From positions 124,001 through 188,000 of the forward strand of contig NZ_CDCG01000011.1 in NCBI RefSeq assembly GCF_000819845.1: 64,000 bases of DNA, given 5' to 3'. The DNA comes from Aeromonas enteropelogenes (GTDB lineage Bacteria > Pseudomonadota > Gammaproteobacteria > Enterobacterales > Aeromonadaceae). The notes under the pieces are model-generated. The model made no database searches and had not been told where the DNA came from. It saw only the letters and a list, made by a program, of their open reading frames with translations. Both the position numbers and the translations under genes were made by a program. Below are positions 1 through 64,000 of this stretch, piece after piece (position 1 is the first letter of the stretch; every line of letters begins with the position of its first letter).

Positions 1-35
1 GCCCCCCGTCACAAGCCAGATCTGTTAACCCCTGC

Positions 36-1355
36 TTATACCGTCACGGTCACCTTGGTGGCGCCAGCGACCCGCTGGCTGCGCGCCAGCGCGTCCAGCA
101 TCTCCTTGGTCACCAGCACAATCCCTTGCGGCGAGCGATAGAAGCGGCGGGCGTCTTCATCGGCATTCTCACCGATCACCATGCCTTGCGGCAGCTTGCA
201 CCCCTTGTCGACCACCACCCGGCGCAGACGGCAACCCGAGCCAATCTCGACGCCTGGGAAGATCACCGTCTGATCCAGGGTGCAGAAGGAGTCGATCCGC
301 ACATTGGTGAACAGCACCGAACTCACGATAAAGGAGCCACTGACGATGGTGCCGCCGGCAAACATGGAGTTGATGGCCATGCCGTGCTGGCCGTTTCTGT
401 CCTGCACGAACTTGGCGGGGGGCGTCATGTTTTGGCTGGTCCAGATGGGCCACTCCTGATCGTAGATATCCAGCTCCGGGGTGACGGAGGCGAGATCCAT
501 GTTGGCTTCCCAGAAGGAATCCAGGGTGCCCACGTCGCGCCAGTAGGGGCGCTTTTGCGGGCAGCAGCCGACGCAGGACATGCCAAACGGGTGGGCATAG
601 GCGGTGCCCTCCTCAACGACCCGCGGGATCACGTCCATGCCGAAGTCGTGGTGGGAGTGTTCGTTGGCGATGTCCTCTTCCAGCAGTTGGTAGAGATAGT
701 CGGCGTCGAAGATATAGATCCCCATGGACGCCAGCGCCGTGTCGGGCTTGCCCGGCATGGCTGGCGGGTTGAGGGGTTTTTCCACGAAGGCGTTGATCTT
801 GCGATCTTCATCGATGGCCATTACCCCGAAGGCGCTGGCCTCGCTGCGGGGTACCTCGATGCAGGCCACCGTGACCTTGGCGCCCTGATTGACGTGATCG
901 AGCAGCATGGCGGCGTAATCCATCTTGTAGATGTGATCCCCGGCCAGCACCACCACATATTTGGGGGCGTGATCACGGATGATGTCCAGATTCTGGTAGA
1001 CCGCATCCGCGGTGCCGCGATACCAGTGCACCTCGTCTACCCGTTGCTGGGCGGGCAGCAGATCGATGAATTCATTCATCTGGTAGCGTAAAAAGGACCA
1101 GCCGGATTGCAGGTGGCGCAACAGGCTGTGGGACTTGTACTGGGTCACCACGCCAACCCGGCGAATGCCGGAGTTGATGCAGTTGGACAACACGAAATCG
1201 ATGATGCGGAATTTGCCGCCAAAATGGACTGCCGGTTTTGCCCGGTTATCGGTCAACTGCTTGAGGCGACTGCCCCGCCCTCCTGCGAGCACCAACGCCA
1301 TGGTCTCGTTCAGCAACTGTCTGGATCTTGCAGTATTGGCAGGTTGTAACAACAT
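36..1355 (-). CDS. glgC: Glucose-1-phosphate adenylyltransferase (ADP-glucose pyrophosphorylase)
   Basis: Makes ADP-glucose from ATP and glucose-1-phosphate, the committed step of bacterial glycogen synthesis, in the cytoplasm. The 439-aa product has the nucleotidyltransferase N-terminus with [21 protein letters not shown] (about residues 20-40), the [19 protein letters not shown] segment, the substrate segment around [12 protein letters not shown], and a C-terminal left-handed beta-helix region (about 310-410). Length fits the family (about 430 aa). It is the last minus-strand gene before the window edge; glgA would be expected next but lies outside. The 222-bp gap to secF and a hairpin there suggest it has its own promoter. 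Confidence 0.96.
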
Positions 1356-1546
1356 CTTCTATCCCTTTGTGGCTAACTTATCCTGATAATGCCTCTTTTG
1401 AGGCCCAATGAAAGTGCTTTCAATCACAGAACATTCGTCGTGACGATTATTAAGTGACTTTGTTGTCAGTAATGTGATGTGCCGAGGGGGTAATCAGACT
1501 TTCAAGAGTCAGACGGGATGGCAAAGGGAAGGGGGAAAGAAGGATG

Positions 1547-1570
1547 GCCCCTGCCAGCGGTGGCAGGGGC
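1547..1570 (-). terminator. Putative terminator after secF
   Basis: Perfect 10-bp inverted repeat (GCCCCTGCCA / TGGCAGGGGC) with a 4-nt loop, starting 7 bp beyond the secF stop. On the minus strand it is followed by a pyrimidine-rich but not purely T run, so termination strength is uncertain. Confidence 0.55.
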
Positions 1571-1577
1571 GCTGGGG

Positions 1578-2510
1578 TTATGCCTCCTGAGGCAGAGGCT
1601 CCGCCTGTTTCTGATACGCCTGGGGTGTCAGTCCCAGCAGCTCCTGCACCGTCGATGCGACCGTGATGGAGGAGATGGTTCCTACTAGGATGCCGATAAA
1701 CAAGATGAAGGAGAAGCCGTAGAGGGCATCCCCCCCGAACAGCAGCAGGGCGCCCACGGTGAAGAGGGTGGTGCCCGAGGTGATCATGGTGCGGCTGAAG
1801 GTGGCCTTGATGGCGACATCGGAACACTCATGAATGTTCATCCTGGTGCGGGAGCTCAGCAGATCCCGCAGCCGATCCGAGATGACGATGCTGTCGTTCA
1901 GCGAATAACCGATCACCGCCATCAAGCCCGCGATCACATTGAGATCAAACTCGATGTTGCACAGCGCCAGCAGCCCAAGCGCGACGATGGCATCGTGCAC
2001 CACCGAGAGCAGGATGCCGATGGCTTGACGCCACTCGAAGCGAAACGCCAGATAGGCCGACATGGCCACCGAGGCTACCAGCACCGCCAGCATCCCTTGC
2101 TGGAATAGCTCGGCCCCCACCTGCGGGCCAACGATGGTGGTGCGCAAGAGCTCGACCGGCATGCCGAGTTGTTCCCCCAGCAGGGCGGCGAGCTCGGGGG
2201 CGGCCCAGGGCAGCTCGTGGGGCGGCAGCTTGATGAGCCATTCCCCCGGCACGCCCGCTGAGCTCAGTTCCAGCGCGCCGGCCAGCGGGGAGGTCAGCAT
2301 GGCGTTGAGCTCATGGGCCTCTTTCAGGGTCTGGATGTGAAACTCCAGCAAGATCCCGCCGGTAAAATCGAGCCCGAGGGTGAGGCCGTTCACCAGCAGG
2401 ATGGCGATGCTGGCCAGGGTCAGCAGGATGGAAGACCACAGACCGATGTAGCGCCAACGGGTCAGGCCCATGGCAACAATCATTCTCAACATGTTGTTTC
2501 TCCTGGCCAC
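1578..2510 (-). CDS. secF: Protein translocase subunit SecF (second-copy type)
   Basis: Inner-membrane partner of SecD that uses the proton or sodium motive force to pull exported proteins through SecYEG. The 310-aa product has an N-terminal membrane segment, the periplasmic LGLDFTGGILLEFH motif (about residues 46-59) and five further C-terminal hydrophobic segments including GYSLNDSIVISDRLRD, typical of SecF. It follows secD after about 100 bp. Neither yajC nor tgt is beside it, as would be usual for the primary secDF locus, so this is probably an additional secDF copy (inference; the other copy is not in view). Confidence 0.92.
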   Translation of the reverse strand: MARRNNMLRMIVAMGLTRWRYIGLWSSILLTLASIAILLVNGLTLGLDFTGGILLEFHIQTLKEAHELNAMLTSPLAGALELSSAGVPGEWLIKLPPHELPWAAPELAALLGEQLGMPVELLRTTIVGPQVGAELFQQGMLAVLVASVAMSAYLAFRFEWRQAIGILLSVVHDAIVALGLLALCNIEFDLNVIAGLMAVIGYSLNDSIVISDRLRDLLSSRTRMNIHECSDVAIKATFSRTMITSGTTLFTVGALLLFGGDALYGFSFILFIGILVGTISSITVASTVQELLGLTPQAYQKQAEPLPQEA

Positions 2511-2611
2511 CGAAGTGGCCTTGCTCGCGCAGGCGGACCTGCGCGAGATAAAAAGGGTGGCCGGCCTTGGTGCCGGCTGGTTGCGAAACTACTTGAGAGG
2601 GCGCTGGCCCA

Positions 2612-4414
2612 TCAGACCCTGAGGGTGTGCTCGCGGCTGCGTCCCCACAGGGGATTGATGATGGCGCGGGTGCCCCAGATCCCGGTGATCATGCTGGAGA
2701 CGAGCCCCAGGATGAGGGTGATGGAGAAGCCCTGCAGCGGTCCGGAGCCGATGGAGTAGAGCACCACGGCGCAGATCAGGGTGGTGATGTTGGCGTCGAA
2801 GATGGTGCGAAATGCCGAGCGATAGCCGAAATCGATGGCATTGGCGAGGCTGCCACCTTCACGCAGCCTATCCCTGATCCGCTCGAAGATGAGCACATGG
2901 GTATCCACCGCCATGCCCACGGTCAGCACCAGGCCGGCGATCCCCGGCAACGTCAGTACGGCGCCCGGCAGTACCGCCAGCATGCCGACCTGCATCAACA
3001 GGTTGCCGATCAGCGCCGTGATGGCCACCCAGCCGAACTTGCGATACCAGGCCATCATGAACAGCATCATGCCCGCCATGCCAAAAGCCAGGGCGGTGAA
3101 GCCCGCCTCGATGTTCTGCATGCCGAGGGTCGGGCCTATGCTGCGCTCTTCCAGGATCTTGAGCGGCGCGGTGAGGGCACCGGCGCGCAGCAGCATGGCC
3201 AGCTCTTGTGCCTCGGGCATGCTGGCAAGGCCTGTGATGCGGAACTGGTTGCCAAGGGCCGTCTGGATGGTGGCGACGTTGATCACTTCGCTGTGGGCTC
3301 TCAGGTGCCCCTGGGCATTGGTCTTGTACTCGGTGAAGACGGTGGCCATCGCCTTGCCCACGTGCTGGCGGCTGAACTGGTTCATCTTGCTGCCCCCCAG
3401 GGTGTCGAGCACGATATTGACCTGGGGCTGACCCATCTCTCCCATGCTGGCGCGGGCGTCGACGATATGCTCGCCGGTCAGCACCGGCTTGCGTGCCATG
3501 GGGATGGCCTGCCCGTGGCGATCGGACATATAGAAGTGGCTGTCAGCCTTGGTCTCGTAGAAAGCCAGGGAGGCGGTGGCCCCGATCACCTCTTTGGCCT
3601 GCTTGGGATTGTGCACCCCGGGCAGCTCGATGCGGATGCCCTCCTGCCCCTGGCGCTGGACCGTGGCCTCGACGATGCCGAGCTCGTTGATCCGTTTTTT
3701 CAGGATCGACAGGTTCTGGGTCACGGCGTTGTTGACCAGCAGGGTGCGCTCGGCCTCGCTCAACACCAGGCGCAGCTCGTTGTCGCTGCGGGTGAGTTGC
3801 CACTGCCCCTGCAGGGTACCGGCACTCTCCTTGACGATGGTGAGCCAGGGGGCCTGCTCGGCCGCCTCCGGCAGGGTCACGATCACGGTGCCCTGCTCGC
3901 TTCGCATCACGTTGGCGCCGCGCAGATGGGCATCACGAAAGCGGCTGCGCAGGGAGTCCACCAGATTGTTGGTCTGGGCGTCGATGACGAAATTGACGTC
4001 GACCCCGATCAGCAGCTGGGAGCCACCGCGCAAGTCCAGTCCGAGCTTGATGGGGGTGGCGCCGAGCCGGCTGATCCAGCCGGGAGCGTTGGAGTGAAAC
4101 TCCAGGGTCAGGGCGGCGCTGTCGACTCCCTGCTGCTCCAGCAACTGCTTGGCTCTTTGCTGTTCTTGCTGGGTGGCAAACACCAGCTCGACCTTGTCTT
4201 GCTGCTGCACCGTCTTGACCGGCGCGATCCGGTTTTCAGCCAGCAGCTGATGTTGACTGACGGTCAAGGCCGCTTGTCCGTGCAGGCCGAGGGAGGGTTG
4301 CTCACCGAAGAAGGTGGGCAGGGAGTAAAAGGTAAAGGTGAACAGCATCAGCAGCAGCAGTGCGTACTGCCACCTGCTCATGCGGTTGAGAATGGCGCTG
4401 TGATGTTTTCTCAT
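2612..4414 (-). CDS. secD: Protein translocase subunit SecD (second-copy type)
   Basis: Large subunit of the SecDF export motor. The 600-aa product starts with a membrane segment (about 14-34), has the IKLGLDLRGGSQLLIGV signature (about 122-138), a long periplasmic P1 domain and five C-terminal membrane segments with TVGMAVDTHVLIFERIRDRL, the SecD proton-path segment. The ATG at 4414 has GAGG nine bases upstream. That Shine-Dalgarno lies in a hairpin arm (see 4422-4442), and a small membrane protein gene ends 156 bp upstream, an arrangement resembling arrest-peptide control of secDF in other bacteria. Confidence 0.93.
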   Translation of the reverse strand: MRKHHSAILNRMSRWQYALLLLMLFTFTFYSLPTFFGEQPSLGLHGQAALTVSQHQLLAENRIAPVKTVQQQDKVELVFATQQEQQRAKQLLEQQGVDSAALTLEFHSNAPGWISRLGATPIKLGLDLRGGSQLLIGVDVNFVIDAQTNNLVDSLRSRFRDAHLRGANVMRSEQGTVIVTLPEAAEQAPWLTIVKESAGTLQGQWQLTRSDNELRLVLSEAERTLLVNNAVTQNLSILKKRINELGIVEATVQRQGQEGIRIELPGVHNPKQAKEVIGATASLAFYETKADSHFYMSDRHGQAIPMARKPVLTGEHIVDARASMGEMGQPQVNIVLDTLGGSKMNQFSRQHVGKAMATVFTEYKTNAQGHLRAHSEVINVATIQTALGNQFRITGLASMPEAQELAMLLRAGALTAPLKILEERSIGPTLGMQNIEAGFTALAFGMAGMMLFMMAWYRKFGWVAITALIGNLLMQVGMLAVLPGAVLTLPGIAGLVLTVGMAVDTHVLIFERIRDRLREGGSLANAIDFGYRSAFRTIFDANITTLICAVVLYSIGSGPLQGFSITLILGLVSSMITGIWGTRAIINPLWGRSREHTLRV

Positions 4415-4421
4415 GGCAAAT

Positions 4422-4442
4422 CGCCTCTGTCAGGAGAAGGCG
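4422..4442 (-). promoter_or_regulatory. Hairpin covering the secD ribosome-binding site
   Basis: On the mRNA, CGCCUU (coordinates 4442-4437) can pair with GAGGCG (4427-4422), leaving a 9-nt loop; the second arm contains the GAGG Shine-Dalgarno of secD. A second CGCCU-containing stretch lies further upstream in the leader (in the GCGCCUUGCC segment, about 4466-4475) and could compete for pairing. Seen in sequence; a regulatory role is inference. Confidence 0.4.
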
Positions 4443-4570
4443 CGCGGGCCGGCCCTTGGGGCAGGCAAGGCGCTAAAAAATAGAGATGCGAACAGGGCTG
4501 GATGACACCTGGGTGCAACCCGTCAAAGGGGAGGAGAAGCGCGAAAAAGAGATGTGCCAACCCCTCGGGG

Positions 4571-4990
4571 TCAGGCGGTCAGATAGCTCTGGCTGAAGCG
4601 GTATTGTAGATGCTGACGCTGCAGGCGGTGCCGGTGAATGGCACCGAAAAAGTCCCGAAAACTCTGTCTGTGATAGAGCAGGATGACAGGCGTCAGCCAG
4701 CCGAGCAGCAACAGCAGGATGGCCTCGGCAGACCAGCTGTGCACCAGCTCATAGACAAGGGTTCTGGGTTGAGTGTCATTGCGCTGGGATTGCTCGAGGC
4801 GCAGCAGATGATTCTGATGGGACGCGACAAACTTGATGATGCCGTCGTCGCTGTCGCTTGCCTGGGAGAGGGTATGGGTTTGCGTCGCCGCAGGCAGGCG
4901 TAGCCCTTCCACCTGGACGATGGAACAAAGCAGGGTGAAGGAGATGACCAGGGTCATCAGCACCAGTTTGACTTTGTCGATGGGACGCAA
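4571..4990 (-). CDS. Small two-segment membrane protein upstream of secDF; possible arrest peptide
   Basis: No family recognised. The frame is open from a GTG at 5056 (161 aa), but that GTG lies in a perfect hairpin just after the preceding gene. The TTG at 4990 (139 aa, product beginning MRPIDKVKLV) puts a basic N-terminus directly before the first hydrophobic segment and is preferred. Features, numbered from the GTG: hydrophobic segment 31-48, polar, presumably periplasmic part 50-111, second hydrophobic segment 112-128, then a 33-residue tail very rich in Arg, His and Gln (129-161). The tail is about as long as the ribosome exit tunnel. It lies immediately upstream of secD on the same strand, as VemP does in Vibrio and as MifM does upstream of yidC2 in Bacillus. 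No VemP arrest motif is visible. Confidence 0.65.
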   Translation of the reverse strand: MRPIDKVKLVLMTLVISFTLLCSIVQVEGLRLPAATQTHTLSQASDSDDGIIKFVASHQNHLLRLEQSQRNDTQPRTLVYELVHSWSAEAILLLLLGWLTPVILLYHRQSFRDFFGAIHRHRLQRQHLQYRFSQSYLTA

Positions 4991-5046
4991 ACGATCAATT
5001 CCAGAGAAACGAGAGGGGCAAGCTATCACAGGAGGCGGGATCGGAC

Positions 5047-5075
5047 AAGCCGGCACAGACCTGCCGTGCCGGCTT
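5047..5075 (-). terminator. Perfect hairpin after the DUF6279 lipoprotein gene
   Basis: AAGCCGGCAC and GTGCCGGCTT form a perfect 10-bp stem with a 9-nt loop, starting about 10 bp past the stop of the 5085-5942 gene. No T-run follows on the minus strand, so it may stabilise a mRNA end rather than terminate by itself. It separates that gene from the secDF unit. Confidence 0.4.
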
Positions 5076-5084
5076 GGGAGTGAA

Positions 5085-5942
5085 TCAACTGCCGGTCATC
5101 TGCGAAAAATCGCGGGCATATCCCTTGAGCAGGCTGTAGAGGTGGGCCCGTTGCGAGATGTCCAGTGACTGGCTCATGGCGCTCAGCCACTTGATGGTGC
5201 GTTGGCGCGATTGCTCGGTGTAGCCGGTGAAGCGGCCATCCATCAGGCCATCCCCCTGAGCCAGCAGATCGGTCAGCTCCCGGGTAAAATCCGGGCTCTG
5301 GCGCTGTTTCATCAACCGATCCAGCTCCAGGGTCCAGGAGGTCTGAAACTCGATCCAGGGGGGCATCAGCTCGTACTGCCACTCGGCCCACTGGGCCACC
5401 AGTGGTGCCTGGGCCGGTTTTACCTCGCCAATCCAGAACTCGAGCCGCTTGTTCATCTTGTCGCGAAACTCCGCCAGCATCTGCTCCTTCGGCTTATCGG
5501 AAAATTCCTGTTGCCGCTCCTGCTGGCGCTTGACCCTGTCTTGCATGAAGCGGGTCACCTGCTCGTCGGTCAGGGTGCGCGCAAGCCGCACCGCCCGAGG
5601 GATGGTGTCCTCGAGGGTGCGGGTCAGGCTCCCCTGCACCGCATCGAGATTGGTCTCGATTTGTGCCGGGGTCATGGGGCTGGCCACCGCTTTTGCCAGC
5701 ACATCGAGATCCCGGGCATAGCGGGGCAGCTCGTGTTGCCGGTGCCAGGCCATCAGCCCCTTCACCTCGCGGCTGAGCAGGCTCTTTTGCGAGGAGGAGA
5801 GGGCAAAATAGTCATCCAGTTGCCAGATGATGGCGGTGTCGAGCCAGTAGTAGATGATCCGGGTGGAGCAGCCCACCAGCATCAGCGTCAGCAGCAACAG
5901 ACCCCAGGTTTTCGGTTGGTACCAGCGCACCTTGTTTGTCAT
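5085..5942 (-). CDS. DUF6279-type lipoprotein
   Basis: Predicted 285-aa lipoprotein of unknown function. The N-terminus has a basic region, a hydrophobic stretch and a lipobox ending LMLVGC, putting the lipidated Cys at residue 25. The mature protein is mostly helical and charged, with the segment IIYYWLDTAIIWQLDDYF right after the lipidation site, which fits the DUF6279 family. It is the last gene of the hinT-to-lipoprotein cluster, 3 bp after the thiK homologue. Role inferred only as an envelope lipoprotein. Confidence 0.8.
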   Translation of the reverse strand: MTNKVRWYQPKTWGLLLLTLMLVGCSTRIIYYWLDTAIIWQLDDYFALSSSQKSLLSREVKGLMAWHRQHELPRYARDLDVLAKAVASPMTPAQIETNLDAVQGSLTRTLEDTIPRAVRLARTLTDEQVTRFMQDRVKRQQERQQEFSDKPKEQMLAEFRDKMNKRLEFWIGEVKPAQAPLVAQWAEWQYELMPPWIEFQTSWTLELDRLMKQRQSPDFTRELTDLLAQGDGLMDGRFTGYTEQSRQRTIKWLSAMSQSLDISQRAHLYSLLKGYARDFSQMTGS

Positions 5943-5945
5943 CGG

Positions 5946-6776
5946 TTACTCCAGTCGTTGCCGATTGAGATCAATCAGCCCGTGATAATCGGGATGGTCT
6001 TGCTGTTCGGCCATCAGCAGTGCCCACAGGAGGGCGATGTAATCAGCCCAGGGCAGGAACGCTTCGCCGTGAAAGGAAAACCGCTGCTCCCGGGGCTGGT
6101 CGCGCAGATAGTGCTCCTCCAGCGCCTCCCGCTCCTGTGGCAGCCAGCCGTGGGTGCGCTGGATGCTGGCGACCTCGAAGCCCGGATGGCCCGCGGCCCC
6201 ATACTCCCAGTCGATGACCCAGGGCCTTGCTCCCAACAAGTTAGCCGGATTGAGATCATGGTGGCAAGGCAGCCAGCAATCATCCGGCTCGCGGCTGGCG
6301 AGCAGGGCGCGCTCCAGCGCCGGCAGCCAGGACGGGATCCGCGCCAGTCTGGCGCGATAGCCGGCCGCATGGGCCCGTACCGCCATCACCACGGAGGGCA
6401 GGGGAAGGCGGTGCAGGGTGCGCAGGGTATCGGCCAGGCGCTTCGGCTGCTCGGCCCGCGGCGGCGGGGCGTCGGCCCAGTTCGGCTCGTCACACCAGTC
6501 GAGCAGCATCAGGCCGGTGGCGGGATCGCTGTGATGGCAGGGCAGGGCGATCCCCTCGGCCATGGCCCCCCGATAGAGCTGCCACTCGGTGGCCCGGTCG
6601 ATGCCAAGCCGTACCGGATCCGGGTGCCCCAGGCGCAGAAAGTAACTGCGCCCCGAGGGGAGGCGCAGTCGATAGTTGCAGTTAGTCAGGCCTGCCCCGA
6701 GCGGCGTCAGCTCCGCCTCTGCCCAGGGGGCGGGCAGGCGGCGTCGCAGGGCTGCCAGGTGCGGATCACCAGCCAA
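5946..6776 (-). CDS. thiK: Thiamine kinase-like phosphotransferase (APH fold)
   Basis: Small-molecule kinase of the aminoglycoside phosphotransferase/choline kinase fold; by synteny with E. coli ycfN it is probably thiamine kinase in thiamine salvage. The 276-aa product shows the catalytic loop CHHDLNPANLL (about 194-204) and the metal-binding VIDWEYGAAGHPGFE (about 209-223). The reading frame begins with TTG at 6776, overlapping the end of lpoB by 11 bp, consistent with translational coupling. In E. coli the same order ycfL-lpoB-thiK is found. Substrate assignment rests on context. Confidence 0.8.
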   Translation of the reverse strand: MAGDPHLAALRRRLPAPWAEAELTPLGAGLTNCNYRLRLPSGRSYFLRLGHPDPVRLGIDRATEWQLYRGAMAEGIALPCHHSDPATGLMLLDWCDEPNWADAPPPRAEQPKRLADTLRTLHRLPLPSVVMAVRAHAAGYRARLARIPSWLPALERALLASREPDDCWLPCHHDLNPANLLGARPWVIDWEYGAAGHPGFEVASIQRTHGWLPQEREALEEHYLRDQPREQRFSFHGEAFLPWADYIALLWALLMAEQQDHPDYHGLIDLNRQRLE

Positions 6777-7362
6777 AGGTGGACTTCTTCGCCTGTTTGC
6801 GGATCTCCTTCTGATCGGCCCACAGCAGCTCGCCGCTTTGCAGATCCAGCAGGTTCATGGTCATCTGGTAGTAGACGTCCTTCACCTTGCCGTTGTCCTT
6901 GACGATGCTGGCGAGGTTGCCATAGACCATGTAGCGGGCACCGGTCTGCTGGCCGATACGCACCATGGTGGCGGGATCCACCATGCCGCTACTCTGCTGA
7001 TATTCGAGCTGCTGTTTGATGGCGGCCACCTTGCTCATGTCGACGAAGCGGAACTTTCCGGCACGCAGCAGCTTGGTGCGGATGGTGTCGGTGATGGCCT
7101 CGGTATCGATATGCTCGGAGGTCTTGTTGCGGATGGAATCCATGTACATCACCGGGCGTCCCCCCGCGGTGATCTCGCTGGTGGCGGGCGAGGCCAGCAG
7201 GGAATCCGCCATCTTGTCGGCGATGGCCTGCAGATCGGTGGAGCCGTAATCGACGGTGACCGTCTCGGTTTCGGTCGGATCTCCATAGCTGACGGTGGTG
7301 CTGGAGCAGCCGCCCAGGAGCAGGGCGCCGGTCAATATCAGCAGGGCATGATTCATTTTCAT
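6766..7362 (-). CDS. lpoB: Penicillin-binding protein activator LpoB
   Basis: Outer-membrane lipoprotein that reaches through peptidoglycan to stimulate PBP1b. The 198-aa product has a lipobox (LLLGGC, Cys19), a short linker and a globular TolB-N-like domain with the conserved VMYMDSIRNKTSEHIDT and GARYMVYGNLASI segments. Its ATG shares one base with the ycfL stop (TAATG) and its 3' end overlaps thiK. This is the same gene order as in E. coli. The linker is shorter than in enterobacterial LpoB. Confidence 0.92.
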   Translation of the reverse strand: MKMNHALLILTGALLLGGCSSTTVSYGDPTETETVTVDYGSTDLQAIADKMADSLLASPATSEITAGGRPVMYMDSIRNKTSEHIDTEAITDTIRTKLLRAGKFRFVDMSKVAAIKQQLEYQQSSGMVDPATMVRIGQQTGARYMVYGNLASIVKDNGKVKDVYYQMTMNLLDLQSGELLWADQKEIRKQAKKSTFGW

Positions 7363-7760
7363 TAGTAGGATTCCTCAATCACTTCGCGTACATAGAGTCG
7401 GTAGCCTCGGGCGGCCGGACTCGGCGCCAGGGCGGACAGGGTGCGGCTCTGATAGCCGTGCAGCTTGAGTGGGGTCCAGCCGCGGCCATCGCTGGCCACC
7501 TCCTGACCCGCCTCGTCATACCAATAGAAGAGGTATTGCAGACGGTTGTCGCTGCGCTGGGTGCTGGTGGCCGCCACATTGACCTGCAGCAGGCCGTTTT
7601 GCTCGCGCCGGCTCAGCTCGGTCAGGGTGACGTTGACGTTTTGATGCTGCTCCGCCACCGCTGCGGCGCCCGCCGCACCATAGAGCGCAATGCCGGAGGT
7701 ATTGGTGGCACAGCCCGTCAGCAGTAGCGCGAGCCCCAGGGCCAGTGTGCATCTTTTCAT
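7362..7760 (-). CDS. YcfL family lipoprotein
   Basis: 132-aa predicted lipoprotein homologous to the YcfL protein encoded beside lpoB in enterics; function unknown. Start chosen at ATG 7760 because AAGGAGAG lies just upstream and the product then begins with a clean signal peptide MKRCTLALGLALLLTGC (Cys17). The frame is open 40 codons further upstream, but that part has no signal features. The domain contains LQYLFYWYDEAGQEV and ends just at the lpoB start, so the two are probably translationally coupled. Confidence 0.85.
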   Translation of the reverse strand: MKRCTLALGLALLLTGCATNTSGIALYGAAGAAAVAEQHQNVNVTLTELSRREQNGLLQVNVAATSTQRSDNRLQYLFYWYDEAGQEVASDGRGWTPLKLHGYQSRTLSALAPSPAARGYRLYVREVIEESY

Positions 7761-7828
7761 CTTGCTCTCCTTGCCGGCAGGCCGGGGGCCGCGCCGGTGG
7801 TTGTTCATGATTTGTCGGCCGAACCTGC

Positions 7829-9274
7829 TCACAGGGGCATCACCCGGGTGGTCAGTCCCGCGCCGAGGCGCTGCACCCATACCAGGGTGGTGCGTCCGCC
7901 GTGAATGGTGAGGGGCAGCTGGCGCGTGGCGCTGCCGGCCCCCAGGACAAGCTGTACCTCACCGGCGGGCAACATGCCCTGCCAGCTGGAGGCCTGGGCG
8001 GGCAGAGTGAGCCAGCTGCGGGTATCGGCCCGCTCCGAAAGGGTGTTGAAGATCCCCACCAGCAGGTTGCCCACATCGCCCCCCTCCTTGGCGGCGGTGC
8101 GCCGCAGCTGCTCCTTGGTTACCAGACGCAGGGCCTGGCGGGTCAGCATGCCAGGCAATCGTTCCTGCAGATCCTTGGCCGCCAGCGCTTCGAGCCGCAC
8201 CAGCTCACTGGTCTGCTCGACCCGCTTGCCGATGGTGACGGTCAGCGGCCCGGTGTCGCTCGTCCGGTTGTCGTAATAGGGTACCGCCACGGTGAAGGTG
8301 CGAAAATCACCGCCGGAGGTGGAGATGGGCAGCGGCAGAAACAACTCGCGCCGCGCCGGGATCAGCCCATCTTCAAACAGCACCACCAGCTGGCCCTGTT
8401 TTTTGGCAATGGAGGGGGTTAACGGCGGGGCCTTGCGACCGATCTTCTTCTCGGTCTCGCGGATCTCGTCCGCGGCCCCCCGCAGGCGAGCGAGGCGCAG
8501 CAGGGCATCCTGCAGGCTGCGGTTGTCAGGCGCAATCTGGTAGCCGCGCTGATAGTCGACCCAGGCGTCGTTGAGATCCCCAGCCGCCTCGTAGAGCACC
8601 CCGGAGAAATAGAAGGTGTAGGCGTTCTGAAAGCCGTTTTTCACCCGGCCGATGAGTCGGTCGAGATCCGGTGCCCGCGATACCAGCTGGCGCATCTCTC
8701 CTTCAGTGGCGGTATCAGCCTCGGCCTCTTCGCTCTTTTGCTTTGCCTTGCGAACCTCGTCAGCCCGCCGTTTGAGGGCACGCTCCTGTACCTGATTGGC
8801 GCGGCGCACCTCCACCAGAGCCCCCTCGGCATCCCCCCGTTGCAGGTAACCGAGCGCCAGATAGTGGTGCAGCATGGTGCGCTCGTAATCGGGGGCGCGA
8901 TAGGCCATCGACTGATCGTTGGTGAGCAGGCTGCCTACCTGAGCCAGACCGTGGCTCAGCCGGTACTCGGCCTGGTTGTCTTCCCAGACGAGCTGGCTGT
9001 CGGCGGCGGCAAAGGCCTGCTTGCTGCCGGCATCCTGGCCGGCCAGCCAGGCGATGCGCCCCTGCTCGAGCCTGTCCAGCACATAGGTGTCGTCTCCCAC
9101 CGTGGAGTCGCGCACCTCGGGCAGGGCCTCGGCGGCGTGCCCCAGCAGCAGCTGGTTGCGCAGCGGTACCATCTGATCGGAGTAGGAGACGAACATGTCC
9201 TGCCAGTGGGAGGCACAGCCTCCCAGCAGGGAGCTGGCCAGCAACAGGCCAGCCAGTTGAAGGCGAGGTATCAC
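7829..9274 (-). CDS. COG3014-family lipoprotein with helical-repeat N-terminus
   Basis: 481-aa predicted lipoprotein of unknown function. Lipobox SLLGGC with Cys20. Residues about 30-270 are helical and look like tetratricopeptide-type repeats (for example the stretch around [20 protein letters not shown]); residues about 300-480 are richer in beta strands. The ATG overlaps the hinT stop by 4 bp (ATGA), so it is co-transcribed with hinT. E. coli lacks this gene between hinT and ycfL; here it adds a large lipoprotein to the LpoB cluster, suggesting an envelope role (inference). Confidence 0.85.
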
Positions 9275-9621
9275 AGGCTGAGCAGGGGTCCCAGCGGCTG
9301 GCCACCGACCAGATGCATGTGGATGTGATAGACCTCCTGCCCACCGTGGCGGTTGCAGTTCATGATGAGGCGGTAGCCATCCTCGGCGATCCCGGCCTCG
9401 CTGGCCAGCTTGCGGGCCACGGTGAACATCCGGCCCAGCGCCAGTTCGTGTTCGGCTTCCACATCGTTGACGGTGGGGATCAGCACGTTGGGGATGATCA
9501 GGATATGGGTCTTGGCCTTGGGCTGGATGTCGCGAAACGCGGTCACCAGTTCGTCCTGATAGAGGATGTCAGCGGGGATCTCTTTGCGAATGATTTTGCT
9601 GAAAATGGTTTCTTGCGCCAT
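9271..9621 (-). CDS. hinT: HIT-family purine nucleoside phosphoramidase HinT
   Basis: Cytoplasmic hydrolase of nucleoside phosphoramidates such as lysyl-AMP. The 116-aa product has the histidine triad HIHMHLVGG near the C-terminus and the typical [19 protein letters not shown] start. ATG 9621 is used; the frame is open 29 codons further upstream but the family begins at MAQETIF. First gene of the minus-strand envelope cluster. Confidence 0.95.
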
Positions 9622-9743
9622 TGCTAACTCCCTTATATGAAAAAGAAAATTGAAATTGAGCCCTGATTGACCCCTGGATGGGGCAGCGTCGCACGCCAAG
9701 TGTGACACAAGCCGACATTTGACACAGCTGATGTCCCATTCCC

Positions 9744-9770
9744 TTCAGTTATTGTTAAAAATACCGATAG
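9744..9770 (+). promoter_or_regulatory. Possible sigma-28 (FliA) promoter for the chemotaxis receptor gene
   Basis: TTCAGTTA, 11 bp, ACCGATAG. This resembles the flagellar class-3 consensus TAAAGTTT-N11-GCCGATAA, with exact spacing but mismatches in both boxes. It lies about 100 bp before a methyl-accepting chemotaxis protein gene, a usual sigma-28 target. Confidence 0.4.
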
Positions 9771-9869
9771 CCAGAGGGACGTCATGGCACTACCCGGGCG
9801 GGTGGCTGCAGGGTATCAAAGGGACGGGGTACTCAGGCAAGGGACTTTTGCATATACAGCGGGACAATA

Positions 9870-11882
9870 ATGAAACAAACCATGTCAGATCTCTCCATCT
9901 TGCAGCGAGTCTATCTTGGATTCGCCATTCTGGTGGCCGTGATGGTGGCCAGCTCACTGCTTACTTTTCGCAGCCAGGGGGCCCTTGGGGATGCCTTGGA
10001 TCAGGTGACCCAGCAGTCGATGCCGCTGGTGATCGCCAGCTCCCAGACCCAGATCAGCTTGCTCAGTGCCAACAAGTGGCTCACCGACGTGCTGACCGAG
10101 CAGGATAGCAAGCTGATCCCGGCCGAAGTGACCGAGTTGCAGCAGGCCAAGGCCCAGGTCGACAAGACCCTGGCCACCCTCAAGCAGCAGGCGGCCAGCC
10201 ATCCCGAGTTGCAGGAACAGATGGCCGCGCTGGAGCAGCTGGCCGGCGACTATCTGAAACTGACCGACACCCTGCCCGCCGAGCATGAGGCGCTGCTGGC
10301 CCGGTTGCACAAGGTCAATCTGGCCAAGGGGCAATTTCAGGTCAGTCTGCCCCAGTTCAAGAAGAACCTGGGGGACATGATGGTCAGCATCGATGACAGC
10401 TTCATCAAGATGCTCTCCGAGACCCTGACCACCAAGCTCTCCGCCATCGAGCTCTCCACCATGGATGCCCTCAACCAGAGCATCCCGGCCCCCATCGAGG
10501 GGGCGCTCAAGCGCAACAAGATGCAGATCGAGGGGTTCAACAGCACCATCAAGGATCTGCAAAATGAGTTGGCGAATTTCGACAATGACATGGGCCACTA
10601 TGTCCACGGTTTCGTGCGCGACACCACCGGCAGCGATGGGGTGCTCGCCCAGTACCTGACCCTGATGCGCGAGCAGGAGCGGATGCGCAGCCAGAGCAGG
10701 CAGGCCAGCGCCCTCATCGTCGAGATCCAGGGCAAGCTGGAGCAGATCACCGCCCAGAGCCAGCAACTGATGAACCGCAGCATCCTGGCCTCCGAGCAGG
10801 TGCAGCGTCAGAGCTCCCTCACCCAGGGGGCCAGCATAGGGGTCGCCATCCTGATCGCCATCCTGGTGGCCTACACCCTGGGCAAGGCCATTCGCCGTCC
10901 CCTCAAGGAGTTGCTGCGGGTGCTCAATGAGGTGACCGGGGGCGACATGACCCAGCGCATCGGCTTTCGCAGCAACAACGAATTCGGCCAGCTCGGCAAG
11001 CAGGTCAACCTGCTGATCGAACAGATGGGGGAGGTGCTGACCCAGCTCTCCCAGGCCTCGGCCCAGCTCAATGACGCCGCTCACGGCAACCGTCACACCA
11101 CAGAGTCAGTGCGGGCGGATCTGGAAAAACAGCGCCAGGAGACCGCCTCGGTCGCCGCCGCCATGACCCAGATGGAGGCCTCGGTGCGGGAGGTGGCCCA
11201 GGCTGCCAACCAGACCCTGGAGCGGGTGATGGACGTGGAGAAAGCCTCCGAAACCGGTCGCAAGGTGATGGCTGGCAACATCACCACCACCCATCAGCTG
11301 GCGGGCAAGTTGCAGCAGACCGGCAAGGTGATCGGCGATGTGAACGCCATGAGCGGCCAGATTGGCAACATCCTCGACGTCATCCGCGGCATTGCCGAGC
11401 AGACCAACCTGCTGGCCCTCAACGCCGCTATCGAGGCGGCCCGGGCCGGCGAGCAGGGGCGCGGTTTTGCGGTGGTGGCCGACGAGGTGCGCAGCCTGGC
11501 CGGGCGCACCGCCCAGTCCACCAGCGAGATCCAGACCATGATCGAGAACCTGCAGCAGGGGGTCGCCAAGGCGGTGGCCGTGATGCAGGAGTGCTCCCGC
11601 GAGATGGACAGCTGCATGGATCAGAGTTCCCACGCCAACAACGCGATGGAGGAGGTGCAGGGCATTGTGGTGCTGATCAGCGACATGTCGAGCCAAATAG
11701 CCTCCGCCGCCGAGCAGCAGCAGGCCACCAGTGCCGATATCGCCACCAACCTCAACCGCATCTCGGATATCTCGGATCTCAACTATCAGGGCATAGAGCG
11801 GGTCGCCGAGACCAGCCAGCAGCTCGATGCGCTGGCCGAGCAACAGGAGGAGCTGGTCAAGCGCTTCCGGCTCAGTGCCTGA
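9870..11882 (+). CDS. Methyl-accepting chemotaxis protein
   Basis: 670-aa transmembrane chemoreceptor that signals to CheA/CheW. Membrane segments at about 12-34 and 312-335 flank a long helical periplasmic sensor domain (about 35-310). A HAMP domain follows (about 336-390) with [15 protein letters not shown]. The cytoplasmic coiled coil carries the highly conserved hairpin tip [20 protein letters not shown] (about residues 522-541). Single-gene unit with its own terminator. The ligand cannot be read from the sequence; the large helical sensor suggests a helical-bundle type. Confidence 0.95.
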
Positions 11883-11900
11883 ATCTGGATGTTTTACATG

Positions 11901-11922
11901 GGGGCCTGCGGGCCCCTTTTTT
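11901..11922 (+). terminator. Intrinsic terminator of the chemoreceptor gene
   Basis: GGGGCC-TGCG-GGCCCC stem followed by six T residues, about 20 bp after the stop codon. Confidence 0.85.
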
Positions 11923-12029
11923 ATCCGGCAGTGCCAAAGGCCGATCCCGGTCACGGAAAGCCGGGTCACCGTGCGCCAGCATAGCCGGATCTGCCGCCTT
12001 TAGAGCCACTTGAACGTCAGGACGTAACC

Positions 12030-12662
12030 ATGATCTCCCTAAGCCAGTTGCTGCTGTTTGCCGGTGCCTCCCTCCTGATGGCCCTGACGCCCGGCCCCAA
12101 CATGCTCTACCTGCTGTCACGCTCCCTCTGTCAGGGGCGCGTGGCGGCCATCATGTCCTGGGGCGGCGTGGTGCTGGGATTTACCGTGCACATGCTGTGC
12201 GCCGCCATCGGCCTCACGGCGCTCTTCATGGCGATCCCCATGGGTTACGAGCTGCTCAAGGTGGCCGGTGCCCTCTATCTGCTCTGGATCGCCTGGCAGG
12301 GGATCAAGCCTGGCTCCCGCTCCCCGTTCGAACCGGCGCCGCTGGTGGCGCACTCCCCGGGGCGACTGTTTCTGATGGGGCTGCTGACCAGCGTGCTCAA
12401 CCCCAAGGTCGCGATCTTCTATCTGTCGGTGTTGCCCCAGTTCATCTCGCCGGATGCGGGCACGGTACTGGGCCAGAGCCTGCAGCTCGGCACAGTGCAA
12501 ATTCTTATCAGCGCGGCCGTCAACCTCTCGGTGGCCTTGTCCGCCGCCCGTCTTAGCGGCTGGTTTGCCCGCCATCGCCTCTGGCTGGCGGTGCAGCGCT
12601 ATTTGATGGCCACAGTACTGGGGCTGCTGGCGGTTCGCCTGCTGGCTCAGGGGCGTAGCTAG
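12030..12662 (+). CDS. LysE/RhtB-family amino-acid exporter
   Basis: 210-aa inner-membrane protein with about six hydrophobic segments. The N-terminus LMALTPGPNMLYLLSRSL is the family signature, and GLLTSVLNPKVAIFYLSVLPQF is the second conserved block. Such proteins export amino acids or homoserine lactones; the substrate is not predictable here. AGGACG precedes the ATG. Monocistronic, with a terminator immediately after. Confidence 0.92.
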   Translation: MISLSQLLLFAGASLLMALTPGPNMLYLLSRSLCQGRVAAIMSWGGVVLGFTVHMLCAAIGLTALFMAIPMGYELLKVAGALYLLWIAWQGIKPGSRSPFEPAPLVAHSPGRLFLMGLLTSVLNPKVAIFYLSVLPQFISPDAGTVLGQSLQLGTVQILISAAVNLSVALSAARLSGWFARHRLWLAVQRYLMATVLGLLAVRLLAQGRS

Positions 12663-12681
12663 GCTGACGGGCAGAAACAGC

Positions 12682-12708
12682 AAGGCTCCCCGCAGGGAGC
12701 CTTTTTTA
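12682..12708 (+). terminator. Intrinsic terminator of the LysE-type gene
   Basis: AAGGCTCCC-CGCA-GGGAGCC stem followed by TTTTTT, about 20 bp after the stop. Confidence 0.85.
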
Positions 12709-12729
12709 TCAGGTTGAGTAGCGCCGGGA

Positions 12730-13605
12730 TCAGGCGTAGGCGATGGCGCCCTTGCCAACCCCTTCATAGGCGACAATCTTCACGAACTTGTCACCCACCG
12801 CTTTTTTCACTTCCCGGGCGATGTAGTGGGCCAGCAGCTCGACCGTGGTGTCGGTGTCGATCATCTCCACCTCGGCGGACGGGATGGCCAGTTGGAACAG
12901 CCCCTGGGGCGCCACATATTTGAAACCGGCGTGGTGATCCCCCAGCAACACGTTGGCGCGAGCGCTCAGGGTCAGCTCGGTGAGGGCGACCCTGTCCTCT
13001 TCGGTGCCCAGATAAATATCGGCCCAGCGCTCGGCCCAGTTCTGCTCGAGCTCTTCATCCCGCTCGCCATCCACGTGGATCTCGATGGGGGAGCGGTGGC
13101 CGTGGGCGATGCGCTGACAGTTACCGTCGTGTTTCTTCAGGCCATGGCTGTAGTGGTAGAAGGCCCCCTCGATCTGCTCCTGGCGCAGGGTCAGGGAGAG
13201 ATCCTTGATGTTGCCGGGCAGCCGCTTGGCCAGCACCGCCAGCAGGTAGCGGGTGACGGACTCCTTGTCCACCTGGGGCGCCGGGATGAAGGCAAAGCCC
13301 TGGGTAGGGCAGCGCAGGTGGATGGAGCGCCCCTGGCGCAGCAGGTCGACGGTACTCTCGTCCCCCTCCAGATGTTCGACATGGATCAGGGCGCATTCGG
13401 TCGGCACCAGCAGCTTGTGATCCACCTCTTCGTCGATGATCGACTTGATGAGCTTTTTCACCCGGCCAAAGTCCAGCAGCATGCTCATTTCGTTGAGCTC
13501 GCCACTCATCTCGATATCCACCAGCCAGCTTTCCCCTACCATGCCGCGGCGTTCGCACAGGTAGCTGGAGTCGATCACGGTCAAATCTCTTACAAATAAC
13601 TTCAT
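12730..13605 (-). CDS. Two-domain 6-pyruvoyl-tetrahydropterin synthase/QueD-like protein
   Basis: 291-aa protein made of two PTPS-fold halves. The N-terminal half has MLLDFGRVKKLI and EVDHKLL, matching the DF...LDH part of QueD, but lacks an HGH metal motif. The C-terminal half has HYSHG, then CQRIAHGH (the Cys and HGH region), and ends with KIVAYEGVGKGAIAY, the strand that carries the family's glutamate. Metal and catalytic residues thus sit mostly in the second half. Tetrahydropterin synthases make 6-carboxy- or 6-pyruvoyl-tetrahydropterin; whether this one acts in queuosine synthesis is uncertain. Divergent from the dihydroorotase gene. Confidence 0.8.
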   Translation of the reverse strand: MKLFVRDLTVIDSSYLCERRGMVGESWLVDIEMSGELNEMSMLLDFGRVKKLIKSIIDEEVDHKLLVPTECALIHVEHLEGDESTVDLLRQGRSIHLRCPTQGFAFIPAPQVDKESVTRYLLAVLAKRLPGNIKDLSLTLRQEQIEGAFYHYSHGLKKHDGNCQRIAHGHRSPIEIHVDGERDEELEQNWAERWADIYLGTEEDRVALTELTLSARANVLLGDHHAGFKYVAPQGLFQLAIPSAEVEMIDTDTTVELLAHYIAREVKKAVGDKFVKIVAYEGVGKGAIAYA

Positions 13606-13684
13606 CAGTCAGGCCTTGCTATAGCGAAAGGGCAGTTTGCGATATTATGACCCGCGATTATCGGCAAAGGAACTGGAACCCCCC

Positions 13685-15028
13685 ATGAACAAACTGCTTA
13701 TCAAGAATGCCACCCTGGTCAACGAAGGCCGCATCTATGCATCCGACGTGTTGATCGAGGGGGAAAGGATTGCCCGCATCGCCCCGCAGATCGAGGCTCC
13801 CGACGCGCTGGTCATCGATGCCGCGGGCCGTCACCTCATCCCGGGAATGATCGATGATCAGGTCCACTTCCGGGAGCCGGGGCTGACCCACAAGGGGACC
13901 ATCGCCAGCGAATCCCGGGCAGCCGTCGCCGGTGGCACCACCAGTTTCATGGAAATGCCCAACGTCAATCCCCAGACCACCACCCTCGAAGCCCTCGAAG
14001 CCAAATACCAGATAGCCGCCAACGCCTCCGTTGCCAACTACAGCTTCTACCTCGGCGCCACCAATGACAACCTGAGCGAAATCAAGCGCCTCGATCCCAG
14101 GCAGTCCTGCGGGGTCAAGGTGTTTATGGGTTCCTCCACCGGCAACATGCTGGTGGACAACCAGGAGACCCTGGCGGCGATTTTCCGCGAGAGTCCGGTG
14201 ATGATCGTCACCCACTGCGAAGACACCCCGACCATCGCCCAGGCCGAAGAGGCGGCGCGGGCCAAGTGGGGCGAAAATGTGCCGATGGGTGAGCATGGTC
14301 GCATTCGCAGCGACGAGGCGTGCTACAAGTCCTCCAGCATGGCGGTGGCGCTGGCGAAAAAATATGGCGCCAAACTGCACGTGCTGCACCTCACCACCGC
14401 CAAGGAGCTGTCGCTCTTTACCGCCAGCCACGACCTGAGCGAGCTGAAAGACAAGAACATCACCGCCGAGGTGTGTGTTCACCACCTCTTCTTCAACGAC
14501 GCCGATTACGAGACCCTGGGCAGCCAGATCAAGTGCAACCCGGCGGTGAAGAGCGCCGCGGATCAGCGGGCCCTGCTCGATGCGGTGCGCAACGACGTGC
14601 TGGACATCATCGCCACCGACCATGCTCCCCACACCTGGGAAGAGAAGCAGAACAGCTACTTCAAGGCGCCGTCCGGTATTCCCCTGGTGCAGCACTCCCT
14701 GCTGGCGCTGCTGGAGCTCTACCACAACGGTGTCTTCACCCTGGAAACCATCGTCAAGAAGACTTCCCACGCAGTGGCCGAGCGCTTCCAGGTGCAGGAT
14801 CGCGGCTATATCCGCGAGGGTTACTTCGCCGATCTGGTGCTGCTGGATCTGGGCAAGCCCTACGTGGTCAACGATGACAACATCCTCTACCACTGCGGCT
14901 GGTCACCGTTCAACGGCTATCGCTTCCACAGCACGGTGGAGATGACCTTGGTGAATGGCCAAATAGCTTGGCAAAACGGCCAGGTCAGCGATCAGGTGCT
15001 GGGCAAGCGGCTGACCTTCAACCGCTGA
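13685..15028 (+). CDS. Dihydroorotase (amidohydrolase family)
   Basis: 447-aa cyclic amidohydrolase that interconverts carbamoyl-aspartate and dihydroorotate, or a close relative acting on a similar ring. Seen: IDDQVHFREPGLTHKGTI near residues 57-74, KVFMGSSTGNML with the position of the carboxylated lysine, the His of MIVTHCEDT, HVLHLTTAKE, and DIIATDHAPHTWEEK with the catalytic Asp. The usual HxH metal pair is QVH here, as I recall for the Bacteroidetes-like branch. ATG 13685 is chosen over the in-frame ATG 13637 because homology starts there. Aeromonas usually has another, classical pyrC, so no symbol is given. Confidence 0.85.
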   Translation: MNKLLIKNATLVNEGRIYASDVLIEGERIARIAPQIEAPDALVIDAAGRHLIPGMIDDQVHFREPGLTHKGTIASESRAAVAGGTTSFMEMPNVNPQTTTLEALEAKYQIAANASVANYSFYLGATNDNLSEIKRLDPRQSCGVKVFMGSSTGNMLVDNQETLAAIFRESPVMIVTHCEDTPTIAQAEEAARAKWGENVPMGEHGRIRSDEACYKSSSMAVALAKKYGAKLHVLHLTTAKELSLFTASHDLSELKDKNITAEVCVHHLFFNDADYETLGSQIKCNPAVKSAADQRALLDAVRNDVLDIIATDHAPHTWEEKQNSYFKAPSGIPLVQHSLLALLELYHNGVFTLETIVKKTSHAVAERFQVQDRGYIREGYFADLVLLDLGKPYVVNDDNILYHCGWSPFNGYRFHSTVEMTLVNGQIAWQNGQVSDQVLGKRLTFNR

Positions 15029-15176
15029 GCTGGTTGATGAGGGGACGCGAGCAAGGCAATGGTAGGATCTATTGGCCTTTGAGCCCTGCAAGCGGGCAGA
15101 TAATGGGCTGATGGCGGCGCTTTGAGCGCAGATTGCTCGCAAAGCAGGCGAACGCATCGTTGTGGCGGTTTCTTTG

Positions 15177-15205
15177 TTGACAGGGGGGGAGCATCTCCAT
15201 AAACT
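15177..15205 (+). promoter_or_regulatory. Sigma-70 promoter of the tRNA-Pro gene
   Basis: TTGACA (15177-15182), 17-bp spacer, TAAACT (15200-15205), followed by a G+C-rich discriminator about 30 bp before the mature tRNA. Perfect -35 and spacing. Confidence 0.75.
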
Positions 15206-15234
15206 CAGCCCCCGTCAGCTCAGACTGACTTCGT

Positions 15235-15311
15235 CGGCGTGTAGCGCAGCCAGGTAGCGCACTGTCATGGGGTGTCAGGGGTCGGAGGTTCAAATCCTCT
15301 CACGCCGACCA
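15235..15311 (+). tRNA. tRNA-Pro (GGG anticodon)
   Basis: 77-nt cloverleaf. The acceptor CGGCGTG pairs with CACGCCG, followed by the discriminator A and an encoded CCA. The anticodon loop ATGGGGT gives GGG, reading CCC. The T arm contains GGTTCAAATCC. The anticodon stem has one T-T mismatch, as in the E. coli proL product. It has its own promoter and terminator. Confidence 0.97.
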
Positions 15312-15324
15312 TCATTCCCCGAAT

Positions 15325-15360
15325 AAAGGCCTTGTCTTGTGACAAGGCCTTTTTCTTTTT
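15325..15360 (+). terminator. Intrinsic terminator of the tRNA-Pro gene
   Basis: AAGGCCTTGTC-TTGT-GACAAGGCCTT stem with a following T-rich run, 13 bp after the tRNA CCA end. Confidence 0.9.
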
Positions 15361-15462
15361 CCGGTATTCCCCTTGCTGGCCTCGCGCTCGGTGATTGTCT
15401 CGCTCGCCGGCCTGTGCTCTAGTAACGGCGTCTTTCCATCAGCCTTGTGCCGGAGGCCTCTC

Positions 15463-15933
15463 TTGTCTGCATCCATCCTCGCCCCTGTCCGGTGGCTGTT
15501 GCTGGCGACGCTGCTGCTCGGCGGCTGCGCCACCTCCTATCACAGTGAAAAATCCTTCTGGAACGGACAGACCGGTTTTTCCCAGACCCGGCTTGGCCCC
15601 ACCACCTGGCAGTTGGAGTTTGTCGGCAACGATCTGGTGGACAGGGAGACGGCTCGCAAGTACGTGCTCAAGCGGGCAGGGGAGATGGCGCTGGCCGAAG
15701 GCTATCGGTGGTTGCGGGTGGATGAGCTGACGATCAGCCGGGACGCCATCCGGGTGACCCCCTCGCGCCCCGTCTTCGGCTTCGACGAGGATGAGCCGGA
15801 TCCCTTTCTCGATGAGATGCATGTCCAGCACACCACCTCGGCCCTGCTGGTGTTTACCCTCGACAATGAGGCGACGGGCAAAAACAGTCTATCGGCTAAA
15901 TATCTCGCAAACATAGAAATAAACAGCGATTAA
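15463..15933 (+). CDS. Hypothetical lipoprotein (CC0125/CC1285-like)
   Basis: 156-aa predicted lipoprotein. A TTG start at 15463 is preferred: GGAGG lies six bases upstream and the product then has a short signal peptide with lipobox LLLGGC (Cys22). The frame is open to an ATG at 15373, but that lies close to the tRNA terminator. The mature part contains ARKYVLKRAGEMALAEGYRW, the kind of segment seen in small lipoproteins of the CC0125/CC1285 type. Function unknown. Confidence 0.75.
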   Translation: MSASILAPVRWLLLATLLLGGCATSYHSEKSFWNGQTGFSQTRLGPTTWQLEFVGNDLVDRETARKYVLKRAGEMALAEGYRWLRVDELTISRDAIRVTPSRPVFGFDEDEPDPFLDEMHVQHTTSALLVFTLDNEATGKNSLSAKYLANIEINSD

Positions 15934-16138
15934 TATGATGGTTCGGCAAGATGTAGATAATATACACCTGGCAGTAGCATAAAATTCCGGAGCCAGACTC
16001 TGGATTTACCCCTCGCTTTTAGGCATGCTCCCAGCATACCGACTATCCGGAGTCAACGGGTCGGATCACAAAAACGGACTTTAGTGGCACCCACTGCCAC
16101 TGATGAAGGCTTGTATCACTCTCTATCGAGAAACCCCC

Positions 16139-17398
16139 ATGAAAATGAATAAGCTGACGGTCGCCATCCTCATTTCGATGATGTTTGGCATCCTCACCGG
16201 TCAGGGTTATCGTCTGTTTGCCGCCGATCAGGCGGCGGATTTCGCCAGCAACATCACGATTCTTACCGATATCTTCCTGCGACTGATCAAGATGATCATC
16301 GCCCCCCTGGTCTTCAGCACCCTGGTGGTCGGCATCGCCAAGATGGGCGATACCCGCACCGTGGGCCGCATCGGTGCCAAGACCCTGGGCTGGTTCATGC
16401 TGGCCTCCCTGATGTCCCTGAGCCTGGGGCTGGTGATGGTGACTCTGTTGCAACCGGGCGTCGGCCTCTCCCTCTCCCTGCCCGATGACACCGCCAGCTC
16501 CGGCATTGCGGTGGGCGCCATCACCCTGAAAGACTTTGTCACCCACGCCATTCCCAAGAGCGTGGTGGAAGCCATGGCCACCAACGAGATCCTGCAGATC
16601 GTGGTGTTCTCCCTCTTCTTCGGGCTGGCCGCTGCCGCCCTCGGGGATCTGGCCAAGCCGGTGGTCGTGCTGATGGCCAGCGCGGCGGAGATCATGCTGA
16701 AGGTCACCGGCTACGTGATGAACTTCGCGCCGTTTGCCGTGTTCGGTGCCATCTCCGCCATGGTGGCCAAGGAGGGGCTCGGCATCCTGCTGACCTACGG
16801 CAGCTTCATGGCCCAGTTCTATCTGGCCCTGGGCTGTCTCTGGTTGCTGCTGGTCGCCATGGGCAGCCTGTTCCTGCGCGAGCGGGTGCTCAAGCTGCTG
16901 GCCATGATCCGCGAACCCATCCTGCTGGCATTTTCCACCGCGAGCTCCGAGGCGGCCTATCCCAAGACTCTGGATCGGCTGGAAAAATTCGGATGTGACA
17001 AGCGCATCGCCAGCTTCGTGCTGCCCATGGGTTACTCCTTCAACCTGGATGGCTCCATGATGTACTGCACCTTCGCGGTGATGTTCATCGCCCAGGCCTA
17101 TGGCATCGAGCTCTCCATGGCCCAGCAGATCACCATGCTGCTGCTGCTGATGGTCACCTCCAAGGGGATGGCCGGGGTGCCGCGCGCCTCCCTGGTGGTG
17201 ATTGCCGCCACCCTGAACCAGTTCCATATTCCCGAAGCCGGCGTCTTGCTGCTGCTGGGGATCGACCACTTCCTCGACATGGGGCGCTCTGCCACCAACG
17301 TGTTGGGCAACGCCATCGCCGCGAGCGTGGTAGCCAAGACCGAGGACAGTCTGGGCGAGACAGTGGTGCAAGGGGAAAGCGAACCCGTCAAGGTGTGA
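16139..17398 (+). CDS. Dicarboxylate/amino acid:cation symporter (DAACS family)
   Basis: Inner-membrane uptake carrier for glutamate, aspartate or C4-dicarboxylates, coupled to sodium or protons. The 419-aa product has about eight membrane segments and two re-entrant regions, with FSTASSEAAYPKTLDRLEKF (first hairpin-loop region) and YSFNLDGSMMYCTFAVMFI (NLDGS cation and substrate motif), then SKGMAGVPRASLVVIAATL. The ATG at 16139 is preferred to 16103, which would add 12 non-hydrophobic residues. Single gene ending at a strong terminator. Substrate not determined. Confidence 0.92.
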   Translation: MKMNKLTVAILISMMFGILTGQGYRLFAADQAADFASNITILTDIFLRLIKMIIAPLVFSTLVVGIAKMGDTRTVGRIGAKTLGWFMLASLMSLSLGLVMVTLLQPGVGLSLSLPDDTASSGIAVGAITLKDFVTHAIPKSVVEAMATNEILQIVVFSLFFGLAAAALGDLAKPVVVLMASAAEIMLKVTGYVMNFAPFAVFGAISAMVAKEGLGILLTYGSFMAQFYLALGCLWLLLVAMGSLFLRERVLKLLAMIREPILLAFSTASSEAAYPKTLDRLEKFGCDKRIASFVLPMGYSFNLDGSMMYCTFAVMFIAQAYGIELSMAQQITMLLLLMVTSKGMAGVPRASLVVIAATLNQFHIPEAGVLLLLGIDHFLDMGRSATNVLGNAIAASVVAKTEDSLGETVVQGESEPVKV

Positions 17399-17440
17399 GT
17401 CTGCTCCAGGCAGATCGCTGGCGTTGGCCCCTGGCCCAAT

Positions 17441-17470
17441 AAAAAATCCCCGTCATGACGGGGATTTTTT
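17441..17470. terminator. Bidirectional intrinsic terminator between the symporter and HxlR genes
   Basis: AAAAAATCCCCGTC-AT-GACGGGGATTTTTT is a perfect palindrome, so it serves both the plus-strand symporter and the converging minus-strand regulator gene. Confidence 0.92.
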
Positions 17471-17489
17471 ATTGGCGCCTGGCCGACCG

Positions 17490-17945
17490 TCAGTCGCCGT
17501 TCTTGTTATTCCCGGGATTGGCGGGTTTGTTGAGCGGGGAGAGGAAGCGCAGGGGCGGCCGGGCGCGCTCCTCTTCCTCGGCTGCCTGGGTTTCGTCGAA
17601 ACGCAGCTGGGCCGCCAGCAGGGTTTCGACATGCTGCTGGGCCCACTGGGAGACCTGCTCTATGGTGTCGGCGTAAGAGCGACCGAGCTCGGTGAGGCGG
17701 TACTCGACTCGCACCGGCATCGAGGGGTAAACCTCCCGCGCCACCAGGCCGTCTCGCTCGAGCAGCTTGAGCTTTTGCGACAGCACCTTCTGGGAGATGC
17801 CATCAACCTCCCGCTTGATCTCGTTGAAGCGCAGGGTCGGTTGCTGGCGCAGCAGGCCGATGATGAGCAGTACCCAGCGCTCGGCCAGCCGGTCGAAGAA
17901 GAGGCGGGCAGGGCAGTGGCGGGAGTAGACGTTGTAATCGGACAT
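17490..17945 (-). CDS. HxlR-family transcriptional regulator
   Basis: 151-aa winged-helix regulator; members of this family often sense redox or electrophile stress through an N-terminal Cys. Seen: CPARLFFDRLAERWVLLIIG (first conserved block with a Cys), then the recognition region ISQKVLSQKLKLLERDGLVAR and the wing VEYRLTELGRSY. ATG 17945 has GGAGG upstream. The charged C-terminus (QAAEEEERARP) is longer than usual. Divergently transcribed from the flavodoxin-like gene, which it probably controls. Confidence 0.92.
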   Translation of the reverse strand: MSDYNVYSRHCPARLFFDRLAERWVLLIIGLLRQQPTLRFNEIKREVDGISQKVLSQKLKLLERDGLVAREVYPSMPVRVEYRLTELGRSYADTIEQVSQWAQQHVETLLAAQLRFDETQAAEEEERARPPLRFLSPLNKPANPGNNKNGD

Positions 17946-18088
17946 GGTTTCCTCCGGGTAACCAGGGCACCTTGGCGCCACTCATTGGCGACCAGGTTTC
18001 TTAAAGATACCATCTTCCTTGATGACGGCTCCATCCCGGGGCCGCCTTTTTCTGCAGCATGCAGTTCGCACTCGCAAGGAGAGAGCAG

Positions 18089-18643
18089 ATGGCCAAGACA
18101 GTCGTGGTCTATTTTTCCGGTTATGGGCACACCCGCCGTGTGGCCGAAGAGGTGGCGCTGGGCGCCGGCGCCGAGTCAGTCGTCATCGATGAGCAGGGGG
18201 AGATCTCTGCTGAAGCGTTCGCCGCGCTGGACGCTGCCGATGCCATCATCTTCGGCGCCCCAACCTACATGGGCGGCGTGCCCTGGCAGTTCAAGAAGTT
18301 CGCCGACGCCAGTTCCAAGGCCTGGTTTACCCACGCCTGGCAGGACAAGGTATTTGGTGGCTTTACCGTCAGCGCCAGCCTCAACGGTGACAAGCAGGTG
18401 ACCCTCATCTACCTGCAGACCCTGGCCTCCCAGCATGGCGGTATCTGGGTCAGTCTGGGGCAGTTGCCCTCCAACACTCAGGCGGCCACCCGGGCCGATC
18501 TCAACAGCCTGGGAGGTTCGGTGGGGTTGCTGGCTCAGGGCCCGTCGGACGCTGGAGCCGACGCGATCCCGAGCGGGGATCTGGAGAGCGCCCGGCTCTA
18601 CGGCGCCCGGGTGGCGTCGGTGGCGGCGCGCCTGCGCGGCTAG
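18089..18643 (+). CDS. Flavodoxin/NAD(P)H-quinone reductase-like FMN protein
   Basis: 184-aa flavodoxin-fold protein, likely an FMN-dependent quinone or nitro reductase. FMN phosphate loop YFSGYGHTRRVAEEV near the N-terminus, and FGAPTYMGGVPWQFKKFAD (about residues 53-71) contacts the isoalloxazine as in WrbA-type proteins. ATG 18089 has AAGGAGAG upstream; the frame continues 10 codons further without features. The divergent HxlR gene suggests induction by quinones or electrophiles (inference). Confidence 0.88.
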   Translation: MAKTVVVYFSGYGHTRRVAEEVALGAGAESVVIDEQGEISAEAFAALDAADAIIFGAPTYMGGVPWQFKKFADASSKAWFTHAWQDKVFGGFTVSASLNGDKQVTLIYLQTLASQHGGIWVSLGQLPSNTQAATRADLNSLGGSVGLLAQGPSDAGADAIPSGDLESARLYGARVASVAARLRG

Positions 18644-18659
18644 AGCATCGGAACATGAC

Positions 18660-18687
18660 AACGCCAGGGGATTCCCTGGCGTTTTTT
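18660..18687 (+). terminator. Intrinsic terminator of the flavodoxin-like gene
   Basis: AACGCCAGGG-GATT-CCCTGGCGTT stem followed by a T run. Confidence 0.88.
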
Positions 18688-18699
18688 ATGAAGTGAGGG

Positions 18700-19302
18700 T
18701 TAGAAACCGGAACCGGGTTGTTGCAGGAAGGCGGCTTCGTCTTCGCTATCGGGGCGGCCCAGGATGGCATTGCGGTGAGGGAAGCGGCCGAAGCGCTCGA
18801 TGATCAGCTGATGGCGGCGGGCAAAGTCGGCAAAGCCGGCGAAGGTGGTGAGGGCGGACCCTGCCGCCTGCTCCGTTGCCAGGGCATCGAACAGTGCCAC
18901 GCTGCGGGCCTGCAGCTCACGGGATTCCGCATGCTCGAGCGGCAGATAGAAAAAGACCCGGGCCAGCGGCGAGAGGGCCCGATCCGCCCCCTGTGCCAAT
19001 CCCTGCAAACAGAACTCTCGGGCCTTGGCATCCTGGGCGAAGGCAGCCGGAGTGCCGCGATGGATATTGCGCGGCAACTGGTCGAGCAGCAGGATCAGCG
19101 CCAGCCGCCCGGCGGGAACTTCGGCCCAGTCGCCGAGTCGGCCGTTGGCTGCGGCCTCAGCCAGTTCGCCGAAGCGGCTGGCCAGCATGCTATCCGTCGC
19201 CGTGTCTTTGCCCCACCAGAGCGGGGCTTGCCGTTTGGCCCGGGCCGCATCGTCGGCATCATCGCCAAACCAGAGATCGAGCAGGGGCTGCCAGGGTTGC
19301 AT
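18700..19302 (-). CDS. DUF924 family protein
   Basis: 200-aa cytoplasmic protein of the DUF924 (COG3803) family. It has [47 protein letters not shown] and the C-terminal [14 protein letters not shown], all family hallmarks. The function is not known; the fold is reported as TPR-like. ATG 19302 is preceded by AAGGAG. Converges on the terminator of the upstream plus-strand gene. Confidence 0.93.
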
Positions 19303-19414
19303 AAAGACTCCTTGTATCAGGGGGATAAGGCTCAAAAGGGGCGACGTGCTTGCTGCCGACGGCGCCGCTTATCGTTACACTGTGACATCTTTTGCCCGAA
19401 ATGAGGAATTCCTG

Positions 19415-20329
19415 ATGGCCGGAACCAGTTTGTTGGCCCTGCTCGATGATATTGCCAGCGTGCTCGATGATGTTGCCCTGATGACCAAGGTGGCAGCCAA
19501 GAAGACCGCCGGGGTGCTGGGGGACGATCTCGCCCTCAATGCCGAGCAGGTCTCCGGGGTGCGGGCCGAGCGGGAGCTGCCGGTGGTGTGGGCGGTGGCC
19601 AAGGGATCGCTTCGCAACAAGCTTATCCTGGTGCCTGCCGCCATCGCCATCAGTGCCCTGGTGCCCTGGCTTATCACCCCCTTGTTGATGCTGGGGGGCG
19701 CCTATCTCTGTTTCGAGGGGGCCGAGAAGCTGGTCCACAAGTTTCTGCCCCACGAAGAGGCACATGCCACGCAGGACGAGCCCATCCCCGATGATCTGGC
19801 CGCCTTCGAGCAGCAGAAGGTGAAGGGGGCCATTCGCACCGACTTCATTCTGTCGGCCGAGATCATCGTCATCGCCCTCGGCACCGTACAGGGGGCGAGT
19901 CTGGCCCTGCAGCTCTCGGTGGTGGCGGGGATCGCCCTGTTGATGACGGTGGGGGTCTACGGCCTGGTGGGGCTTATCGTCAAGCTCGACGACATCGGTC
20001 TGCATCTGCTGCAAAAGCCCGATGGCAGCGCCCTGCGCCGTAGCGTGGGGCAGGGGCTGCTGGTAACGGCCCCCCGCCTGATGCACCTGCTGGCGCTGGT
20101 CGGTACCATCGCCATGTTTATGGTGGGGGGCGGCATCCTGATGCACGGCCTGCCCTTTGCCCATCATCTGACCGAAGGCACGGCCGCGGCCGTCGCCACC
20201 CTGCCTGCCTTGGGCGCCGTGCTCTCTGCCCTGATCCCGACCCTGCTCAATGCCCTTGCCGGCGTGGTGGTGGGCCTGGTGCTGGTGGTGGTGATGACCC
20301 AGGTGGGCAAGCTCAAGCCGGCCAAATAA
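19415..20329 (+). CDS. DUF808 inner-membrane protein (YedI family)
   Basis: 304-aa membrane protein. The N-terminus [19 protein letters not shown] and the following [19 protein letters not shown] are diagnostic of DUF808. About six hydrophobic segments follow, including [20 protein letters not shown] and a C-terminal Gly/Ala/Val-rich pair. Function unknown. The ATG has TGAGGA upstream. Confidence 0.92.
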
Positions 20330-20358
20330 GGACGCTGTTGTTGCGCGTCACGTTTCAC

Positions 20359-20387
20359 GGGCGGCCCCTGCGCCGCCCTCTTGTTTC
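20359..20387 (+). terminator. Weak hairpin after the DUF808 gene
   Basis: GGGCGGC-6 nt-GCCGCCC stem followed by TCTTGTTT, 30 bp past the stop and shortly before the next gene. The mixed T tract suggests partial termination only. Confidence 0.4.
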
Positions 20388-20425
20388 GCGGGCCTGGCCC
20401 GCCAGATTTTGATGGCATCTTCTTT

Positions 20426-22234
20426 ATGCAGCAAACACCTTACCCCCAGCAGTGGGACAACCGACACATCTATCCCGCCCTCGACTGCCCCGAGCTTGAG
20501 GCGGACATGGCGCAGGCCCGCACCAGCCTTGACCAGCTGACCACCTTTATCGGCACCCTGGAGCAGGTGAAAGGGCAGCCCGATGCCCAGCAGGATTTCT
20601 TGCGGGAGGTGCGCCTGCGCGCCCGGCGCATCCGCAATATCGGCTGGAACGTCGCCATTCTGGCGGCCTGTCGGGGCAGCCAGGATGCCCGGGATGTGCT
20701 CGCCAAGCAGCTGGCCTCCCGCGCCCGCGCCCTCAACGCCGACTTGTTCAAGACCCTGGCACCAGTGGAAGACCTGATGCTGGCGCTGCCGGAGGCGCAG
20801 TTTACCCTGCTGATGCAGGATCCCCTGCTCGGGGAGGAGGCGTACCGGTTGCGCCACGAGCGCCTTTTGCAGGATCAGCGCCTGCCGGTGGCGGCGGAGC
20901 AGCTGGTGATCGGCTTGGGCACCGACGGCTTGCACGCCTGGGGCAACCTCTACAACGATCTGGTGGGCAAGATCCGGCTGGTGATCGACGGCCGCGAGAT
21001 GGGGCTGGCCGAGGCGAGCAACCTGCTCTCGAGCCCGGTGCGAGCCCTGCGCCGGGAGGCCTTCGATGCCATCAGCGCTGGTTGGAAAGGGGAGGAGGAG
21101 ACGGTGGCCGCCATCCTCAACGCCCTCAATGGCTGGCGCCTGGAGCTCTCGCGCCAGCGTGGCAATGCGCGCCGGCTCGATGCGCTGGATCTCTCCTGTC
21201 ACCAGAGCCATATCGAGCGCGCCACCCTGGATACGCTTATGGCGCAGACCTATCTCGCCCGCGGGCTGGGGCAGCGGGCGCTGGGGCTGATGGCCCGTCG
21301 TCTTGGCATTGAGGATATGGGGGCCGAGGATCTGTTCGCCCCACCGCCGGCCGCCAGCAGCCGCGAGATCCCGTTCGAGGAGGCGATCGCCATCATCGCC
21401 GAGGCGTTCGCCCGCTTCGACCCCGAGATGGGAGACTTTGCCCGTATGATGGCGGAGAAGGGGTGGATTGATGCCGCCCCAACCCCAAACCGGCGCACCG
21501 GGGCCTACTGCACCAAGTTTGCCGATCCGGTGGAGCCGCGGGTTTTCGTCACCTACGCCGGCACCATGGACAACGTCATCACCCTCGCCCACGAGCTCGG
21601 CCACGCCTGGCACAACTGGCTCATCCGCGATCTGCCCATGAGCCAGCGCGGCTACCCCATGACGCTCGCCGAAACTGCCTCCATCTTCGCCGAGACCCTG
21701 GTGCGTCGCGCTCTGCTTGAGCAGGCACAGAGCCCGGAGGAGCAGCTGGCTATCGCCTGGGCCGAGGCCGATGGTGCCGCCACCTTCCTGGTCAATATCC
21801 CGGCCCGCTTTGACTTCGAGCGCGCCCTGGTGGCCGCGCGCGAGCAGGGTTATGTGCCGGCCGGGCAGCTCAAGGCGATGACAGACGAGGCCTGGGGCCG
21901 CTGGTATGAGGGGAGCCTGTGCCGCTATCACCCCATGTTCTGGGCGGCCAAGGCGCACTTCTCCATCGCGGGCCTGGGTTTTTACAATTACCCCTATCTG
22001 TTTGGCTATCTGTTCAGCCTCGGGGTTTATCAGCAGCTGATGAGCCGCCAGGGGGCGGGAGAAACGAATGTGGCCGAGGCGTACCGCGCCCTGCTGCGGG
22101 ACACCGGCCGCATGAGTGCCGAAGAGCTGGTGGCCAAGCACCTGGGGCAGGATATTCGCGAGCCCGCCTTCTGGCAGGGGAGCCTGGCCCTGGTGGCGGC
22201 GGCGGTGGATCGCTTCGAGCAGCTGGCGGTGTAA
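20426..22234 (+). CDS. M3-family oligoendopeptidase (PepF-like)
   Basis: 602-aa zinc metallopeptidase that cleaves short peptides in the cytoplasm. The active site HELGHAWHN is at residues 389-397, followed by the downstream glutamate region in ETASIFAETL. C-terminal YHPMFWAAKAHFSIAGLGFY is typical of the M3B group. ATG 20426 chosen; the region further upstream in frame has no homology. Single gene with a strong terminator. Confidence 0.93.
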   Translation: MQQTPYPQQWDNRHIYPALDCPELEADMAQARTSLDQLTTFIGTLEQVKGQPDAQQDFLREVRLRARRIRNIGWNVAILAACRGSQDARDVLAKQLASRARALNADLFKTLAPVEDLMLALPEAQFTLLMQDPLLGEEAYRLRHERLLQDQRLPVAAEQLVIGLGTDGLHAWGNLYNDLVGKIRLVIDGREMGLAEASNLLSSPVRALRREAFDAISAGWKGEEETVAAILNALNGWRLELSRQRGNARRLDALDLSCHQSHIERATLDTLMAQTYLARGLGQRALGLMARRLGIEDMGAEDLFAPPPAASSREIPFEEAIAIIAEAFARFDPEMGDFARMMAEKGWIDAAPTPNRRTGAYCTKFADPVEPRVFVTYAGTMDNVITLAHELGHAWHNWLIRDLPMSQRGYPMTLAETASIFAETLVRRALLEQAQSPEEQLAIAWAEADGAATFLVNIPARFDFERALVAAREQGYVPAGQLKAMTDEAWGRWYEGSLCRYHPMFWAAKAHFSIAGLGFYNYPYLFGYLFSLGVYQQLMSRQGAGETNVAEAYRALLRDTGRMSAEELVAKHLGQDIREPAFWQGSLALVAAAVDRFEQLAV

Positions 22235-22252
22235 CCGCCAGGCATAAGAGGT

Positions 22253-22290
22253 AAAAAGCCCCGGACAGCATGGCTGTCCGGGGCTTTTTT
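22253..22290. terminator. Bidirectional terminator between peptidase and permease genes
   Basis: AAAAAGCCCCGGACAG-loop-CTGTCCGGGGCTTTTTT; A and T runs on both sides, between two converging genes. Confidence 0.92.
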
Positions 22291-22291
22291 G

Positions 22292-23698
22292 TCAGGAGTG
22301 CTCTTGTCGGGGCTTGATGGGCCCCACCAGCAGGGGGCGGGTCTGGTGGCTGGTATCGGGCTGATAGCCGTTGAAGAAGAGGTTGAGCAGCACAGAGCTG
22401 ATGGTGGCCAAGAGGATGCCGCTATGAAACAGCGGCTGCAGGACGGCGGGGAAGTGCTGGAAGAAGTGGCCCGAGACGGTGGGGATCATGCCGACCCCTA
22501 AACTGATGGCGACGATGTAGAGGTTGTGGCGGTTGCTGTTGTAGTCGGCCCGCGCCAGGATGCGGATGCCGGTGGCCAGCACCATGCCGAACATGACGAT
22601 GCCGGCACCCCCCAGCACGAAGGGGGGAATGGAGGCGACCAGCACCGACATCTTGGGAATGAGGCCGAAGGCGAGCAGGATCCCCCCCGACATGACGCAG
22701 ACCCAGCGGCTCGATACCCCGGTCACGCTCACCAGCCCGATGTTCTGGGAAAACGAGGTGTGGGGGAAGCTGTTGAAGATGCCGCCTATGATGGTGCCTA
22801 TGCCATCCACCCTCAACCCGCGCACTATGTCGCCGCGACTGGCCGAGTGACCGACGATGTCGCCGAGAGCCAGAAACATCCCCATCGACTCGATGAAGGT
22901 AATGAGCATGATCACCGTCAGGGTAGCGATAGAGATGGGGTCGAAGGTGGGCCAGCCGAAGGCGAACGGCACTATGGGGGCAAACCAGGCCGCGTCATTG
23001 AGACCGTCCAGGCTCACCTCGCCCATGGCGATGGCCACCCCGAAGCCAAACAGGATGCCGAGCAGTACCGAGATGTTGCTGAAAAATCCCTTGGTGAAGC
23101 GGGTCACCAGCAAGATGAAGGCGAGCACCAGAAAGCTGGTGCCGATGTAGCGCAGGCTGCCGTACTCGGGATTGCCCTTGCCCCCGGCCATCCAGTCGAT
23201 CCCCACCTGCATGATGCTGATCCCGATGGAGGTGATGACCACCCCGGTCACAACGGTGGGAAAAAGCGGCATCAGACGGCCGATGAGGGGCACCAATAAG
23301 GTTGAAAGGATCCCCGCGGCTATGGTGGCGCCGAAGATGCCGGTCAGCCCCAGATCCGGGTTGGCGCCGATGGCCAGCATGGGCATCACGGCGGCAAAGG
23401 TGACCGACATGATGACCGGCAGGCGGATCCCGGCAAAACGCCCGATGCCGAGGCACTGGAGCAGGGTGACGATGCCGCAGCAGAAGAGATCCGAACTGAT
23501 GAGATAGGAGATCTGCTCCTTGGGCAGCCCCAGACTACCACCGATGACCAGCGGCACCGCCACGGCGCCGGCATACATCACCAGCACGTGTTGCAGGCCC
23601 AGGGTGAAGAGCTGACCCGGCGGTAGCATGCGCTCTACCTCATCGACCGGGCGCTGGCGTTGCCCCGCTTGGGGGGAGGGGGGATTGGTCTCGTTCAT
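22292..23698 (-). CDS. NCS2-family xanthine/uracil permease
   Basis: 468-aa nucleobase:proton symporter with about 14 hydrophobic segments. The NAT signature QNIGLVSVTGVSSR is present, as is ITFIESMGMFLALGDIVG, the substrate-contacting segment. Overall it resembles XanP-type xanthine transporters more than UraA, but the substrate is not certain. ATG 23698 has AAGGAG ten bases upstream; the 14 extra upstream codons are not convincing. Confidence 0.9.
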   Translation of the reverse strand: MNETNPPSPQAGQRQRPVDEVERMLPPGQLFTLGLQHVLVMYAGAVAVPLVIGGSLGLPKEQISYLISSDLFCCGIVTLLQCLGIGRFAGIRLPVIMSVTFAAVMPMLAIGANPDLGLTGIFGATIAAGILSTLLVPLIGRLMPLFPTVVTGVVITSIGISIMQVGIDWMAGGKGNPEYGSLRYIGTSFLVLAFILLVTRFTKGFFSNISVLLGILFGFGVAIAMGEVSLDGLNDAAWFAPIVPFAFGWPTFDPISIATLTVIMLITFIESMGMFLALGDIVGHSASRGDIVRGLRVDGIGTIIGGIFNSFPHTSFSQNIGLVSVTGVSSRWVCVMSGGILLAFGLIPKMSVLVASIPPFVLGGAGIVMFGMVLATGIRILARADYNSNRHNLYIVAISLGVGMIPTVSGHFFQHFPAVLQPLFHSGILLATISSVLLNLFFNGYQPDTSHQTRPLLVGPIKPRQEHS

Positions 23699-24182
23699 GA
23701 ACACATCACTCCTTGCAACCCGGGCGACAGGCACGGGCAAGATAGTGAAAGCCGAAGCTTCCGGTCATTGCGATCGTCTCTGGACAGGGCCCTTTTTCAT
23801 CGACACAGGGGATGAGGGGGCCGCGCAGTCGTGGCCAGAGGGAGTGCACAAAGCGTGCTCGCTTGGTTATCAAGAGGCGCAGGGCAGGGGGAAAGAGGGC
23901 CGTTTTGCGGAGCGGGTCACATCCTGGCGACCAGGATGCCGGGTTGGCGCTGTTTCCAGGTCGGGCGGCGATCTCAGATTGGTAGCCGGGTTATCATTAT
24001 TCGGCCGCGCCCTCTCAGTTTGATAGAGAATGTGTGCCAGCCGCGCCATCACTGGGGTCGTGACCCCTGCCAGCGGGGGCATCTGGCGTGATCCAAAGCA
24101 AGAAAGCAGGATGTTTTGGTGGCGCATGAGGCTAGCGCGGGGTAGTTTCGATAGAACTGACACAGATCTTGAGGTCTTATCC
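23699..24182. other. Divergent intergenic region, 484 bp, no gene seen
   Basis: Lies between the divergent permease and ycfP genes and should hold both promoters. Open frames here lack credible starts or homology. The only strong structure is the inverted repeat at 23920-23938. Confidence 0.5.
23920..23938. repeat. Perfect 8-bp inverted repeat in the permease-ycfP gap
   Basis: CATCCTGG-CGA-CCAGGATG. Could be a protein-binding palindrome or a small RNA hairpin; no T run follows. Confidence 0.5.
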
Positions 24183-24722
24183 ATGATCATCTATCTGCAT
24201 GGCTTTGATGCCACCAGCCCCGGCAATCATGAGAAAGTGCTGCAGTTGCAGTTTATTGATGATGATGTGCGTTTCGTCCACTACAGCACGGTTCACCCCC
24301 GTCACGACATGAGCCATCTGCTCAAGGAAGTGAAGAAGCAGCTCGACATGAGCTCGGACCCAAAGCCCCTCATCTGCGGGGTAGGGCTCGGTGGCTACTG
24401 GAGCGAGCGTATCGGCTTTTTGTGCGGCATTCGTCAGGTGATCTTCAACCCCAATCTGCACCCGGAAGAGAACATGCAGGGCAAGATCGACCGGCCGGAG
24501 GAGTACGAGGACATAGGCACTAAATGTGTAACTGAATTTCGTAAGAAAAATTCAGGAAACTGCCTGTGCATCCTTTCCGTTGCGGATGAAGTGCGAGATA
24601 ATCGGGACACTGAGCGTGAATTGAAGAACTATTACGACATCGTATGGGATGAGCGCGAGACCCATAAATTCAAGAACATCTCGCACCATCTGCAACGGAT
24701 GAAGGCTTTCAAAGAAGCCTGA
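24183..24722 (+). CDS. ycfP: YcfP/YqiA-type alpha/beta-hydrolase-like protein
   Basis: 179-aa protein of the UPF0227 family. It begins [18 protein letters not shown] and contains [14 protein letters not shown] at the position of a nucleophile elbow, but with Gly where a serine would be expected (G-V-G-L-G), as in YcfP proteins. Function unknown. ATG 24183 has GAGG upstream. It precedes ndh as in E. coli, though nagZ and the lpoB genes lie elsewhere here. Confidence 0.9.
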
Positions 24723-24796
24723 TCCGGTACGTCGACCGATTTCGTTTTAGGGAGCCGAAGGCTCCCTTTCGTTTTGAGGAACCGAGGAAAACCATC

Positions 24797-26089
24797 ATGA
24801 TGAATATTGTCGTTGTAGGCGGCGGCGCTGGGGGCCTGGAGCTGGCCACCAGTCTGGGCCGCAAGCTGGGCAAGAAGAACAAGGCCAGGATCACCCTGGT
24901 GGATCGCAACCGTACCCACCTGTGGAAACCCCTGCTGCACGAAGTGGCCACCGGCTCCATGGACGCGGGCATCGATGCCCTGAGCTACCAGTCCCACGCC
25001 AAGAACCACGGTTTCGACTTCCAGCTTGGCACCCTGACCGATATCAAGCGTGAAGAAAAGCGCATCGTACTGGCGCCCATCCACGACGAAAATGGCGAAG
25101 TGGTAGTCCATGAGCGCGAGCTGCCCTACGACTACCTGGTGATGGCCATCGGCTCCGTCTCCAACGATTTCAATACCAAGGGCATCAAGGATCACTGTAT
25201 CTTCCTGGACAGCCCCTCCCAGGCGCACCGTTTCCACAACAGCATGATGAACCGCTTCCTGCAGTTCGCCACCGAATACCAGCCGGGCGACAAGGTGAAG
25301 ATCGCCATCGTGGGTGGCGGCGCTACTGGCGTCGAGCTCTCTGCCGAGCTCTACAACGCGGTGGAGCAGCTCTACGCCTACGGCTTCAAGAACCTCACCA
25401 CCGACAGCCTCAAGGTCACTCTGGTGGAAGCGGGCCCCCGCATCCTGCCGGCCCTGCCGGAGCGCATCAGTGGTGCCGCCCATCAGGAGCTGGTCAAGCT
25501 GGGCGTGGACGTGCGCACCGCCACCATGATCACCGAGGCGACCAGCGATGGTCTGCACACCAAGGATGGCGAGCTCATTGAAGCAGACCTCATGGTGTGG
25601 GCGGCCGGCATCAAGGCGCCGGATTTCATGAAGGATATCGCTGGTCTTGAGACCAACCGCATCAACCAGCTGGTGGTGAAAGAGACCCTGCAGACCACCC
25701 GTGACGAGAATATCTTTGTCATCGGTGACTGCGCCGCCTGTCCGCAGCCGGATGGCAAGTTCGTGCCGCCGCGCGCCCAGTCTGCCCACCAGATGGCGAC
25801 CCAGGCGTTCAAGAACATCCTGGCCAAGATGAATGGCGGCGAGCTCAAGCCCTACCTCTACCACGACCACGGCTCTCTGGTGTCGCTGAGCCGCTTCTCC
25901 ACCGTGGGCAGCCTGATGGGCAACCTGATGCGTGGCTCCATGATGGTGGAGGGCTACATCGCCCGTCTGGTTTACATCTCCCTCTACCGGATGCACCAGA
26001 TTGCCCTGCACGGCTACATCAAAACCGGTCTCATCATGCTGGTGGGCCGCATCAACCGGGTACTGCGCCCGACCCTGAAGCTGCACTGA
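24797..26089 (+). CDS. ndh: Type II NADH dehydrogenase (NDH-2)
   Basis: Peripheral inner-membrane flavoprotein that passes electrons from NADH to quinone without pumping protons. The 430-aa product has the FAD motif [17 protein letters not shown] near the start, the NADH motif [17 protein letters not shown] (about 171-187), and [13 protein letters not shown] (second FAD contact). The C-terminus is amphipathic and basic, fitting membrane attachment. Spacing and order after ycfP match E. coli. Confidence 0.95.
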
Positions 26090-26153
26090 CAGCGACCAGG
26101 ACCCGGCGTCTGCCGGGTCCTACCCATCTTGTAACCATCGACGAGGCACGATC

Positions 26154-26801
26154 ATGAATACGACCTCTTGCCAAAACATCCCTTTTCTCGGCCTGACCGG
26201 CCCCCTGAGCATCCTGCTGCGCGCCGCCTGCGACGTGTTGTTTCTCCTGGTTCTGACCCTGGTGCCGGCCGTGACGGTTGTGCTCGATCTGCACTGGTTG
26301 CACAACGGGGTCGGGGAGGACTCCATCACCGAGCTGCTGCAGGAGGGAGTGCTCTTCTCCATCGTCATCGGCCTGTACTGGAAAGGGCGGTCCATACCGG
26401 CGGTACGCGCCTTTCTCTGGTTGCTCGCCGGTTTCTTTGGTTGCCTGCTGATCCGCGAACTTGACGTCTACTTCGACAGGGTGTGGCACGGCTTCTGGCT
26501 ATATCCGGCCCTGCTGTTGGCCAGCCTGACCCTGGTGCATACCTGGCGTCACGGGCGTGACACCCTACTAAGCGGTGGTGTTCAGTTTGTCCGGCACAGA
26601 AGCGCGCTGTTCACGCTCTTTGGGCTGCTGCTGGTCGCCGTCTTCAGCCGCGTGTTTGGCAGCGGCTCCCTCATCTGGAACGATCTGCTGGGCATGGACA
26701 GTGGCTTCGATTTCAAAACCGCGCTGCAGGAGGGGATCGAGCTGCTGGGATATAACTATGTCGCCTACGGGATCCTCACCCAGGGTGGTTACATGCGCTG
26801 A
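26154..26801 (+). CDS. Hypothetical multi-span membrane protein
   Basis: 215-aa protein with about five hydrophobic segments (roughly 17-45, 63-78, 83-102, 117-136, 155-175) and a short acidic part near the C-terminus. No family recognised. It follows ndh by 65 bp with a good GAGG site and may share its transcript. The sequence gives no hint of the substrate or reaction. Confidence 0.7.
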   Translation: MNTTSCQNIPFLGLTGPLSILLRAACDVLFLLVLTLVPAVTVVLDLHWLHNGVGEDSITELLQEGVLFSIVIGLYWKGRSIPAVRAFLWLLAGFFGCLLIRELDVYFDRVWHGFWLYPALLLASLTLVHTWRHGRDTLLSGGVQFVRHRSALFTLFGLLLVAVFSRVFGSGSLIWNDLLGMDSGFDFKTALQEGIELLGYNYVAYGILTQGGYMR

Positions 26802-27010
26802 GGCGCACTCCCTGCCAATCTGCGGTCAGCCTTATCTTCTGGCCGCATGCTTCTCTACTCCTTTCTTGACGCCCGGTTTGGTCGATAACGCCGGGCAATG
26901 CCTCTTCGACCGCACCGCTCTGCCATCTTGTTCATGTTGATTGGAACGATGAGCCGGGCTTGTGGCGGGGCCAGCGAAAGAAGCCGGCCCCGGCGTACAT
27001 GGCGGGTGAC

Positions 27011-27033
27011 AAGAGAAAGGGGCTTCTTGCCCC
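27011..27033 (-). terminator. Probable terminator after the FadL-type porin gene
   Basis: On the minus strand GGGGC-AAGAA-GCCCC followed by TTTCTCTT, 17 bp after the stop. An outer stem GACAAGAG/CTCTTGTC encloses it. Confidence 0.55.
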
Positions 27034-27049
27034 TCGATCGTGCCTCTTG

Positions 27050-28240
27050 TCAGAACTGCTTGCTGTAGTTGACTGCGAAGAAATAGAAGCTGGGGTTGTC
27101 GTAGCTGCCTGATAGGTAGTCCGCCTGGACGTTGGCGCTCTCCTGATCGATGTACTCCATGGCGGCCCCTATGCTCTCCCTGGGATTGAGGGCATATCTG
27201 GCCCCGAACCCGATCCGGACGGCGGCGCCGCTCGGAATGGTCAGGGAGGTCTTGTCCTGATCCTTGTAAACGCTGCTGTCATAGGCCAGCCCGCCATTAA
27301 GCACCCACTGGGGTGTCAGGGTGTGCTGCAGCCCCACGGCCACGTGATAGGTATCCTGGAAGAGCCCCTTGTTCCCCTTGCTGACGCCGACGATGCTCAC
27401 GTCGTTGCCGTTGTAGCGGCTCCAGTCCTGCCAGCCCAGATTGCCCATCAGGGCCCAGTCGGGAGCGAGTTCGTGGTAGCCGCTCAGCATCAGCTGCTGC
27501 GGGCTGTTGACCATGCCGGAGATGGGCAGCTGGGCCGAGATCCCGGGCATGTTGGGCCTTTGCAGGGTGATCTGGGTCTGGACGTCAAAGTGATACTTGA
27601 TTTCGCTGCTGTAGCCGAGGCCAAAGCGGGTCGCCGGGGTGAGCTCATAGAGCACGCCAACCTTGCCATTGATGGCCCAGTCGCTGTCGTCGAGCTTGCT
27701 CTCGCCGTGGTCTGTCTCGCGCTTGAGGGCGAACAGTCCGTAGTTGAGACCCACTGCCGCTCCGAGGGACCAGTGCTCGTCGATCCGGTAGGCGACGGAG
27801 GGTTGCATCGTCAGCGCCATCAGTGTGGCCTCCTTCACCAGCTGTTGCCCGGCCCAACCGCCAAAGTCGAGCCCCAGGCCGAAGTTACCGTAGGTGGCGA
27901 AGCCCAGGGTCCAGCGGTCGTCGATCTGCTGGCTGTAGTAGAGGGAGGCAGAGGGAAACCAGCCCACCACGGTATCGACATCTTGCTGGGAAGCGTCCGC
28001 CAGATCGTAGGGCACGTCCCCGTAGAGCGCCTGGCCACCCATGGTGAGATGGCGCCCCTGCAGGCGGCTGAGGCCAGCCGGATTCATGAACTGCACCGTG
28101 GCATCCTGTGCCCGCGCGGCCATGCCTGCCGAGGCGAGGCCGACATCATCCGTGCCCGTTTCATAGAGGTAGAGGCCGCCAGCCTGGCTGGTGGCGGTGA
28201 ACAGCAGACACAGGGACCACAGCGAGTCGAGTCGTTTCAT
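27050..28240 (-). CDS. FadL/OmpP1-type outer-membrane channel
   Basis: 396-aa outer-membrane beta-barrel of the FadL/TodX family, which takes up long-chain fatty acids or other hydrophobic compounds. A signal peptide ends near TSQAGG; the mature protein starts GLYLYETGTDDVGLASAG with the hatch motif FMNPAGLSRLQG. Alternating polar/hydrophobic strands follow, ending with an aromatic residue (NYSKQF). ATG 28240 is preceded by AAAGGAA; the frame runs on upstream without signal-peptide features. Confidence 0.88.
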   Translation of the reverse strand: MKRLDSLWSLCLLFTATSQAGGLYLYETGTDDVGLASAGMAARAQDATVQFMNPAGLSRLQGRHLTMGGQALYGDVPYDLADASQQDVDTVVGWFPSASLYYSQQIDDRWTLGFATYGNFGLGLDFGGWAGQQLVKEATLMALTMQPSVAYRIDEHWSLGAAVGLNYGLFALKRETDHGESKLDDSDWAINGKVGVLYELTPATRFGLGYSSEIKYHFDVQTQITLQRPNMPGISAQLPISGMVNSPQQLMLSGYHELAPDWALMGNLGWQDWSRYNGNDVSIVGVSKGNKGLFQDTYHVAVGLQHTLTPQWVLNGGLAYDSSVYKDQDKTSLTIPSGAAVRIGFGARYALNPRESIGAAMEYIDQESANVQADYLSGSYDNPSFYFFAVNYSKQF

Positions 28241-28356
28241 ACAAGTTCCTTTTTCATGCAACGTTGAGCCGGGTAGTGAGCACGGGTGATCCGGACAGGC
28301 ATCGATGGCGCTGTCTCCATTTATATAGGGTTCTGTTTGGGCTGGCGAGAGTAGAC

Positions 28357-29010
28357 TCAGCGCCCCAGATAGGTACGGTCGAAAAAGGTGTTGACCCAGT
28401 GGGGGCGATAGATGGCCAGCACCGTCATCGCCATGCCGTTGAGCAGGGCCTCCGGAAACAGCAGGAGTGGCCAGATGGAAAGATAGTCGGCACTGATGGT
28501 ATGCCAGGGATAGGTGCCGCTCACTCCCATCAACAAAGCGCTGGCTACCACCTTGACCGAGATGGTGACGGCGCCGCCGAGAAAGGCCGCGACGAAGAGA
28601 TAGACGAACAGATGGCGGGGCAGCCAGGCCCAGCTCGCCAGAAACAGCAGCCAGCTGGTGGCCACCGGCAAGCCGATGCCGATGAGGGCCTGCCAGCCAA
28701 AATCCGCCAGGTTGGTGACGCCGAAATAACCGAGCACCAGCAGGGTCAGACAAGGTGCGAGCAGGGCCAACCGCCAGCCCAGCAGCAGGGTGAGGGTGGT
28801 GAGGCCGAGAAAGTGGACCTCCAGCCCCTCGTGCAGGCCGGCGCGCAAATACCAGAGCGGGATCAGGGCGATGGCGCTGCCCAGCAGCAGATGCTGGTAA
28901 AGGGGATTGTCATGGAGGGTTTGCCACAGAGGGCGGCGCAGGCTGAACACCAATAGCAACAGCCAGATCAGCAGGGCGGCGAGTTGTCCTTCACTCATGG
29001 GGGCGTCCAT
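28357..29010 (-). CDS. CbiM-like energy-coupling-factor permease (COG3235)
   Basis: 217-aa integral membrane protein with about seven hydrophobic segments. It resembles the CbiM/ECF S-component-like permeases used for cobalt or nickel, with LFPEALLNGMAMTVLAIYRP near the C-terminus matching the CbiM pattern PEAxxNGM. No ATPase or transmembrane partner gene is adjacent, so it is a solitary member; the substrate is unknown. A second possible ATG lies at 28998. Confidence 0.75.
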   Translation of the reverse strand: MDAPMSEGQLAALLIWLLLLVFSLRRPLWQTLHDNPLYQHLLLGSAIALIPLWYLRAGLHEGLEVHFLGLTTLTLLLGWRLALLAPCLTLLVLGYFGVTNLADFGWQALIGIGLPVATSWLLFLASWAWLPRHLFVYLFVAAFLGGAVTISVKVVASALLMGVSGTYPWHTISADYLSIWPLLLFPEALLNGMAMTVLAIYRPHWVNTFFDRTYLGR

Positions 29011-29089
29011 TGCCTGGAGAAGTTGCCGGGCAGCGCACTCCCTGCCGCCCGGGCCTGAAGCAGGCTGATGATCCAGCCTGCCGTTGGCA

Positions 29090-29887
29090 TCAATATTTCA
29101 CGTTGGGGTGATACTTGCCGATGATGGCCTTGACCCTGTCCATGGTCTCCTTGCTGGGGGGCTTGATACCGCTCAGCTCGTAAGGATCTCCCAGCACGTC
29201 CCACTTGTGTTTGCCGAGTTCGTGGTAGGGCAGCAGCTCCACCTTCTCGACGCTCTCGCCCAGCTCGGCAATGAACTTGCCCAGCTCATCGGCGCTCTCG
29301 TCGTCGTCGCTCCAGGTGGGGACGACGACGTAGCGGATCCACATGGTCTTGCCCCTGGCGGCCAGGTGACGGGCAAACTCCAGGGTGTATTTATTGCTGA
29401 CGTGGGTCAGGGGAATGTGTTTCTCGTCATTGATCTGCTTGATATCGAGCAGCACCAGATCGGTCTGGTCGAGCAGGGCATCGACCTGGTCGTCGAGATG
29501 GCGGACGAAGCCGTTGGTGTCGAGGCAGGTGTGAATGCCCTTCTCCTTGCAGGCGGTGAAGAGCTCGGTGATGAAGGCCGGTTGCAGCATGGCCTCGCCG
29601 CCCGATGCGGTCACACCGCCGCCGGAGGCATTCATGAAGTGGCGGTAGCTGGTGATGTCCTGCATCAACTCCGGCACTGTCACCTCACGGCCACCCTGGG
29701 TATCCCAGGTGTCCCGGTTGTGGCAGTACTTGCAGCGCATCAGGCACCCTTGCATGAATACGATAAAGCGGATTCCCGGACCATCGACAGTGCCGCAGGT
29801 TTCAACGGAATGGATCCGGCCAATGACCCCCTGGGGCTTGGCTTGTTCGCTGATTTCGACGGCAGGGATCCGGTTAGTGACAGACAT
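29090..29887 (-). CDS. pflA: Pyruvate formate-lyase activating enzyme
   Basis: Radical SAM enzyme that installs the glycyl radical on pyruvate formate-lyase during anaerobic growth. The 265-aa product has the [15 protein letters not shown] iron-sulfur motif (CxxxCxxC), [11 protein letters not shown] and DTNGFV. ATG 29887 has GGAG six bases upstream. The pflB gene is not adjacent on this side of the gene, which is unusual compared with E. coli; it may lie elsewhere. Confidence 0.95.
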
Positions 29888-29952
29888 AGGCAACTCCAAC
29901 GATTCGCGCAGGCCGTTATTTTATTACATAAATCCTTATTGTTCCTACACCT

Positions 29953-32889
29953 TTAGTCTGCCGGATGGCCGCCGAGCAGTTGTTCGAGTGCCCTGACGGG
30001 GAGCGGACGACAAGTGAGGAAGCCCTGGTAGTGCTGGCAACCAAGCTCCTTGAGAATGGCCAGCTGGGCCTCATCCTCGACCCCTTCCGCCGTCACGGTG
30101 AAACGGAACACCTGGGCCAGATCCAGGATCGCCTTGACGATGGCCTTGTCCTGCTCGCTGTGCACCAGGGTCTGGATGAAGCTTCTGTCGAGCTTCACCT
30201 CGTCGGCGGGCAGGTCGCGCAGATAGGCCAGGGACGAGTAGCCGGTGCCAAAGTCGTCGATGGAGAGCAGGATACCGAGCTCCTTCAACTGGTGCATCCG
30301 GGCAATGCTCTCGCGGCGGTTTTCCAGCACCACGGATTCGGTCACCTCCAGCAACAGGCGGGAGGGGGGGACGCCGGTATCGCGCAGTATGTACTCCACC
30401 TGCTGCACGAAGCCCTGGGTGTGGAACTGGCGGGCGCTGACGTTGACCGAGAGGTGAGGGATCTGGAGCCCCTGGTTGAGCCAGAAGCTGTATTGGGCGC
30501 AGGCGGTTTTCATCACCCAGTAGCCGATCTCCAGGATGAGGCTGGTCTCCTCGGCGATGGGGATGAACTCCCCCGGCGGCACCATGGTGCCATCGCTGCG
30601 CTGCCAGCGCAGCAGGGCCTCGATGCCGGAGAGGCTGCCGTTGTCGACCCGGTACTGGGGCTGGTAGTGCAGCAGCAGCTCATGGTGGCGCAGGGCATCG
30701 CGCAGCTGGTTGGTCAGGGTCAGGCGGTTTTTCTCCTGCTGGGCCATCGCCTCGCTGAAGAAAACGTAGCTGCCCTGGCCGGTACGCTTGGCCATGTGGG
30801 TGGCGGTATCGGCCTGCTGCATCAGGGTCAGGTGATCCATGCCGTTGCTGGTAAAGAGGCTGATCCCCACAGAGGCGCTGCAGTGCAGCTTGTGATCGCC
30901 GATGTCGAACGGGGTACGAAACAGCCCCATCAACTCGCGGGCGAAGTGTTCCGCCAGGATCTTGGCGGTGACCTCTCCTTGCCCCAGCTGGGTAAACAGC
31001 AGGGCGAATTCGTCTCCGGAGATGCGGGCCTGGATCAGGTTGTCCTGGGGCAACTCCCGAAAACGGCGCACCACCGCCTGCAGTAGCTGATCGCCGCAGG
31101 CGTGGCCGAGGGAGTCGTTGATCGACTTGAAGTTATCGAGATCCACCAGCAAGAGGGCACCCCACTGGCCGCTGGATTCACCCAGGGTGCGCTGCAGCGC
31201 ATCGTTGAGACTGCGGCGATTGTAGAGACCACTCAGATCGTCGTAGTAGGCGAGCTGCTCGATATGTCTGGCAGCCTCCTTCTCCTGGGTGATGTCGTAG
31301 AAGCTGCAGATGAAGTGGCTGATCTCCCCCTGTCCATCCTTGACGCCGCTCACCATCAGGCGCACCGGAAAGAGGTGGCCATCCTTGTGCAGGCACTGCT
31401 CTTCGCCGAGCCAAAACTCCTGTTCGGTGACCGCACGCCGCACCACCTCTTTGAGATCGTCCCCATAGTAGGTGGGGCGCAGCTGGCGAATGGAGTGACC
31501 AATCACCTCCACCTCGCTAAAGCCGGTGATCCGGCTGAAGGAGAGATTGACCTTGAGCACGATGCCATGGTGATCCATCACCACCAGGCCGTCATGGGTA
31601 TTGAAGGCCACTTCGGCCAGGCGCAGCGCATCGTCGGCGGCGAGTCGGCGCAGCTCGATGGCGGCCCGCTCGTGCTGGCTGCTCAGCTGATCGAGCAGGG
31701 GCTCGGGATCGACCAGCGGCGCATCGAGCAGCAGGGAGAGGTGACCCATGATGGTGCCGTCGGCCCCGTGCAGGGGGATGCCGACATAGGCGTTGGCATT
31801 GGTGGCCAGCAGCTTGGTGGCATTGGGATAGCGCAGGGGAAGATCTTCCACATAAAGGGCCTGACCGTGCTCAAAGAGCTCCCTGCCCGGCCCCGGATCC
31901 ATCTGGATGGGCTTGAGGGTGGAGAAGGTTTGCTCATGAAAGACGCAGCGGGGGATGATCCAGAGCTCCTGGCCGCGGGGCTGGTACTCACCGATGAGGC
32001 CGATACGGGCCCCGCTGATGGTCATGGCCCACTGCACCAGGGTCTTGCAATAGTCGATGCCGGTCAGCCGGTGCAGCTCGGCGGGCAAGGTTGGCTCGTC
32101 GTCATGGGATTCGTCTCCTGGCTGCCAGTGGCCAAGCAGCTGGGCGCTGTGGCGCACCAGTTGCAGCATCTCGTCGCTGATGGGGGTCGGCTCCAGGTAT
32201 TCGAGGCTGAGGACACCAAACAGCTTGTCCTGCTCAAGCAGGGCGCAATCGAGGCGTGAGCGGACGCCGGCGCTGGTCAGATAGAGGTGCTGGCTCAGCA
32301 TCGGCTGGTGGGCTGCTTCGGAAAAACTCAAGGATTTGCGGGTGCGCAGGGCGCGAATGTAGCGACTGTCACCCCGGATCGGATAGAGGCTCTCTACCCC
32401 CAGGGTAAACACCGGGCTGAGCTGTTCACCCCCCAGCTCGCCATTGGCCTGGTAGTGCCAGAGAATGAGTCGATCGGCCCCCAATGTCTCTTTCAGCGTC
32501 TCCAGCAGCGGCGCATACTGTTGCTGGCTTGCCATCTGGCTCAGCCGCGGCAGTTGCAGGGCAAGATCGGCCACCGGAAGCTGGCGCTGATGCTGCAGGC
32601 AGATCAGCCAGAAGTCATTTTGTTCATGGGCGATGGCGATGTGCCACTGCTGCTCGGCAAAGCGCAGGGAGATCTTGCCCCCCTGGCCATTGGCCAGCAG
32701 CTGTTCGATGGGGTGGCGCAGGGCGTCGGGAAGCTGGGCTGGCCAGGGGGCTCTGGGCTCATCGAGCCAATAGAGCGGTGTCTGCATCACGTCGGTCAGT
32801 GCGACCAGCCGTTGGCTGTGCATATCCAGACGAAAAAAGAGCGGCGTCTGGCGGGGAGAAGAGATCTGACTGAGTGCGGTAGACGACAT
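29953..32889 (-). CDS. GAF-GAF-PAS-GGDEF-EAL cyclic-di-GMP protein
   Basis: 978-aa cytoplasmic signalling protein. Approximate domains: GAF-like regions 120-250 and 275-415, PAS 423-540 (with PAC), GGDEF 545-710, EAL 730-970. The GGDEF motif reads SGDEF, so cyclase activity is doubtful. The EAL half keeps IEALLRWQ, NVSARQF, DDFGTGYSSLAYL and KLDRSF, so phosphodiesterase activity is likely. ATG 32889 is chosen: upstream in frame it would overlap the divergent gene at 33025. It probably lowers cyclic-di-GMP and favours motility (inference). Confidence 0.92.
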   Translation of the reverse strand: MSSTALSQISSPRQTPLFFRLDMHSQRLVALTDVMQTPLYWLDEPRAPWPAQLPDALRHPIEQLLANGQGGKISLRFAEQQWHIAIAHEQNDFWLICLQHQRQLPVADLALQLPRLSQMASQQQYAPLLETLKETLGADRLILWHYQANGELGGEQLSPVFTLGVESLYPIRGDSRYIRALRTRKSLSFSEAAHQPMLSQHLYLTSAGVRSRLDCALLEQDKLFGVLSLEYLEPTPISDEMLQLVRHSAQLLGHWQPGDESHDDEPTLPAELHRLTGIDYCKTLVQWAMTISGARIGLIGEYQPRGQELWIIPRCVFHEQTFSTLKPIQMDPGPGRELFEHGQALYVEDLPLRYPNATKLLATNANAYVGIPLHGADGTIMGHLSLLLDAPLVDPEPLLDQLSSQHERAAIELRRLAADDALRLAEVAFNTHDGLVVMDHHGIVLKVNLSFSRITGFSEVEVIGHSIRQLRPTYYGDDLKEVVRRAVTEQEFWLGEEQCLHKDGHLFPVRLMVSGVKDGQGEISHFICSFYDITQEKEAARHIEQLAYYDDLSGLYNRRSLNDALQRTLGESSGQWGALLLVDLDNFKSINDSLGHACGDQLLQAVVRRFRELPQDNLIQARISGDEFALLFTQLGQGEVTAKILAEHFARELMGLFRTPFDIGDHKLHCSASVGISLFTSNGMDHLTLMQQADTATHMAKRTGQGSYVFFSEAMAQQEKNRLTLTNQLRDALRHHELLLHYQPQYRVDNGSLSGIEALLRWQRSDGTMVPPGEFIPIAEETSLILEIGYWVMKTACAQYSFWLNQGLQIPHLSVNVSARQFHTQGFVQQVEYILRDTGVPPSRLLLEVTESVVLENRRESIARMHQLKELGILLSIDDFGTGYSSLAYLRDLPADEVKLDRSFIQTLVHSEQDKAIVKAILDLAQVFRFTVTAEGVEDEAQLAILKELGCQHYQGFLTCRPLPVRALEQLLGGHPAD

Positions 32890-32970
32890 GAACAAACAAC
32901 ATCCTGTTAAGCAACCGTCGGGCTTGCAAGAATACTGCAAAATCGAGGGAAACAAAATTTCATTGAACTC

Positions 32971-32992
32971 TAAATTAGAAAAAGCTAATTTA
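32971..32992. promoter_or_regulatory. Palindromic operator candidate before the CoA-disulfide reductase gene
   Basis: TAAATTAG-AAAAAG-CTAATTTA: perfect 8-bp arms, 6-bp spacer, in the A+T-rich divergent promoter region 33 bp upstream of ATG 33025. Similar A+T-rich palindromes serve ArsR/BigR-type sulfide sensors near rhodanese genes; no regulator gene is adjacent, so the binder is unknown. Confidence 0.5.
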
Positions 32993-33024
32993 TTGGCCAT
33001 TAACGTCCATGAGGAGTCATGCTG

Positions 33025-34713
33025 ATGAAAAGGATCCTGATTATTGGTGGTGTAGCGGGGGGCGCATCGGCGGCCGCCAGGGCCCGTCGCCTGAGCGAGG
33101 ATGCGGAGATCGTGATGTTCGAGCGAGGCGAATTCGTCAGCTTCGCCAACTGCGGTCTGCCCTATCACATCGGGGGGGATATCCCTCATCGGGATGCCCT
33201 GTTGCTGCAGACTCCCCAGAGTTTCAAGCGCCGTTTCAACGTAGATGTGCGTGTCTTCCACGACGTTATCGAGATAGACAAGGCCGGCAAGACCCTGCTG
33301 GTGCGCAATCTGCAAACCGGTGAAGAGCAGCGCGAACCCTATGACGTGCTGCTGCTAAGCCCGGGGGCTGCCCCCATTCGTCCGCCTTTCCCGGGCATCG
33401 ACAGCCCCCACGTCCACACCCTGCGCAATATTCCGGACATGGATCGTATCCTGGCCGCCCTTGAGCACGATCAGCCACGCCACGTCACCGTGGTGGGGGG
33501 CGGTTTCATCGGCCTGGAGATGATGGAAGCCTTGCACCAGCGCAAGCTGGAGGTCACCCTGCTGGAGCTCTCCGATCAGGTGATGGCGCCGGTCGATAAA
33601 GAGATGGCCAATATGCTCCACGCCCGCATTCGCGAGGAGGGGATCGATCTGCGTCTGCGCACCGGCCTCTCCGCCATCGAGAGCCTGGATGTACTGGCGG
33701 AAAAAACCGCCGCCGTGGCCACCGAACAACGGGGTGGATTGCGCCTGACCCTGAGCGATGGCACCCATCTCGATACCGGTCTGCTGATCCTGGCCATCGG
33801 CGTCAAACCCGAGACCCTGCTCGCCGCCAAGGCGGGGCTGGAGCTGGGCCCGCGCGGCGGCATCAAGGTGGATGCCGGCATGCGCACCTCGGATCCCTTC
33901 ATCTACGCGGTGGGGGATGCGGTGGAGGAGACCGACTTCGTGACCGGTGAGTCCGTGCTGATCCCGCTGGCAGGCCCTGCCAACCGTCAGGGCCGGATTG
34001 CCGCCGACAACATGCTGGGGCGCAGCGAGACCTACAAGAAGACCCAGGGGACCGCCATCTGCAAGCTGTTCGATCTGGCGGTGGCGAGCACAGGTCTCAA
34101 CGAGAAGCGGCTGGTGCAGCTGGGTCTGCCGTTCGAGAAGGCCTATGTCCATCCGGGCAGTCACGCCGGCTACTACCCGGGAGCCCATCCGGTCAGCCTC
34201 AAGCTGCTGTTTGCCCCGGATGGCAAGATCTACGGCGCCCAGGCTATCGGCAAGGATGGCGTCGACAAACGCATCGATGTGCTGGCGGTCGCCCAGCGTG
34301 CCGGGCTCACCGTGTTCGACCTGCAGGATCTGGAGCTCACCTATGCGCCGCCGTTTGGCTCGGCCAAGGATGTGATCAACATGGCGGGGTTCGTGGCGAG
34401 CAACCATCTGAAAGGGGATACCACCCTCTGCCACGTGGCCGAGGTGCAGGCCCGTCAGCCACACCAGCTGGTGTTGGATGTGCGCAATACCCCCGAGCTC
34501 GACAAGCTGGGCCGCATCCCGGGGGCGATGCATATCCCCCTCGACGAGTTGCGCGGCCGCCTCGCGGAGCTGCCCAAGGACAAGGAACTGCTGATCAGTT
34601 GTCAGGTGGGGCTGCGCGGCCATGTGGCCTGCCGCCTGCTGAGCCAGCACGGCTTCAAGGTGAAGAACCTTTCCGGCGGCTTCAAGACCTGGCAGATGGC
34701 CACCGCCGACTGA
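33025..34713 (+). CDS. CoA-disulfide reductase with C-terminal rhodanese domain
   Basis: 562-aa FAD enzyme (about residues 1-450) fused to a rhodanese domain (about 465-560), as in the CoA-persulfide/polysulfide reductases. Seen: ILIIGGVAGGASAAARARRL (FAD), the single active-site Cys43 in FANCGLPYH, VTVVGGGFIGLEMMEAL (NADH), YAVGDAVEE, and rhodanese loop SCQVGLRGH with its catalytic Cys. ATG 33025 is eight bases after GAGGAG; the ATG at 33019 is too close to it. Likely role: reduction of CoA or glutathione persulfide or polysulfur, which fits the palindrome upstream. Confidence 0.93.
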   Translation: MKRILIIGGVAGGASAAARARRLSEDAEIVMFERGEFVSFANCGLPYHIGGDIPHRDALLLQTPQSFKRRFNVDVRVFHDVIEIDKAGKTLLVRNLQTGEEQREPYDVLLLSPGAAPIRPPFPGIDSPHVHTLRNIPDMDRILAALEHDQPRHVTVVGGGFIGLEMMEALHQRKLEVTLLELSDQVMAPVDKEMANMLHARIREEGIDLRLRTGLSAIESLDVLAEKTAAVATEQRGGLRLTLSDGTHLDTGLLILAIGVKPETLLAAKAGLELGPRGGIKVDAGMRTSDPFIYAVGDAVEETDFVTGESVLIPLAGPANRQGRIAADNMLGRSETYKKTQGTAICKLFDLAVASTGLNEKRLVQLGLPFEKAYVHPGSHAGYYPGAHPVSLKLLFAPDGKIYGAQAIGKDGVDKRIDVLAVAQRAGLTVFDLQDLELTYAPPFGSAKDVINMAGFVASNHLKGDTTLCHVAEVQARQPHQLVLDVRNTPELDKLGRIPGAMHIPLDELRGRLAELPKDKELLISCQVGLRGHVACRLLSQHGFKVKNLSGGFKTWQMATAD

Positions 34714-34732
34714 TTACTTTCTGTGCCTGTTT

Positions 34733-34770
34733 GCCCCTCTCCCTTGTGCGCGCAAGATGAGGGGCTTTTT
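34733..34770 (+). terminator. Intrinsic terminator of the CoA-disulfide reductase gene
   Basis: GCCCCTC...GAGGGGC stem with an inner CTTG/CAAG pairing, followed by TTTTT. Confidence 0.8.
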
Positions 34771-34917
34771 ATACCCGTCATTCAGTCCCCTCATCCGGCC
34801 TGCAACAGATAGACACACTTTTTTTGCTGACATTGTGAAAAATTAACGTGTTGTTCAGGGGCGTGCGGCTATAACGCGAGCCTTGTACACGAGAAACAGT
34901 GTGGTAGGGAGTGTGAC

Positions 34918-35577
34918 ATGCTGGATATGCTGATCGCCATTTGGCATCAGGACTTTGATGCACTGATTCAGATGCAGGCCGTGCCTATGCTGATCGGCTG
35001 CCTGATGCTGGTGCTGCTGCTGGAATCCGCCTTCGTCTTTCTGCCCCTGCCGGGAGACAGCCTGGTGCTGCTGGCCGGTGGCCTGGTCGGGATGGGAGTC
35101 TTTGGCCCCGAAGTCACCCTCGGTTATCTGCCGCTGGCGGCGGGGATTGGCTCCGTGCTCGCCTATCTGCAAGGACGGGCGCTGCAGCGCACTCGCTTCA
35201 TGGACCATATCGAACGAATGCTGCCCGCCGAGAGTTTGCCAAGGGCAACCAACCTGTTGAAACGATATGGTTTTCTGGCCATGTTCTCGTCCCGCTTCAT
35301 CCCGTTCGTGCGGGTGCTGACTCCCATGCTGATGGGGATTGGCCGCCTGAGCGTGCTGCGCATGTGCATCGCCAGCTTCGCCAGCGCCTTTCTGTGGGCG
35401 CTTTGCCTGAGCCTGGTGGGCAAGCTGGCGATGAAAACCTCCTTCTTCGCCCATCACAGCGAGCTGCTGACTCGCCTGCTGCTGATCGCCTCCCTGGTGC
35501 TCTTCCTCGCTGCCGTCATGGCCATTCTCTTTCGCTGGTTCAAGGGGGGAGCGAAGAGGGAGACGACCCACGAGTAA
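34918..35577 (+). CDS. DedA/SNARE-associated family membrane protein
   Basis: 219-aa inner-membrane protein of the DedA (VTT domain) family, thought to act as lipid carriers and to support membrane potential. It has VFLPLPGDSLVLLAGGLVG near the start, the re-entrant motif FSSRFIPFVRVLTPMLMGIG (F-x-x-R-F-x-P-x-x-R) and about four to five hydrophobic segments. GGGAG eight bases before the ATG. Monocistronic. Confidence 0.92.
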   Translation: MLDMLIAIWHQDFDALIQMQAVPMLIGCLMLVLLLESAFVFLPLPGDSLVLLAGGLVGMGVFGPEVTLGYLPLAAGIGSVLAYLQGRALQRTRFMDHIERMLPAESLPRATNLLKRYGFLAMFSSRFIPFVRVLTPMLMGIGRLSVLRMCIASFASAFLWALCLSLVGKLAMKTSFFAHHSELLTRLLLIASLVLFLAAVMAILFRWFKGGAKRETTHE

Positions 35578-35727
35578 CGGATAATCTTGACTCCCGCTGG
35601 TGGCGTGCGGCGGTTGTCTGCCAAGGGATCGCCGCGTCGGTAATGGGCTTTGTGTCGAGGGGGCGGGATGCCTTATCCTGTTCCCTGTCACGCTGCCATG
35701 GCAGCGCTTTACCCCGGGATGGATCCT

Positions 35728-38700
35728 ATGCGCCTCTTTACCCTTCGCCCTGTTTTCCACCACGCCGTCCGTTCACCCTCTTTCCCCTTTATGCGCCGCG
35801 CAGCGGCCCTGCTGTTGGCGGGGATCACCGGTCTGCTGTTGGCCGGCTGCGGTCCGGACAAGCCCGCGACTACGGCAGAGGCTCCCGCAGCGCAACAAGA
35901 GATTGGGGCGCCGGACGCCGTGGTGCAAGCCAATGCCCGTCAATATCGGGATGCACCGGCGCTGGCGCTGGTTTTCTCCGGTCCGCTCACCCCCAGCGCA
36001 AGCTGGCAGCGCTGGCTTGCGGTGAGCGAGGGGGGCAAGCAAGTGCAGGGGGAGTGGATCCTGGCCGATGATGGCCGCACCCTCTATTTCCCGAACGTGC
36101 AGCCCGACAAGCGTTACGAGGTGACCCTCAAGGCTGGGCTGGGCCCGTCTCCCCAGAGCTGGATCCTCAAGACCCGGCCACTGGAAGCGGGGGCCTCCTT
36201 TACCGCCAGCGGTATGGTGTTGCCGCTGCGCGACGAGCTGCGCCTGCCCATCAGCGCGGTCAACGTAGACGAGGTCAATATCGACTTCTTTCGGGTCGAT
36301 GCCGCCTATCTGCCGCGCTTTCTGGTCGAGTACAGACCCGGTTCCGGCATGGGCAACTGGGAGCTCGAACAGATCACCAAGCGGGCCAAACGGGTGTTCA
36401 GCGGTCGCTATGCGCTGGAGCTGGATCCCAACCGTCGCGAAACCCGCCTCATCAATGTGAAAGAGCCCCAGCTGGCCGAGGCCGGCGTCTATTTTGCGGT
36501 GATGTCCCCCCTTGGCAACTACGACTGGCGCAAGGAGACCACCTATTTCGCGGTGAGCGACATGGGGCTCAGTGCCCGTCGCTATCGGGATCGGCTGGAG
36601 GTGTTTGTCAGTTCGCTGGCAACGGCCGACCCACTCAAGGATGTGCAACTCTCTCTGCTCGACGAGAAGGGCAACCGGCTGCAGGTGCACGCCACCGACA
36701 ATCGCGGTCATCGCCGGTTCGATCAGGTGCAGGGAGCCCGCTTGCTGCTGGCGGAGCAGGGCAAGCATCTGGCAGTGCTGCGTCTCGATGGTGCGGCGCT
36801 TGACCTCTCCACCTTCGATCTTGGAACCCAACCCTGGCAGGCCCAGCAGTTGTATCTGTTCAGCGGGCGCGATCTCTATCGTCCCGGTGAGCGGCTTGAC
36901 AGCGAGATCCTGCTCAAAGGGCAGGATGGCCAGCTGCTGCCGGGGATGGCGGTGGAGCTGGAAGTGAAACAGCCGGACGGCCAGCTGCTCGAACAAAAAC
37001 GGCTGCTGCCGGACAACCTGGGCGCCGCCCACTACGGCCTGCGTCTGCCGATGGATGCGCCGCTCGGGCGCTGGACCATCAACCTCAAGACCGCCGCTGG
37101 CAGTCGCTTCGAGTGGCCTTTTCTGGTGGAGGAATTTCTGCCTGAACGGTTGAAACTGCAGCTTGGCAAGGGGCCGGATGGTGAAGTCACGGATCTGGAC
37201 GCCGCCCTCACCCTGCCGCTCAGGGGGGATTACCTCTACGGCGCGCCAGCGAGTGCCACCAGGGCGAAGGCGGAGGTGAAGATAAGCCGCGCCACCATGC
37301 CCTTTACCCGGTGGCAGGAGTTCACCCTGGGAGACGTGCTGCTCGGCGAGCAGGCCAAGGCGCTCGATCCCGTCAATCTCACTCTCAATGAGCAGGGACA
37401 GGGGACCGTTTCGCTGGCAGATGAACTCGACGGCGTGCGTGCCCTTGGCCCGCTGGAGGTGGCCTATCGGGTGTCGCTCTCCGAGCCTGGCGGCCGCGCC
37501 GTCAATCGCAGCCGCACCCAGTATGGCTGGCCCGAGGGGAGCCAGTGGCCGGCGCTCAAGGCCGATTTTGTGGCTGATCGGGTGGAGGGAGGCAGGCCGC
37601 TGCCGTTCCAGATCCTCAACCTCGATAAACAAGGGCAACCGGTGGCGGGTGAGGTGAAGGTGCGTCTCATCAACGAATACCGCGACTACTACTGGCACTA
37701 TGCCGATGGGGAGGGGTGGAAGTACGAGTTCAACAGCCAGCCCTATCTGGAACAGGAGCAGACCCTGCAGCTTGACGGCAAGGGGCCGACGTCTCTCAGT
37801 CTGACGTTGGCGGCGGGCTGGTATCGCCTCGAGGTGGAAAATAGCCAGGGCCATCAATCCAGTCTGCGGCTGGAGATCGGCAGCTACGCCTGGGGCGGTG
37901 GTGGCGAGCAGGCGCGGCCCGACAAGATCGCCATCACCCTCGACAAGCGCGCCTATCAGGCCGGTGACAAGGCAAAAGTGACTCTGGTGGCGCCGCGCCC
38001 GGGCAAGGGGTTGCTGCTGGTGGAGGATGGTGACGGTCTGCGCTGGTGGCAGCGTATCGAGCTAAAAGCCGAAGGTAGTGAAAAAGAGGGGCGTGGCGAG
38101 TTCGAGATCCCCGTCAGTCCCGAGTGGCAGCGTCATGATTTGCATATCTCGGCCCAGATCGCCGCACCGGATAGCGACTCCAAACCGGCCAGCAGCCAGC
38201 AAGGGCAGAGCCTGCGCTCGGTCGGGCTGGTGCCGCTGACCCTGGACAGGGAGTCCCGCCGCCTGCCGCTCACCCTGAGTGCGCCGGACAAGGCGGTACC
38301 GCTAACCCGTCTTGAGGTGACCGCTACCTCGACCCCGAATAGCCAGGGGCGGGTGGTGCTGGCGGCGGTGGATCGGGGCGTGCTCAACATCAGCGACTAT
38401 CGCCCCCTCGATCCGTTCGAGCTCTTCTTCGGTCGCAAGCGCTTCGCCCAAGATTTGTTCGACAACTACGGGCAAGTGATCCCGCCGCAGGATGGCAAGC
38501 TGGCCCGCCTCAACTATGGGGGCGACCGGGCGCCGCTGAAAAAGGGCGGCGCGCTGGAGAGCCGGGTCGAGATCGCCGCGCTCTGGAGCGGCGAGGTGAG
38601 TTTTGACGAGCAGGGCATGGCGCTGATCCCGCTCGAACTGCCCAATTTCAACGGCGAGCTGGCGCTGATGGCGCTGGCCTGGAACGAGCAGCAGGTGGGG

Positions 38701-40611
38701 CAGGCAGAGCGCGCCGTCAAGGTGGTGGCGCCGCTGGTGGCCGAGATAGGCTGGCCGCGCTTTGGCGCGAGAGGCGATGAGACCCGCGCCTTGGTGCAAC
38801 TGCGCAACATGAGCGGCGAGGATCAGACCCTCTCCCTTGATTGGACCCTGAATGGTGGGCTTAAGGCGAACGGCAATCTGCCCAGCACCCTTTCCCTTAA
38901 AAATGGCGAGGAGCAGTGGCTGACCCTGCCGCTCACGGTGACCGGAGCGAGCGGGGTAGCGCGTTTGCAACTCGCCGCCAGCGGCAAGGATATCGCGATA
39001 AGCCGCGATTGGTCGCTGCCACTGCGCTCTCCCTGGCCGGCCCAGACTCGCCAGCGCTACCAGATGCTGGCCCCCGGCCAGCAGATGAGTTTTGCGCCAG
39101 ACGAGCTGGCCGGGCTGGATGGCGCCAATTTGCAGGGGCTGCTCAGCCTCTCCGGTACGCCCCCCTGGGATCCGGCCGCCCAGTGGCAGGCGCTGGCCGA
39201 TTATCCTTACGCCTGTCTGGAGCAGACCCTGTCGCGCGCCTGGCCCTATCTGCTCACTACGGCAGAGGAGCGCAAGAGCTGGTCTAAAGGTTTGCCCAAG
39301 GCCGACAAACCGCTGAGCGAGGCGGAGCTGCAGCGCGCCTTGCTCCAGCGTTTGCAGCGGTTGCAACTGCCAAGCGGCGGCTTTGGCCTCTGGGACGGCC
39401 GCTCCGACGAGGAGCAGTGGCTCACCACCTATGCCGCCGACTACCTGCTGGCTCGCCAGGAGGTCGGCGATGCTGTGCCGGAGGCCATGTTGAGCCAGGC
39501 CCTCAAGCGCCTGCAGAGCTACCTCACCGACAGCCAGTACTGGGAGCGCTGGAGCAGTGCCCCCGAGCACAGCCGCTTGGCCTATCAGGCTTATAGCGCC
39601 TATGTGCTGGCGCGGGTGGGCAAGGCGCCGCTCGCTACCCTGCGGCTTATCTGGGAGCAGCAGGCGGATCACGCCCGCTCCGGTCTGCCGCTGTTGCACC
39701 TCTCGCTGGCCTTCTCGGCCATGGGGGATGAACAGAATGCTGCCAGAGCCCTCGACCGGGCACTGACCACCGAGCGTGCTGACGGCTATCTGGGGGATTA
39801 TGGCTCTGCGCTGCGCGACCAGGCCCTTGAGCTCTCCCTGCTGCGCCGGCACAAGCTGGCGGAAGATCGCTGGTCAGCCCTCAGTGCCCAGGTGGCCGAT
39901 ACCCTGGCCCATCGTCAGTGGCTCAGCACTCAGGAGCGGCTCGCCCTGCTACGACTCGCCCGCTTCGACCCGGCCGTCGACTGGCAGGCTAGGGTAACTT
40001 CCTCGCTTGGCAGTGGATCCCTGAGCGGTTCGGCTCCGCTGCAGCGGGGTGCCCCAGAGGCGCTGGCGGCGAGTACCGTCACCAACGAGGGCAAGGGATC
40101 TCTCTATGTGCAGCGCACCCTGATTGGCTACCCCGAGCAGGCTCCTGCCCGGTTGAGTCAGGGGATAAGCGTGACCCGCAGCTGGTTCAATGCCGATGGC
40201 CAGCGTTTCGATCCGGCCAAGGTGAAGGTGGGCGATCTGGTGGTGGTGCGACTCAACGTCAGCAGTGAATCGGCGGTGCCCGATGCCCTGCTGGTGGAGA
40301 TGGTGCCCGCTGGCTTCGAGCTGGAGAACCCGGCCCTTGGCAACAGCATCAAGCTGGAAGAGCTCTCCATCGAGGGGAAACCGGCGTGGCAGAGCGAGTG
40401 GAACGACTACCTCAAGCATCAGGAGTTTCGCGACGACCGCTACACGGCAGCGCTGGATCTGAGCGAGGGGAGCAACCAGCAGCTGGTCTACCTGATGCGG
40501 GCGGTGACGCCGGGTCGCTATCAGGTGCCGCCGACCCAGGTGGAGGATATGTACCGCCCCGAGCTCAGGGCCGTGGGTGAGGATATCCACGAGGTAACTA
40601 TCTCTGAGTAG
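35728..40611 (+). CDS. yfhM: Bacterial alpha-2-macroglobulin lipoprotein
   Basis: About 1627-aa periplasmic, membrane-anchored proteinase trap. Lipobox LLLAGC in the first 45 residues, repeated macroglobulin-type beta domains, and the thioester motif YACLEQT with Cys at about residue 1163, so covalent trapping should work. ATG 35728 has GGA close upstream; ATG 35791 is an alternative that begins nearer the signal peptide. pbpC follows after 10 bp, the conserved pairing thought to defend and repair the wall after protease or transglycosylase attack. Confidence 0.93.
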   Translation: MRLFTLRPVFHHAVRSPSFPFMRRAAALLLAGITGLLLAGCGPDKPATTAEAPAAQQEIGAPDAVVQANARQYRDAPALALVFSGPLTPSASWQRWLAVSEGGKQVQGEWILADDGRTLYFPNVQPDKRYEVTLKAGLGPSPQSWILKTRPLEAGASFTASGMVLPLRDELRLPISAVNVDEVNIDFFRVDAAYLPRFLVEYRPGSGMGNWELEQITKRAKRVFSGRYALELDPNRRETRLINVKEPQLAEAGVYFAVMSPLGNYDWRKETTYFAVSDMGLSARRYRDRLEVFVSSLATADPLKDVQLSLLDEKGNRLQVHATDNRGHRRFDQVQGARLLLAEQGKHLAVLRLDGAALDLSTFDLGTQPWQAQQLYLFSGRDLYRPGERLDSEILLKGQDGQLLPGMAVELEVKQPDGQLLEQKRLLPDNLGAAHYGLRLPMDAPLGRWTINLKTAAGSRFEWPFLVEEFLPERLKLQLGKGPDGEVTDLDAALTLPLRGDYLYGAPASATRAKAEVKISRATMPFTRWQEFTLGDVLLGEQAKALDPVNLTLNEQGQGTVSLADELDGVRALGPLEVAYRVSLSEPGGRAVNRSRTQYGWPEGSQWPALKADFVADRVEGGRPLPFQILNLDKQGQPVAGEVKVRLINEYRDYYWHYADGEGWKYEFNSQPYLEQEQTLQLDGKGPTSLSLTLAAGWYRLEVENSQGHQSSLRLEIGSYAWGGGGEQARPDKIAITLDKRAYQAGDKAKVTLVAPRPGKGLLLVEDGDGLRWWQRIELKAEGSEKEGRGEFEIPVSPEWQRHDLHISAQIAAPDSDSKPASSQQGQSLRSVGLVPLTLDRESRRLPLTLSAPDKAVPLTRLEVTATSTPNSQGRVVLAAVDRGVLNISDYRPLDPFELFFGRKRFAQDLFDNYGQVIPPQDGKLARLNYGGDRAPLKKGGALESRVEIAALWSGEVSFDEQGMALIPLELPNFNGELALMALAWNEQQVGQAERAVKVVAPLVAEIGWPRFGARGDETRALVQLRNMSGEDQTLSLDWTLNGGLKANGNLPSTLSLKNGEEQWLTLPLTVTGASGVARLQLAASGKDIAISRDWSLPLRSPWPAQTRQRYQMLAPGQQMSFAPDELAGLDGANLQGLLSLSGTPPWDPAAQWQALADYPYACLEQTLSRAWPYLLTTAEERKSWSKGLPKADKPLSEAELQRALLQRLQRLQLPSGGFGLWDGRSDEEQWLTTYAADYLLARQEVGDAVPEAMLSQALKRLQSYLTDSQYWERWSSAPEHSRLAYQAYSAYVLARVGKAPLATLRLIWEQQADHARSGLPLLHLSLAFSAMGDEQNAARALDRALTTERADGYLGDYGSALRDQALELSLLRRHKLAEDRWSALSAQVADTLAHRQWLSTQERLALLRLARFDPAVDWQARVTSSLGSGSLSGSAPLQRGAPEALAASTVTNEGKGSLYVQRTLIGYPEQAPARLSQGISVTRSWFNADGQRFDPAKVKVGDLVVVRLNVSSESAVPDALLVEMVPAGFELENPALGNSIKLEELSIEGKPAWQSEWNDYLKHQEFRDDRYTAALDLSEGSNQQLVYLMRAVTPGRYQVPPTQVEDMYRPELRAVGEDIHEVTISE

Positions 40612-40621
40612 CTGGCGCTTG

Positions 40622-43021
40622 ATGGGTCGCAGACGCTCTCTGGGCAACGACCCCTCCCTTGAGCGGGTTCGCCCGCTCACTTTCTGGCAGCGTGGCTGGC
40701 TGAAATTGGGTCGCAGTGGTCGCGCCTGTCGGCGCTGGCTTGGCTGTCTGCCGCGCTGGCTGCGCTACTCGGGGCTGGGGGCTATTGTCCTGCTCCTGTC
40801 GCTGCTGGCGCTGGATCGGATCTTCCCGCCGCCGCCACTCGACCCTGCCTATGCACGAGTGGTGCTCGACATGAAGGGGAGGCCGCTGCGCGCCTTTGCC
40901 GATACCAGCGGGGTATGGCGCTATCCGGTGACTTTGGATCAGGTCTCCCCCCGTTATATCGAGGCGCTGCTGGGCTACGAGGATCGCTATTTCTGGCGCC
41001 ATCCCGGGGTCAATCCGGTGGCCATGGTGCGCGGGGTCTGGTTGTGGCTGCGCCACGGGCGGGCGGTATCGGGAGGCTCGACCCTCACCATGCAGGTGGC
41101 CCGCTTGCTCGAACCCTATCACAGGAGCGTGCCCGGCAAGCTGCGCCAGATGGCGCGGGCGCTGCAGCTGGAGTGGCACTACGACAAGCGCACCCTGCTC
41201 ACCGTCTACCTCAACCGGGCGCCCTTTGGTGGCAATCTGGAAGGCGTCCAGGCGGCGAGCTTTGCCTATCTTGGCAAGAGCGCCGCCAAGCTCACCCATG
41301 CCGAGGCGGCCCTGCTGGCTGTGCTGCCCCAGGCCCCCAGCCGTTATCGGCCGGACAGGCATCCCGAGCGGGCCCGCGCCGCCCGTGACAAGGTGATGCT
41401 ACGGCTGGTCAGGCAGGGCGCCTGGCCCGAGGCCGTGTGGCGGGAGGGACGCATCGAACCTGTGCTGGCCCGCGCCCGTTTCACCCCGATGGAGGCGCCG
41501 CTGTTTGCCCGCCTCGCCGCCGCCAGTCAGCCGGGGGCCTTGGTGCACACCACCATAGATGGCGATCTGCAGCGTTGGCTGGAGGGGCGGGTAGAGAGCT
41601 ATATCCGCCGCTTCCCCGAGCAGACTTCCGCCGCGCTGCTGCTCGTCGACAACCGGACCATGGCGGTGCGTGCCTATGTAGGCAGCGCCGAGTATGGCAA
41701 TTTGCGCCGCCACGGTTATCTGGACATGGTGCAGGCGATCCGCTCCCCCGGCTCCACCCTCAAGCCCTTCATCTATGGCCTGGCGCTGGATGAGGGACTG
41801 GTTCATTCGGCCTCTCTGCTCTCCGATGCGCCAAGGCTTGGGGCTGACTATCGCCCCGCCAACTTCACCGGCGCCTTTCAGGGGCCGGTGACCCTGACTC
41901 GGGCCCTGCAGCAATCCCTCAACGTACCGGCGGTGCAGGTGCTGGAGGCACTTGGGGCCGACAAGCTGGTCAGTCGGCTCGACAATGCCGGGGTGAGGCT
42001 GGCGCTCTCGGACAAACCCAACCCGGCCATTGCGCTCGGGGCGGCGGGGATCCGGCTCGAGCAGCTGGTGGCGCTCTACAGCGCGCTGACCCGGCAGGGG
42101 CAGGTGGCGATGCCGGTCTGGCTGGCAGATCAGCAGGCAGTGTCGCGCCCCTTGCTGAGCCCGGGGGCCGCCTGGATCATCTGGCAGATCCTGAGCGCTC
42201 AGGGGCGGGCGGATCAGCCCTTTGCCAGCGAGGCGACCGGTCGGGTCAACCGGCTGGCCTGGAAGACCGGTACCAGCTATGGCTATCGCGACAGCTGGGC
42301 GCTGGGGGTCTCCGGTCGCTGGACCCTGGGGGTCTGGCTCGGGCGCCCTGACGGCACCCCCATGCCCGGTTTCTACGGCCAGAGCGCGGCGGTGCCGCTG
42401 CTGCTCTCGGTTTACTCGCGGCTCGGTGACGACAGTCCCTTGCCGGTGCAGCCCAACACGGTGAGCGAGGCCGAGATTTGCTGGCCGCTGGGGCGGCGGG
42501 CGAGCACTACCCTGCCGGAGACCTGCCTGCAACGACAGAGTGCCTGGCTGCTGGAGGAGCGGGATCCCCCCACCTTGCCCGATCCGCTGGACTGGCCTTC
42601 GCCGCTGCGTCAGGTTGCGCTGACCGATCAGGGGAAACCCACCATGCCCCGTTGCCGCGAGGCCGCAGGCTCAGGCTGGCGGGCGCTCTGGCCGCTCTCG
42701 CTGGAGCCCTGGCGGGCTTTTGGCGAGCGGCGGCAAGCAGTGTTGGCAGGCGGCTGTGCGGGAGAGGCGGCGCGAACCGAGTTGCAGGCGCCCATCCGCA
42801 TCCTGGCACTGGGGGAGGGGAACCTTATCCGCAGCGAACGTTACCGCTTGCAGCCCAGGGTGCTGGGTGGGGTGGGTAAACCGTTCTGGTTTCTCAACGG
42901 TCAGCGGCTGCGCTGGGACGGGGATCAGGTGCTGAGCAAGGCGGGCCGTTACCAGCTGGTGGTGGTGGACGAGGCGGGCAACAGCGATCGCATCGAATTT
43001 CGCCTGGAAAATCCCTCCTGA
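40622..43021 (+). CDS. pbpC: Penicillin-binding protein 1C
   Basis: 799-aa bifunctional murein synthase. One membrane segment (about 44-66), glycosyltransferase domain with EDRYFWRHPGVNP and GGSTLTMQVAR (about 115-160), transpeptidase domain with SPGSTLKPF (active Ser at about 377), QQSLN and KTGTSYGYRD (about 548-557), and a C-terminal PBP1C-specific domain (about 690-795) ending in a beta-rich segment. Adjacent to yfhM as in E. coli. A TTG one codon upstream is in frame; the ATG was taken. Confidence 0.94.
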   Translation: MGRRRSLGNDPSLERVRPLTFWQRGWLKLGRSGRACRRWLGCLPRWLRYSGLGAIVLLLSLLALDRIFPPPPLDPAYARVVLDMKGRPLRAFADTSGVWRYPVTLDQVSPRYIEALLGYEDRYFWRHPGVNPVAMVRGVWLWLRHGRAVSGGSTLTMQVARLLEPYHRSVPGKLRQMARALQLEWHYDKRTLLTVYLNRAPFGGNLEGVQAASFAYLGKSAAKLTHAEAALLAVLPQAPSRYRPDRHPERARAARDKVMLRLVRQGAWPEAVWREGRIEPVLARARFTPMEAPLFARLAAASQPGALVHTTIDGDLQRWLEGRVESYIRRFPEQTSAALLLVDNRTMAVRAYVGSAEYGNLRRHGYLDMVQAIRSPGSTLKPFIYGLALDEGLVHSASLLSDAPRLGADYRPANFTGAFQGPVTLTRALQQSLNVPAVQVLEALGADKLVSRLDNAGVRLALSDKPNPAIALGAAGIRLEQLVALYSALTRQGQVAMPVWLADQQAVSRPLLSPGAAWIIWQILSAQGRADQPFASEATGRVNRLAWKTGTSYGYRDSWALGVSGRWTLGVWLGRPDGTPMPGFYGQSAAVPLLLSVYSRLGDDSPLPVQPNTVSEAEICWPLGRRASTTLPETCLQRQSAWLLEERDPPTLPDPLDWPSPLRQVALTDQGKPTMPRCREAAGSGWRALWPLSLEPWRAFGERRQAVLAGGCAGEAARTELQAPIRILALGEGNLIRSERYRLQPRVLGGVGKPFWFLNGQRLRWDGDQVLSKAGRYQLVVVDEAGNSDRIEFRLENPS

Positions 43022-43037
43022 TCGGGAGGGAGTACGC

Positions 43038-43997
43038 TCAGGATTTGACCTGCCCCAGGCGGGTGAAGAAGTGCTGGCTCTTGCGCTGGTGGAAGTGGCT
43101 CTTCTTGATGGAGTGAAACACCAGATTGCTGCCTGGGTGGCTCGCCTTGAGGCGGTGGATCATCGCCATGGCGGGTAGACTGGTGCTGATCATGGTGGTG
43201 AGGGGCAGGCTTCGGGTTTGTGGCCCCAGCAGTTGGTTGAGTGCCTGCTGGGCCTGCTCGAATCGCGTCAGTGCTGCGGGTTCCGGGTATCCGCTGCCGA
43301 GCATGGCGAGCAAGCCGTCGAGGGCCTGATGAAACTCGGCCAGCTGCTGGCGAAAACCGCTGCGCCCACGCAGGGCGATGAGCTCCGCAAACGGGATCTC
43401 GTTCAAGTGAGTGGGCACTTGCAACGGGATCTCCAGATGGAAGCAATCCTGGCCGCCCCGGTTGTGGTAGCGGGATTCGAGCAGGTGGAGCAGCCGGTCC
43501 AGATAGTCGTGATCGGTGATGAGGACCCCCTCATTGGCGAGTGCCCACTCACGGGCGAGCCGCATGGAGAGCAGGTTGGCAAAGCGTCGCGCCATCCTGA
43601 TCCCTCCCTCGTCCCGGCTGGCAAAGCCTTTGTCGAGGCAAAAACCGTGCAAGCGCTCCAGGCCTGCCTGGGCCGGGCAGAAGCAGTCGTGATTGGCGCT
43701 TTGACGCCAGCGTGCGATGAGCTCCTTGTTGCCAAACACCTTGTGGCGGACAAAATCGGGGGTGATAAGGCCGCCGAGCTGACTCTCCAGCTGGGGGGTG
43801 ATGGCGGCAAAGAAGGCGGGTTCCGGCCGCTCTGCCAGCAGATCCGTCTCTGTTTCGAGGGTCTCCAGCAGGGCGGTCAGGCCACTTTTCTCGCTGACGG
43901 TGAAGACGAAGGCGAGCCGCTCCAGATAGAGCAGGGCAAACTTGAGCCAGAGCTCGTCACGTACCTCCATGCCGGGGTAGTAGATATAGGTCTTCAT
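43038..43997 (-). CDS. DUF6236-like hypothetical protein
   Basis: 319-aa protein starting MKTYIYYPGMEVRDELWLKF, the pattern of the DUF6236 family, whose function is unknown. It is soluble, has scattered Cys residues (NHDCFCPAQAG) and no membrane segments. The frame stays open far upstream (to 44879), but that part lies antisense to thiI and is a shadow. The ATG at 43997 fits the family start. Converges with pbpC, whose stop is 17 bp away. Confidence 0.75.
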   Translation of the reverse strand: MKTYIYYPGMEVRDELWLKFALLYLERLAFVFTVSEKSGLTALLETLETETDLLAERPEPAFFAAITPQLESQLGGLITPDFVRHKVFGNKELIARWRQSANHDCFCPAQAGLERLHGFCLDKGFASRDEGGIRMARRFANLLSMRLAREWALANEGVLITDHDYLDRLLHLLESRYHNRGGQDCFHLEIPLQVPTHLNEIPFAELIALRGRSGFRQQLAEFHQALDGLLAMLGSGYPEPAALTRFEQAQQALNQLLGPQTRSLPLTTMISTSLPAMAMIHRLKASHPGSNLVFHSIKKSHFHQRKSQHFFTRLGQVKS

Positions 43998-44129
43998 CGG
44001 ATCAATCTGTTGTCGGGATCTTGCCAGGGCGCAGGGTCGGGAATATACGCAAAATCGCCGCCGTGCGGCAAACATTGCGTGGTGGTCTGTGAGCAAACGC
44101 TCATCCAGTAGGCGCTGGACACAAAGTTC

Positions 44130-44138
44130 TGATATAAT
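44130..44138 (+). promoter_or_regulatory. Extended -10 promoter before thiI
   Basis: TGATATAAT, a perfect extended -10 (TGnTATAAT), about 36 bp upstream of the thiI ATG. No good -35 at the normal distance, as is common with extended -10 elements. Confidence 0.55.
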
Positions 44139-44174
44139 TCGCGCCCTTAAATCAAGGTCACCCGAGTCATTACC

Positions 44175-45623
44175 ATGAAGTTCATTATCAAGCTGTTCCC
44201 GGAAATCACCATCAAGAGCAAGTCGGTTCGCCAGCGTTTCATCAAGATCCTGCAGGGCAACATCCGCAACGTCCTGCGACGCTTCGACGACGACGCCCGG
44301 GTGCGCATGGACTGGGACAAGCTGATCGTGAGCTCGCGCAATGACCAGTTCCGCGACCAGGCCATAGAGGCACTCGCCTGCATTCCCGGCATCCAGTCCT
44401 TCCTCGAGGTGCAGGCCAGCAAGTTCACCGATTTGCACGACATCTTCGAGCAGGTCAAGGCGGTATGGGGCGACCAGCTCAAGGGCAAGACCTTCTGCGT
44501 GCGTGCCAAGCGCCACGGCAAGCACGAGTTCTCCTCTCTTGAAATTGAACGCTATGTAGGTGGTGGCCTGAACCAGCACTGCGAGAGCAACGGCGTGCGC
44601 CTGAAGAACCCGGATGTGAAGATCAACCTCGAGATCGATGGTGAGGAGCTGTTCATCGTCAGCGCCATCCATCAGGGCTTGAGTGGCATGCCCATCGCCA
44701 CCCAGGAGGACGTGTTGAGCCTCATCTCCGGCGGTTTTGACTCGGGCGTCGCCTCCTTCCAGTTCATCAAGCGCGGCTGCCGCGTGCACTACTGCTTCTT
44801 CAATCTGGGCGGCGCGGCCCACGAGATCGGTGTCAAGCAGGTGGCTTATCACTTGTGGAACCGCTTCGGCTCCTCCCACCGGGTGCGCTTCACCGCGGTG
44901 GACTTCGAGCCGGTGGTGGCCGAGATCCTCGAGAAGATCGACAACGGCCAGATGGGCGTAGTGCTTAAGCGGATGATGATGCGTGCCGCCGCCAAGGTGG
45001 CCGACGAGTTCCAGATCCCGGCGTTGGTGACCGGCGAGTGTGTGGGCCAGGTCTCCAGCCAGACCCTCACCAACCTGAACGTGATCGACCGGGTGACCGA
45101 CAAGGTGATCCTGCGCCCGCTGATCACCTGGGACAAGCCGGACATCATCAGCGAAGCGCGCCGCATCGGTACCCTGGAGTTTGCCGAGACCATGCCCGAG
45201 TACTGCGGCGTCATCTCCAAGAAGCCGACCGTGAAGGCGGATCTTGCCCGCATCGAAGCGGAAGAGGCCAACTTCGACTTCGCCATCCTGGACAAGGTGG
45301 TAAGCGAGGCTCGCTACCTCGACATCCGTCGCATCGGTGAGGAGACCGCCGCCGAGGTGCAGGAAGTGGAGACCACCGCCTCGACCGGTGACAACGAGGT
45401 GATCCTAGATATCCGCTCCATGGATGAACACGAAGAGAAGCCGCTGCTGGTGGAAGGGCGCGAGGTGCAGCATATTCCCTTCTTCAAGCTGGCTACCGCC
45501 TTTGGCGACTTGCCGAAAGAGAAGACCTACCTGCTTTACTGCGATCGCGGCGTGATGAGCAAGCTGCAGGCGCTCTACCTGAAAGAGAAGGGCTTTGACA
45601 ACGTCAAGGTGTACCGTCCGTAA
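44175..45623 (+). CDS. thiI: tRNA 4-thiouridine synthase / thiamine sulfurtransferase ThiI
   Basis: 482-aa enzyme that thiolates uridine 8 of tRNA and supplies sulfur for the thiazole of thiamine. N-terminal ferredoxin-like and THUMP domains (about 1-165), PP-loop [10 protein letters not shown] (about 183-192), and a C-terminal rhodanese domain (about 405-482) with the persulfide Cys in [12 protein letters not shown]. The rhodanese extension is the gammaproteobacterial form. Single gene with strong terminator. Confidence 0.96.
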
Positions 45624-45642
45624 CGGTTAAGTGACTCTTAAT

Positions 45643-45673
45643 AAAAAAATCCGGCCAATGAGCCGGATTTTTT
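45643..45673. terminator. Bidirectional terminator between thiI and the small secreted protein gene
   Basis: AAAAAAATCCGGC-CAATGA-GCCGGATTTTTTT, A and T runs on both sides. Confidence 0.92.
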
Positions 45674-45697
45674 TATTGCACATCGTGACGGCCGCCC

Positions 45698-46090
45698 TCA
45701 GGGACAGGGAACCGGGGTGAAGGTGGTTTGACCTTGACAGCGCCAGCCCATTTCGGCCTGACGCATCTGCCACAGGTTGTTGCTGCGATAGAGGGTCAGG
45801 ATGTAGAGCATGTCGCTCTTGTTGCCATCAAGGGCAACGGAGAGCACCAGATCGTTGTCCAGCTGTCTGGCCTGGATACGGCTGGGTATGTCGTTGTGGC
45901 CGACGAAACGCAATGCTACTTCACGATAATCATTGACCCAGCTCTGGCGTGCACTGCTTGCCTGGCGGATCTGCTGGTTGAACTGCTGTACCGGGGTTGA
46001 CGCAAGACGGCCGAACAGCACCTGCGCATCGGCTTGCGCCGTTGTCGCATAGATCAGTAACAGTGAAGTGATGAGTCCAAGTTTTTGCAT
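45698..46090 (-). CDS. Small secreted/periplasmic hypothetical protein
   Basis: 130-aa protein with a signal peptide (MQKLGLITSLLLIYATTAQA, cleaved near residue 20) and a beta-strand-rich mature part with two Cys near the end (WRCQGQ... PVPCP) that could form a disulfide. No family recognised. ATG 46090 was chosen because the in-frame upstream extension has no signal features. Between terminators; likely monocistronic. Confidence 0.7.
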   Translation of the reverse strand: MQKLGLITSLLLIYATTAQADAQVLFGRLASTPVQQFNQQIRQASSARQSWVNDYREVALRFVGHNDIPSRIQARQLDNDLVLSVALDGNKSDMLYILTLYRSNNLWQMRQAEMGWRCQGQTTFTPVPCP

Positions 46091-46183
46091 AAGGGATTCC
46101 GGCTTACAACACTGGATCCTATGACAACAGAAAAGCCTGCTTGGTTCAACGAACAAGGCCGGGGGGCAAGCCCCCCGCACTTG

Positions 46184-46819
46184 TCATTGGCTGCGCTGCA
46201 ACGAGAAGGTGGGCAGTGACAGGTGCCAGTAGATGGCGGCGACCCGCAAGCCAAAGACAGTTGTCATGCAGATGAGCATGGCTGTCACCCGATCCACGTT
46301 GGCCTCCAGCGCCAGGGTATAGAGAATGCCCCCCAGGATGCAGGCGGTGGCATAGATCTCCTTTTGCAACACCATCGGAACTTCCCGGGCCAGCACGTCC
46401 CGGATCATGCCGCCAGCGACCCCTGTCATGGTACCCATGATCACCGAGATGAGCCCGGGGGTACCGAAGTTGAGGGCCTTCTGGGCGCCGATCACGGTAA
46501 ACAGGGCAAGCCCGAAGGCATCGGCTACCGGCAATACGTACCAGGGCATGCGTCTGGGTAACTTGACCATCCACATGCCTACAAGTGCCGTGACGATCAC
46601 CACCCAGATATAGAGGGGATCGCGTACCCAGAATACAGGGGTGGCCCCCAGGATCATGTCGCGGATGGTGCCACCGCCGATGGCGGTGACGGCGGCCAGC
46701 ACCATGACGCCGAAGCCGTCCATCCTTAGCCTCCCTGCAACCAACACTCCCGAAAACGCGAATACCGCAGTACCAAACATGTCGCTGATATAAACAATCT
46801 GCTCAACCAGTGTCTGCAT
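46184..46819 (-). CDS. Trimeric intracellular cation channel (TRIC)/UPF0126 family protein
   Basis: 211-aa membrane protein with seven hydrophobic segments made of two homologous halves: [17 protein letters not shown] in the first and [18 protein letters not shown] in the second, the duplicated GGGxxRD motif of the YicG/YadS family. Bacterial members fold like TRIC channels. ATG 46819 has no clear Shine-Dalgarno; the upstream extension has no homology. Monocistronic. Confidence 0.9.
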
Positions 46820-47230
46820 GGAGAACAACTTACGTCCAGTTATTGATGGGGTCGCGATTTTAGGGGGCGCGCCGCCTCTGACCAATGGGCGTCTGCAAGA
46901 AGTGGGAGCCAGACCAAGTTTTTGTCAGCAGCGACATGGATTGTGAAGCTTGTGCGGCGGGGGAGCTGGTGTGTAAAGGGATATGATGATGCCCGTGTGA
47001 AACCAGTCCTTCTTTGTTTCATGCATTCGTTGAAGGATGGATAGCATTTTTTTCCTCAAGTAAAGAGAGAACATGCCGATAAATAGGGTAGGCGGCGCTA
47101 ATGCGATGAAGCGTTAAAAAAACTGCTAAAGACATCGAAAAAGCAGCCGTTAAATAAGACGCATCAGGCAGGAAAAACAATAAAGCCTGAGTAAATAAAA
47201 GAGCAAATTTAATAGCTTAGGAGAATAGTC
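46820..47230. other. flaA upstream region, 411 bp, no gene seen
   Basis: Becomes A+T-rich towards flaA. It contains the sigma-28 type promoter at 47056-47082 and, presumably, the promoter for the divergent TRIC gene. No credible open frame. Confidence 0.5.
47056..47082 (+). promoter_or_regulatory. Sigma-28 (FliA) promoter of flaA
   Basis: TCAAGTAA-N11-GCCGATAA: the -10 box is a perfect match to the flagellar sigma consensus and the -35 is close with correct spacing. The untranslated leader would be about 140 nt. Confidence 0.8.
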
Positions 47231-48094
47231 ATGAGTATGTATGTAAATACCAACGTTTCGAGCATCAATGCTCAGCGTAACCTGCGTAATAGCAATATCA
47301 ATCTGGATACCGCCTATCAGCGTCTGTCATCCGGCCTGCGTATCAACAGCGCCAAGGACGATGCCGCCGGTCTGCAGATCTCCAACCGTCTGACCTCCCA
47401 AATCAACGGTTTGAATCAGGGTAACCGTAACGCAAATGACGGCATCTCCCTGGCGCAAACCGCAGAAGGGGCGATGGAAGAGATCACCGGCATGCTGCAG
47501 CGGATGCGTACCCTGTCTCAACAATCCGCCAACGGTTCCAACAACACCGATGACCGGGTTGCCTTGCAGCAAGAGGTGAACCAGCTCTCTACCGAGATTG
47601 ACCGTATCGCTGGTGATACCACCTTCGGTGGTACCAAGTTGCTCGACGGTTCATTCAACGGCACCTTCCAGGTGGGGGCAGATGCCAACCAGACCATCTC
47701 CTTCAGTCTGACCGGCTTTTCCTTCAGCATCGCCGGACTGGCCGGAGCCAATGCGGCAAACACCACTGTATTCGTGGCGGGTGCTAACGGGATTAATATC
47801 CAGACCGCATCGGCATCACAGAAAGTACTTGCGGATGTGGACAAACTCATCAAGCAGGTCGATGCCAAGCGTGCCGAGTTGGGTGCGGTACAAAACCGGA
47901 TGGAATCAACCATTCGCAACCAGTCCAACATTGCGGAAAACGTCAGTGCAGCGCGAGCTCGGGTACGTGATGCAGACTTTGCGGTAGAAACTGCGAATCT
48001 GACGCAGTTCAACATCCTGCAACAAGCGGCATCAACCGTACTGGGCCAGGCGAACCAGCGACCCAATGGCGCACTGCAACTGCTGCGTGGTTAA
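47231..48094 (+). CDS. flaA: Polar flagellin A
   Basis: 287-aa filament subunit. The conserved N-terminal D0/D1 part ([17 protein letters not shown]...) and C-terminal part ([20 protein letters not shown]) are intact; the variable middle (about 150-200) is short, so the filament should have small outer domains. Ser and Thr residues in the middle are the likely Maf glycosylation sites. AGGAG nine bases upstream; sigma-28 promoter above it. Nearly identical ends to flaB, about 770 bp away. Confidence 0.96.
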
Positions 48095-48106
48095 GAATAA
48101 AAAATG

Positions 48107-48131
48107 AAAGGCGGTTGTTCAGGCCGCCTTT
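48107..48131 (+). terminator. Weak terminator hairpin after flaA
   Basis: AAAGGCGG-9 nt-CCGCCTTT just after the flaA stop, with only a short T run. A stronger terminator follows at 48268-48297. Confidence 0.5.
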
Positions 48132-48170
48132 CCGGAGGACGCATCAGAGGGTGTTCGGGAAATCATGTCT

Positions 48171-48198
48171 CTGATAAGTCACAACACTGTAGTACACT
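48171..48198 (+). promoter_or_regulatory. Possible promoter of the flaA-flaB intergenic RNA
   Basis: CTGATA-N16-TACACT: four of six matches in each box. The predicted start (about 48205) falls at the beginning of the folded segment described next. Weak on its own. Confidence 0.3.
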
Positions 48199-48202
48199 AC
48201 TA

Positions 48203-48297
48203 AGCTCAGCGGGGCAGTTTATAGTCTATAAACCTTCCCGCCCAATTCTCCTGAGCTAAAGCTCGTTGGCCGACCTTGATGTCGGCCTTTTTTATTT
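48203..48297 (+). ncRNA. Candidate structured small RNA between flaA and flaB
   Basis: About 95 nt. A long interrupted stem, AGCTCAG (48203-48209) with CTGAGCT (48251-48257), then CGGG/CCCG, then GTTTATAG (48217-48224) with CTATAAAC (48226-48233), is followed at once by an intrinsic terminator (GGCCGAC-CTTGAT-GTCGGCC-TTTTTTATTTT). No open frame on this strand. Alternatives: a folded 3' end of a long flaA transcript, or a protein-binding palindrome. Confidence 0.35.
48268..48297 (+). terminator. Strong intrinsic terminator in the flaA-flaB gap
   Basis: GGCCGAC-CTTGAT-GTCGGCC followed by TTTTTTATTTT. Ends either the flaA read-through transcript or a separate small RNA. Confidence 0.85.
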
Positions 48298-48859
48298 TCA
48301 ACGTAACAAAGCATAACCCATGCCAGTTCTGAAATGCTTTCACCAGCGAGAAAAAGGAGTCGTACGCTTCTGCTTTATCGTGAACCGTCAAGGTTTTGAG
48401 GTGGTAGACAGATCCAGTCATCTTTTCAGGCTGTCAAATTGTTGGCTCAATGGGCGCTTGTTGCCATTGGCCCGAGTCAAAACAATGACCCTATCTTGAG
48501 TCTTTGCTTCCCTTTTCTCTGATATACATCTGTGAACATTCAGTTATTTATCTGTTTTGAACCAAAGGTAGCCGATGTGTTTGAGCTGCTCTTTGGGGGC
48601 GGATTGATCTGAGGGGGGCAATTATTTGCCGCAGGCGGCAAAAAAAAGACTAAAGCTTCGTTCTGCGTGGCCGTTAACCAAGGTAAGCAAAAGATTGGGT
48701 GTTCGGGACTCCTGGATTTTGCGGTGTGGTGGGTGATTGTCCGTTCAAACAATCCCCACTGGTCGAGAGTAGACGGGCTCGTTCAACCCTCTACTCCCGG
48801 ATTGCAACAAGGCTGATGTAAGCGAGGCCTGCAGTCTGTATCGATTGGGAGATTAAATC
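48298..48859. other. flaB upstream region, no gene seen
   Basis: About 560 bp, A+T-rich, without convincing coding frames. Short frames on the minus strand (such as 48206-48421) show no clear ribosome-binding site or recognised family. No good sigma-28 box is visible; the nearest is GCCGATGT near 48570 without a proper -35. A small hairpin lies at 48625-48642. Confidence 0.4.
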
Positions 48860-49717
48860 ATGGCTATGTTTATTAACACCAACGTGTCCTCGCTGAACGC
48901 TCAGCGTAACTTGATGAATACCAACAAGACACTGGACACGTCATATCAACGTTTGTCGTCCGGTCTGCGCATCAACAGCGCCAAGGATGACTCCGCCGGT
49001 CTGCAAATTTCCAACCGTCTGACCTCCCAGGTCAATGGTCTGAACCAGGGTAACCGTAACGCAAACGACGGCATCTCTCTGGCGCAAACCGCAGAAGGTG
49101 CGATGGAAGAGATCACCGGCATGCTGCAACGCATGCGGACTCTGGCACAACAGTCTGCTAACGGTTCCAACAACACCTCTGACCGTACCGCACTCCAGCA
49201 AGAAGTCGACCAACTCTCTACCGAGATCGACCGTATTGCCAGCGACACTACCTTTGGTGGTAAGAAGCTGCTGGATAGCTCCTTCAAGGGTGAATTCCAG
49301 GTGGGTGCCGATGCCAAGCAGACCATCTCCTTCAGTCTGACCGGTTTTGCATTCAACGTGGCGGGGATTGCCGGTAATGCTTCAGTCACAACCGCTTTTG
49401 CTGCCGGCGCTTCTGGGATCAACATCAGCGCTGCCTCCTCAGCGCAATCCGTGCTCGGTGCCGTCGACAAGATGATCAAGTCTGTTGACTCCAAGCGTGC
49501 AGAGCTGGGTGCGGTGCAAAACCGGATGGAATCGACCATTCGCAACCAATCCAACATCGCCGAGAACCTCTCTGCTGCTCGTGCGCGTGTACGTGATGCG
49601 GACTTCGCGGTTGAAACTGCGAACCTGACTCAGTACAACATCTTGCAGCAAGCCGCGTCGACCGTGCTGGCGCAAGCCAACCAGCGTCCGAACGGTGCAT
49701 TGTCGCTGCTGCGTTGA
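48860..49717 (+). CDS. flaB: Polar flagellin B
   Basis: 285-aa flagellin, a close paralogue of FlaA: both ends align nearly residue for residue and differences concentrate in the middle (about 150-205). Two tandem polar flagellins are typical of Aeromonas. GGGAG upstream of the ATG. No terminator lies between its stop and flaG; the first one is inside the flaG coding sequence (49811-49838), so most flaB transcripts may stop there. Confidence 0.96.
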
Positions 49718-49755
49718 TAAGCTGATACAGGTATGGAAAGTAGTTGGAGGACATC

Positions 49756-50187
49756 ATGGCAAATGAAGTAAACCTTGGCTCGGCCTCCTCCTATGCTTTT
49801 CCAAAAACTGAAAGCAGTAGCCGTGAGGCTACTGCTTTTGTTTTGGCGCAGCAGAAAGAGGATGTGGCGAAGAAGCGTCAACAAGAGTTGGATGAAGCTG
49901 CAAAGCAGGAAGCCGCCACCAAAGATGAAACAAAATCAGCATCTTTGGAAGAACAGGTACAAGAATTGCAGTCGATAGTATCGATCAAAGGATGGTATCT
50001 GAATATTTCCAAGGATAATGAGCTTGGCAAGACCATCGTCAAGCTGCTGGACAAGGATTCGGGAGAGGTGATCCGCCAGATCCCGAGCGAAGAGTTGCTG
50101 TCCATATCCAAGCGGTTTCGTGAACTTGAGCAGTCGGGGCTCGATGAGAGTCATCGCAAAGGGCTGCTGTTTGATAAATCTGTGTAG
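49756..50187 (+). CDS. flaG: Flagellar protein FlaG
   Basis: 143-aa FlaG-family protein, linked to filament length control in other bacteria. The N-terminal half is charged and helical (QQKEDVAKKRQQELDEAAKQ); the conserved C-terminal domain has GWYLNISKDNELGKTIVKLL and GEVIRQIPSEELLSISKRF. ATG 49756 has GGAGG five bases upstream. A perfect terminator-like hairpin sits in codons about 19-28 and should limit expression of flaG and downstream genes. Confidence 0.92.
   Translation: MANEVNLGSASSYAFPKTESSSREATAFVLAQQKEDVAKKRQQELDEAAKQEAATKDETKSASLEEQVQELQSIVSIKGWYLNISKDNELGKTIVKLLDKDSGEVIRQIPSEELLSISKRFRELEQSGLDESHRKGLLFDKSV
49811..49846 (+). terminator. Intrinsic terminator inside the flaG coding sequence
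   Basis: AAAGCAGTAGCC-GTGA-GGCTACTGCTTT: 12-bp perfect stem, 4-nt loop, followed by TGTTTTGG. An outer CCAAAA (49801-49806) can pair with TTTTGG (49841-49846). Best explained as the flaB terminator located within flaG. Confidence 0.75.
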
Positions 50188-50199
50188 AGGGAGGTTTGT

Positions 50200-51594
50200 A
50201 TGGGCTCGATAACATCTGCTGGCGTGGGATCCGGCTTGCCACTGGAAGATCTCATCAAAGCATCTTTAGATGCAAAGAAAGCCCAGTTTGAAAAACAGGT
50301 TGTGACCCGTGAGGCCAACCTGAAAACCTCGCTTTCTGGTGTCGGCAAGTTGAAATCAGCCATCGACACCTTCAATACAGCCCTTCAGAAGTTGGCAAAG
50401 CCGACCGACTTTGCGGGGCGCAAGGTCACCATAAGCCAGGATACGACCAATCCGGTGCTGAACATGACGGCGACGGATACAGCCAGTCAGGGCAAGTATG
50501 ATATCCAGGTAGATCAGCTGGCCAAGGGGACCAAGCTCACGTCTCAGGCAGGGACATTCAGCTCGCCCAAAGACGTGATTGCCACTGCCGATGGCAAGTT
50601 GACCTTTACCGATGGTGACAAGTCCTTCGAGGTTGATGTCAAGGCGGGGGATACCCTCGAGCAACTGCGCAAACGGATCAATGCCAAGAGTGACAGCAAT
50701 TTTGGCGTATCGGCCAACATCATCACCAGCAATGGTCAGTCCCAGCTCGTGCTGGAATCGTCCGTCACTGGCAGTAGCGGCAATCTGCAGATCACGGCCA
50801 GTACGCCAGAGCTGCAGAAATTCGATACAAGCAGTCCCTCTTCATCCTTTGATCGGGAAAATGGTGTCGATGCCAAGGTGACCATCGACGGCGTGGAGGT
50901 GACCAACTCCTCCAATACCTTTGACAACGTTATCCAGGACTTGAAGTTCACTGTACTGCGAGTCAGTGACAAGGAGTCTGACGGGGTCACCTCCAAGAAA
51001 ACCAAGGTCACTGTCGAAGACAACATCGATAAAGCCAAAGAAAACATCAATAATTTCGTCAAGGCTTACAATGATTTGCAAACAACCATGGATGACTTGG
51101 GCAAAAGGCCCGTGATCGTCGGTGGTAATCGGACCGGGGACCCGGGTGAACTCGCCGGTGATCCGACGCTGTTTGCAATCCGGAATACCCTCTTTAAAGA
51201 GCTGTCCAGTGAGACAGGCAGTGGGGCCATCAAGTCGCTGTTTGATATCGGCATCAAGATGGACAAGGATGGAAAACTCTCCGTTGACTCCACAAAACTC
51301 GATGACAAATTGAAGTCGGATTTTAATGGCGTATCTGCACTGTTTTCCGGCAGTGATGGTCTGGCCAAGCGCATTGACCCGCAGATGAAGGAATATACCA
51401 AGTCTGCCGGATTGCTGGCTCAGCGTCAGGACGGGATTAATACCCAATTAAAAGACATTGCGCAGAAACGAACCGACTTCAATTCCTATATGGTGACTTA
51501 TGAAGAAGGCTTGCGCAAAAAATATGCTTCACTCGATGTGATGATCGCCAAGATGAACTCTTCTTCCAATGCCTTGGCTGGCATGTTGATGTAA
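50200..51594 (+). CDS. fliD: Flagellar filament cap protein FliD (FlaH)
   Basis: 464-aa capping protein that sits at the filament tip and folds incoming flagellin. The N-terminus has ITSAGVGSGLPLEDLIKASL, the family start; the C-terminus is helical (LAQRQDGINTQLKDIAQKRT) with terminal AKMNSSSNALAGMLM. Domain order and length fit FliD. GGGAGG precedes the ATG. Base composition is noticeably less G+C-rich than in the genes outside the flagellar region. Confidence 0.94.
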   Translation: MGSITSAGVGSGLPLEDLIKASLDAKKAQFEKQVVTREANLKTSLSGVGKLKSAIDTFNTALQKLAKPTDFAGRKVTISQDTTNPVLNMTATDTASQGKYDIQVDQLAKGTKLTSQAGTFSSPKDVIATADGKLTFTDGDKSFEVDVKAGDTLEQLRKRINAKSDSNFGVSANIITSNGQSQLVLESSVTGSSGNLQITASTPELQKFDTSSPSSSFDRENGVDAKVTIDGVEVTNSSNTFDNVIQDLKFTVLRVSDKESDGVTSKKTKVTVEDNIDKAKENINNFVKAYNDLQTTMDDLGKRPVIVGGNRTGDPGELAGDPTLFAIRNTLFKELSSETGSGAIKSLFDIGIKMDKDGKLSVDSTKLDDKLKSDFNGVSALFSGSDGLAKRIDPQMKEYTKSAGLLAQRQDGINTQLKDIAQKRTDFNSYMVTYEEGLRKKYASLDVMIAKMNSSSNALAGMLM

Positions 51595-51613
51595 ATTTAA
51601 TTGAGACGGTGTT

Positions 51614-52039
51614 ATGTATCAGCGAAACATTAAAGCATATAAAGCTACGTCACTTGAGGCCGAATTGTCGGTGGCCGATCCCCATCGTGTCATTCAATTG
51701 CTCATGCAGGGTTTTCTGGAGCGTTTGGCCAAGGCCAAGGGAGCCATTGAGCGCAAGGATTACGAACAAAAATCGATGCTGATTTCGTCGGCTACCGCCA
51801 TATTGAATGGCCTGCAAGACTCCCTTGATATGGAACTGGGTGGCATTACCAATGATCTCTATGGCTTGTATGCCTATATGAAGGATCGTTTGCTTGATGC
51901 ATCCGTGAATATGGATATCGCTGCGATTGATGAGGTCATCGGGCTGATGCTTCCCATCAAGAGTGCCTGGGATCAGGTGCCGGAAGAGGAGAAGCAAAAA
52001 GCGTATGCGATGCGCCGTGAAAGGGGAGAGCTCTCCTGA
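51614..52039 (+). CDS. fliS: Flagellin chaperone FliS (FlaJ)
   Basis: 141-aa cytoplasmic export chaperone that binds the flagellin C-terminus. Begins MYQRNIKAYKATSLEAELS and contains HRVIQLLMQGFLERLAKAKG and IAAIDEVIGLMLPIKSAWDQ, all typical of FliS. The stop overlaps the next start (TGATG), so the two are translationally coupled. Confidence 0.94.
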   Translation: MYQRNIKAYKATSLEAELSVADPHRVIQLLMQGFLERLAKAKGAIERKDYEQKSMLISSATAILNGLQDSLDMELGGITNDLYGLYAYMKDRLLDASVNMDIAAIDEVIGLMLPIKSAWDQVPEEEKQKAYAMRRERGELS

Positions 52040-52341
52040 TGCCTGATCTTCGCAATGAAATCATCAGGCTGACGCAACGCATCATGGTATCGCTGGGTGG
52101 TGAGGATGAAAACCTCACTACCGCTCTGATAGACGAACGACGGGCGGTGATCGACAAGTTGATTGCCCATCGTGACCCTCAAGTCGACTATAGCGAATTT
52201 GTTAAGCAGGTGTCTGAACTGGATGCTCAGATTGTCGACACGCTTTCCCAACATAAAAATGAAGTGGCTGAATCAATTTCATTGCTCAGCAGAAGCAGCA
52301 AAGCGTTGGCGTCATATAATAAAAACCGTGGAGAGTTCTAA
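52039..52341 (+). CDS. FliT-sized flagellar chaperone-like protein
   Basis: 100-aa all-helical protein coupled to fliS by TGATG and to maf-1 by TAATG. Position and size correspond to FliT-type chaperones (export chaperone for FliD) found after fliS in many gammaproteobacteria, but the sequence similarity is too weak to be sure. Contains DERRAVIDKLIAHRDPQVDY in the middle and an amphipathic C-terminus. Confidence 0.7.
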   Translation: MPDLRNEIIRLTQRIMVSLGGEDENLTTALIDERRAVIDKLIAHRDPQVDYSEFVKQVSELDAQIVDTLSQHKNEVAESISLLSRSSKALASYNKNRGEF

Positions 52342-54446
52342 TGCCATCGTTAAATGATATCATTAATCGCTCGGAAGATGAGCTGCAACGTTTGACATTG
52401 CAACATCAGCAAGAAATTGCATTGGCACAACTAATTCCGGTTCGTTTTTCACAGAATATCGACGCCTTCCAGAAATATATTCCCTCGATAGCTGAGCAGT
52501 TTTCATCCTACAAGCCAAGCGCCGATTTTGAGATTTTTTGTATCGAGAATGGTATTGCCAATCTGCGTTGGCAGGAGAGCGGCCATATTTTATATGGCGA
52601 AGATCCATTCGATGAATGCCTGCAACAGATCGAAGCCGCATTGGCATCCGGTGGATTGATAAAATTTGGCATCGAGCGGCAATGGGATCCTTTCCAGCAG
52701 CAGCACTTTCTCTATACCAATGCATTGCAGAATGTGATTGCTGAATTTAGCAAACAGAATACCGCCAACACTGAGACTCTTCCTCACGATATTCCACTGA
52801 TGCTTATGTTTGGTCTGGGCCTTGGCTATCAGTTGGGATATCTCTACGAACGCAAGAACATCGCCAATCTGTTTGTTTTTGAACCGAACCTGGATCTTTT
52901 CTACGCATCCTTGTTCTGTTTTGATTGGGCGCCATTGCTGGATTACATTGCTGAAAACAAACTGGGTATTCACATTTTTCTGGGGCAGGATGAACATGTC
53001 ATCATGCAGGACCTCAAGGATGCGGTGAATAAAAAAGGTGCATTTTTATCTTCCCAAGTGTTTGGCATGTCCCACTACCAATCAGCAGTGCTCTCATCGC
53101 TACAAGCTCAAATTGCCAAAGAGTTCTATTCGCTGGCGATGGGGTGGGGATTTTTTGATGACAGCCTGTTTGGCCTCGCAAATGGCGTTGACAATATCCT
53201 TGCCGGCGCCCGTTTTCTGAGTCTGAAAAACCGACTGCCCACATCCCTCAAAAAAACGCCAGTCTTTGTCATCGCCAATGGCCCGTCGCTGGATGCGGAT
53301 ATCGAATTTATCAGGGCACATCAGCATCAGGCCATATTGATCGCATGCGGTACGGCAATCTCCTCGCTCTATAGGGCGGGCATTACGCCGGACATATATA
53401 TTGCGGTCGAGCGGGTTAACATGGTTGCGGCACATCTTGCCCAGATGAATGCCAGCGAGTATTTGCAGGATATCCTGATGATTGCCCCGGATGTCATTCA
53501 TGCCGATACCAAGCGTATGTTCAAACGATATGTGCTCGGTATTAAGGCTGACGAGCCGCTTTACGTCCTGTTGTGCAATCATTTTGACTGGGCGGCAGAA
53601 CTGCAGTGCTTGAGTTGCATCAATCCGCTGGTGGGCAACCTGGGGATCAGTTTGCCGCTGCACCTTGGTTTTGAACGCGTTTATCTATTCGGGCTTGATA
53701 ATGGATTCAAATCTGCCGAGCACCATCACTCCCGCTTGAGCGGTTATTATGATGACAAGGGCAATCCTATCGCCGCTTATAAAGATATGGCGCTGGCGTT
53801 GGCTGACAATATCAGGCCTGCCAACTTTGGCGGTGAAGTGCAAACCAATCAGCTATTTTCTGCCTCTGTGATGATGGCTGAATTTCTGGTTCAGCATTGC
53901 CCGGATGCAAACATATACAACTGCTCCGATGGCGCTTTGATCAAGGGGTGTGAACCGCTGAAGAGCCGGGATATTGTGGATTTGCCACCCATGCTCGATA
54001 AGAAGGTGCTGGTTGATTATATCTACAACGACATGGCCATCTCGGTGGATACTTCCCGTGATGCGATCGAGCCGCTGCTTGACGTTGATCTGTTTGCACG
54101 GGTGATGGAGTTGATGAAACAGGATTGGGCTGCCGATTTTGCCTCACGAGCCATGCTGGTGGAGGCAATGCAACGCAGCATGGAATATATCAACGTGATC
54201 CGTGAAAGCAGGCAGTCTCATATCCACAACATACTGTTTGGCTCTCTCAACGGCATGTTTACCCTGTATCTGGCGATAGCCTATTTCAACGATGATGAAA
54301 CCCTGTGCATGGCATGTGTCAATGAGCACAGGTATCTCTTTGTGGAATTTCTTGACCGTATGGGAATGATTTATCCCCATGCCCTCGATTATATCCAGGG
54401 AAGACACATCGCGGCTGTGCCAGGTTTGGCTTATCAGTTGTCATAA
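52341..54446 (+). CDS. maf1: Motility accessory factor Maf-1 (flagellin glycosyltransferase)
   Basis: 701-aa protein with a central DUF115/MptE-like domain (about residues 290-480) holding VIANGPSLDADIEFIRAHQ and ITPDIYIAVERVN, flanked by a beta-rich N-terminal region and a helical C-terminus. Maf proteins transfer pseudaminic acid to flagellin Ser/Thr in Aeromonas, Campylobacter and others. Coupled to the fliS/fliT-like genes, so expression goes with flagellin. Visibly A+T-richer than its surroundings, suggesting transfer. A bidirectional terminator follows. Confidence 0.92.
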   Translation: MPSLNDIINRSEDELQRLTLQHQQEIALAQLIPVRFSQNIDAFQKYIPSIAEQFSSYKPSADFEIFCIENGIANLRWQESGHILYGEDPFDECLQQIEAALASGGLIKFGIERQWDPFQQQHFLYTNALQNVIAEFSKQNTANTETLPHDIPLMLMFGLGLGYQLGYLYERKNIANLFVFEPNLDLFYASLFCFDWAPLLDYIAENKLGIHIFLGQDEHVIMQDLKDAVNKKGAFLSSQVFGMSHYQSAVLSSLQAQIAKEFYSLAMGWGFFDDSLFGLANGVDNILAGARFLSLKNRLPTSLKKTPVFVIANGPSLDADIEFIRAHQHQAILIACGTAISSLYRAGITPDIYIAVERVNMVAAHLAQMNASEYLQDILMIAPDVIHADTKRMFKRYVLGIKADEPLYVLLCNHFDWAAELQCLSCINPLVGNLGISLPLHLGFERVYLFGLDNGFKSAEHHHSRLSGYYDDKGNPIAAYKDMALALADNIRPANFGGEVQTNQLFSASVMMAEFLVQHCPDANIYNCSDGALIKGCEPLKSRDIVDLPPMLDKKVLVDYIYNDMAISVDTSRDAIEPLLDVDLFARVMELMKQDWAADFASRAMLVEAMQRSMEYINVIRESRQSHIHNILFGSLNGMFTLYLAIAYFNDDETLCMACVNEHRYLFVEFLDRMGMIYPHALDYIQGRHIAAVPGLAYQLS

Positions 54447-54477
54447 TATTTTGACATCTTGAGCTGTCAGAACAATC

Positions 54478-54513
54478 AAAGCCCTCCCGTCAGAGAAGAT
54501 GGAGGGCTTTTTT
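54478..54513. terminator. Bidirectional terminator between Maf-1 and the island operon
   Basis: AAAGCCCTCC-13 nt-GGAGGGCTTTTTT; serves the plus-strand flagellin operon and the converging minus-strand pse operon. Confidence 0.88.
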
Positions 54514-54547
54514 GTATGAGGTGTAGAACGTGAAGCCGGGGAGGGCG

Positions 54548-54811
54548 TCACCCCTTGTCGGTCATTTCGAAGAGGGCGACGAGTTCATATTCGAGTTCGT
54601 CAGCCAGAGCCAGCCAATCTTCACGTTCTTGTTGCTCCAGTATGCGCTTGATGAGCACGGGCAGCAGTTGCTGTTGTTGTGCCGGCCAGCCCAGGCTCTC
54701 GGATGCGGCTTGCTCCAGCAAGGCAGGAAGTGTCTGGATTGCCTCCAGAGACAAGCCAAGGCGAAAACGCTGCGCCAATGCAGTGAGTTGGGCTGTCAGA
54801 GAGGCACTCAT
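54548..54811 (-). CDS. Small hypothetical protein at the end of the pse/maf-2 operon
   Basis: 87-aa soluble helical protein rich in Leu and Gln. Its start overlaps the maf-2 stop by 4 bp (ATGA), so it belongs to the pseudaminic acid operon. No family recognised. Its size and helical nature would fit a small chaperone or adaptor, but this is speculation. Confidence 0.7.
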   Translation of the reverse strand: MSASLTAQLTALAQRFRLGLSLEAIQTLPALLEQAASESLGWPAQQQQLLPVLIKRILEQQEREDWLALADELEYELVALFEMTDKG

Positions 54812-56100
54812 TGGGTTATCTCCGGGTGATAGTGGCAGCCCTGGATATGCGCACCATCCTTGCTGGTGTTCCAGAAACGAACCTCGGGGTGACGATCTAT
54901 GTAGCGCTCCAGCTCACACAGGTAACCGGCAAAGTTCAGGGTCGTGGTCACCCGATTGCCATGGCCATCGTGCACCCAATGACGCGCTGTATGGGCACTC
55001 GGGCCAAGTGAACCATCTTGCCAACCGGTATGGGTTTGATTGCCCGGGAATGCGAAGTCGACGCCCATCAAGATGACATTGTTGGCCCCCATCTTGACGG
55101 CCAGATCCACGGCCGGGTGGATCACGCTCCCTCCTGAATGCAACACGCCTCTGGGCAAGCTGGTACGCAGGGCCTCATAGGTCTGGCTCATCGAGTAGGC
55201 GCCATAGCGCGGCCCCTGCCAGGCGGCCAGCGTCTCATGGGGCAGCATGGGGAAGTAGACCAGCTTGACCTCTTCGGAGCCGTGAGCTGGCAGCCTGTCC
55301 TGACCTATCAGGTGATCGATCGTGACGACCAGATCCGGCTTGATGTGGTGCGCGAGCAGCGTCTTGTAGGCCGTATCGACACATATGATGAGTGGTCGTG
55401 TGGGTAGTTTCGCAAGTCCGCCCAGATAGGGCAGGTGACGTGCCAGTGTCGGGCCGGTGGCGATGATCAGCGCCGTGCAGCCTGGCCGGGAGCCAAACAG
55501 CTTGGTCACGTCGGCATCGTGCGCCAGTAGCTCGCGATTGCTTTCTAGTCGCGCCAGGCGTTCGGGGTCATCGGCTTTGAAGCGCCGATTGACGAATGGC
55601 AGGTTGATCTCGCTGATCAGTCGATCCCGGATGCGGACGGCAGCATCGTCGACCAGCAGCAGCTCGGCCGGCAAGGCGAAGAAGGGTAATCGGATCTCCT
55701 GGTCATCTCCCGCGATGGTGAGCACGACCCTGGGATCAGCGAGCCAGTCATCCTGCTCCAGCAGGCGCAGCACCAGCGCAAACAGGGCGCCGTTCATGAT
55801 CTTCACTTCCAGACGGCGCAAGCTGCTGCGTTGCAACAGCACGCGGGGCAGATCGCCAAGTCCGGTGCCATAGATATGCAGTACGGGCTCTTCGGACAGG
55901 CTGGCGGCCTGCAGCTCGGCTTCTTTCCCCCTGTCGTGACGGCTGGTGAGCTGGATCCCGTCGACGCTGAGGGTGGAACCCAGTCCCTCGGTCAGTTCAA
56001 CCTGGAGGTGCGTTACATCTTGCGCCAACAGGCGGGGCCAGAGGGTGGGCCAGCGCTCGCTGATAAGCTGGCCATGGCGAGCAAGCAGTTCCTCATTCAT
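54808..56100 (-). CDS. maf2: Second Maf-family flagellin glycosyltransferase (Maf-2)
   Basis: 430-aa DUF115 protein, shorter than Maf-1. The MptE-like core has LIIATGPTLARHLPYLGGLA (about 206-225), ICVDTAYKTLLAHHIKPDLV and NNVILMGVDFAFPGNQTHT. It lacks the long C-terminal part of Maf-1. Overlaps pseI by 8 bp and the next small gene by 4 bp. Two Maf proteins in one genome could modify different flagellins, or lateral versus polar filaments (inference). Confidence 0.9.
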   Translation of the reverse strand: MNEELLARHGQLISERWPTLWPRLLAQDVTHLQVELTEGLGSTLSVDGIQLTSRHDRGKEAELQAASLSEEPVLHIYGTGLGDLPRVLLQRSSLRRLEVKIMNGALFALVLRLLEQDDWLADPRVVLTIAGDDQEIRLPFFALPAELLLVDDAAVRIRDRLISEINLPFVNRRFKADDPERLARLESNRELLAHDADVTKLFGSRPGCTALIIATGPTLARHLPYLGGLAKLPTRPLIICVDTAYKTLLAHHIKPDLVVTIDHLIGQDRLPAHGSEEVKLVYFPMLPHETLAAWQGPRYGAYSMSQTYEALRTSLPRGVLHSGGSVIHPAVDLAVKMGANNVILMGVDFAFPGNQTHTGWQDGSLGPSAHTARHWVHDGHGNRVTTTLNFAGYLCELERYIDRHPEVRFWNTSKDGAHIQGCHYHPEITQ

Positions 56101-57139
56101 CCTGTGCTATCCACTCCCAATCCAGCGGTTGGTTGGCGCTCATGTCCCGGATAACTCGCTTGCCGAGGAGGCGATCGTAATCGGCCGGGGGCAGGCCAAG
56201 GGCGGGCCGAACCGACTTGATGTGGGCTTCGGTCAGGCGCTCTCCGGCTGCAATCTCCTTGACCAGATAGAGGGAGCGGCGAAATGCGCGGTTGCCCTGC
56301 TCGCTCGGGGTGAGCTGATAGTCGGCCACGCCGAGCGCTGCCTGGGCGGTATTGACCGAGGCAACCAGTTCGGCAAGCTCGGTGGGCTCCATGGAGAAGG
56401 CGCAATCCGGTCCGCCATCCGCCCGGGCAAGAGTGAAGTGCTTCTCGATGAGGGTGGCGCCGAGCGCGGTCGCCGCGATGGCAGTGGCGCTGCCCAGCGT
56501 ATGGTCAGAAAGCCCCACCTCGACGCCAAAGCGCTGGCGCAGCATGGGGATGGCGCGCAGGTTGTATTCGGCCGCGGGCGCCGGATAGCCACTGACGCAG
56601 TGCAGCAGCGCCAGCTGGCAGTTGCCGTGTTTGAGCGCCATTTCGACCGCGGCGGCGATCTCGGCCTCATTCGCCATGCCGGTGGACATGATGAGGGGCT
56701 TGCCAGTCTGGGCGGCGTAGCGAATGAGGGGCAGGTCTACCAGCTCGAAGGAAGCAATCTTGTAAGCCGGGCAATCAAGGGATTCCAGCAAATCGACTGC
56801 GCTGAAATCGAACGGGCTGCTAAATACCGTGAGCCCCAGCTCGCGCCCCTTGGCAAACAGCGCCTGATGCCACTCCCAGGGGGTATGGGCCCACTCGTAG
56901 AGGTCATAAAGGCTGTGGCCATCCCACAGGCCGCCGTGGATCTGGAATTCGGGTCGTTCGCTTTTGAGGGTGATGGTATCGGGGCGATAGGTTTGCAGTT
57001 TGACTGCACTGGCTCCCGCCTCCTTGGCGGCAGTCATGATGGCCAGGGCGCGCTCCAGGTTGCCGTTGTGGTTGGCCGACAGTTCGGCGATCACATAGGG
57101 GCTCTGTATTGGGCCGATGGATTGATGGGCAATCTGCAT
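56093..57139 (-). CDS. pseI: Pseudaminic acid synthase
   Basis: 348-aa NeuB-family enzyme that condenses the 6-deoxy-2,4-diacetamido hexose with phosphoenolpyruvate to give pseudaminic acid. TIM-barrel domain (about 1-280) with VIAELSANHNGNLERAL, AVKLQTYRPDTIT and IMSTGMANEAEI, then a C-terminal SAF domain (about 288-345). The SANHN motif points to the PseI rather than the NeuB sialic acid type. In the operon between pseG (6-bp gap) and maf-2 (8-bp overlap). Confidence 0.93.
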   Translation of the reverse strand: MQIAHQSIGPIQSPYVIAELSANHNGNLERALAIMTAAKEAGASAVKLQTYRPDTITLKSERPEFQIHGGLWDGHSLYDLYEWAHTPWEWHQALFAKGRELGLTVFSSPFDFSAVDLLESLDCPAYKIASFELVDLPLIRYAAQTGKPLIMSTGMANEAEIAAAVEMALKHGNCQLALLHCVSGYPAPAAEYNLRAIPMLRQRFGVEVGLSDHTLGSATAIAATALGATLIEKHFTLARADGGPDCAFSMEPTELAELVASVNTAQAALGVADYQLTPSEQGNRAFRRSLYLVKEIAAGERLTEAHIKSVRPALGLPPADYDRLLGKRVIRDMSANQPLDWEWIAQDE

Positions 57140-57145
57140 CTGTGT

Positions 57146-58417
57146 TCAGGTTCCTGTACCAAGTTGCCAGCCTTGTGGCGCCGACTGCCAGGGGGCGGGG
57201 GGCGCATCTTGCGGCGGTTTGGCAAGATAAAGTGGGAATTGGGAAAAAATCTTTAGCAAGCGATATGCCAGCTCTTGCCAGTCTTGTGGTTTGAGTGGCT
57301 GGTGTGCCTGCCAGGCCAGCTGCTGGCCGCTTAGGTCAAGGGTGAGCAGGCGTGTCTCTGCCTGCCCGCCATCTTGTTGTAAAAATTGCCAGCGTTGGCC
57401 GTCGGGCCGCAGCTGATAGCCGGTCTGCGGCAGCAGCCAAGCGGTGAGGCGATCGAGCCCGAGGCCATCCACTTGCTGCTGACCGCGTTGGCGATAAGCC
57501 TCAGCCTCTTGTTCCAGTGAGTGCAAGGCCTGCGCGAGCCGTGAGGGGTCAGCGAGCTCGCTTAGCGTCAGGCGTTCGGCCAACTGGAAACGGGCGATCA
57601 CCTCATCATTGAACTGCTGGTTGTCGACGATGGGCACCACCAGGGTTGGCAGGCCGAGGCAGACACGCTCCCAGGTCATGCCGCCGGCGGCACCGATGGC
57701 AAAATCGTGGCGCGCCATCAACAGCGCCATCTGATCGCTCTGGCGCAACAAGTCGATGCGAAGTTCGGGCAGTTCGGCAACCCTCTGCTGCAATTCGTGC
57801 CAGAAAGGGTTGGCGCCGCCCGCCACCAGAGTCCACTGGATGGTGCGGGCCCAGGGTAGACGAGCCAAGCTGTTGAGGGTGGTGAGACAAGCGCCGGCCG
57901 GATCGGCGCCGCCAAAGCAGATGAGTCCCCGTTGCCACTGAGCGATGTCTCGGCGTGCAAGCTGTCGGAAGGCCGGGCGCAGCAGCGCATAGTCCGTTCC
58001 CAGCAGCAGGCGACAGTTGTCTGGTATCAGGGCTTGATAGTCGGCTGTGCTGCGCAAAGGCCCTTGGTCCAGCAGTAGCTGACAGTGATGCGGTCGATCC
58101 GCCAGATCGTCGATCACCAGCAACTGACTACAGTGGCACGCCAGCAAGGCTTCAAGGGGCTGGTCGATGGCGTAGTGATCGACGATAAGCCATGCAGGCC
58201 GCAGTCGGGGCAGGGGCCCCGCATCATCCAGCGCAGCCAGAGGGTGGTAGTGGTGCAGCTTAAGCAGGGGCAGTAGGTGAGTCGGCAACCCATAACAGAG
58301 AAAGTGGCACTCGGTCCCCGCCACCAGCAACCGATCGGCGATGGCCAGGCAGCGCATCAGATGGCCCAGCCCTATCTCGGGGCCTGCGTCGAGTCGAAAT
58401 GCGATATCAAACGTCAT
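57146..58417 (-). CDS. pseG: PseG UDP-sugar hydrolase with C-terminal extension
   Basis: Removes UDP from UDP-2,4-diacetamido-2,4,6-trideoxy-L-altrose in pseudaminic acid synthesis. The 423-aa protein has the GT-B-type fold with the catalytic His in GLGHLMRCLAIAD and the nucleotide-binding GAAGGMTWERVCLGLPTLV (about 253-271). Homologues are usually shorter; here residues from about 345 form an extra segment rich in Gln and Trp (including WQFLQQDGGQ). Overlaps pseF by 11 bp. The extension could be a degenerate or new domain. Confidence 0.88.
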   Translation of the reverse strand: MTFDIAFRLDAGPEIGLGHLMRCLAIADRLLVAGTECHFLCYGLPTHLLPLLKLHHYHPLAALDDAGPLPRLRPAWLIVDHYAIDQPLEALLACHCSQLLVIDDLADRPHHCQLLLDQGPLRSTADYQALIPDNCRLLLGTDYALLRPAFRQLARRDIAQWQRGLICFGGADPAGACLTTLNSLARLPWARTIQWTLVAGGANPFWHELQQRVAELPELRIDLLRQSDQMALLMARHDFAIGAAGGMTWERVCLGLPTLVVPIVDNQQFNDEVIARFQLAERLTLSELADPSRLAQALHSLEQEAEAYRQRGQQQVDGLGLDRLTAWLLPQTGYQLRPDGQRWQFLQQDGGQAETRLLTLDLSGQQLAWQAHQPLKPQDWQELAYRLLKIFSQFPLYLAKPPQDAPPAPWQSAPQGWQLGTGT

Positions 58418-59102
58418 GCTGGTGTAATACCCGATAGAGCAGTTCGGCCAGGTGCCAATCTTCCGGCGTATCGATGTCGACCACCCTGTGCCTTGGCAAT
58501 ATGTGTCCTATTCCTTCTCCGCCCACCGGGTTGATGCCGCCCAACCAGGCGGCGCGGCTGCCCCAGTAGAATTGTCCCGCATCCTGATAGGCGGGTTCCA
58601 GATCCTGAGAGCGCTTGGTCATCTGCCCTGGCCAGAAGGGGGTGACGCGTCCCTGCTCATCCATGCGTACTGCCCGTTGAATGGGAAAGCCGAATTCCGC
58701 CACCGAATAGACGAATGGGGCCTGGCTTGCGAGCAAGCGCTGATGGGCTGCCTTCAGGTCATCGGCCTGGATGAGCGGCACGGTGGCGTAAATGCAGCAG
58801 TAGTGATCGCTGGTGACACCGAGCTCGTCGAGCCGCCGGATAGCATCGATCACCACCGGGGTGGTGCCGGTGTGGTCGTCGGCGAGGCTGGCGGCGCGCA
58901 AAAAGGGTACGTCGGCACCGAGCTGGCGTGCCACGCAGGCGACCTCCTCATCATCGGTAGAGACCACAATCTGGCTGAAACACCCTGCCGCTTTGGCGGC
59001 GTTGATGGCATAGGCGAGCATGGGCTGGCCGCAGAAGGGACGGATATTCTTGCGCGGGATGCGCTTGCTGCCGCCTCGGGCCGGGATGATGGCGATGGCC
59101 AT
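58407..59102 (-). CDS. pseF: Pseudaminic acid cytidylyltransferase
   Basis: Activates pseudaminic acid to CMP-pseudaminic acid, the donor for Maf. The 231-aa product starts AIIPARGGSKRIPRKNIR (CTP-binding), has FGFPIQRAVRMDEQGRVTPF and DAGQFYWG typical of PseF, and VVDIDTPEDWHLAELLY at the end. ATG 59102 has GGAG six bases upstream. First gene of the minus-strand pse operon, divergent from pseH. Confidence 0.94.
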   Translation of the reverse strand: MAIAIIPARGGSKRIPRKNIRPFCGQPMLAYAINAAKAAGCFSQIVVSTDDEEVACVARQLGADVPFLRAASLADDHTGTTPVVIDAIRRLDELGVTSDHYCCIYATVPLIQADDLKAAHQRLLASQAPFVYSVAEFGFPIQRAVRMDEQGRVTPFWPGQMTKRSQDLEPAYQDAGQFYWGSRAAWLGGINPVGGEGIGHILPRHRVVDIDTPEDWHLAELLYRVLHQHDV

Positions 59103-59165
59103 GAAGTTTCTCCATGAAAAGCCGATATGACAGTAATAAACAGAATTGTAACCCTGAATCCGTGA

Positions 59166-59795
59166 ATGATGACAGTTGGCATGACCCAGGATCTTCGATT
59201 GAACTCATTGATGGCAAAAGAGATAATTGAAAATCACCGTGAAATGGACAGTGATATGACAGGTTTGAAAGAGTTTGCCCGCTACGGGGTCAAGCTGGTG
59301 GCGCTGGCACAGGATGATATCGAGATGGTGCGCCAGTGGCGCAACGATCCCAAGATTGCCGACCTGATGCTGGACAAGACCCATATCACGAGGGAGATGC
59401 AGCAGCAGTGGTTTGTCAGGCTGCAGCACGCGCAGGATCAGTTTTATTATCTGGTCTGGTTTAAAGATCAGCCCATCGGGGTCGCTTCTCTTATCAAAGT
59501 CAATCGTGACGCCGGGCATTGTGAACCGGGCATGTATATCTATGTCGATGAGTATCGCAACAACATAGTGCCCTTCTGCGTTGCCTTCGCCCTCAATGAT
59601 CTGGCCTTTGAAGGGCTGGGGCTGTCACAGCTGTTTGGCAAGATATTTGCCAGCAATCAGGCTTCTGTCCGCTTTCACGAGGCGTGTGGCTACCGTCTTT
59701 ACGAGACGCAGGAGGATGGCCTCGGTTTGTATGTGCTCGAACGGGAGGCCTATTTCGCCGCTCGCGCCAAAATCGCTCGTTTTATAAGGTATTGA
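59166..59795 (+). CDS. pseH: PseH-type N-acetyltransferase
   Basis: GNAT-fold enzyme that acetylates N4 of the altrosamine intermediate of pseudaminic acid. The core VRQWRNDPKIADLMLDKTHI is near residue 55, with the PseH-like SQLFGKIFASNQASVRFHEA and GYRLYETQEDG later. The frame opens at 59166 (209 aa), but homologues start about 30 residues later, so ATG 59256 (179 aa) or 59244 may be the true start; no strong ribosome site decides. Its stop overlaps the ACP start. Confidence 0.85.
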   Translation: MMTVGMTQDLRLNSLMAKEIIENHREMDSDMTGLKEFARYGVKLVALAQDDIEMVRQWRNDPKIADLMLDKTHITREMQQQWFVRLQHAQDQFYYLVWFKDQPIGVASLIKVNRDAGHCEPGMYIYVDEYRNNIVPFCVAFALNDLAFEGLGLSQLFGKIFASNQASVRFHEACGYRLYETQEDGLGLYVLEREAYFAARAKIARFIRY

Positions 59796-60025
59796 TGATG
59801 CAACTAGAACAGATTTTCTCCGATGCACTGGGCATCGAGCTTGAACAGGTTTCCGATGCGCTCAGCTATCAGGGGATCCCCCAGTGGGACTCCGTCGCCC
59901 ATATGGGCCTGATTGCCCAGCTGGAGGATCACTACGGTGTGCTGCTCGATACCGATGACATCATCGACATGAGCTCGGTCGCCAAGGCGCGGGAGATCCT
60001 GGCTAAATATGGCGTCGCCCTCTGA
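59795..60025 (+). CDS. Acyl carrier protein
   Basis: 76-aa acidic protein with the phosphopantetheine site WDSVAHM (Ser33), shaped like FabC/AcpP-type carriers. It overlaps pseH by one base (TGATG) and the SDR gene likewise, so it is part of the glycosylation operon and not fatty-acid synthesis. Probably carries the acyl group worked on by the downstream ligase, SDR, LuxE-like and LuxC-like proteins. Confidence 0.88.
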   Translation: MMQLEQIFSDALGIELEQVSDALSYQGIPQWDSVAHMGLIAQLEDHYGVLLDTDDIIDMSSVAKAREILAKYGVAL

Positions 60026-60774
60026 TGACCGGCCTGTTGCAGGGTAAACGGGTACTGATCACCGGCGCTGGGCGCGGCATCGGTCTCGCCATCGCCCGGC
60101 AGTTTGCCGCCCAGGGCGCCGAGTTGTGGCTCAATGGTCGCGATGAGGAGGCCATCACCCGGATGGTAGAGGCGCTCGGCGTCGAGTTTGGCGTGCCTTG
60201 TATACCGCTTTGCTTCGATGTGGCCGATCCGCAGGCGGTCAAGCAGGCCTTCCAGCAACTCTTTGGCCAGACCCGCCAGCTGGACGTGCTGGTCAACAAT
60301 GCTGGGGTGCTGGACGATGCGCTGCTCGGCATGGTCCAGCAGCAGCAGATAGAGCGCACCTTCGCGACCAACAGTTACAGCACCCTCTATTGCAGCCAGT
60401 ATGCGGCTCGCCTGATGCAACGCTCCGGCGGGGGCAGCATCATCAACATGGCGTCCATCATTGGCCGGGTAGGCAATGCCGGCCAAGCCGTCTATGCCGG
60501 CAGCAAGGCGGCGGTGATCGGGATTACCCAGTCACTGGCCAAAGAGCTGGCCGCGAGCCAGATCCGGGTCAATGCCATCGCCCCCGGCTTCATCGATACC
60601 GACATGGCGCGCTCTCTGCCGCCAGCCAAGTTTGACGAACGGGTAGCCAGCATCGCCATGGGGCGCATCGGCACGCCGGACGAGGTCGCCAGCGTGGCAC
60701 TGTTCCTGGCCTCGGATCTCTCCCGTTATGTCACCGGTCAGGTGATCGGGGTCGATGGAGGCATGCTGATTTGA
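60025..60774 (+). CDS. SDR oxidoreductase (FabG-like)
   Basis: 249-aa short-chain dehydrogenase. NAD(P) site VLITGAGRGIGLAIARQF, NNAG, catalytic Ser in NMASIIGRVG and YAGSKAAVIG (Tyr and Lys), and a C-terminus ending VIGVDGGMLI. Looks like a 3-oxoacyl-ACP reductase, consistent with acting on an ACP-bound 3-oxoacyl group. Overlaps the ACP stop and the next gene start. Confidence 0.93.
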   Translation: MTGLLQGKRVLITGAGRGIGLAIARQFAAQGAELWLNGRDEEAITRMVEALGVEFGVPCIPLCFDVADPQAVKQAFQQLFGQTRQLDVLVNNAGVLDDALLGMVQQQQIERTFATNSYSTLYCSQYAARLMQRSGGGSIINMASIIGRVGNAGQAVYAGSKAAVIGITQSLAKELAASQIRVNAIAPGFIDTDMARSLPPAKFDERVASIAMGRIGTPDEVASVALFLASDLSRYVTGQVIGVDGGMLI

Positions 60775-62129
60775 GCGCACCCGACTTGCTAACCCATCTG
60801 GTGGTGGGCAATAGCGCCCCTGCCTGGCGGGATCCCGATGAAGGCTGGCTTAGCTACGGCGAGCTGGCGCAGCGGGTAGCACGGCTCGCCAAAGCCTACC
60901 CGAGCGGGCGTCAGCTGATCTATCTGCCCTTTGTGACCTCAACTCGTCACCTGCTTCACTACCTGCTGGCCTTGCGTGATGGTCATGCAGTCATGCTGGC
61001 CGATCCGGCCCAGGACGAGGAGACGCGCCGTGCCCTGTGCGAGCGGTTTGGCGCGAGCCTGGTCGTGACTGCGGAAGGTTGCCTCGTGCACCTTGGCGAG
61101 GCACCCGCTTTGCATCCAGAGCTTGCCTTGCTGCTGCCAACCTCCGGCAGCACGGGATCCAGCAAGTGGGTGCGGATCTCTCGGAACAGCCTCAATGCCA
61201 ACGCCGCCGCCATCGCCGAGTATCTGGCGCTGGATAGTGCGGAGCGAGCGATCACCAGCCTGCCGATCTTCTACTCCTTTGGCATGTCGGTGCTCAACAG
61301 CCATCTGCTGGTGGGCGCCTCGCTGGTGCAGAGCGCGGCCAGCCCTCTCGAACGCCAGTTTTGGGAGGAGGTCAATGCCCATCGGGTCACCAGCGTGGCC
61401 GGGGTGCCTTTCACTTTCCAGATGCTGAGTCGTTTGCGCTTTGACTGGCGCCGTTACCCCAGTCTCATGACCCTGACCCAGGCCGGTGGGCGCCTCGAAC
61501 CGACCTTGGCGAGCCAGTTCGCCCATCAGGCCGAGTCACTGGGGCGTCGTTTTTTTGTCATGTATGGCCAGACCGAGGCGGCGCCGCGCATCGCCTGGTT
61601 GGGGCATGACGAAGTGCTGGTAGCCCCGGATGCCATCGGTCGCGCCGTACCGGGAGGGCATCTCTCTTTGCGTCCCGAGCCGGGACTGCCCGAAGGGGAG
61701 GGAGAGCTGGTCTATGAAGGCCCCAACGTCATGCTGGGTTATGCCGAAGGCATGGCTGAGCTGGCGCGCGGGCGCGAGGTGGAGGCTCTCTTTACCGGTG
61801 ATCTGGCCCGCTGCGACGAGGCCGGACGGTTCTACCTGACCGGGCGTCTCAATCGCTTCCTGAAGCTCTTTGGCAAACGGGTGAGTCTGGCCGAGGTGGA
61901 GAGCTGGTTGCAGGCTCGGGGCCACTCCTGCGCCGCGACCGGTCGCGACGATCGCCTGCTGGTAGCCATCGAAGGGGAAGAGGTTGCATGCGATGTGCTG
62001 CAGATCGAGGTTGCCCGCTGGTTGATGGTACCCCCCTCCTGCGTTCGCATTCGCATGCAGCCGCTGCCACGACGCAGCAATATGAAGATTGATTACCCGG
62101 CCCTGCTGACCCTGTTGGAGGCATCATGA
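60771..62129 (+). CDS. AMP-forming acyl/amino-acyl ligase (AMP-binding family)
   Basis: 452-aa adenylating enzyme. The core signature LLPTSGSTGSSKWVRIS (A3-like) is at about residues 120-136, YGQTEAAPR (A5) at about 265, FTGDLARCDEAGRFYLTGRL (A7) at about 343-362, and the C-terminal lysine in NMKIDY (residue 439). The start is TTG 60771, overlapping the SDR stop (TTGA). Shorter than typical acyl-CoA synthetases; probably activates an acid for loading onto the ACP. Substrate unknown. Confidence 0.9.
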   Translation: MSAPDLLTHLVVGNSAPAWRDPDEGWLSYGELAQRVARLAKAYPSGRQLIYLPFVTSTRHLLHYLLALRDGHAVMLADPAQDEETRRALCERFGASLVVTAEGCLVHLGEAPALHPELALLLPTSGSTGSSKWVRISRNSLNANAAAIAEYLALDSAERAITSLPIFYSFGMSVLNSHLLVGASLVQSAASPLERQFWEEVNAHRVTSVAGVPFTFQMLSRLRFDWRRYPSLMTLTQAGGRLEPTLASQFAHQAESLGRRFFVMYGQTEAAPRIAWLGHDEVLVAPDAIGRAVPGGHLSLRPEPGLPEGEGELVYEGPNVMLGYAEGMAELARGREVEALFTGDLARCDEAGRFYLTGRLNRFLKLFGKRVSLAEVESWLQARGHSCAATGRDDRLLVAIEGEEVACDVLQIEVARWLMVPPSCVRIRMQPLPRRSNMKIDYPALLTLLEAS

Positions 62130-63181
62130 ACAGGTTGCTGGAGTCCCCCGTTTTCGACCTTGTCCAGCAGGAGAAGTCGGCTCTGTTGCTGGCGCGCCTC
62201 AACGAGCTGACTGCCCGGCATCAGCAAGCTTGTCCCCCTTACGCCAATATCTTGTCGGCCTTTGGCTGGGGGCAAGCTACGTCTTGCGCTGAGCTACCCT
62301 ATCTCGCCGCGCGCCTGTTCAAACTGGCCAAATGGCAGAGCGTGCCAGAGGAGGAGGTGTTCAAGGTACTGACCTCATCGGGCACCACGGGGGCGCCGTC
62401 GCGGATAGTGCTGGATCGGGAGACCGCCGCCCTGCAGAGCAAGGTGCTGGTGAAGATCCTGCAGGAGTTTGTCGGCAAGCAGCGTCTGCCCATGTTGCTG
62501 GTGGAGCAACCCGCGCTTATTCAGAATCGCAGCGGTTTTTCGGCTCGCGGGGCGGGGGCCCTGGGGCTCTCCTTCCTCGGGCGTGATCATACCTATGCCC
62601 TTGATGAGCAGATGCGGCCCAACTGGCCGGTCATCGAGGCATTTTGTGACAAATACGCCGGTCAGCCCGTGTTACTGTTTGGCTTTACCTTCATGGTGTG
62701 GCAGTGCCTGCTGGAGCCGCTACGCGAGCGTGGTATACAGCTGCCCTTTGCCGAGGGCATCCTGTTTCACAGTGGGGGCTGGAAGAAATTGCAGCATCTG
62801 GCGGTGGACAATCCGGCCTTCAAGCTGCGCTGTCACGAGCAACTGGGTTTGCGTCGGGTGCACAATTTTTACGGCATGGTGGAGCAGGTGGGCTCGGTCT
62901 TCGTCGAGTGTGAACAGGGTCATCTCCATGCCCCCGTGTTTGCCGATCTGCTGGTGCGTGATCCGCTGACCCATCAACCGCTGGGGATGGGCCGGCTGGG
63001 CCTGTTGCAGGTGCTCTCGGCCATTCCCGGCAGTTATCCGGGTCACAGCCTGTTGACCGAAGATCTTGGCGTCTTGCTGGGAGAGGATGACTGCCCTTGT
63101 GGCCGCCGTGGCCGTTATTTTCATGTATCAGGGCGCCAGCCGGGCGCCGAGGTGAGAGGATGCAGCGACACCTTCCAGTAA
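62126..63181 (+). CDS. LuxE-like acyl-protein synthetase
   Basis: 351-aa homologue of the LuxE subunit of bioluminescence fatty acid reductase, which forms an acyl-AMP and then an acyl-enzyme thioester. The ATP motif SSGTTGAPSRIVLDRE is near residue 90, and a Cys lies six residues from the C-terminus in the EVRGCSDTFQ tail, matching the acyl-accepting Cys of LuxE. Overlaps the ligase by 4 bp and luxC by 22 bp. No luciferase genes are seen, so the role is in the glycan, not light. Confidence 0.92.
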   Translation: MNRLLESPVFDLVQQEKSALLLARLNELTARHQQACPPYANILSAFGWGQATSCAELPYLAARLFKLAKWQSVPEEEVFKVLTSSGTTGAPSRIVLDRETAALQSKVLVKILQEFVGKQRLPMLLVEQPALIQNRSGFSARGAGALGLSFLGRDHTYALDEQMRPNWPVIEAFCDKYAGQPVLLFGFTFMVWQCLLEPLRERGIQLPFAEGILFHSGGWKKLQHLAVDNPAFKLRCHEQLGLRRVHNFYGMVEQVGSVFVECEQGHLHAPVFADLLVRDPLTHQPLGMGRLGLLQVLSAIPGSYPGHSLLTEDLGVLLGEDDCPCGRRGRYFHVSGRQPGAEVRGCSDTFQ

Positions 63182-64000
63182 CCCCTTCGCAGGCTTTGCA
63201 GTGGCAGGGAGGTCCCAAGGTTAGTTTCGTGGCCCCTCTGGCGGATTGGTATGGTTTTATTGCCGACCCCTTGCCCTGCTTTGCCCCCGTCATCTGCGAT
63301 TTCTTGGCGGCGCTGTCGACCCGTTTGCAGCAGGAGGGGCGGCGTTATCCCGATCTGGCCGCGCTGGGTTTCTGGCTTCGCCCGAGGAATATTGATGAGC
63401 AGCGCAAGCGCATGGCGGGGCGCATGCCGCTTGGTATGGTTTTTCATCTGGTGCCCTCCAACGTCCCGACAGTGGCCTTCTACTCCTGGTTGATGGCGCT
63501 CTTGACGGGCAACAGCTCGGTGGTGCGTCTCTCATCACGGATTGATCCGATGCAGGAGGCCATGCTGGCCATCCTGAACGAGCTGTTTCAACAACCTGGG
63601 TGGCGCCCTGTTACCGAGCGTACCCGCTTCGTGCGTTACGGCCATGACGAGGGGATCACCGCCTGGCTGTCGGATCGCTGTCGCCTGCGCATCGTCTGGG
63701 GGGGCGATGAAACCATCCGCCGGGTGCGAGCCATTCCGCTCTCCCCGAATGCCCAGGAAGTGGTGTTTCCGGATCGCCGTTCCATGGCGGTGCTCGACAG
63801 TCGTTGGCTGGCAGGACTGCCGCCAGAACGATTGCAGCAAGTGCTGTCGGCCCTGCAGCAGGACTGTACCCGCTTCAATCAGCGGGCGTGCGCCTCGCCG
63901 ACTACCCTCTGCTGGTTGGGAGAGCCAGATAATGACCTGCGCCGGCATGTGCTGGAGGCGGTGTTTGCTCCCTTCGCCCAGGATCCCGCGTTGGCCATGG
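63160..64000 (+). CDS. LuxC-like acyl reductase, partial at window end
   Basis: The first 280 residues of a LuxC-family acyl-CoA/acyl-enzyme reductase (aldehyde dehydrogenase fold), open to the window edge. Seen: LVPSNVPTVAFYSWLMALLTG (about 98-118), VWGGDETIRRVRAIPL (about 179-194) and the active-site Cys244 in NQRACASPTT. The ATG at 63160 has GAGAGG directly upstream and overlaps the LuxE-like gene by 22 bp. Together they would reduce an acid to an aldehyde, or an activated acyl group for the sugar. Confidence 0.93.
   Translation, partial: MQRHLPVTPSQALQWQGGPKVSFVAPLADWYGFIADPLPCFAPVICDFLAALSTRLQQEGRRYPDLAALGFWLRPRNIDEQRKRMAGRMPLGMVFHLVPSNVPTVAFYSWLMALLTGNSSVVRLSSRIDPMQEAMLAILNELFQQPGWRPVTERTRFVRYGHDEGITAWLSDRCRLRIVWGGDETIRRVRAIPLSPNAQEVVFPDRRSMAVLDSRWLAGLPPERLQQVLSALQQDCTRFNQRACASPTTLCWLGEPDNDLRRHVLEAVFAPFAQDPALAM

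Follow-up and report, generated by a model that had tools for sequence, protein, structure and literature searches.

Among arrest peptides, VemP is the closest described counterpart of the gene considered here. It stalls with Q156 in the P site (PMC5449182), and the vemP-secD2F2 operon has been called specifically conserved among Vibrio (PMC11470409). Pulling by transmembrane (TM) helices starts with about 45 residues between their N-terminal end and the peptidyl transferase centre and ceases once their C-terminal end is at that distance (PMC7886326), and the authors of a survey of arrest peptides argue that a sensing helix of N-out/C-in orientation needs a fixed distance (PMC10987492). An initial annotation of a 64,000-nucleotide stretch of Aeromonas enteropelogenes DNA (the window) had proposed that a small membrane protein encoded upstream of secDF has the layout of such a translation-arrest sensor. 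Here, the locus is compared across Aeromonas and with the SecD2 loci of other families, and the comparison suggests that the protein is probably a monitoring substrate akin to VemP, with a sequence of a new type.

A conserved gene upstream of secD2F2 in Aeromonas

The candidate gene (window 4571-4990, minus strand) is an open reading frame upstream of secD2-secF2 that terminates at 4571 and encodes a protein of 139 amino acids (Table 1). Its start codon, a TTG at 4990-4988, was assigned by cross-species comparison: the TTG and an upstream GGAA are kept throughout the core group of relatives, an in-frame stop lies shortly 5' of the TTG in several of them (loci L007, L008, L019, and L028), and in L028 a one-base deletion 5' of the TTG indicates that this stretch does not code for protein. 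A longer ORF that starts with GTG and reaches to 5056 was rejected as the gene because the frames upstream are closed in related species by these stops.

As the initial annotation had stated, the candidate lies directly upstream of, and on the same strand as, a second-copy secD-secF pair; both genes score over the cut-offs of their profiles, and another SecD is encoded elsewhere in the same genome. The candidate and secD2 are separated by 156 nt. Orthologues of the candidate are present in 36 of 37 Aeromonas genomes, with the order DUF6279 gene, candidate, secD2 in all 36 carriers, within what the loci show. The sole genome that lacks it (G035) has one SecD only, of the SecD1 type, and four genomes of a sister genus likewise have one SecD each (SecD1 type where placed in trees) and no candidate. 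In A. fluvialis (G013; L059, about 1438-3535), residues 50-483 of secD2 are lost, secF2 is broken, and the candidate is frameshifted; here the whole candidate-secD2-secF2 unit has decayed jointly. Whether the gene always precedes secDF had been named as a check, and among the 37 Aeromonas genomes it is never missing where secD2 is intact. Outside Aeromonas, 394 genomes of the order yielded no convincing relative, the best matches having E-values of about 0.001 and 20 bits. The 36 orthologues, the fixed gene order, and purifying selection (see below) establish the candidate as a real, conserved gene, beyond what chance would produce.

The neighbouring DUF6279 gene is always 5' of the candidate in Aeromonas and was not found in the 1.5 kb upstream of secD2 in other families. 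Between the two genes, a probable terminator and promoter were assigned by eye (Table 1); a consensus scan of the region returned neither an intrinsic terminator nor a sigma-70 promoter, leaving the by-eye call unconfirmed.

Table 1. Features of the candidate-secD2-secF2 locus (window coordinates) and of the related nqrE2 locus (coordinates of locus L044)
Feature	Position	Strand	Basis or remark
secF2, putative target	1578..2510	-	TIGR00966 over cut-off
secD2, putative target	2612..4414	-	NF009545 over cut-off; falls in SecD2 clade
secD2 Shine-Dalgarno AGAGG	4424..4428	-	CAGAGG invariant in 28 aligned spacers
Spacer hairpin 3, just upstream of secD2 ribosome-binding site	4440..4475	-	6/10 pairs vary on both sides among species
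Spacer hairpin 2	4500..4522	-	8/10 pairs vary on both sides among species
Spacer hairpin 1, begins in stop codon	4559..4571	-	95.7% of cells paired in alignment A1
Candidate arrest peptide / monitoring substrate, 139 aa, TTG start	4571..4990	-	Orthologues, conserved TTG, dN/dS well below 1
Tail, residues 107-139; candidate arrest end HLQYRFSQ, residues 127-134	4574..4672	-	L, Y/F, R, F invariant across the two paralogue groups
TM2, about residues 88-106	4673..4729	-	Constant distance to C-terminal motif
Conserved block HQNHLLRLEQSQRN before TM2, about residues 57-70	4781..4822	-	Highest identity in protein; dN/dS 0.13-0.14
TM1, about residues 9-27	4910..4966	-	Hydrophobic; AF2 helix 3-30
Probable DUF6279-gene terminator and promoter of candidate-secD2-secF2 unit (by eye)	5020..5075	-	Strong GC hairpin, then conserved TGTGGTAGNTTGCCC block
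DUF6279 gene	5085..5942	-	Putative lipoprotein by N-terminus
nqrE2 leader paralogue, HLQ[FY]RF end	L044:3064-3591	-	nqrE2 at L044:2310-2909 (-); also in 21 other genomes

Layout and selection

The protein consists, in order, of a basic N-terminus, TM1, a loop, a conserved block, TM2, and a tail of 33 residues that includes 6 Arg, 4 His, and 5 Gln and ends HLQYRFSQSYLTA. This is the layout that had been described from the window alone (hydrophobic N-terminus, polar part, second hydrophobic segment at about 88-106, Arg/His/Gln-rich tail). The protein had also been called unrecognised, and indeed no Pfam or NCBIfam family matches it, nor was a relative found among solved structures. An AlphaFold (AF2) model of modest confidence and low pTM (0.30) comprises a helix at residues 3-30 and a single long helix at 50-138, such that the tail is predicted to be helical and continuous with TM2.

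The tail, with a dN/dS of 0.15 in two species groups, and the block before TM2, with 0.13-0.14, are more constrained than the variable loop (0.3-0.5) and TM1 (0.4-0.5). Synonymous sites in the tail change freely (pS 0.44-0.52) while its dN/dS is low, indicating that selection on it is strong and acts at the protein level. The expectation that the tail would be more conserved than the rest of the protein thus held in part: the tail is well conserved, but not uniquely so, since the HQNHLLRLExSLR block just before TM2 is conserved to the same degree. Total length ranges from 139 to 158 residues across orthologues and loop length varies, whereas the distance from TM2 to HLQYRF is constant, with 27 residues from the end of TM2 at Y106 through R131F132 in 34 of 34 orthologues. 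Q134, four residues after Y130, is nearly invariant.

The slot of VemP in orthologous operons

An ORF with the VemP motif R...WK..N..[YF] lies upstream of secD2 in 19 of the 20 closest readable non-Aeromonas SecD2 loci. The 20 loci represent five families and the 19 motif-bearing loci fall in four. In a tree that includes both SecD copies, Aeromonas SecD2 groups with VemP-linked SecD2 and apart from SecD1 (100/100), and upstream of SecD1 neither the VemP motif nor the candidate motif was found. By this placement, Aeromonas SecD2 is the orthologue of VemP-linked SecD2, a closer match to VemP than the initial annotation knew of, and the position of the candidate in the operon is the slot of VemP; as judged from these comparisons, this is the strongest evidence for the arrest-sensor idea. 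The concern that 156 bp is too long a gap for direct coupling can be set aside, because the VemP-motif ORFs end 111-340 nt upstream of secD2 in the orthologous operons.

Two side observations concern the wider family of loci. The VemP-motif ORFs in the four non-Aeromonas families (L179-L197) precede SecD2 beyond the genus for which conservation of the operon was described. Further, one SecD2 locus (L198, genome G128) carries neither the VemP motif nor a candidate-like ORF upstream, and another type of leader may be present there.

The C-terminal end and possible descent from VemP

None of the motifs of known arrest peptides that were searched for (VemP, SecM, MifM, RAPP-like, KYxIW, LPPP, NAP/NSP-stop, and DGMK-stop) occurs in any of 34 candidate orthologues, and membership in a known arrest family by motif was accordingly rejected for every motif tried. 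For VemP this bears out what had been noted from the window's sequence, namely that its arrest motif is not visible: an RxxxWKxxNxxY-like motif occurs in 0 of 34 orthologues.

Common descent of the candidate and VemP is possible. In an hhalign profile comparison the two are colinear at the C-terminus, and the very weak match pairs YEL with YEL and HLQYRF with NLLYRF, with a score well short of significance (P 0.019, probability 2.4%). The end of one VemP group is NLLYRFISQADA, in which NLLYRFISQ stands opposite HLQYRFSQ of the candidate, and when the last 40 residues were compared with this group none of 200 shuffles scored as well. Among the VemP-motif ORFs of the SecD2 loci read, the Q that matches VemP Q156 lies five residues after the motif Y in this group and six in the classical type. 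Arg64, which is invariant and precedes the proposed stall by about 70 residues, may be compared with Arg-85 of VemP (PMC11470409). Such features would fit a candidate that is a direct, heavily diverged descendant of VemP and not an independent replacement, an origin compatible with its being a monitoring substrate. That origin is less likely than not; against it stand the low hhalign probability, the lack of the VemP motif's W, K, and N in 34 of 34 orthologues, and the other VemP groups, for which 13 of 200 shuffles do as well over the last 40 residues.

A structured spacer RNA and a paralogue upstream of nqrE2

In 28 core species the stretch from the stop codon of the candidate to the secD2 Shine-Dalgarno sequence contains three hairpins, and one of these hairpins keeps its pairing while its sequence differs between two species groups. 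Changes on both sides were observed for 14 of 25 pairs, and cells changed on both sides number 84, as compared with 34 +/- 4.5 in shuffled alignments and 17-40 when the pairing was slid. On this covariation evidence, the spacer RNA has a structure that is under selection. The spacer of the window itself is no more stable than its shuffled versions (z -0.03). In folding calculations, the cost of exposing the secD2 ribosome-binding site is about 10 kcal/mol at every position of the ribosome edge; simple unmasking of the site by a stalled ribosome was rejected on account of this constancy. A Rho-type C-rich spacer was also rejected, the C/G ratio being only weakly raised (median 1.33 versus 1.00 in the background).

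A paralogue of the candidate (25-34% identity in alignment) is encoded directly upstream of a lone nqrE-like gene, termed nqrE2 here, in 22 of the 22 genomes that have that gene. nqrE2 matches TIGR01940 at about 300 bits and is separate from a higher-scoring nqrE copy present in every genome. In the loci read, the paralogue and nqrE2 sit between recJ and lnt; the paralogue is absent from the window's own genome. The gap between them is about 150-200 nt, with a hairpin before the nqrE2 start codon that covaries in one species group; mean opening energy at nqrE2 fell somewhat only with the ribosome edge 75-90 nt past the stop. The tail of the paralogue reads LHRRxLxCHHLQ[FY]RFCHGD, with the end CHHLQFRFCHGD. 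Among nqrE2 leaders (e.g., L044, L047, and L038 versus L056 and L050), CHGD precedes the stop directly in some species, and in others six variable residues come after it, indicating that the conserved end is a motif and not the C-terminus as such. The occurrence of one leader-like protein before two unrelated genes, secD2 and nqrE2, argues for action in cis.

An alternative is that the candidate is an ordinary small membrane protein serving SecD2F2 as a partner or accessory, in the manner of YajC, with a conserved periplasmic block and a cytoplasmic tail, and that its place in the operon reflects function and not cis regulation. Co-loss of the candidate with secD2 fits such a partner too, as do a tail predicted to be helical and continuous with TM2 and the presence of two conserved segments, one of them outside the tail; a conserved motif before TM2 would also be expected of an ordinary protein, which weighs against stalling. 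A partner of SecDF is unlikely, however, since a paralogue with the same tail before nqrE2, a gene unrelated to SecD, in 22 of 22 genomes fits a cis regulator and is hard to explain for such a partner, and since a VemP-motif ORF fills this slot in orthologous SecD2 operons and a covarying, structured spacer lies 3' of the candidate. Very unlikely is a leader peptide that controls downstream genes apart from export sensing, through a constitutive stall, a stall on another signal (ions or membrane state), translational coupling, or Rho polarity: it would suit a tail common to two unrelated targets that may both touch sodium energetics, a structured spacer RNA, and a C/G ratio weakly favouring Rho, but the conserved TM1, the variable loop, and the fixed TM2 spacing would be superfluous in a simple leader, and the slot is that of VemP.

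Proposed mechanism of export monitoring

The monitoring-substrate reading implies that the candidate stalls its own translation, which we consider likely. Counting against it are the absence of known arrest motifs, the very weak profile match to VemP, an opening cost at the secD2 ribosome-binding site that stays the same whatever the ribosome position, and a window spacer no more stable than shuffles. We infer the stall, its site, the sensing of SecDF, and the route from stall to secD2 expression from comparison of sequences, and the location of the stall near Q134 is a guess from conservation. While export is working, TM1 would be inserted, the loop moved to the periplasm, and TM2 would be entering the membrane during translation of the final codons; the resulting pull on the nascent chain would prevent or end a stall near HLQYRFSQ and keep secD2F2 low. 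If SecDF1 were impaired, for example at low sodium, there would be no pull, the ribosome would be held by the tail near codon 134 and, in this stalled state, would raise secD2F2 expression through the structured spacer RNA. The geometry is compatible with the pulling range given above: a stall with Q134 in the P site would leave 43-47 residues between the peptidyl transferase centre and the start of TM2 (about 88-91). TM2 would be N-out/C-in if TM1 is N-in. The sister gene before nqrE2 probably acts alike on a second target.

If this is correct, sister lineages fill the slot before secD2F2 with proteins that differ in their C-terminal end while the scheme is kept, and the locus is naturally suited to exploring which features an arrest sequence requires; the fixed distance from TM2 to the motif offers a direct test of the force model. 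The nqrE2 leader would then be the first arrest-peptide candidate of its class beyond the secA, secDF, and yidC targets of published surveys, as far as could be found, and would link export with sodium respiration. More tentative, and less likely than not, is the proposal that such two-TM membrane-insertion sensors form a new family of arrest peptides, with an HLQYRF-type arrest end and two separate Aeromonas targets, secD2F2 (the spare export motor) and nqrE2 (a spare subunit gene of the sodium-pumping NADH dehydrogenase). Such a family would bring protein export and respiratory sodium pumping under a common type of nascent-chain sensor.

Comparison with known arrest peptides

The main text of a survey that screened 30,175 genomes by matching criteria makes no mention of Aeromonas (PMC10987492), a point against the monitoring-substrate reading. 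Searches of the literature, covering the main text of the surveys, found no paper joining Aeromonas with arrest peptides upstream of secDF and none joining nqrE with arrest peptides. The criteria of the 30,175-genome survey (PMC10987492) concern uORFs of sec or yidC for small unannotated proteins, C-terminal sequence conserved among homologues, more than 30 residues from the localization signal to the conserved end, and ribosome stalling that induces the gene downstream. The candidate is a small unannotated protein encoded by a uORF of secD2, its C-terminal sequence is conserved among homologues, and TM1 ends at about residue 27 with the motif at 127-134. The N-terminal signal or TM segment sought by analogy with VemP is represented by the hydrophobic residues 9-27 and the AF2 helix 3-30.

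With SecM, the candidate would share the general scheme of a force-released stall with downstream induction, but FxxxxWIxxxxGIRAGP is absent (0 of 34 orthologues) and the gene downstream is secD2, not secA. The RQH family, ApdA, and ApdP are, like the candidate, secDF uORFs with an N-terminal signal and a conserved C-terminus, whereas the RAPP-like motif near the C-terminus of RQH, ApdA, ApdP, and ApcA occurs in 0 of 34 candidate orthologues. MifM, upstream of yidC2 in Bacillus, is a membrane-inserted sensor, as the candidate would be, and the fixed TM-to-arrest distance is that expected of N-out/C-in helices (PMC10987492). The candidate differs from MifM in target (secD2, not yidC2), in its two TM segments, in a much shorter distance from TM2 to the end (33 versus a median of 54), and in motif, the RIxxWIxxxxxMN core of RIxxWIxxxxxMNxxxxDEED occurring in 0 of 34 orthologues. 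VemP shares with the candidate the slot before orthologous secD2F2, an N-terminal targeting segment, a spacer of similar length, a conserved C-terminal end and, in one VemP group, a possible common [NH]L[LQ]YRF..Q end; unlike VemP, the candidate lacks RxxxWKxxNxxY, has a second TM segment before the tail, and has a paralogue upstream of nqrE2. As a monitoring substrate the candidate is known in kind; it is new in sequence and in its two-TM topology and, if the sister gene acts alike, in its range of targets.

Follow-up and report, generated by a model that had tools for sequence, protein, structure and literature searches.

The closest described relatives of the locus analysed here are the Group II flagellar glycosylation islands of mesophilic Aeromonas, whose core has been reported as orf1-orf2-orf3-luxE-luxC-fgi-1 (Forn-Cuni et al. 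2021, PMC7874193). The published reading of this core ends at 'fatty acid synthesis' and a suggested 'liposugar', with the PseH variant unrecognised, and no mutants of the five genes were reported. Flagellin islands encoding Acp, LuxE, LuxC, CaiC and FabG have also been described in the Enterobacteriaceae (De Maayer and Cowan 2016, PMC4875605); these possess the same cassette in the same flagellar setting, mostly without pse genes. In Lelliottia and Erwinia records we found it next to genes for an aminotransferase (DegT type) and an acyltransferase (PglD-like). The tetronate genes VC0248-VC0252 of Vibrio cholerae O1 (wbe/rfb K-O; Morona et al. 1995, as cited in PMC3441752) are described there as including RfbL, an iron alcohol dehydrogenase, the LuxE-LuxC protein RfbN, and an acetyltransferase, in a pathway called putative. 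As regards the sugars themselves, the flagellin of A. piscicola AH-3 carries a published, unexplained linker of 376.14 Da and a heptasaccharide with an unidentified 102-Da unit that disappears in the fgi-1 mutant. Two characterised Group I strains, which are devoid of the cassette, carry 403 Da (AH-1) or plain Pse5Ac7Ac (A. caviae Sch3).

The window, a stretch of 64,000 nucleotides from Aeromonas enteropelogenes, shows no difference in gene content from the Group II island: genes and order are the same, maf-2 lies beside pseI, and an fgi-1-like glycosyltransferase follows (Table 1). The gapless order pseH, ACP, SDR, ligase, luxE and luxC proposed by the first-pass annotation is borne out by coordinates and Pfam matches, as is its reading of overlapping starts and stops as one operon, since every junction of this tightly packed run (59166-64000) overlaps by 1 to 22 bases. 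Its remark that such cassettes are known from the larger flagellar islands of mesophilic Aeromonas agrees with their publication as the Group II core (PMC7874193). The luxC gene ends 359 bases beyond the window edge (L003:7360, equal to window position 64359), and past position 64000, where the annotation had suggested looking for transferases, the fgi-1-like GT2 glycosyltransferase lies downstream of luxC (L003:7531-8484, GT2 6.8e-28). Because pseF, pseG and pseI lie on the strand opposite to the cassette, pseH heads the cassette operon, divergent from pseFGI. The maf-1-like gene is preceded by fliD- and fliS-like genes, and the island therefore adjoins polar flagellum genes, the subgroup IIA layout. 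Group II islands have pseBC at their far end; this genome possesses pseB and pseC on contig C42, and contig C11 stops before the island does. The pseG product bears a C-terminal extension of ~150 aa that falls outside the TIGR03590 match, and the true start of pseH may be at 59211 or 59244. The GC content of pseH is 51.4%, compared with 62-64% for pseF, the SDR and the ligase.

Table 1. Features of the pseudaminic acid island and cassette operon (window positions).
Feature	Position	Strand	Support
maf-1-like gene, 701 aa	52341..54446	+	place and similarity to related loci; no family model
maf-2, motility accessory factor, MptE-like domain	54808..56100	-	PF01973 5.8e-32; position as Group II maf-2
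pseI, pseudaminic acid synthase	56093..57139	-	PF03102 4.6e-90, plus SAF
pseG, UDP-sugar hydrolase	57146..58417	-	TIGR03590 288.5 bits, residues 3-272 only
pseF, CMP-pseudaminic acid synthetase	58407..59102	-	TIGR03584 328 bits (cut-off 205.7)
pseH (variant), GNAT-fold N-acyltransferase, operon head	59166..59795	+	Acetyltransf_3 6e-15
Acyl carrier protein, 76 aa, phosphopantetheine Ser in WDSVAHM	59795..60025	+	PP-binding PF00550 2.1e-5
FabG-like SDR	60025..60774	+	adh_short_C2 PF13561 8.2e-69
AMP-forming ligase, TTG start	60771..62129	+	AMP-binding PF00501 1.1e-33
LuxE-like acyl-protein synthetase	62126..63181	+	PF04443 2.3e-40
LuxC-like reductase, cut by window edge	63160..64000	+	PF05893 3.5e-26 (full protein)

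The catalytic residues of the cassette proteins were checked across 88-133 related loci, depending on the protein. The phosphopantetheine serine of the ACP (123/123 homologues), the acyl-accepting Cys346 of LuxE (133/133) and the catalytic Cys244 of LuxC (123/123) are all kept, also in the window proteins. The SDR Ser/Tyr/Lys set is kept in 88/88, with the glycine motif, Ser and Tyr-x3-Lys intact in the window SDR, and the motifs of the window AMP-ligase are likewise intact; the NCBIfam matches of this ligase include AmcH, a 2-oxoglutaryl-ACP ligase (6e-25, far under the AmcH cut-off). LuxE and LuxC share their domains and catalytic cysteines with the bioluminescence LuxCDE system; unlike it, the cassette has its own ACP and ligase, lacks LuxD, and scores far under the equivalog cut-offs (LuxE 50/550 bits, LuxC 42/750 bits). 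The absence of bioluminescence genes, noted at first pass within the window, extends to the whole genome for LuxD, which the same search finds in three bioluminescent relatives, and bioluminescence was thus ruled out. The homology of LuxE/LuxC and the ACP to fatty-acid reductase underlies the suggestion, made in PMC7874193 and PMC4875605, that a long-chain fatty aldehyde or acyl gives a lipid-bearing glycan. We regard this as very improbable: the AH-3 glycopeptide masses need no long chain, C4H6O3 accounting for every unit, and LuxD is missing; a long-chain lipid product was rejected on these published masses together with the family scores.

The head of the operon departs from its family. Against TIGR03585, the window PseH scores 84.9 bits, under the curated cut-off of 93.1, and so do all the cassette-linked relatives listed except one (G278, 98.9). 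The fold is that of canonical PseH (H. pylori 4RI1, C. jejuni 4XPK): the AlphaFold2 model (pLDDT 93.4) has 4RI1 as its top PDB match, with TM 0.78/0.80. For residue roles, as reported for the H. pylori enzyme (PMC4363471), we compared 44 cassette-type with 28 canonical sequences in H. pylori numbering. Arg30, Tyr94 and Asn131 are invariant in both groups. In contrast, Gly103, the CoA-pyrophosphate glycine, is present in 28/28 canonical and 1/44 cassette-type proteins (Pro in the window protein), and Lys/Arg133 in 14/28 against 0/44; a bulky residue 91 (W/L/F) occurs in 24/28 against 1/44, and Glu126 in 19/28 against 0/44. This comparison shows that cassette PseH, the window variant included, has kept the predicted contacts to the UDP-sugar and pantetheine, has lost those to the CoA pyrophosphate, glycine and basic residue alike, and has a widened acetyl pocket. 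The lost glycine and the larger pocket point to acyl-ACP, rather than a CoA thioester, as the donor. Atypical P-loops also occur among CoA-using GNATs, which counts against such a donor switch, and H. pylori PseH has itself been described as having one. In the Firmicutes, some cassette loci retain Glu126 and the bulky residue 91. A strict rule that a cassette implies no P-loop glycine was discarded, as it fails outside the Proteobacteria, where the protein encoded next to the ACP in locus L168 keeps an ordinary GNAT loop.

The association of this variant with the cassette is tight. Among 395 genomes of the order, 60 of which possess LuxE, a cassette-type PseH profile gave 32 matches at 191-251 bits and one more that a contig end cuts short; the best-scoring unrelated protein below these reached 112 bits. 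These 33 genomes span ~16 genera, and 33/33 lie within the 60 LuxE genomes (hypergeometric 6e-32, kinship ignored). PseH lies ≤1.5 kb from the ACP in 40 cassette loci, mostly directly adjoining it; the exception found, G087, has PseH next to a second ligase, with the cassette 64 kb off on the same contig. The 42 cassette-linked PseH proteins form a single clade (SH-aLRT 99) without any cassette-less member, so the joint loss of contacts represents one evolutionary event and not many independent cases. In the Aeromonas sample, 8/13 genomes without the cassette but 0/8 with it have a canonical PseH above the cut-off (p=0.007). LuxE and LuxC are the invariant cassette members; the SDR can be missing, as it is from four Alteromonadaceae-type loci, which counts against the route proposed below. 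In non-Pse loci, a sugar N-acyltransferase of a different kind (PglD type) often neighbours the ACP, as does a DegT aminotransferase. A plasmid collection searched for LuxE/LuxC gave weak matches only.

From residues and linkage, we consider it quite likely that the acyl group passes from the ACP to the sugar via PseH, in keeping with the earlier suggestion that the ACP is where an acyl or aldehyde-derived group is assembled before it is put on pseudaminic acid. With moderate confidence, we propose that the cassette and variant PseH give flagellin pseudaminic acid a non-acetyl N7 acyl, a short hydroxylated one. Its identity as 2,4-dihydroxybutyryl is put forward tentatively. On such a route, the ACP would receive a C4 acid, most naturally malate, from the ligase; LuxE would activate the other carboxylate on its own cysteine; and LuxC would reduce the LuxE-bound acyl to an aldehyde, which the SDR could turn into the alcohol, giving 2,4-dihydroxybutyryl-ACP (3-deoxy-tetronyl). 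Alternatively, the SDR may act as reductase of a keto-acyl-ACP. PseH would then acylate UDP-4-amino-4,6-dideoxy-AltNAc at its 4-amino group, with Pse5Ac7(C4H6O3) as the predicted product.

The dihydroxybutyryl residue (C4H6O3) has a computed mass of 102.03, and Pse5Ac7(C4H6O3) one of 376.148 Da, which is compatible with the 376.14 Da seen in AH-3, assuming that the PseH of this strain is of the cassette type. The AH-3 heptasaccharide with one more C4H6O3 computes to 1491.490, against 1491.5 observed. A dihydroxy-C4 acyl hence fits the linker and gives all five enzymes a use; lactyl twice, formyl plus dimethylglyceroyl, and O-methylglyceroyl are isomeric options of equal mass (376.148). A simple form of the 3-hydroxyacyl envisaged at first pass fits less well. 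3-Hydroxybutyryl is a frequent N-acyl group of nonulosonic acids, and a FabG-like SDR could, with the ligase, form it from acetoacetate, leaving LuxE/LuxC for another step; yet it predicts 360.15 Da and gives no role to the invariant LuxE/LuxC, while it is the SDR that can be missing, and we judge it improbable. An unreduced LuxC aldehyde that is itself the reactive product and modifies the sugar by carbon-carbon or amine chemistry would suit the four Pse loci without SDR and the apparent transketolase halves of some non-Pse cassettes (L074). The Aeromonas cassette, however, has neither transketolase nor aminotransferase, and the N-acyl aldehyde form predicts 374.13 Da, which leaves this option with very little likelihood.

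A rival reading, unlikely in our view, is that the cassette serves the heptasaccharide by building its distal 102-Da unit, with PseH staying on acetyl-CoA and a transferase of the fgi region moving the acyl-ACP group to another sugar. The nominal mass of this unit, lost with fgi-1, equals that of the acyl, and other transferases are also encoded in the island, along with a second set of ACP, SDR and ligase. However, PseH and no fgi gene heads the operon and is tied to the cassette in 33/33 genomes, its acyl pocket and CoA contacts differ from those of the canonical enzyme, and the 376-Da linker would be left without explanation. The two are not exclusive, as one acyl could serve both places.

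N-acyl groups of pseudaminic acid shape filament assembly and how host, phage and antibody view flagella. If dihydroxybutyryl transfer by PseH is correct, the 376-Da linker of Aeromonas flagellin would be explained, perhaps also the 102-Da unit. The proposal makes the role of the luxE/luxC cassette and the nature of both units testable by mass spectrometry. If PseH has switched donor, pse clusters would have to be read differently: in many genomes the annotated product Pse5Ac7Ac would be wrong, and clade membership would predict this from sequence. Among the papers searched, none described a pseudaminic acid carrying dihydroxybutyryl, and PseH together with an acyl carrier protein came up only in the two flagellar island papers and one unrelated. 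The gene arrangement is already published; new here are the variant PseH group, the match in kind to the tetronate genes, and the predicted acyl mass.

Set beside the V. cholerae O1 tetronate genes by their published descriptions, the Aeromonas cassette appears to match them in kind of enzyme, which would link flagellin sugars to the cholera O1 antigen pathway. On these descriptions, each combines an AMP-ligase and LuxE plus LuxC with a dehydrogenase that would form the alcohol, and beside them lies an N-acyltransferase acting on a 4-amino sugar; VC0248 we take to be the ACP. In V. cholerae O1, an iron alcohol dehydrogenase stands where Aeromonas has the SDR, LuxE and LuxC are fused in one protein, and the acceptor is perosamine, whereas in Aeromonas it is the Pse precursor. 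It is conceivable, if somewhat doubtful, that the PseH clade of ~16 genera switched from acetyl-CoA to an acyl-ACP that a portable acid-reductase cassette provides, in Aeromonas yielding pseudaminic acid with the tetronyl (2,4-dihydroxybutyryl) group of cholera O1 perosamine. A search of 228 Vibrio-type genomes found WbeN-like fusions, none of which could be assigned to O1, and the relatives L066/L067 encode ACP-ligase(473)-FeADH(374)-LuxE/LuxC fusion(825), homologous to the Aeromonas proteins.

From position 59166 to beyond the end of the window, pseH and the five cassette genes are arranged as one operon, as the first-pass annotation had claimed: coordinates, overlaps of 1 to 22 bases between neighbours and concurring family models show it to be real. 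The window covers C11:124001-188000 of a draft genome of 4.47 Mb. On the opposite strand, pseF, pseG, pseI and then maf-2 diverge from the operon; upstream there are flagellar genes and one resembling maf-1, and pseB and pseC reside on a separate contig. Beyond 64000, the DNA encodes an fgi-1-like GT2 glycosyltransferase and a protein like UDP-galactopyranose mutase, after which glycan genes continue in a long row as far as the contig end.

Genes of the pseH operon (window positions)
Gene	Position	Place in operon
pseH	59166-59795	first
acp	59795-60025	second
SDR	60025-60774	third
AMP-ligase	60771-62129	fourth
luxE	62126-63181	fifth
luxC	63160-64359	last; crosses window end

In layout the island belongs to Group II (IIA) as described by Forn-Cuni et al. 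(2021; PMC7874193), who list the same five genes and, with no test of them, propose a 'liposugar'. The arrangement has therefore been published before, in agreement with the earlier remark that such cassettes are known from mesophilic Aeromonas. What is new and testable is the claim of a PseH clade with a putatively switched donor, fed by an acid-reductase cassette.

Further features of the island were also observed. PseG (57146-58417) has approximately 150 extra C-terminal residues past the PseG model, in which a family search reported no PseH domain; judged by length (mostly 418-423 aa), long PseG proteins also occur in other Aeromonas. Past the window, four glycan genes (L003:11945-17188) have a GC content of 36-39%, the adjoining region being at ~61%. 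A second ACP-SDR-ligase set, also past the window and without LuxE/LuxC (L004:4536-6792; C11:204536-206792), follows a DegT aminotransferase, a C-methyltransferase and nucleotide-sugar genes resembling rfbF/rfbG; its ACP has the DSM motif and no Pfam match.

The window PseH scores 84.9 bits, below the curated PseH cut-off of 93.1, and all cassette-linked PseH proteins listed in an order-wide scan also fall under it, except a marginal one (G278, 98.9). In Aeromonas, PseH above the cut-off occurs in 8 of 13 cassette-less genomes versus none of eight cassette genomes (Fisher p=0.007). A fresh search with a cassette-linked PseH profile returned 32 matches at 191-251 bits and one contig-end fragment, the next match scoring 112 bits; LuxE is present in all 33 genomes with this variant (hypergeometric 6e-32, kinship ignored). 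In a tree from which the loop columns were left out, the 42 cassette-linked PseH proteins form one clade (SH-aLRT 99), and the change in PseH is a single event retained over deep divergence, rather than many independent ones. In one genome alone (G087, L249:8836-11159), the variant's neighbour is a ligase, with no ACP, LuxE or LuxC recognised there; the same contig holds a full cassette at a distance of 64 kb.

Among solved structures, the one that best matches the predicted window PseH (pLDDT 93.4) is H. pylori PseH, and the acetyl-CoA complex of the latter (PMC4363471) provides residue numbering and roles. Arg30, Tyr94 and Asn131, which contact sugar and pantetheine, are invariant in canonical and cassette PseH alike. 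In contrast, Gly103, the glycine that contacts the CoA pyrophosphate, occurs in 28 of 28 canonical but 1 of 44 cassette proteins, and a basic residue 133 in 14/28 versus 0/44. Position 91 holds W, L or F in 24/28 versus 1/44 (cassette proteins mostly having Pro or Ala) and Glu126 occurs in 19/28 versus 0/44, changes which open the acetyl pocket. The economical reading of these residues is that the variant would retain its sugar acceptor, use a pantetheine thioester that lacks the CoA head, and transfer a larger acyl group, the donor being acyl-ACP supplied by the adjoining genes. Caution is warranted regarding the donor, as atypical loops are known in CoA-using GNATs, H. pylori PseH among them, and the residue change is only partial in Firmicutes loci.

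The pseH gene was exchanged in place. Its protein shares just 27-31% identity with the PseH of 14 other Aeromonas cassettes and 66% with that of locus L117; for PseF, PseI, ACP and LuxE, identity to the other Aeromonas cassettes is 73-94%. The GC content of pseH is 51%, versus 62-64% in pseF, SDR and ligase. Since the incoming allele still falls within the cassette clade of the tree, an ACP-type property of PseH may be required. The pseH type co-varies with that of fgi-1: the window, L117 and Shewanella L078 have related PseH proteins, and their Fgi-1 proteins are closer to each other than to those of other Aeromonas.

Complete in its parts and widely distributed, the cassette keeps its catalytic residues in related loci: the ACP phosphopantetheine serine (123/123), the LuxE (133/133) and LuxC (123/123) cysteines and the SDR triad (88/88). 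Four loci are devoid of the SDR, and the core is therefore ACP, ligase, LuxE and LuxC. The order PseH-ACP-(SDR)-ligase-LuxE-LuxC is repeated across many gammaproteobacterial genera, and named records with the cassette include Clostridium, Bacteroidales, Stenotrophomonas, Shewanella, Alteromonas and Enterobacteriaceae, among others. Within the order, 60 of 395 genomes encode a LuxE-family protein, a count that takes in bioluminescent LuxE and some weak matches.

By well-established biochemistry, LuxE and LuxC convert a carboxylate to an aldehyde, while a ligase and ACP activate a carboxylate as a thioester. A C4 dicarboxylic acid, combined with an alcohol-forming reductase, would thus give a hydroxy-acyl group ending in an alcohol; malate would yield 2,4-dihydroxybutyryl. 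The same group (3-deoxy-L-glycero-tetronyl) occurs on the 4-amino sugar of the V. cholerae O1 antigen, whose putative tetronate genes include those for RfbL, the LuxE-LuxC protein RfbN, an iron alcohol dehydrogenase and an acetyltransferase. The two systems are likened by enzyme kinds from published descriptions; V. cholerae employs the iron enzyme and a single LuxE-LuxC protein, whereas Aeromonas has separate luxE and luxC. Two genomes here possess an ACP-ligase(473)-FeADH(374)-LuxE/LuxC(825) set, homologous to that of Aeromonas (identity: LuxE 31%, LuxC 27%, ligase 27%, ACP 38%).

Dihydroxybutyryl is our best guess for the acyl group. Pse without acyl groups (C9H16N2O5) has a computed mass of 232.106, and addition of acetyl and C4H6O3 gives 376.148; flagellin of A. 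piscicola AH-3 (Group II) carries a 376.14-Da linker and an unknown 102-Da unit. The heptasaccharide with two C4H6O3 is computed at 1491.490 versus 1491.5 observed. Isomers could give the same mass, and the reading presumes that AH-3 has the variant PseH. Among cassette-less Group I strains, AH-1 shows 403 Da and A. caviae Sch3 plain Pse5Ac7Ac.

In non-Pse loci, the ACP often lies beside another sugar N-acyltransferase (PglD type in L093, L140, L174 and L201) and a DegT aminotransferase. In a Vibrio-type locus (L250:4164-9134, G275), a GNAT related to variant PseH, its P-loop glycines absent by eye, adjoins a ketosynthase (KAS III), an ACP, two SDRs and a ligase; perhaps a different ACP-borne acyl, possibly 3-hydroxybutyryl, is destined for another amino sugar. 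Because of this pairing and the N-acyltransferase neighbours, the cassette tentatively looks like a portable acyl-ACP supplier for 4-amino sugars. Finally, two apparent transketolase halves lie inside an Enterobacteriaceae-type LuxE/LuxC cassette (L074:11367-13153, perhaps also L170), a candidate identity, as if the LuxC aldehyde gained two carbons.
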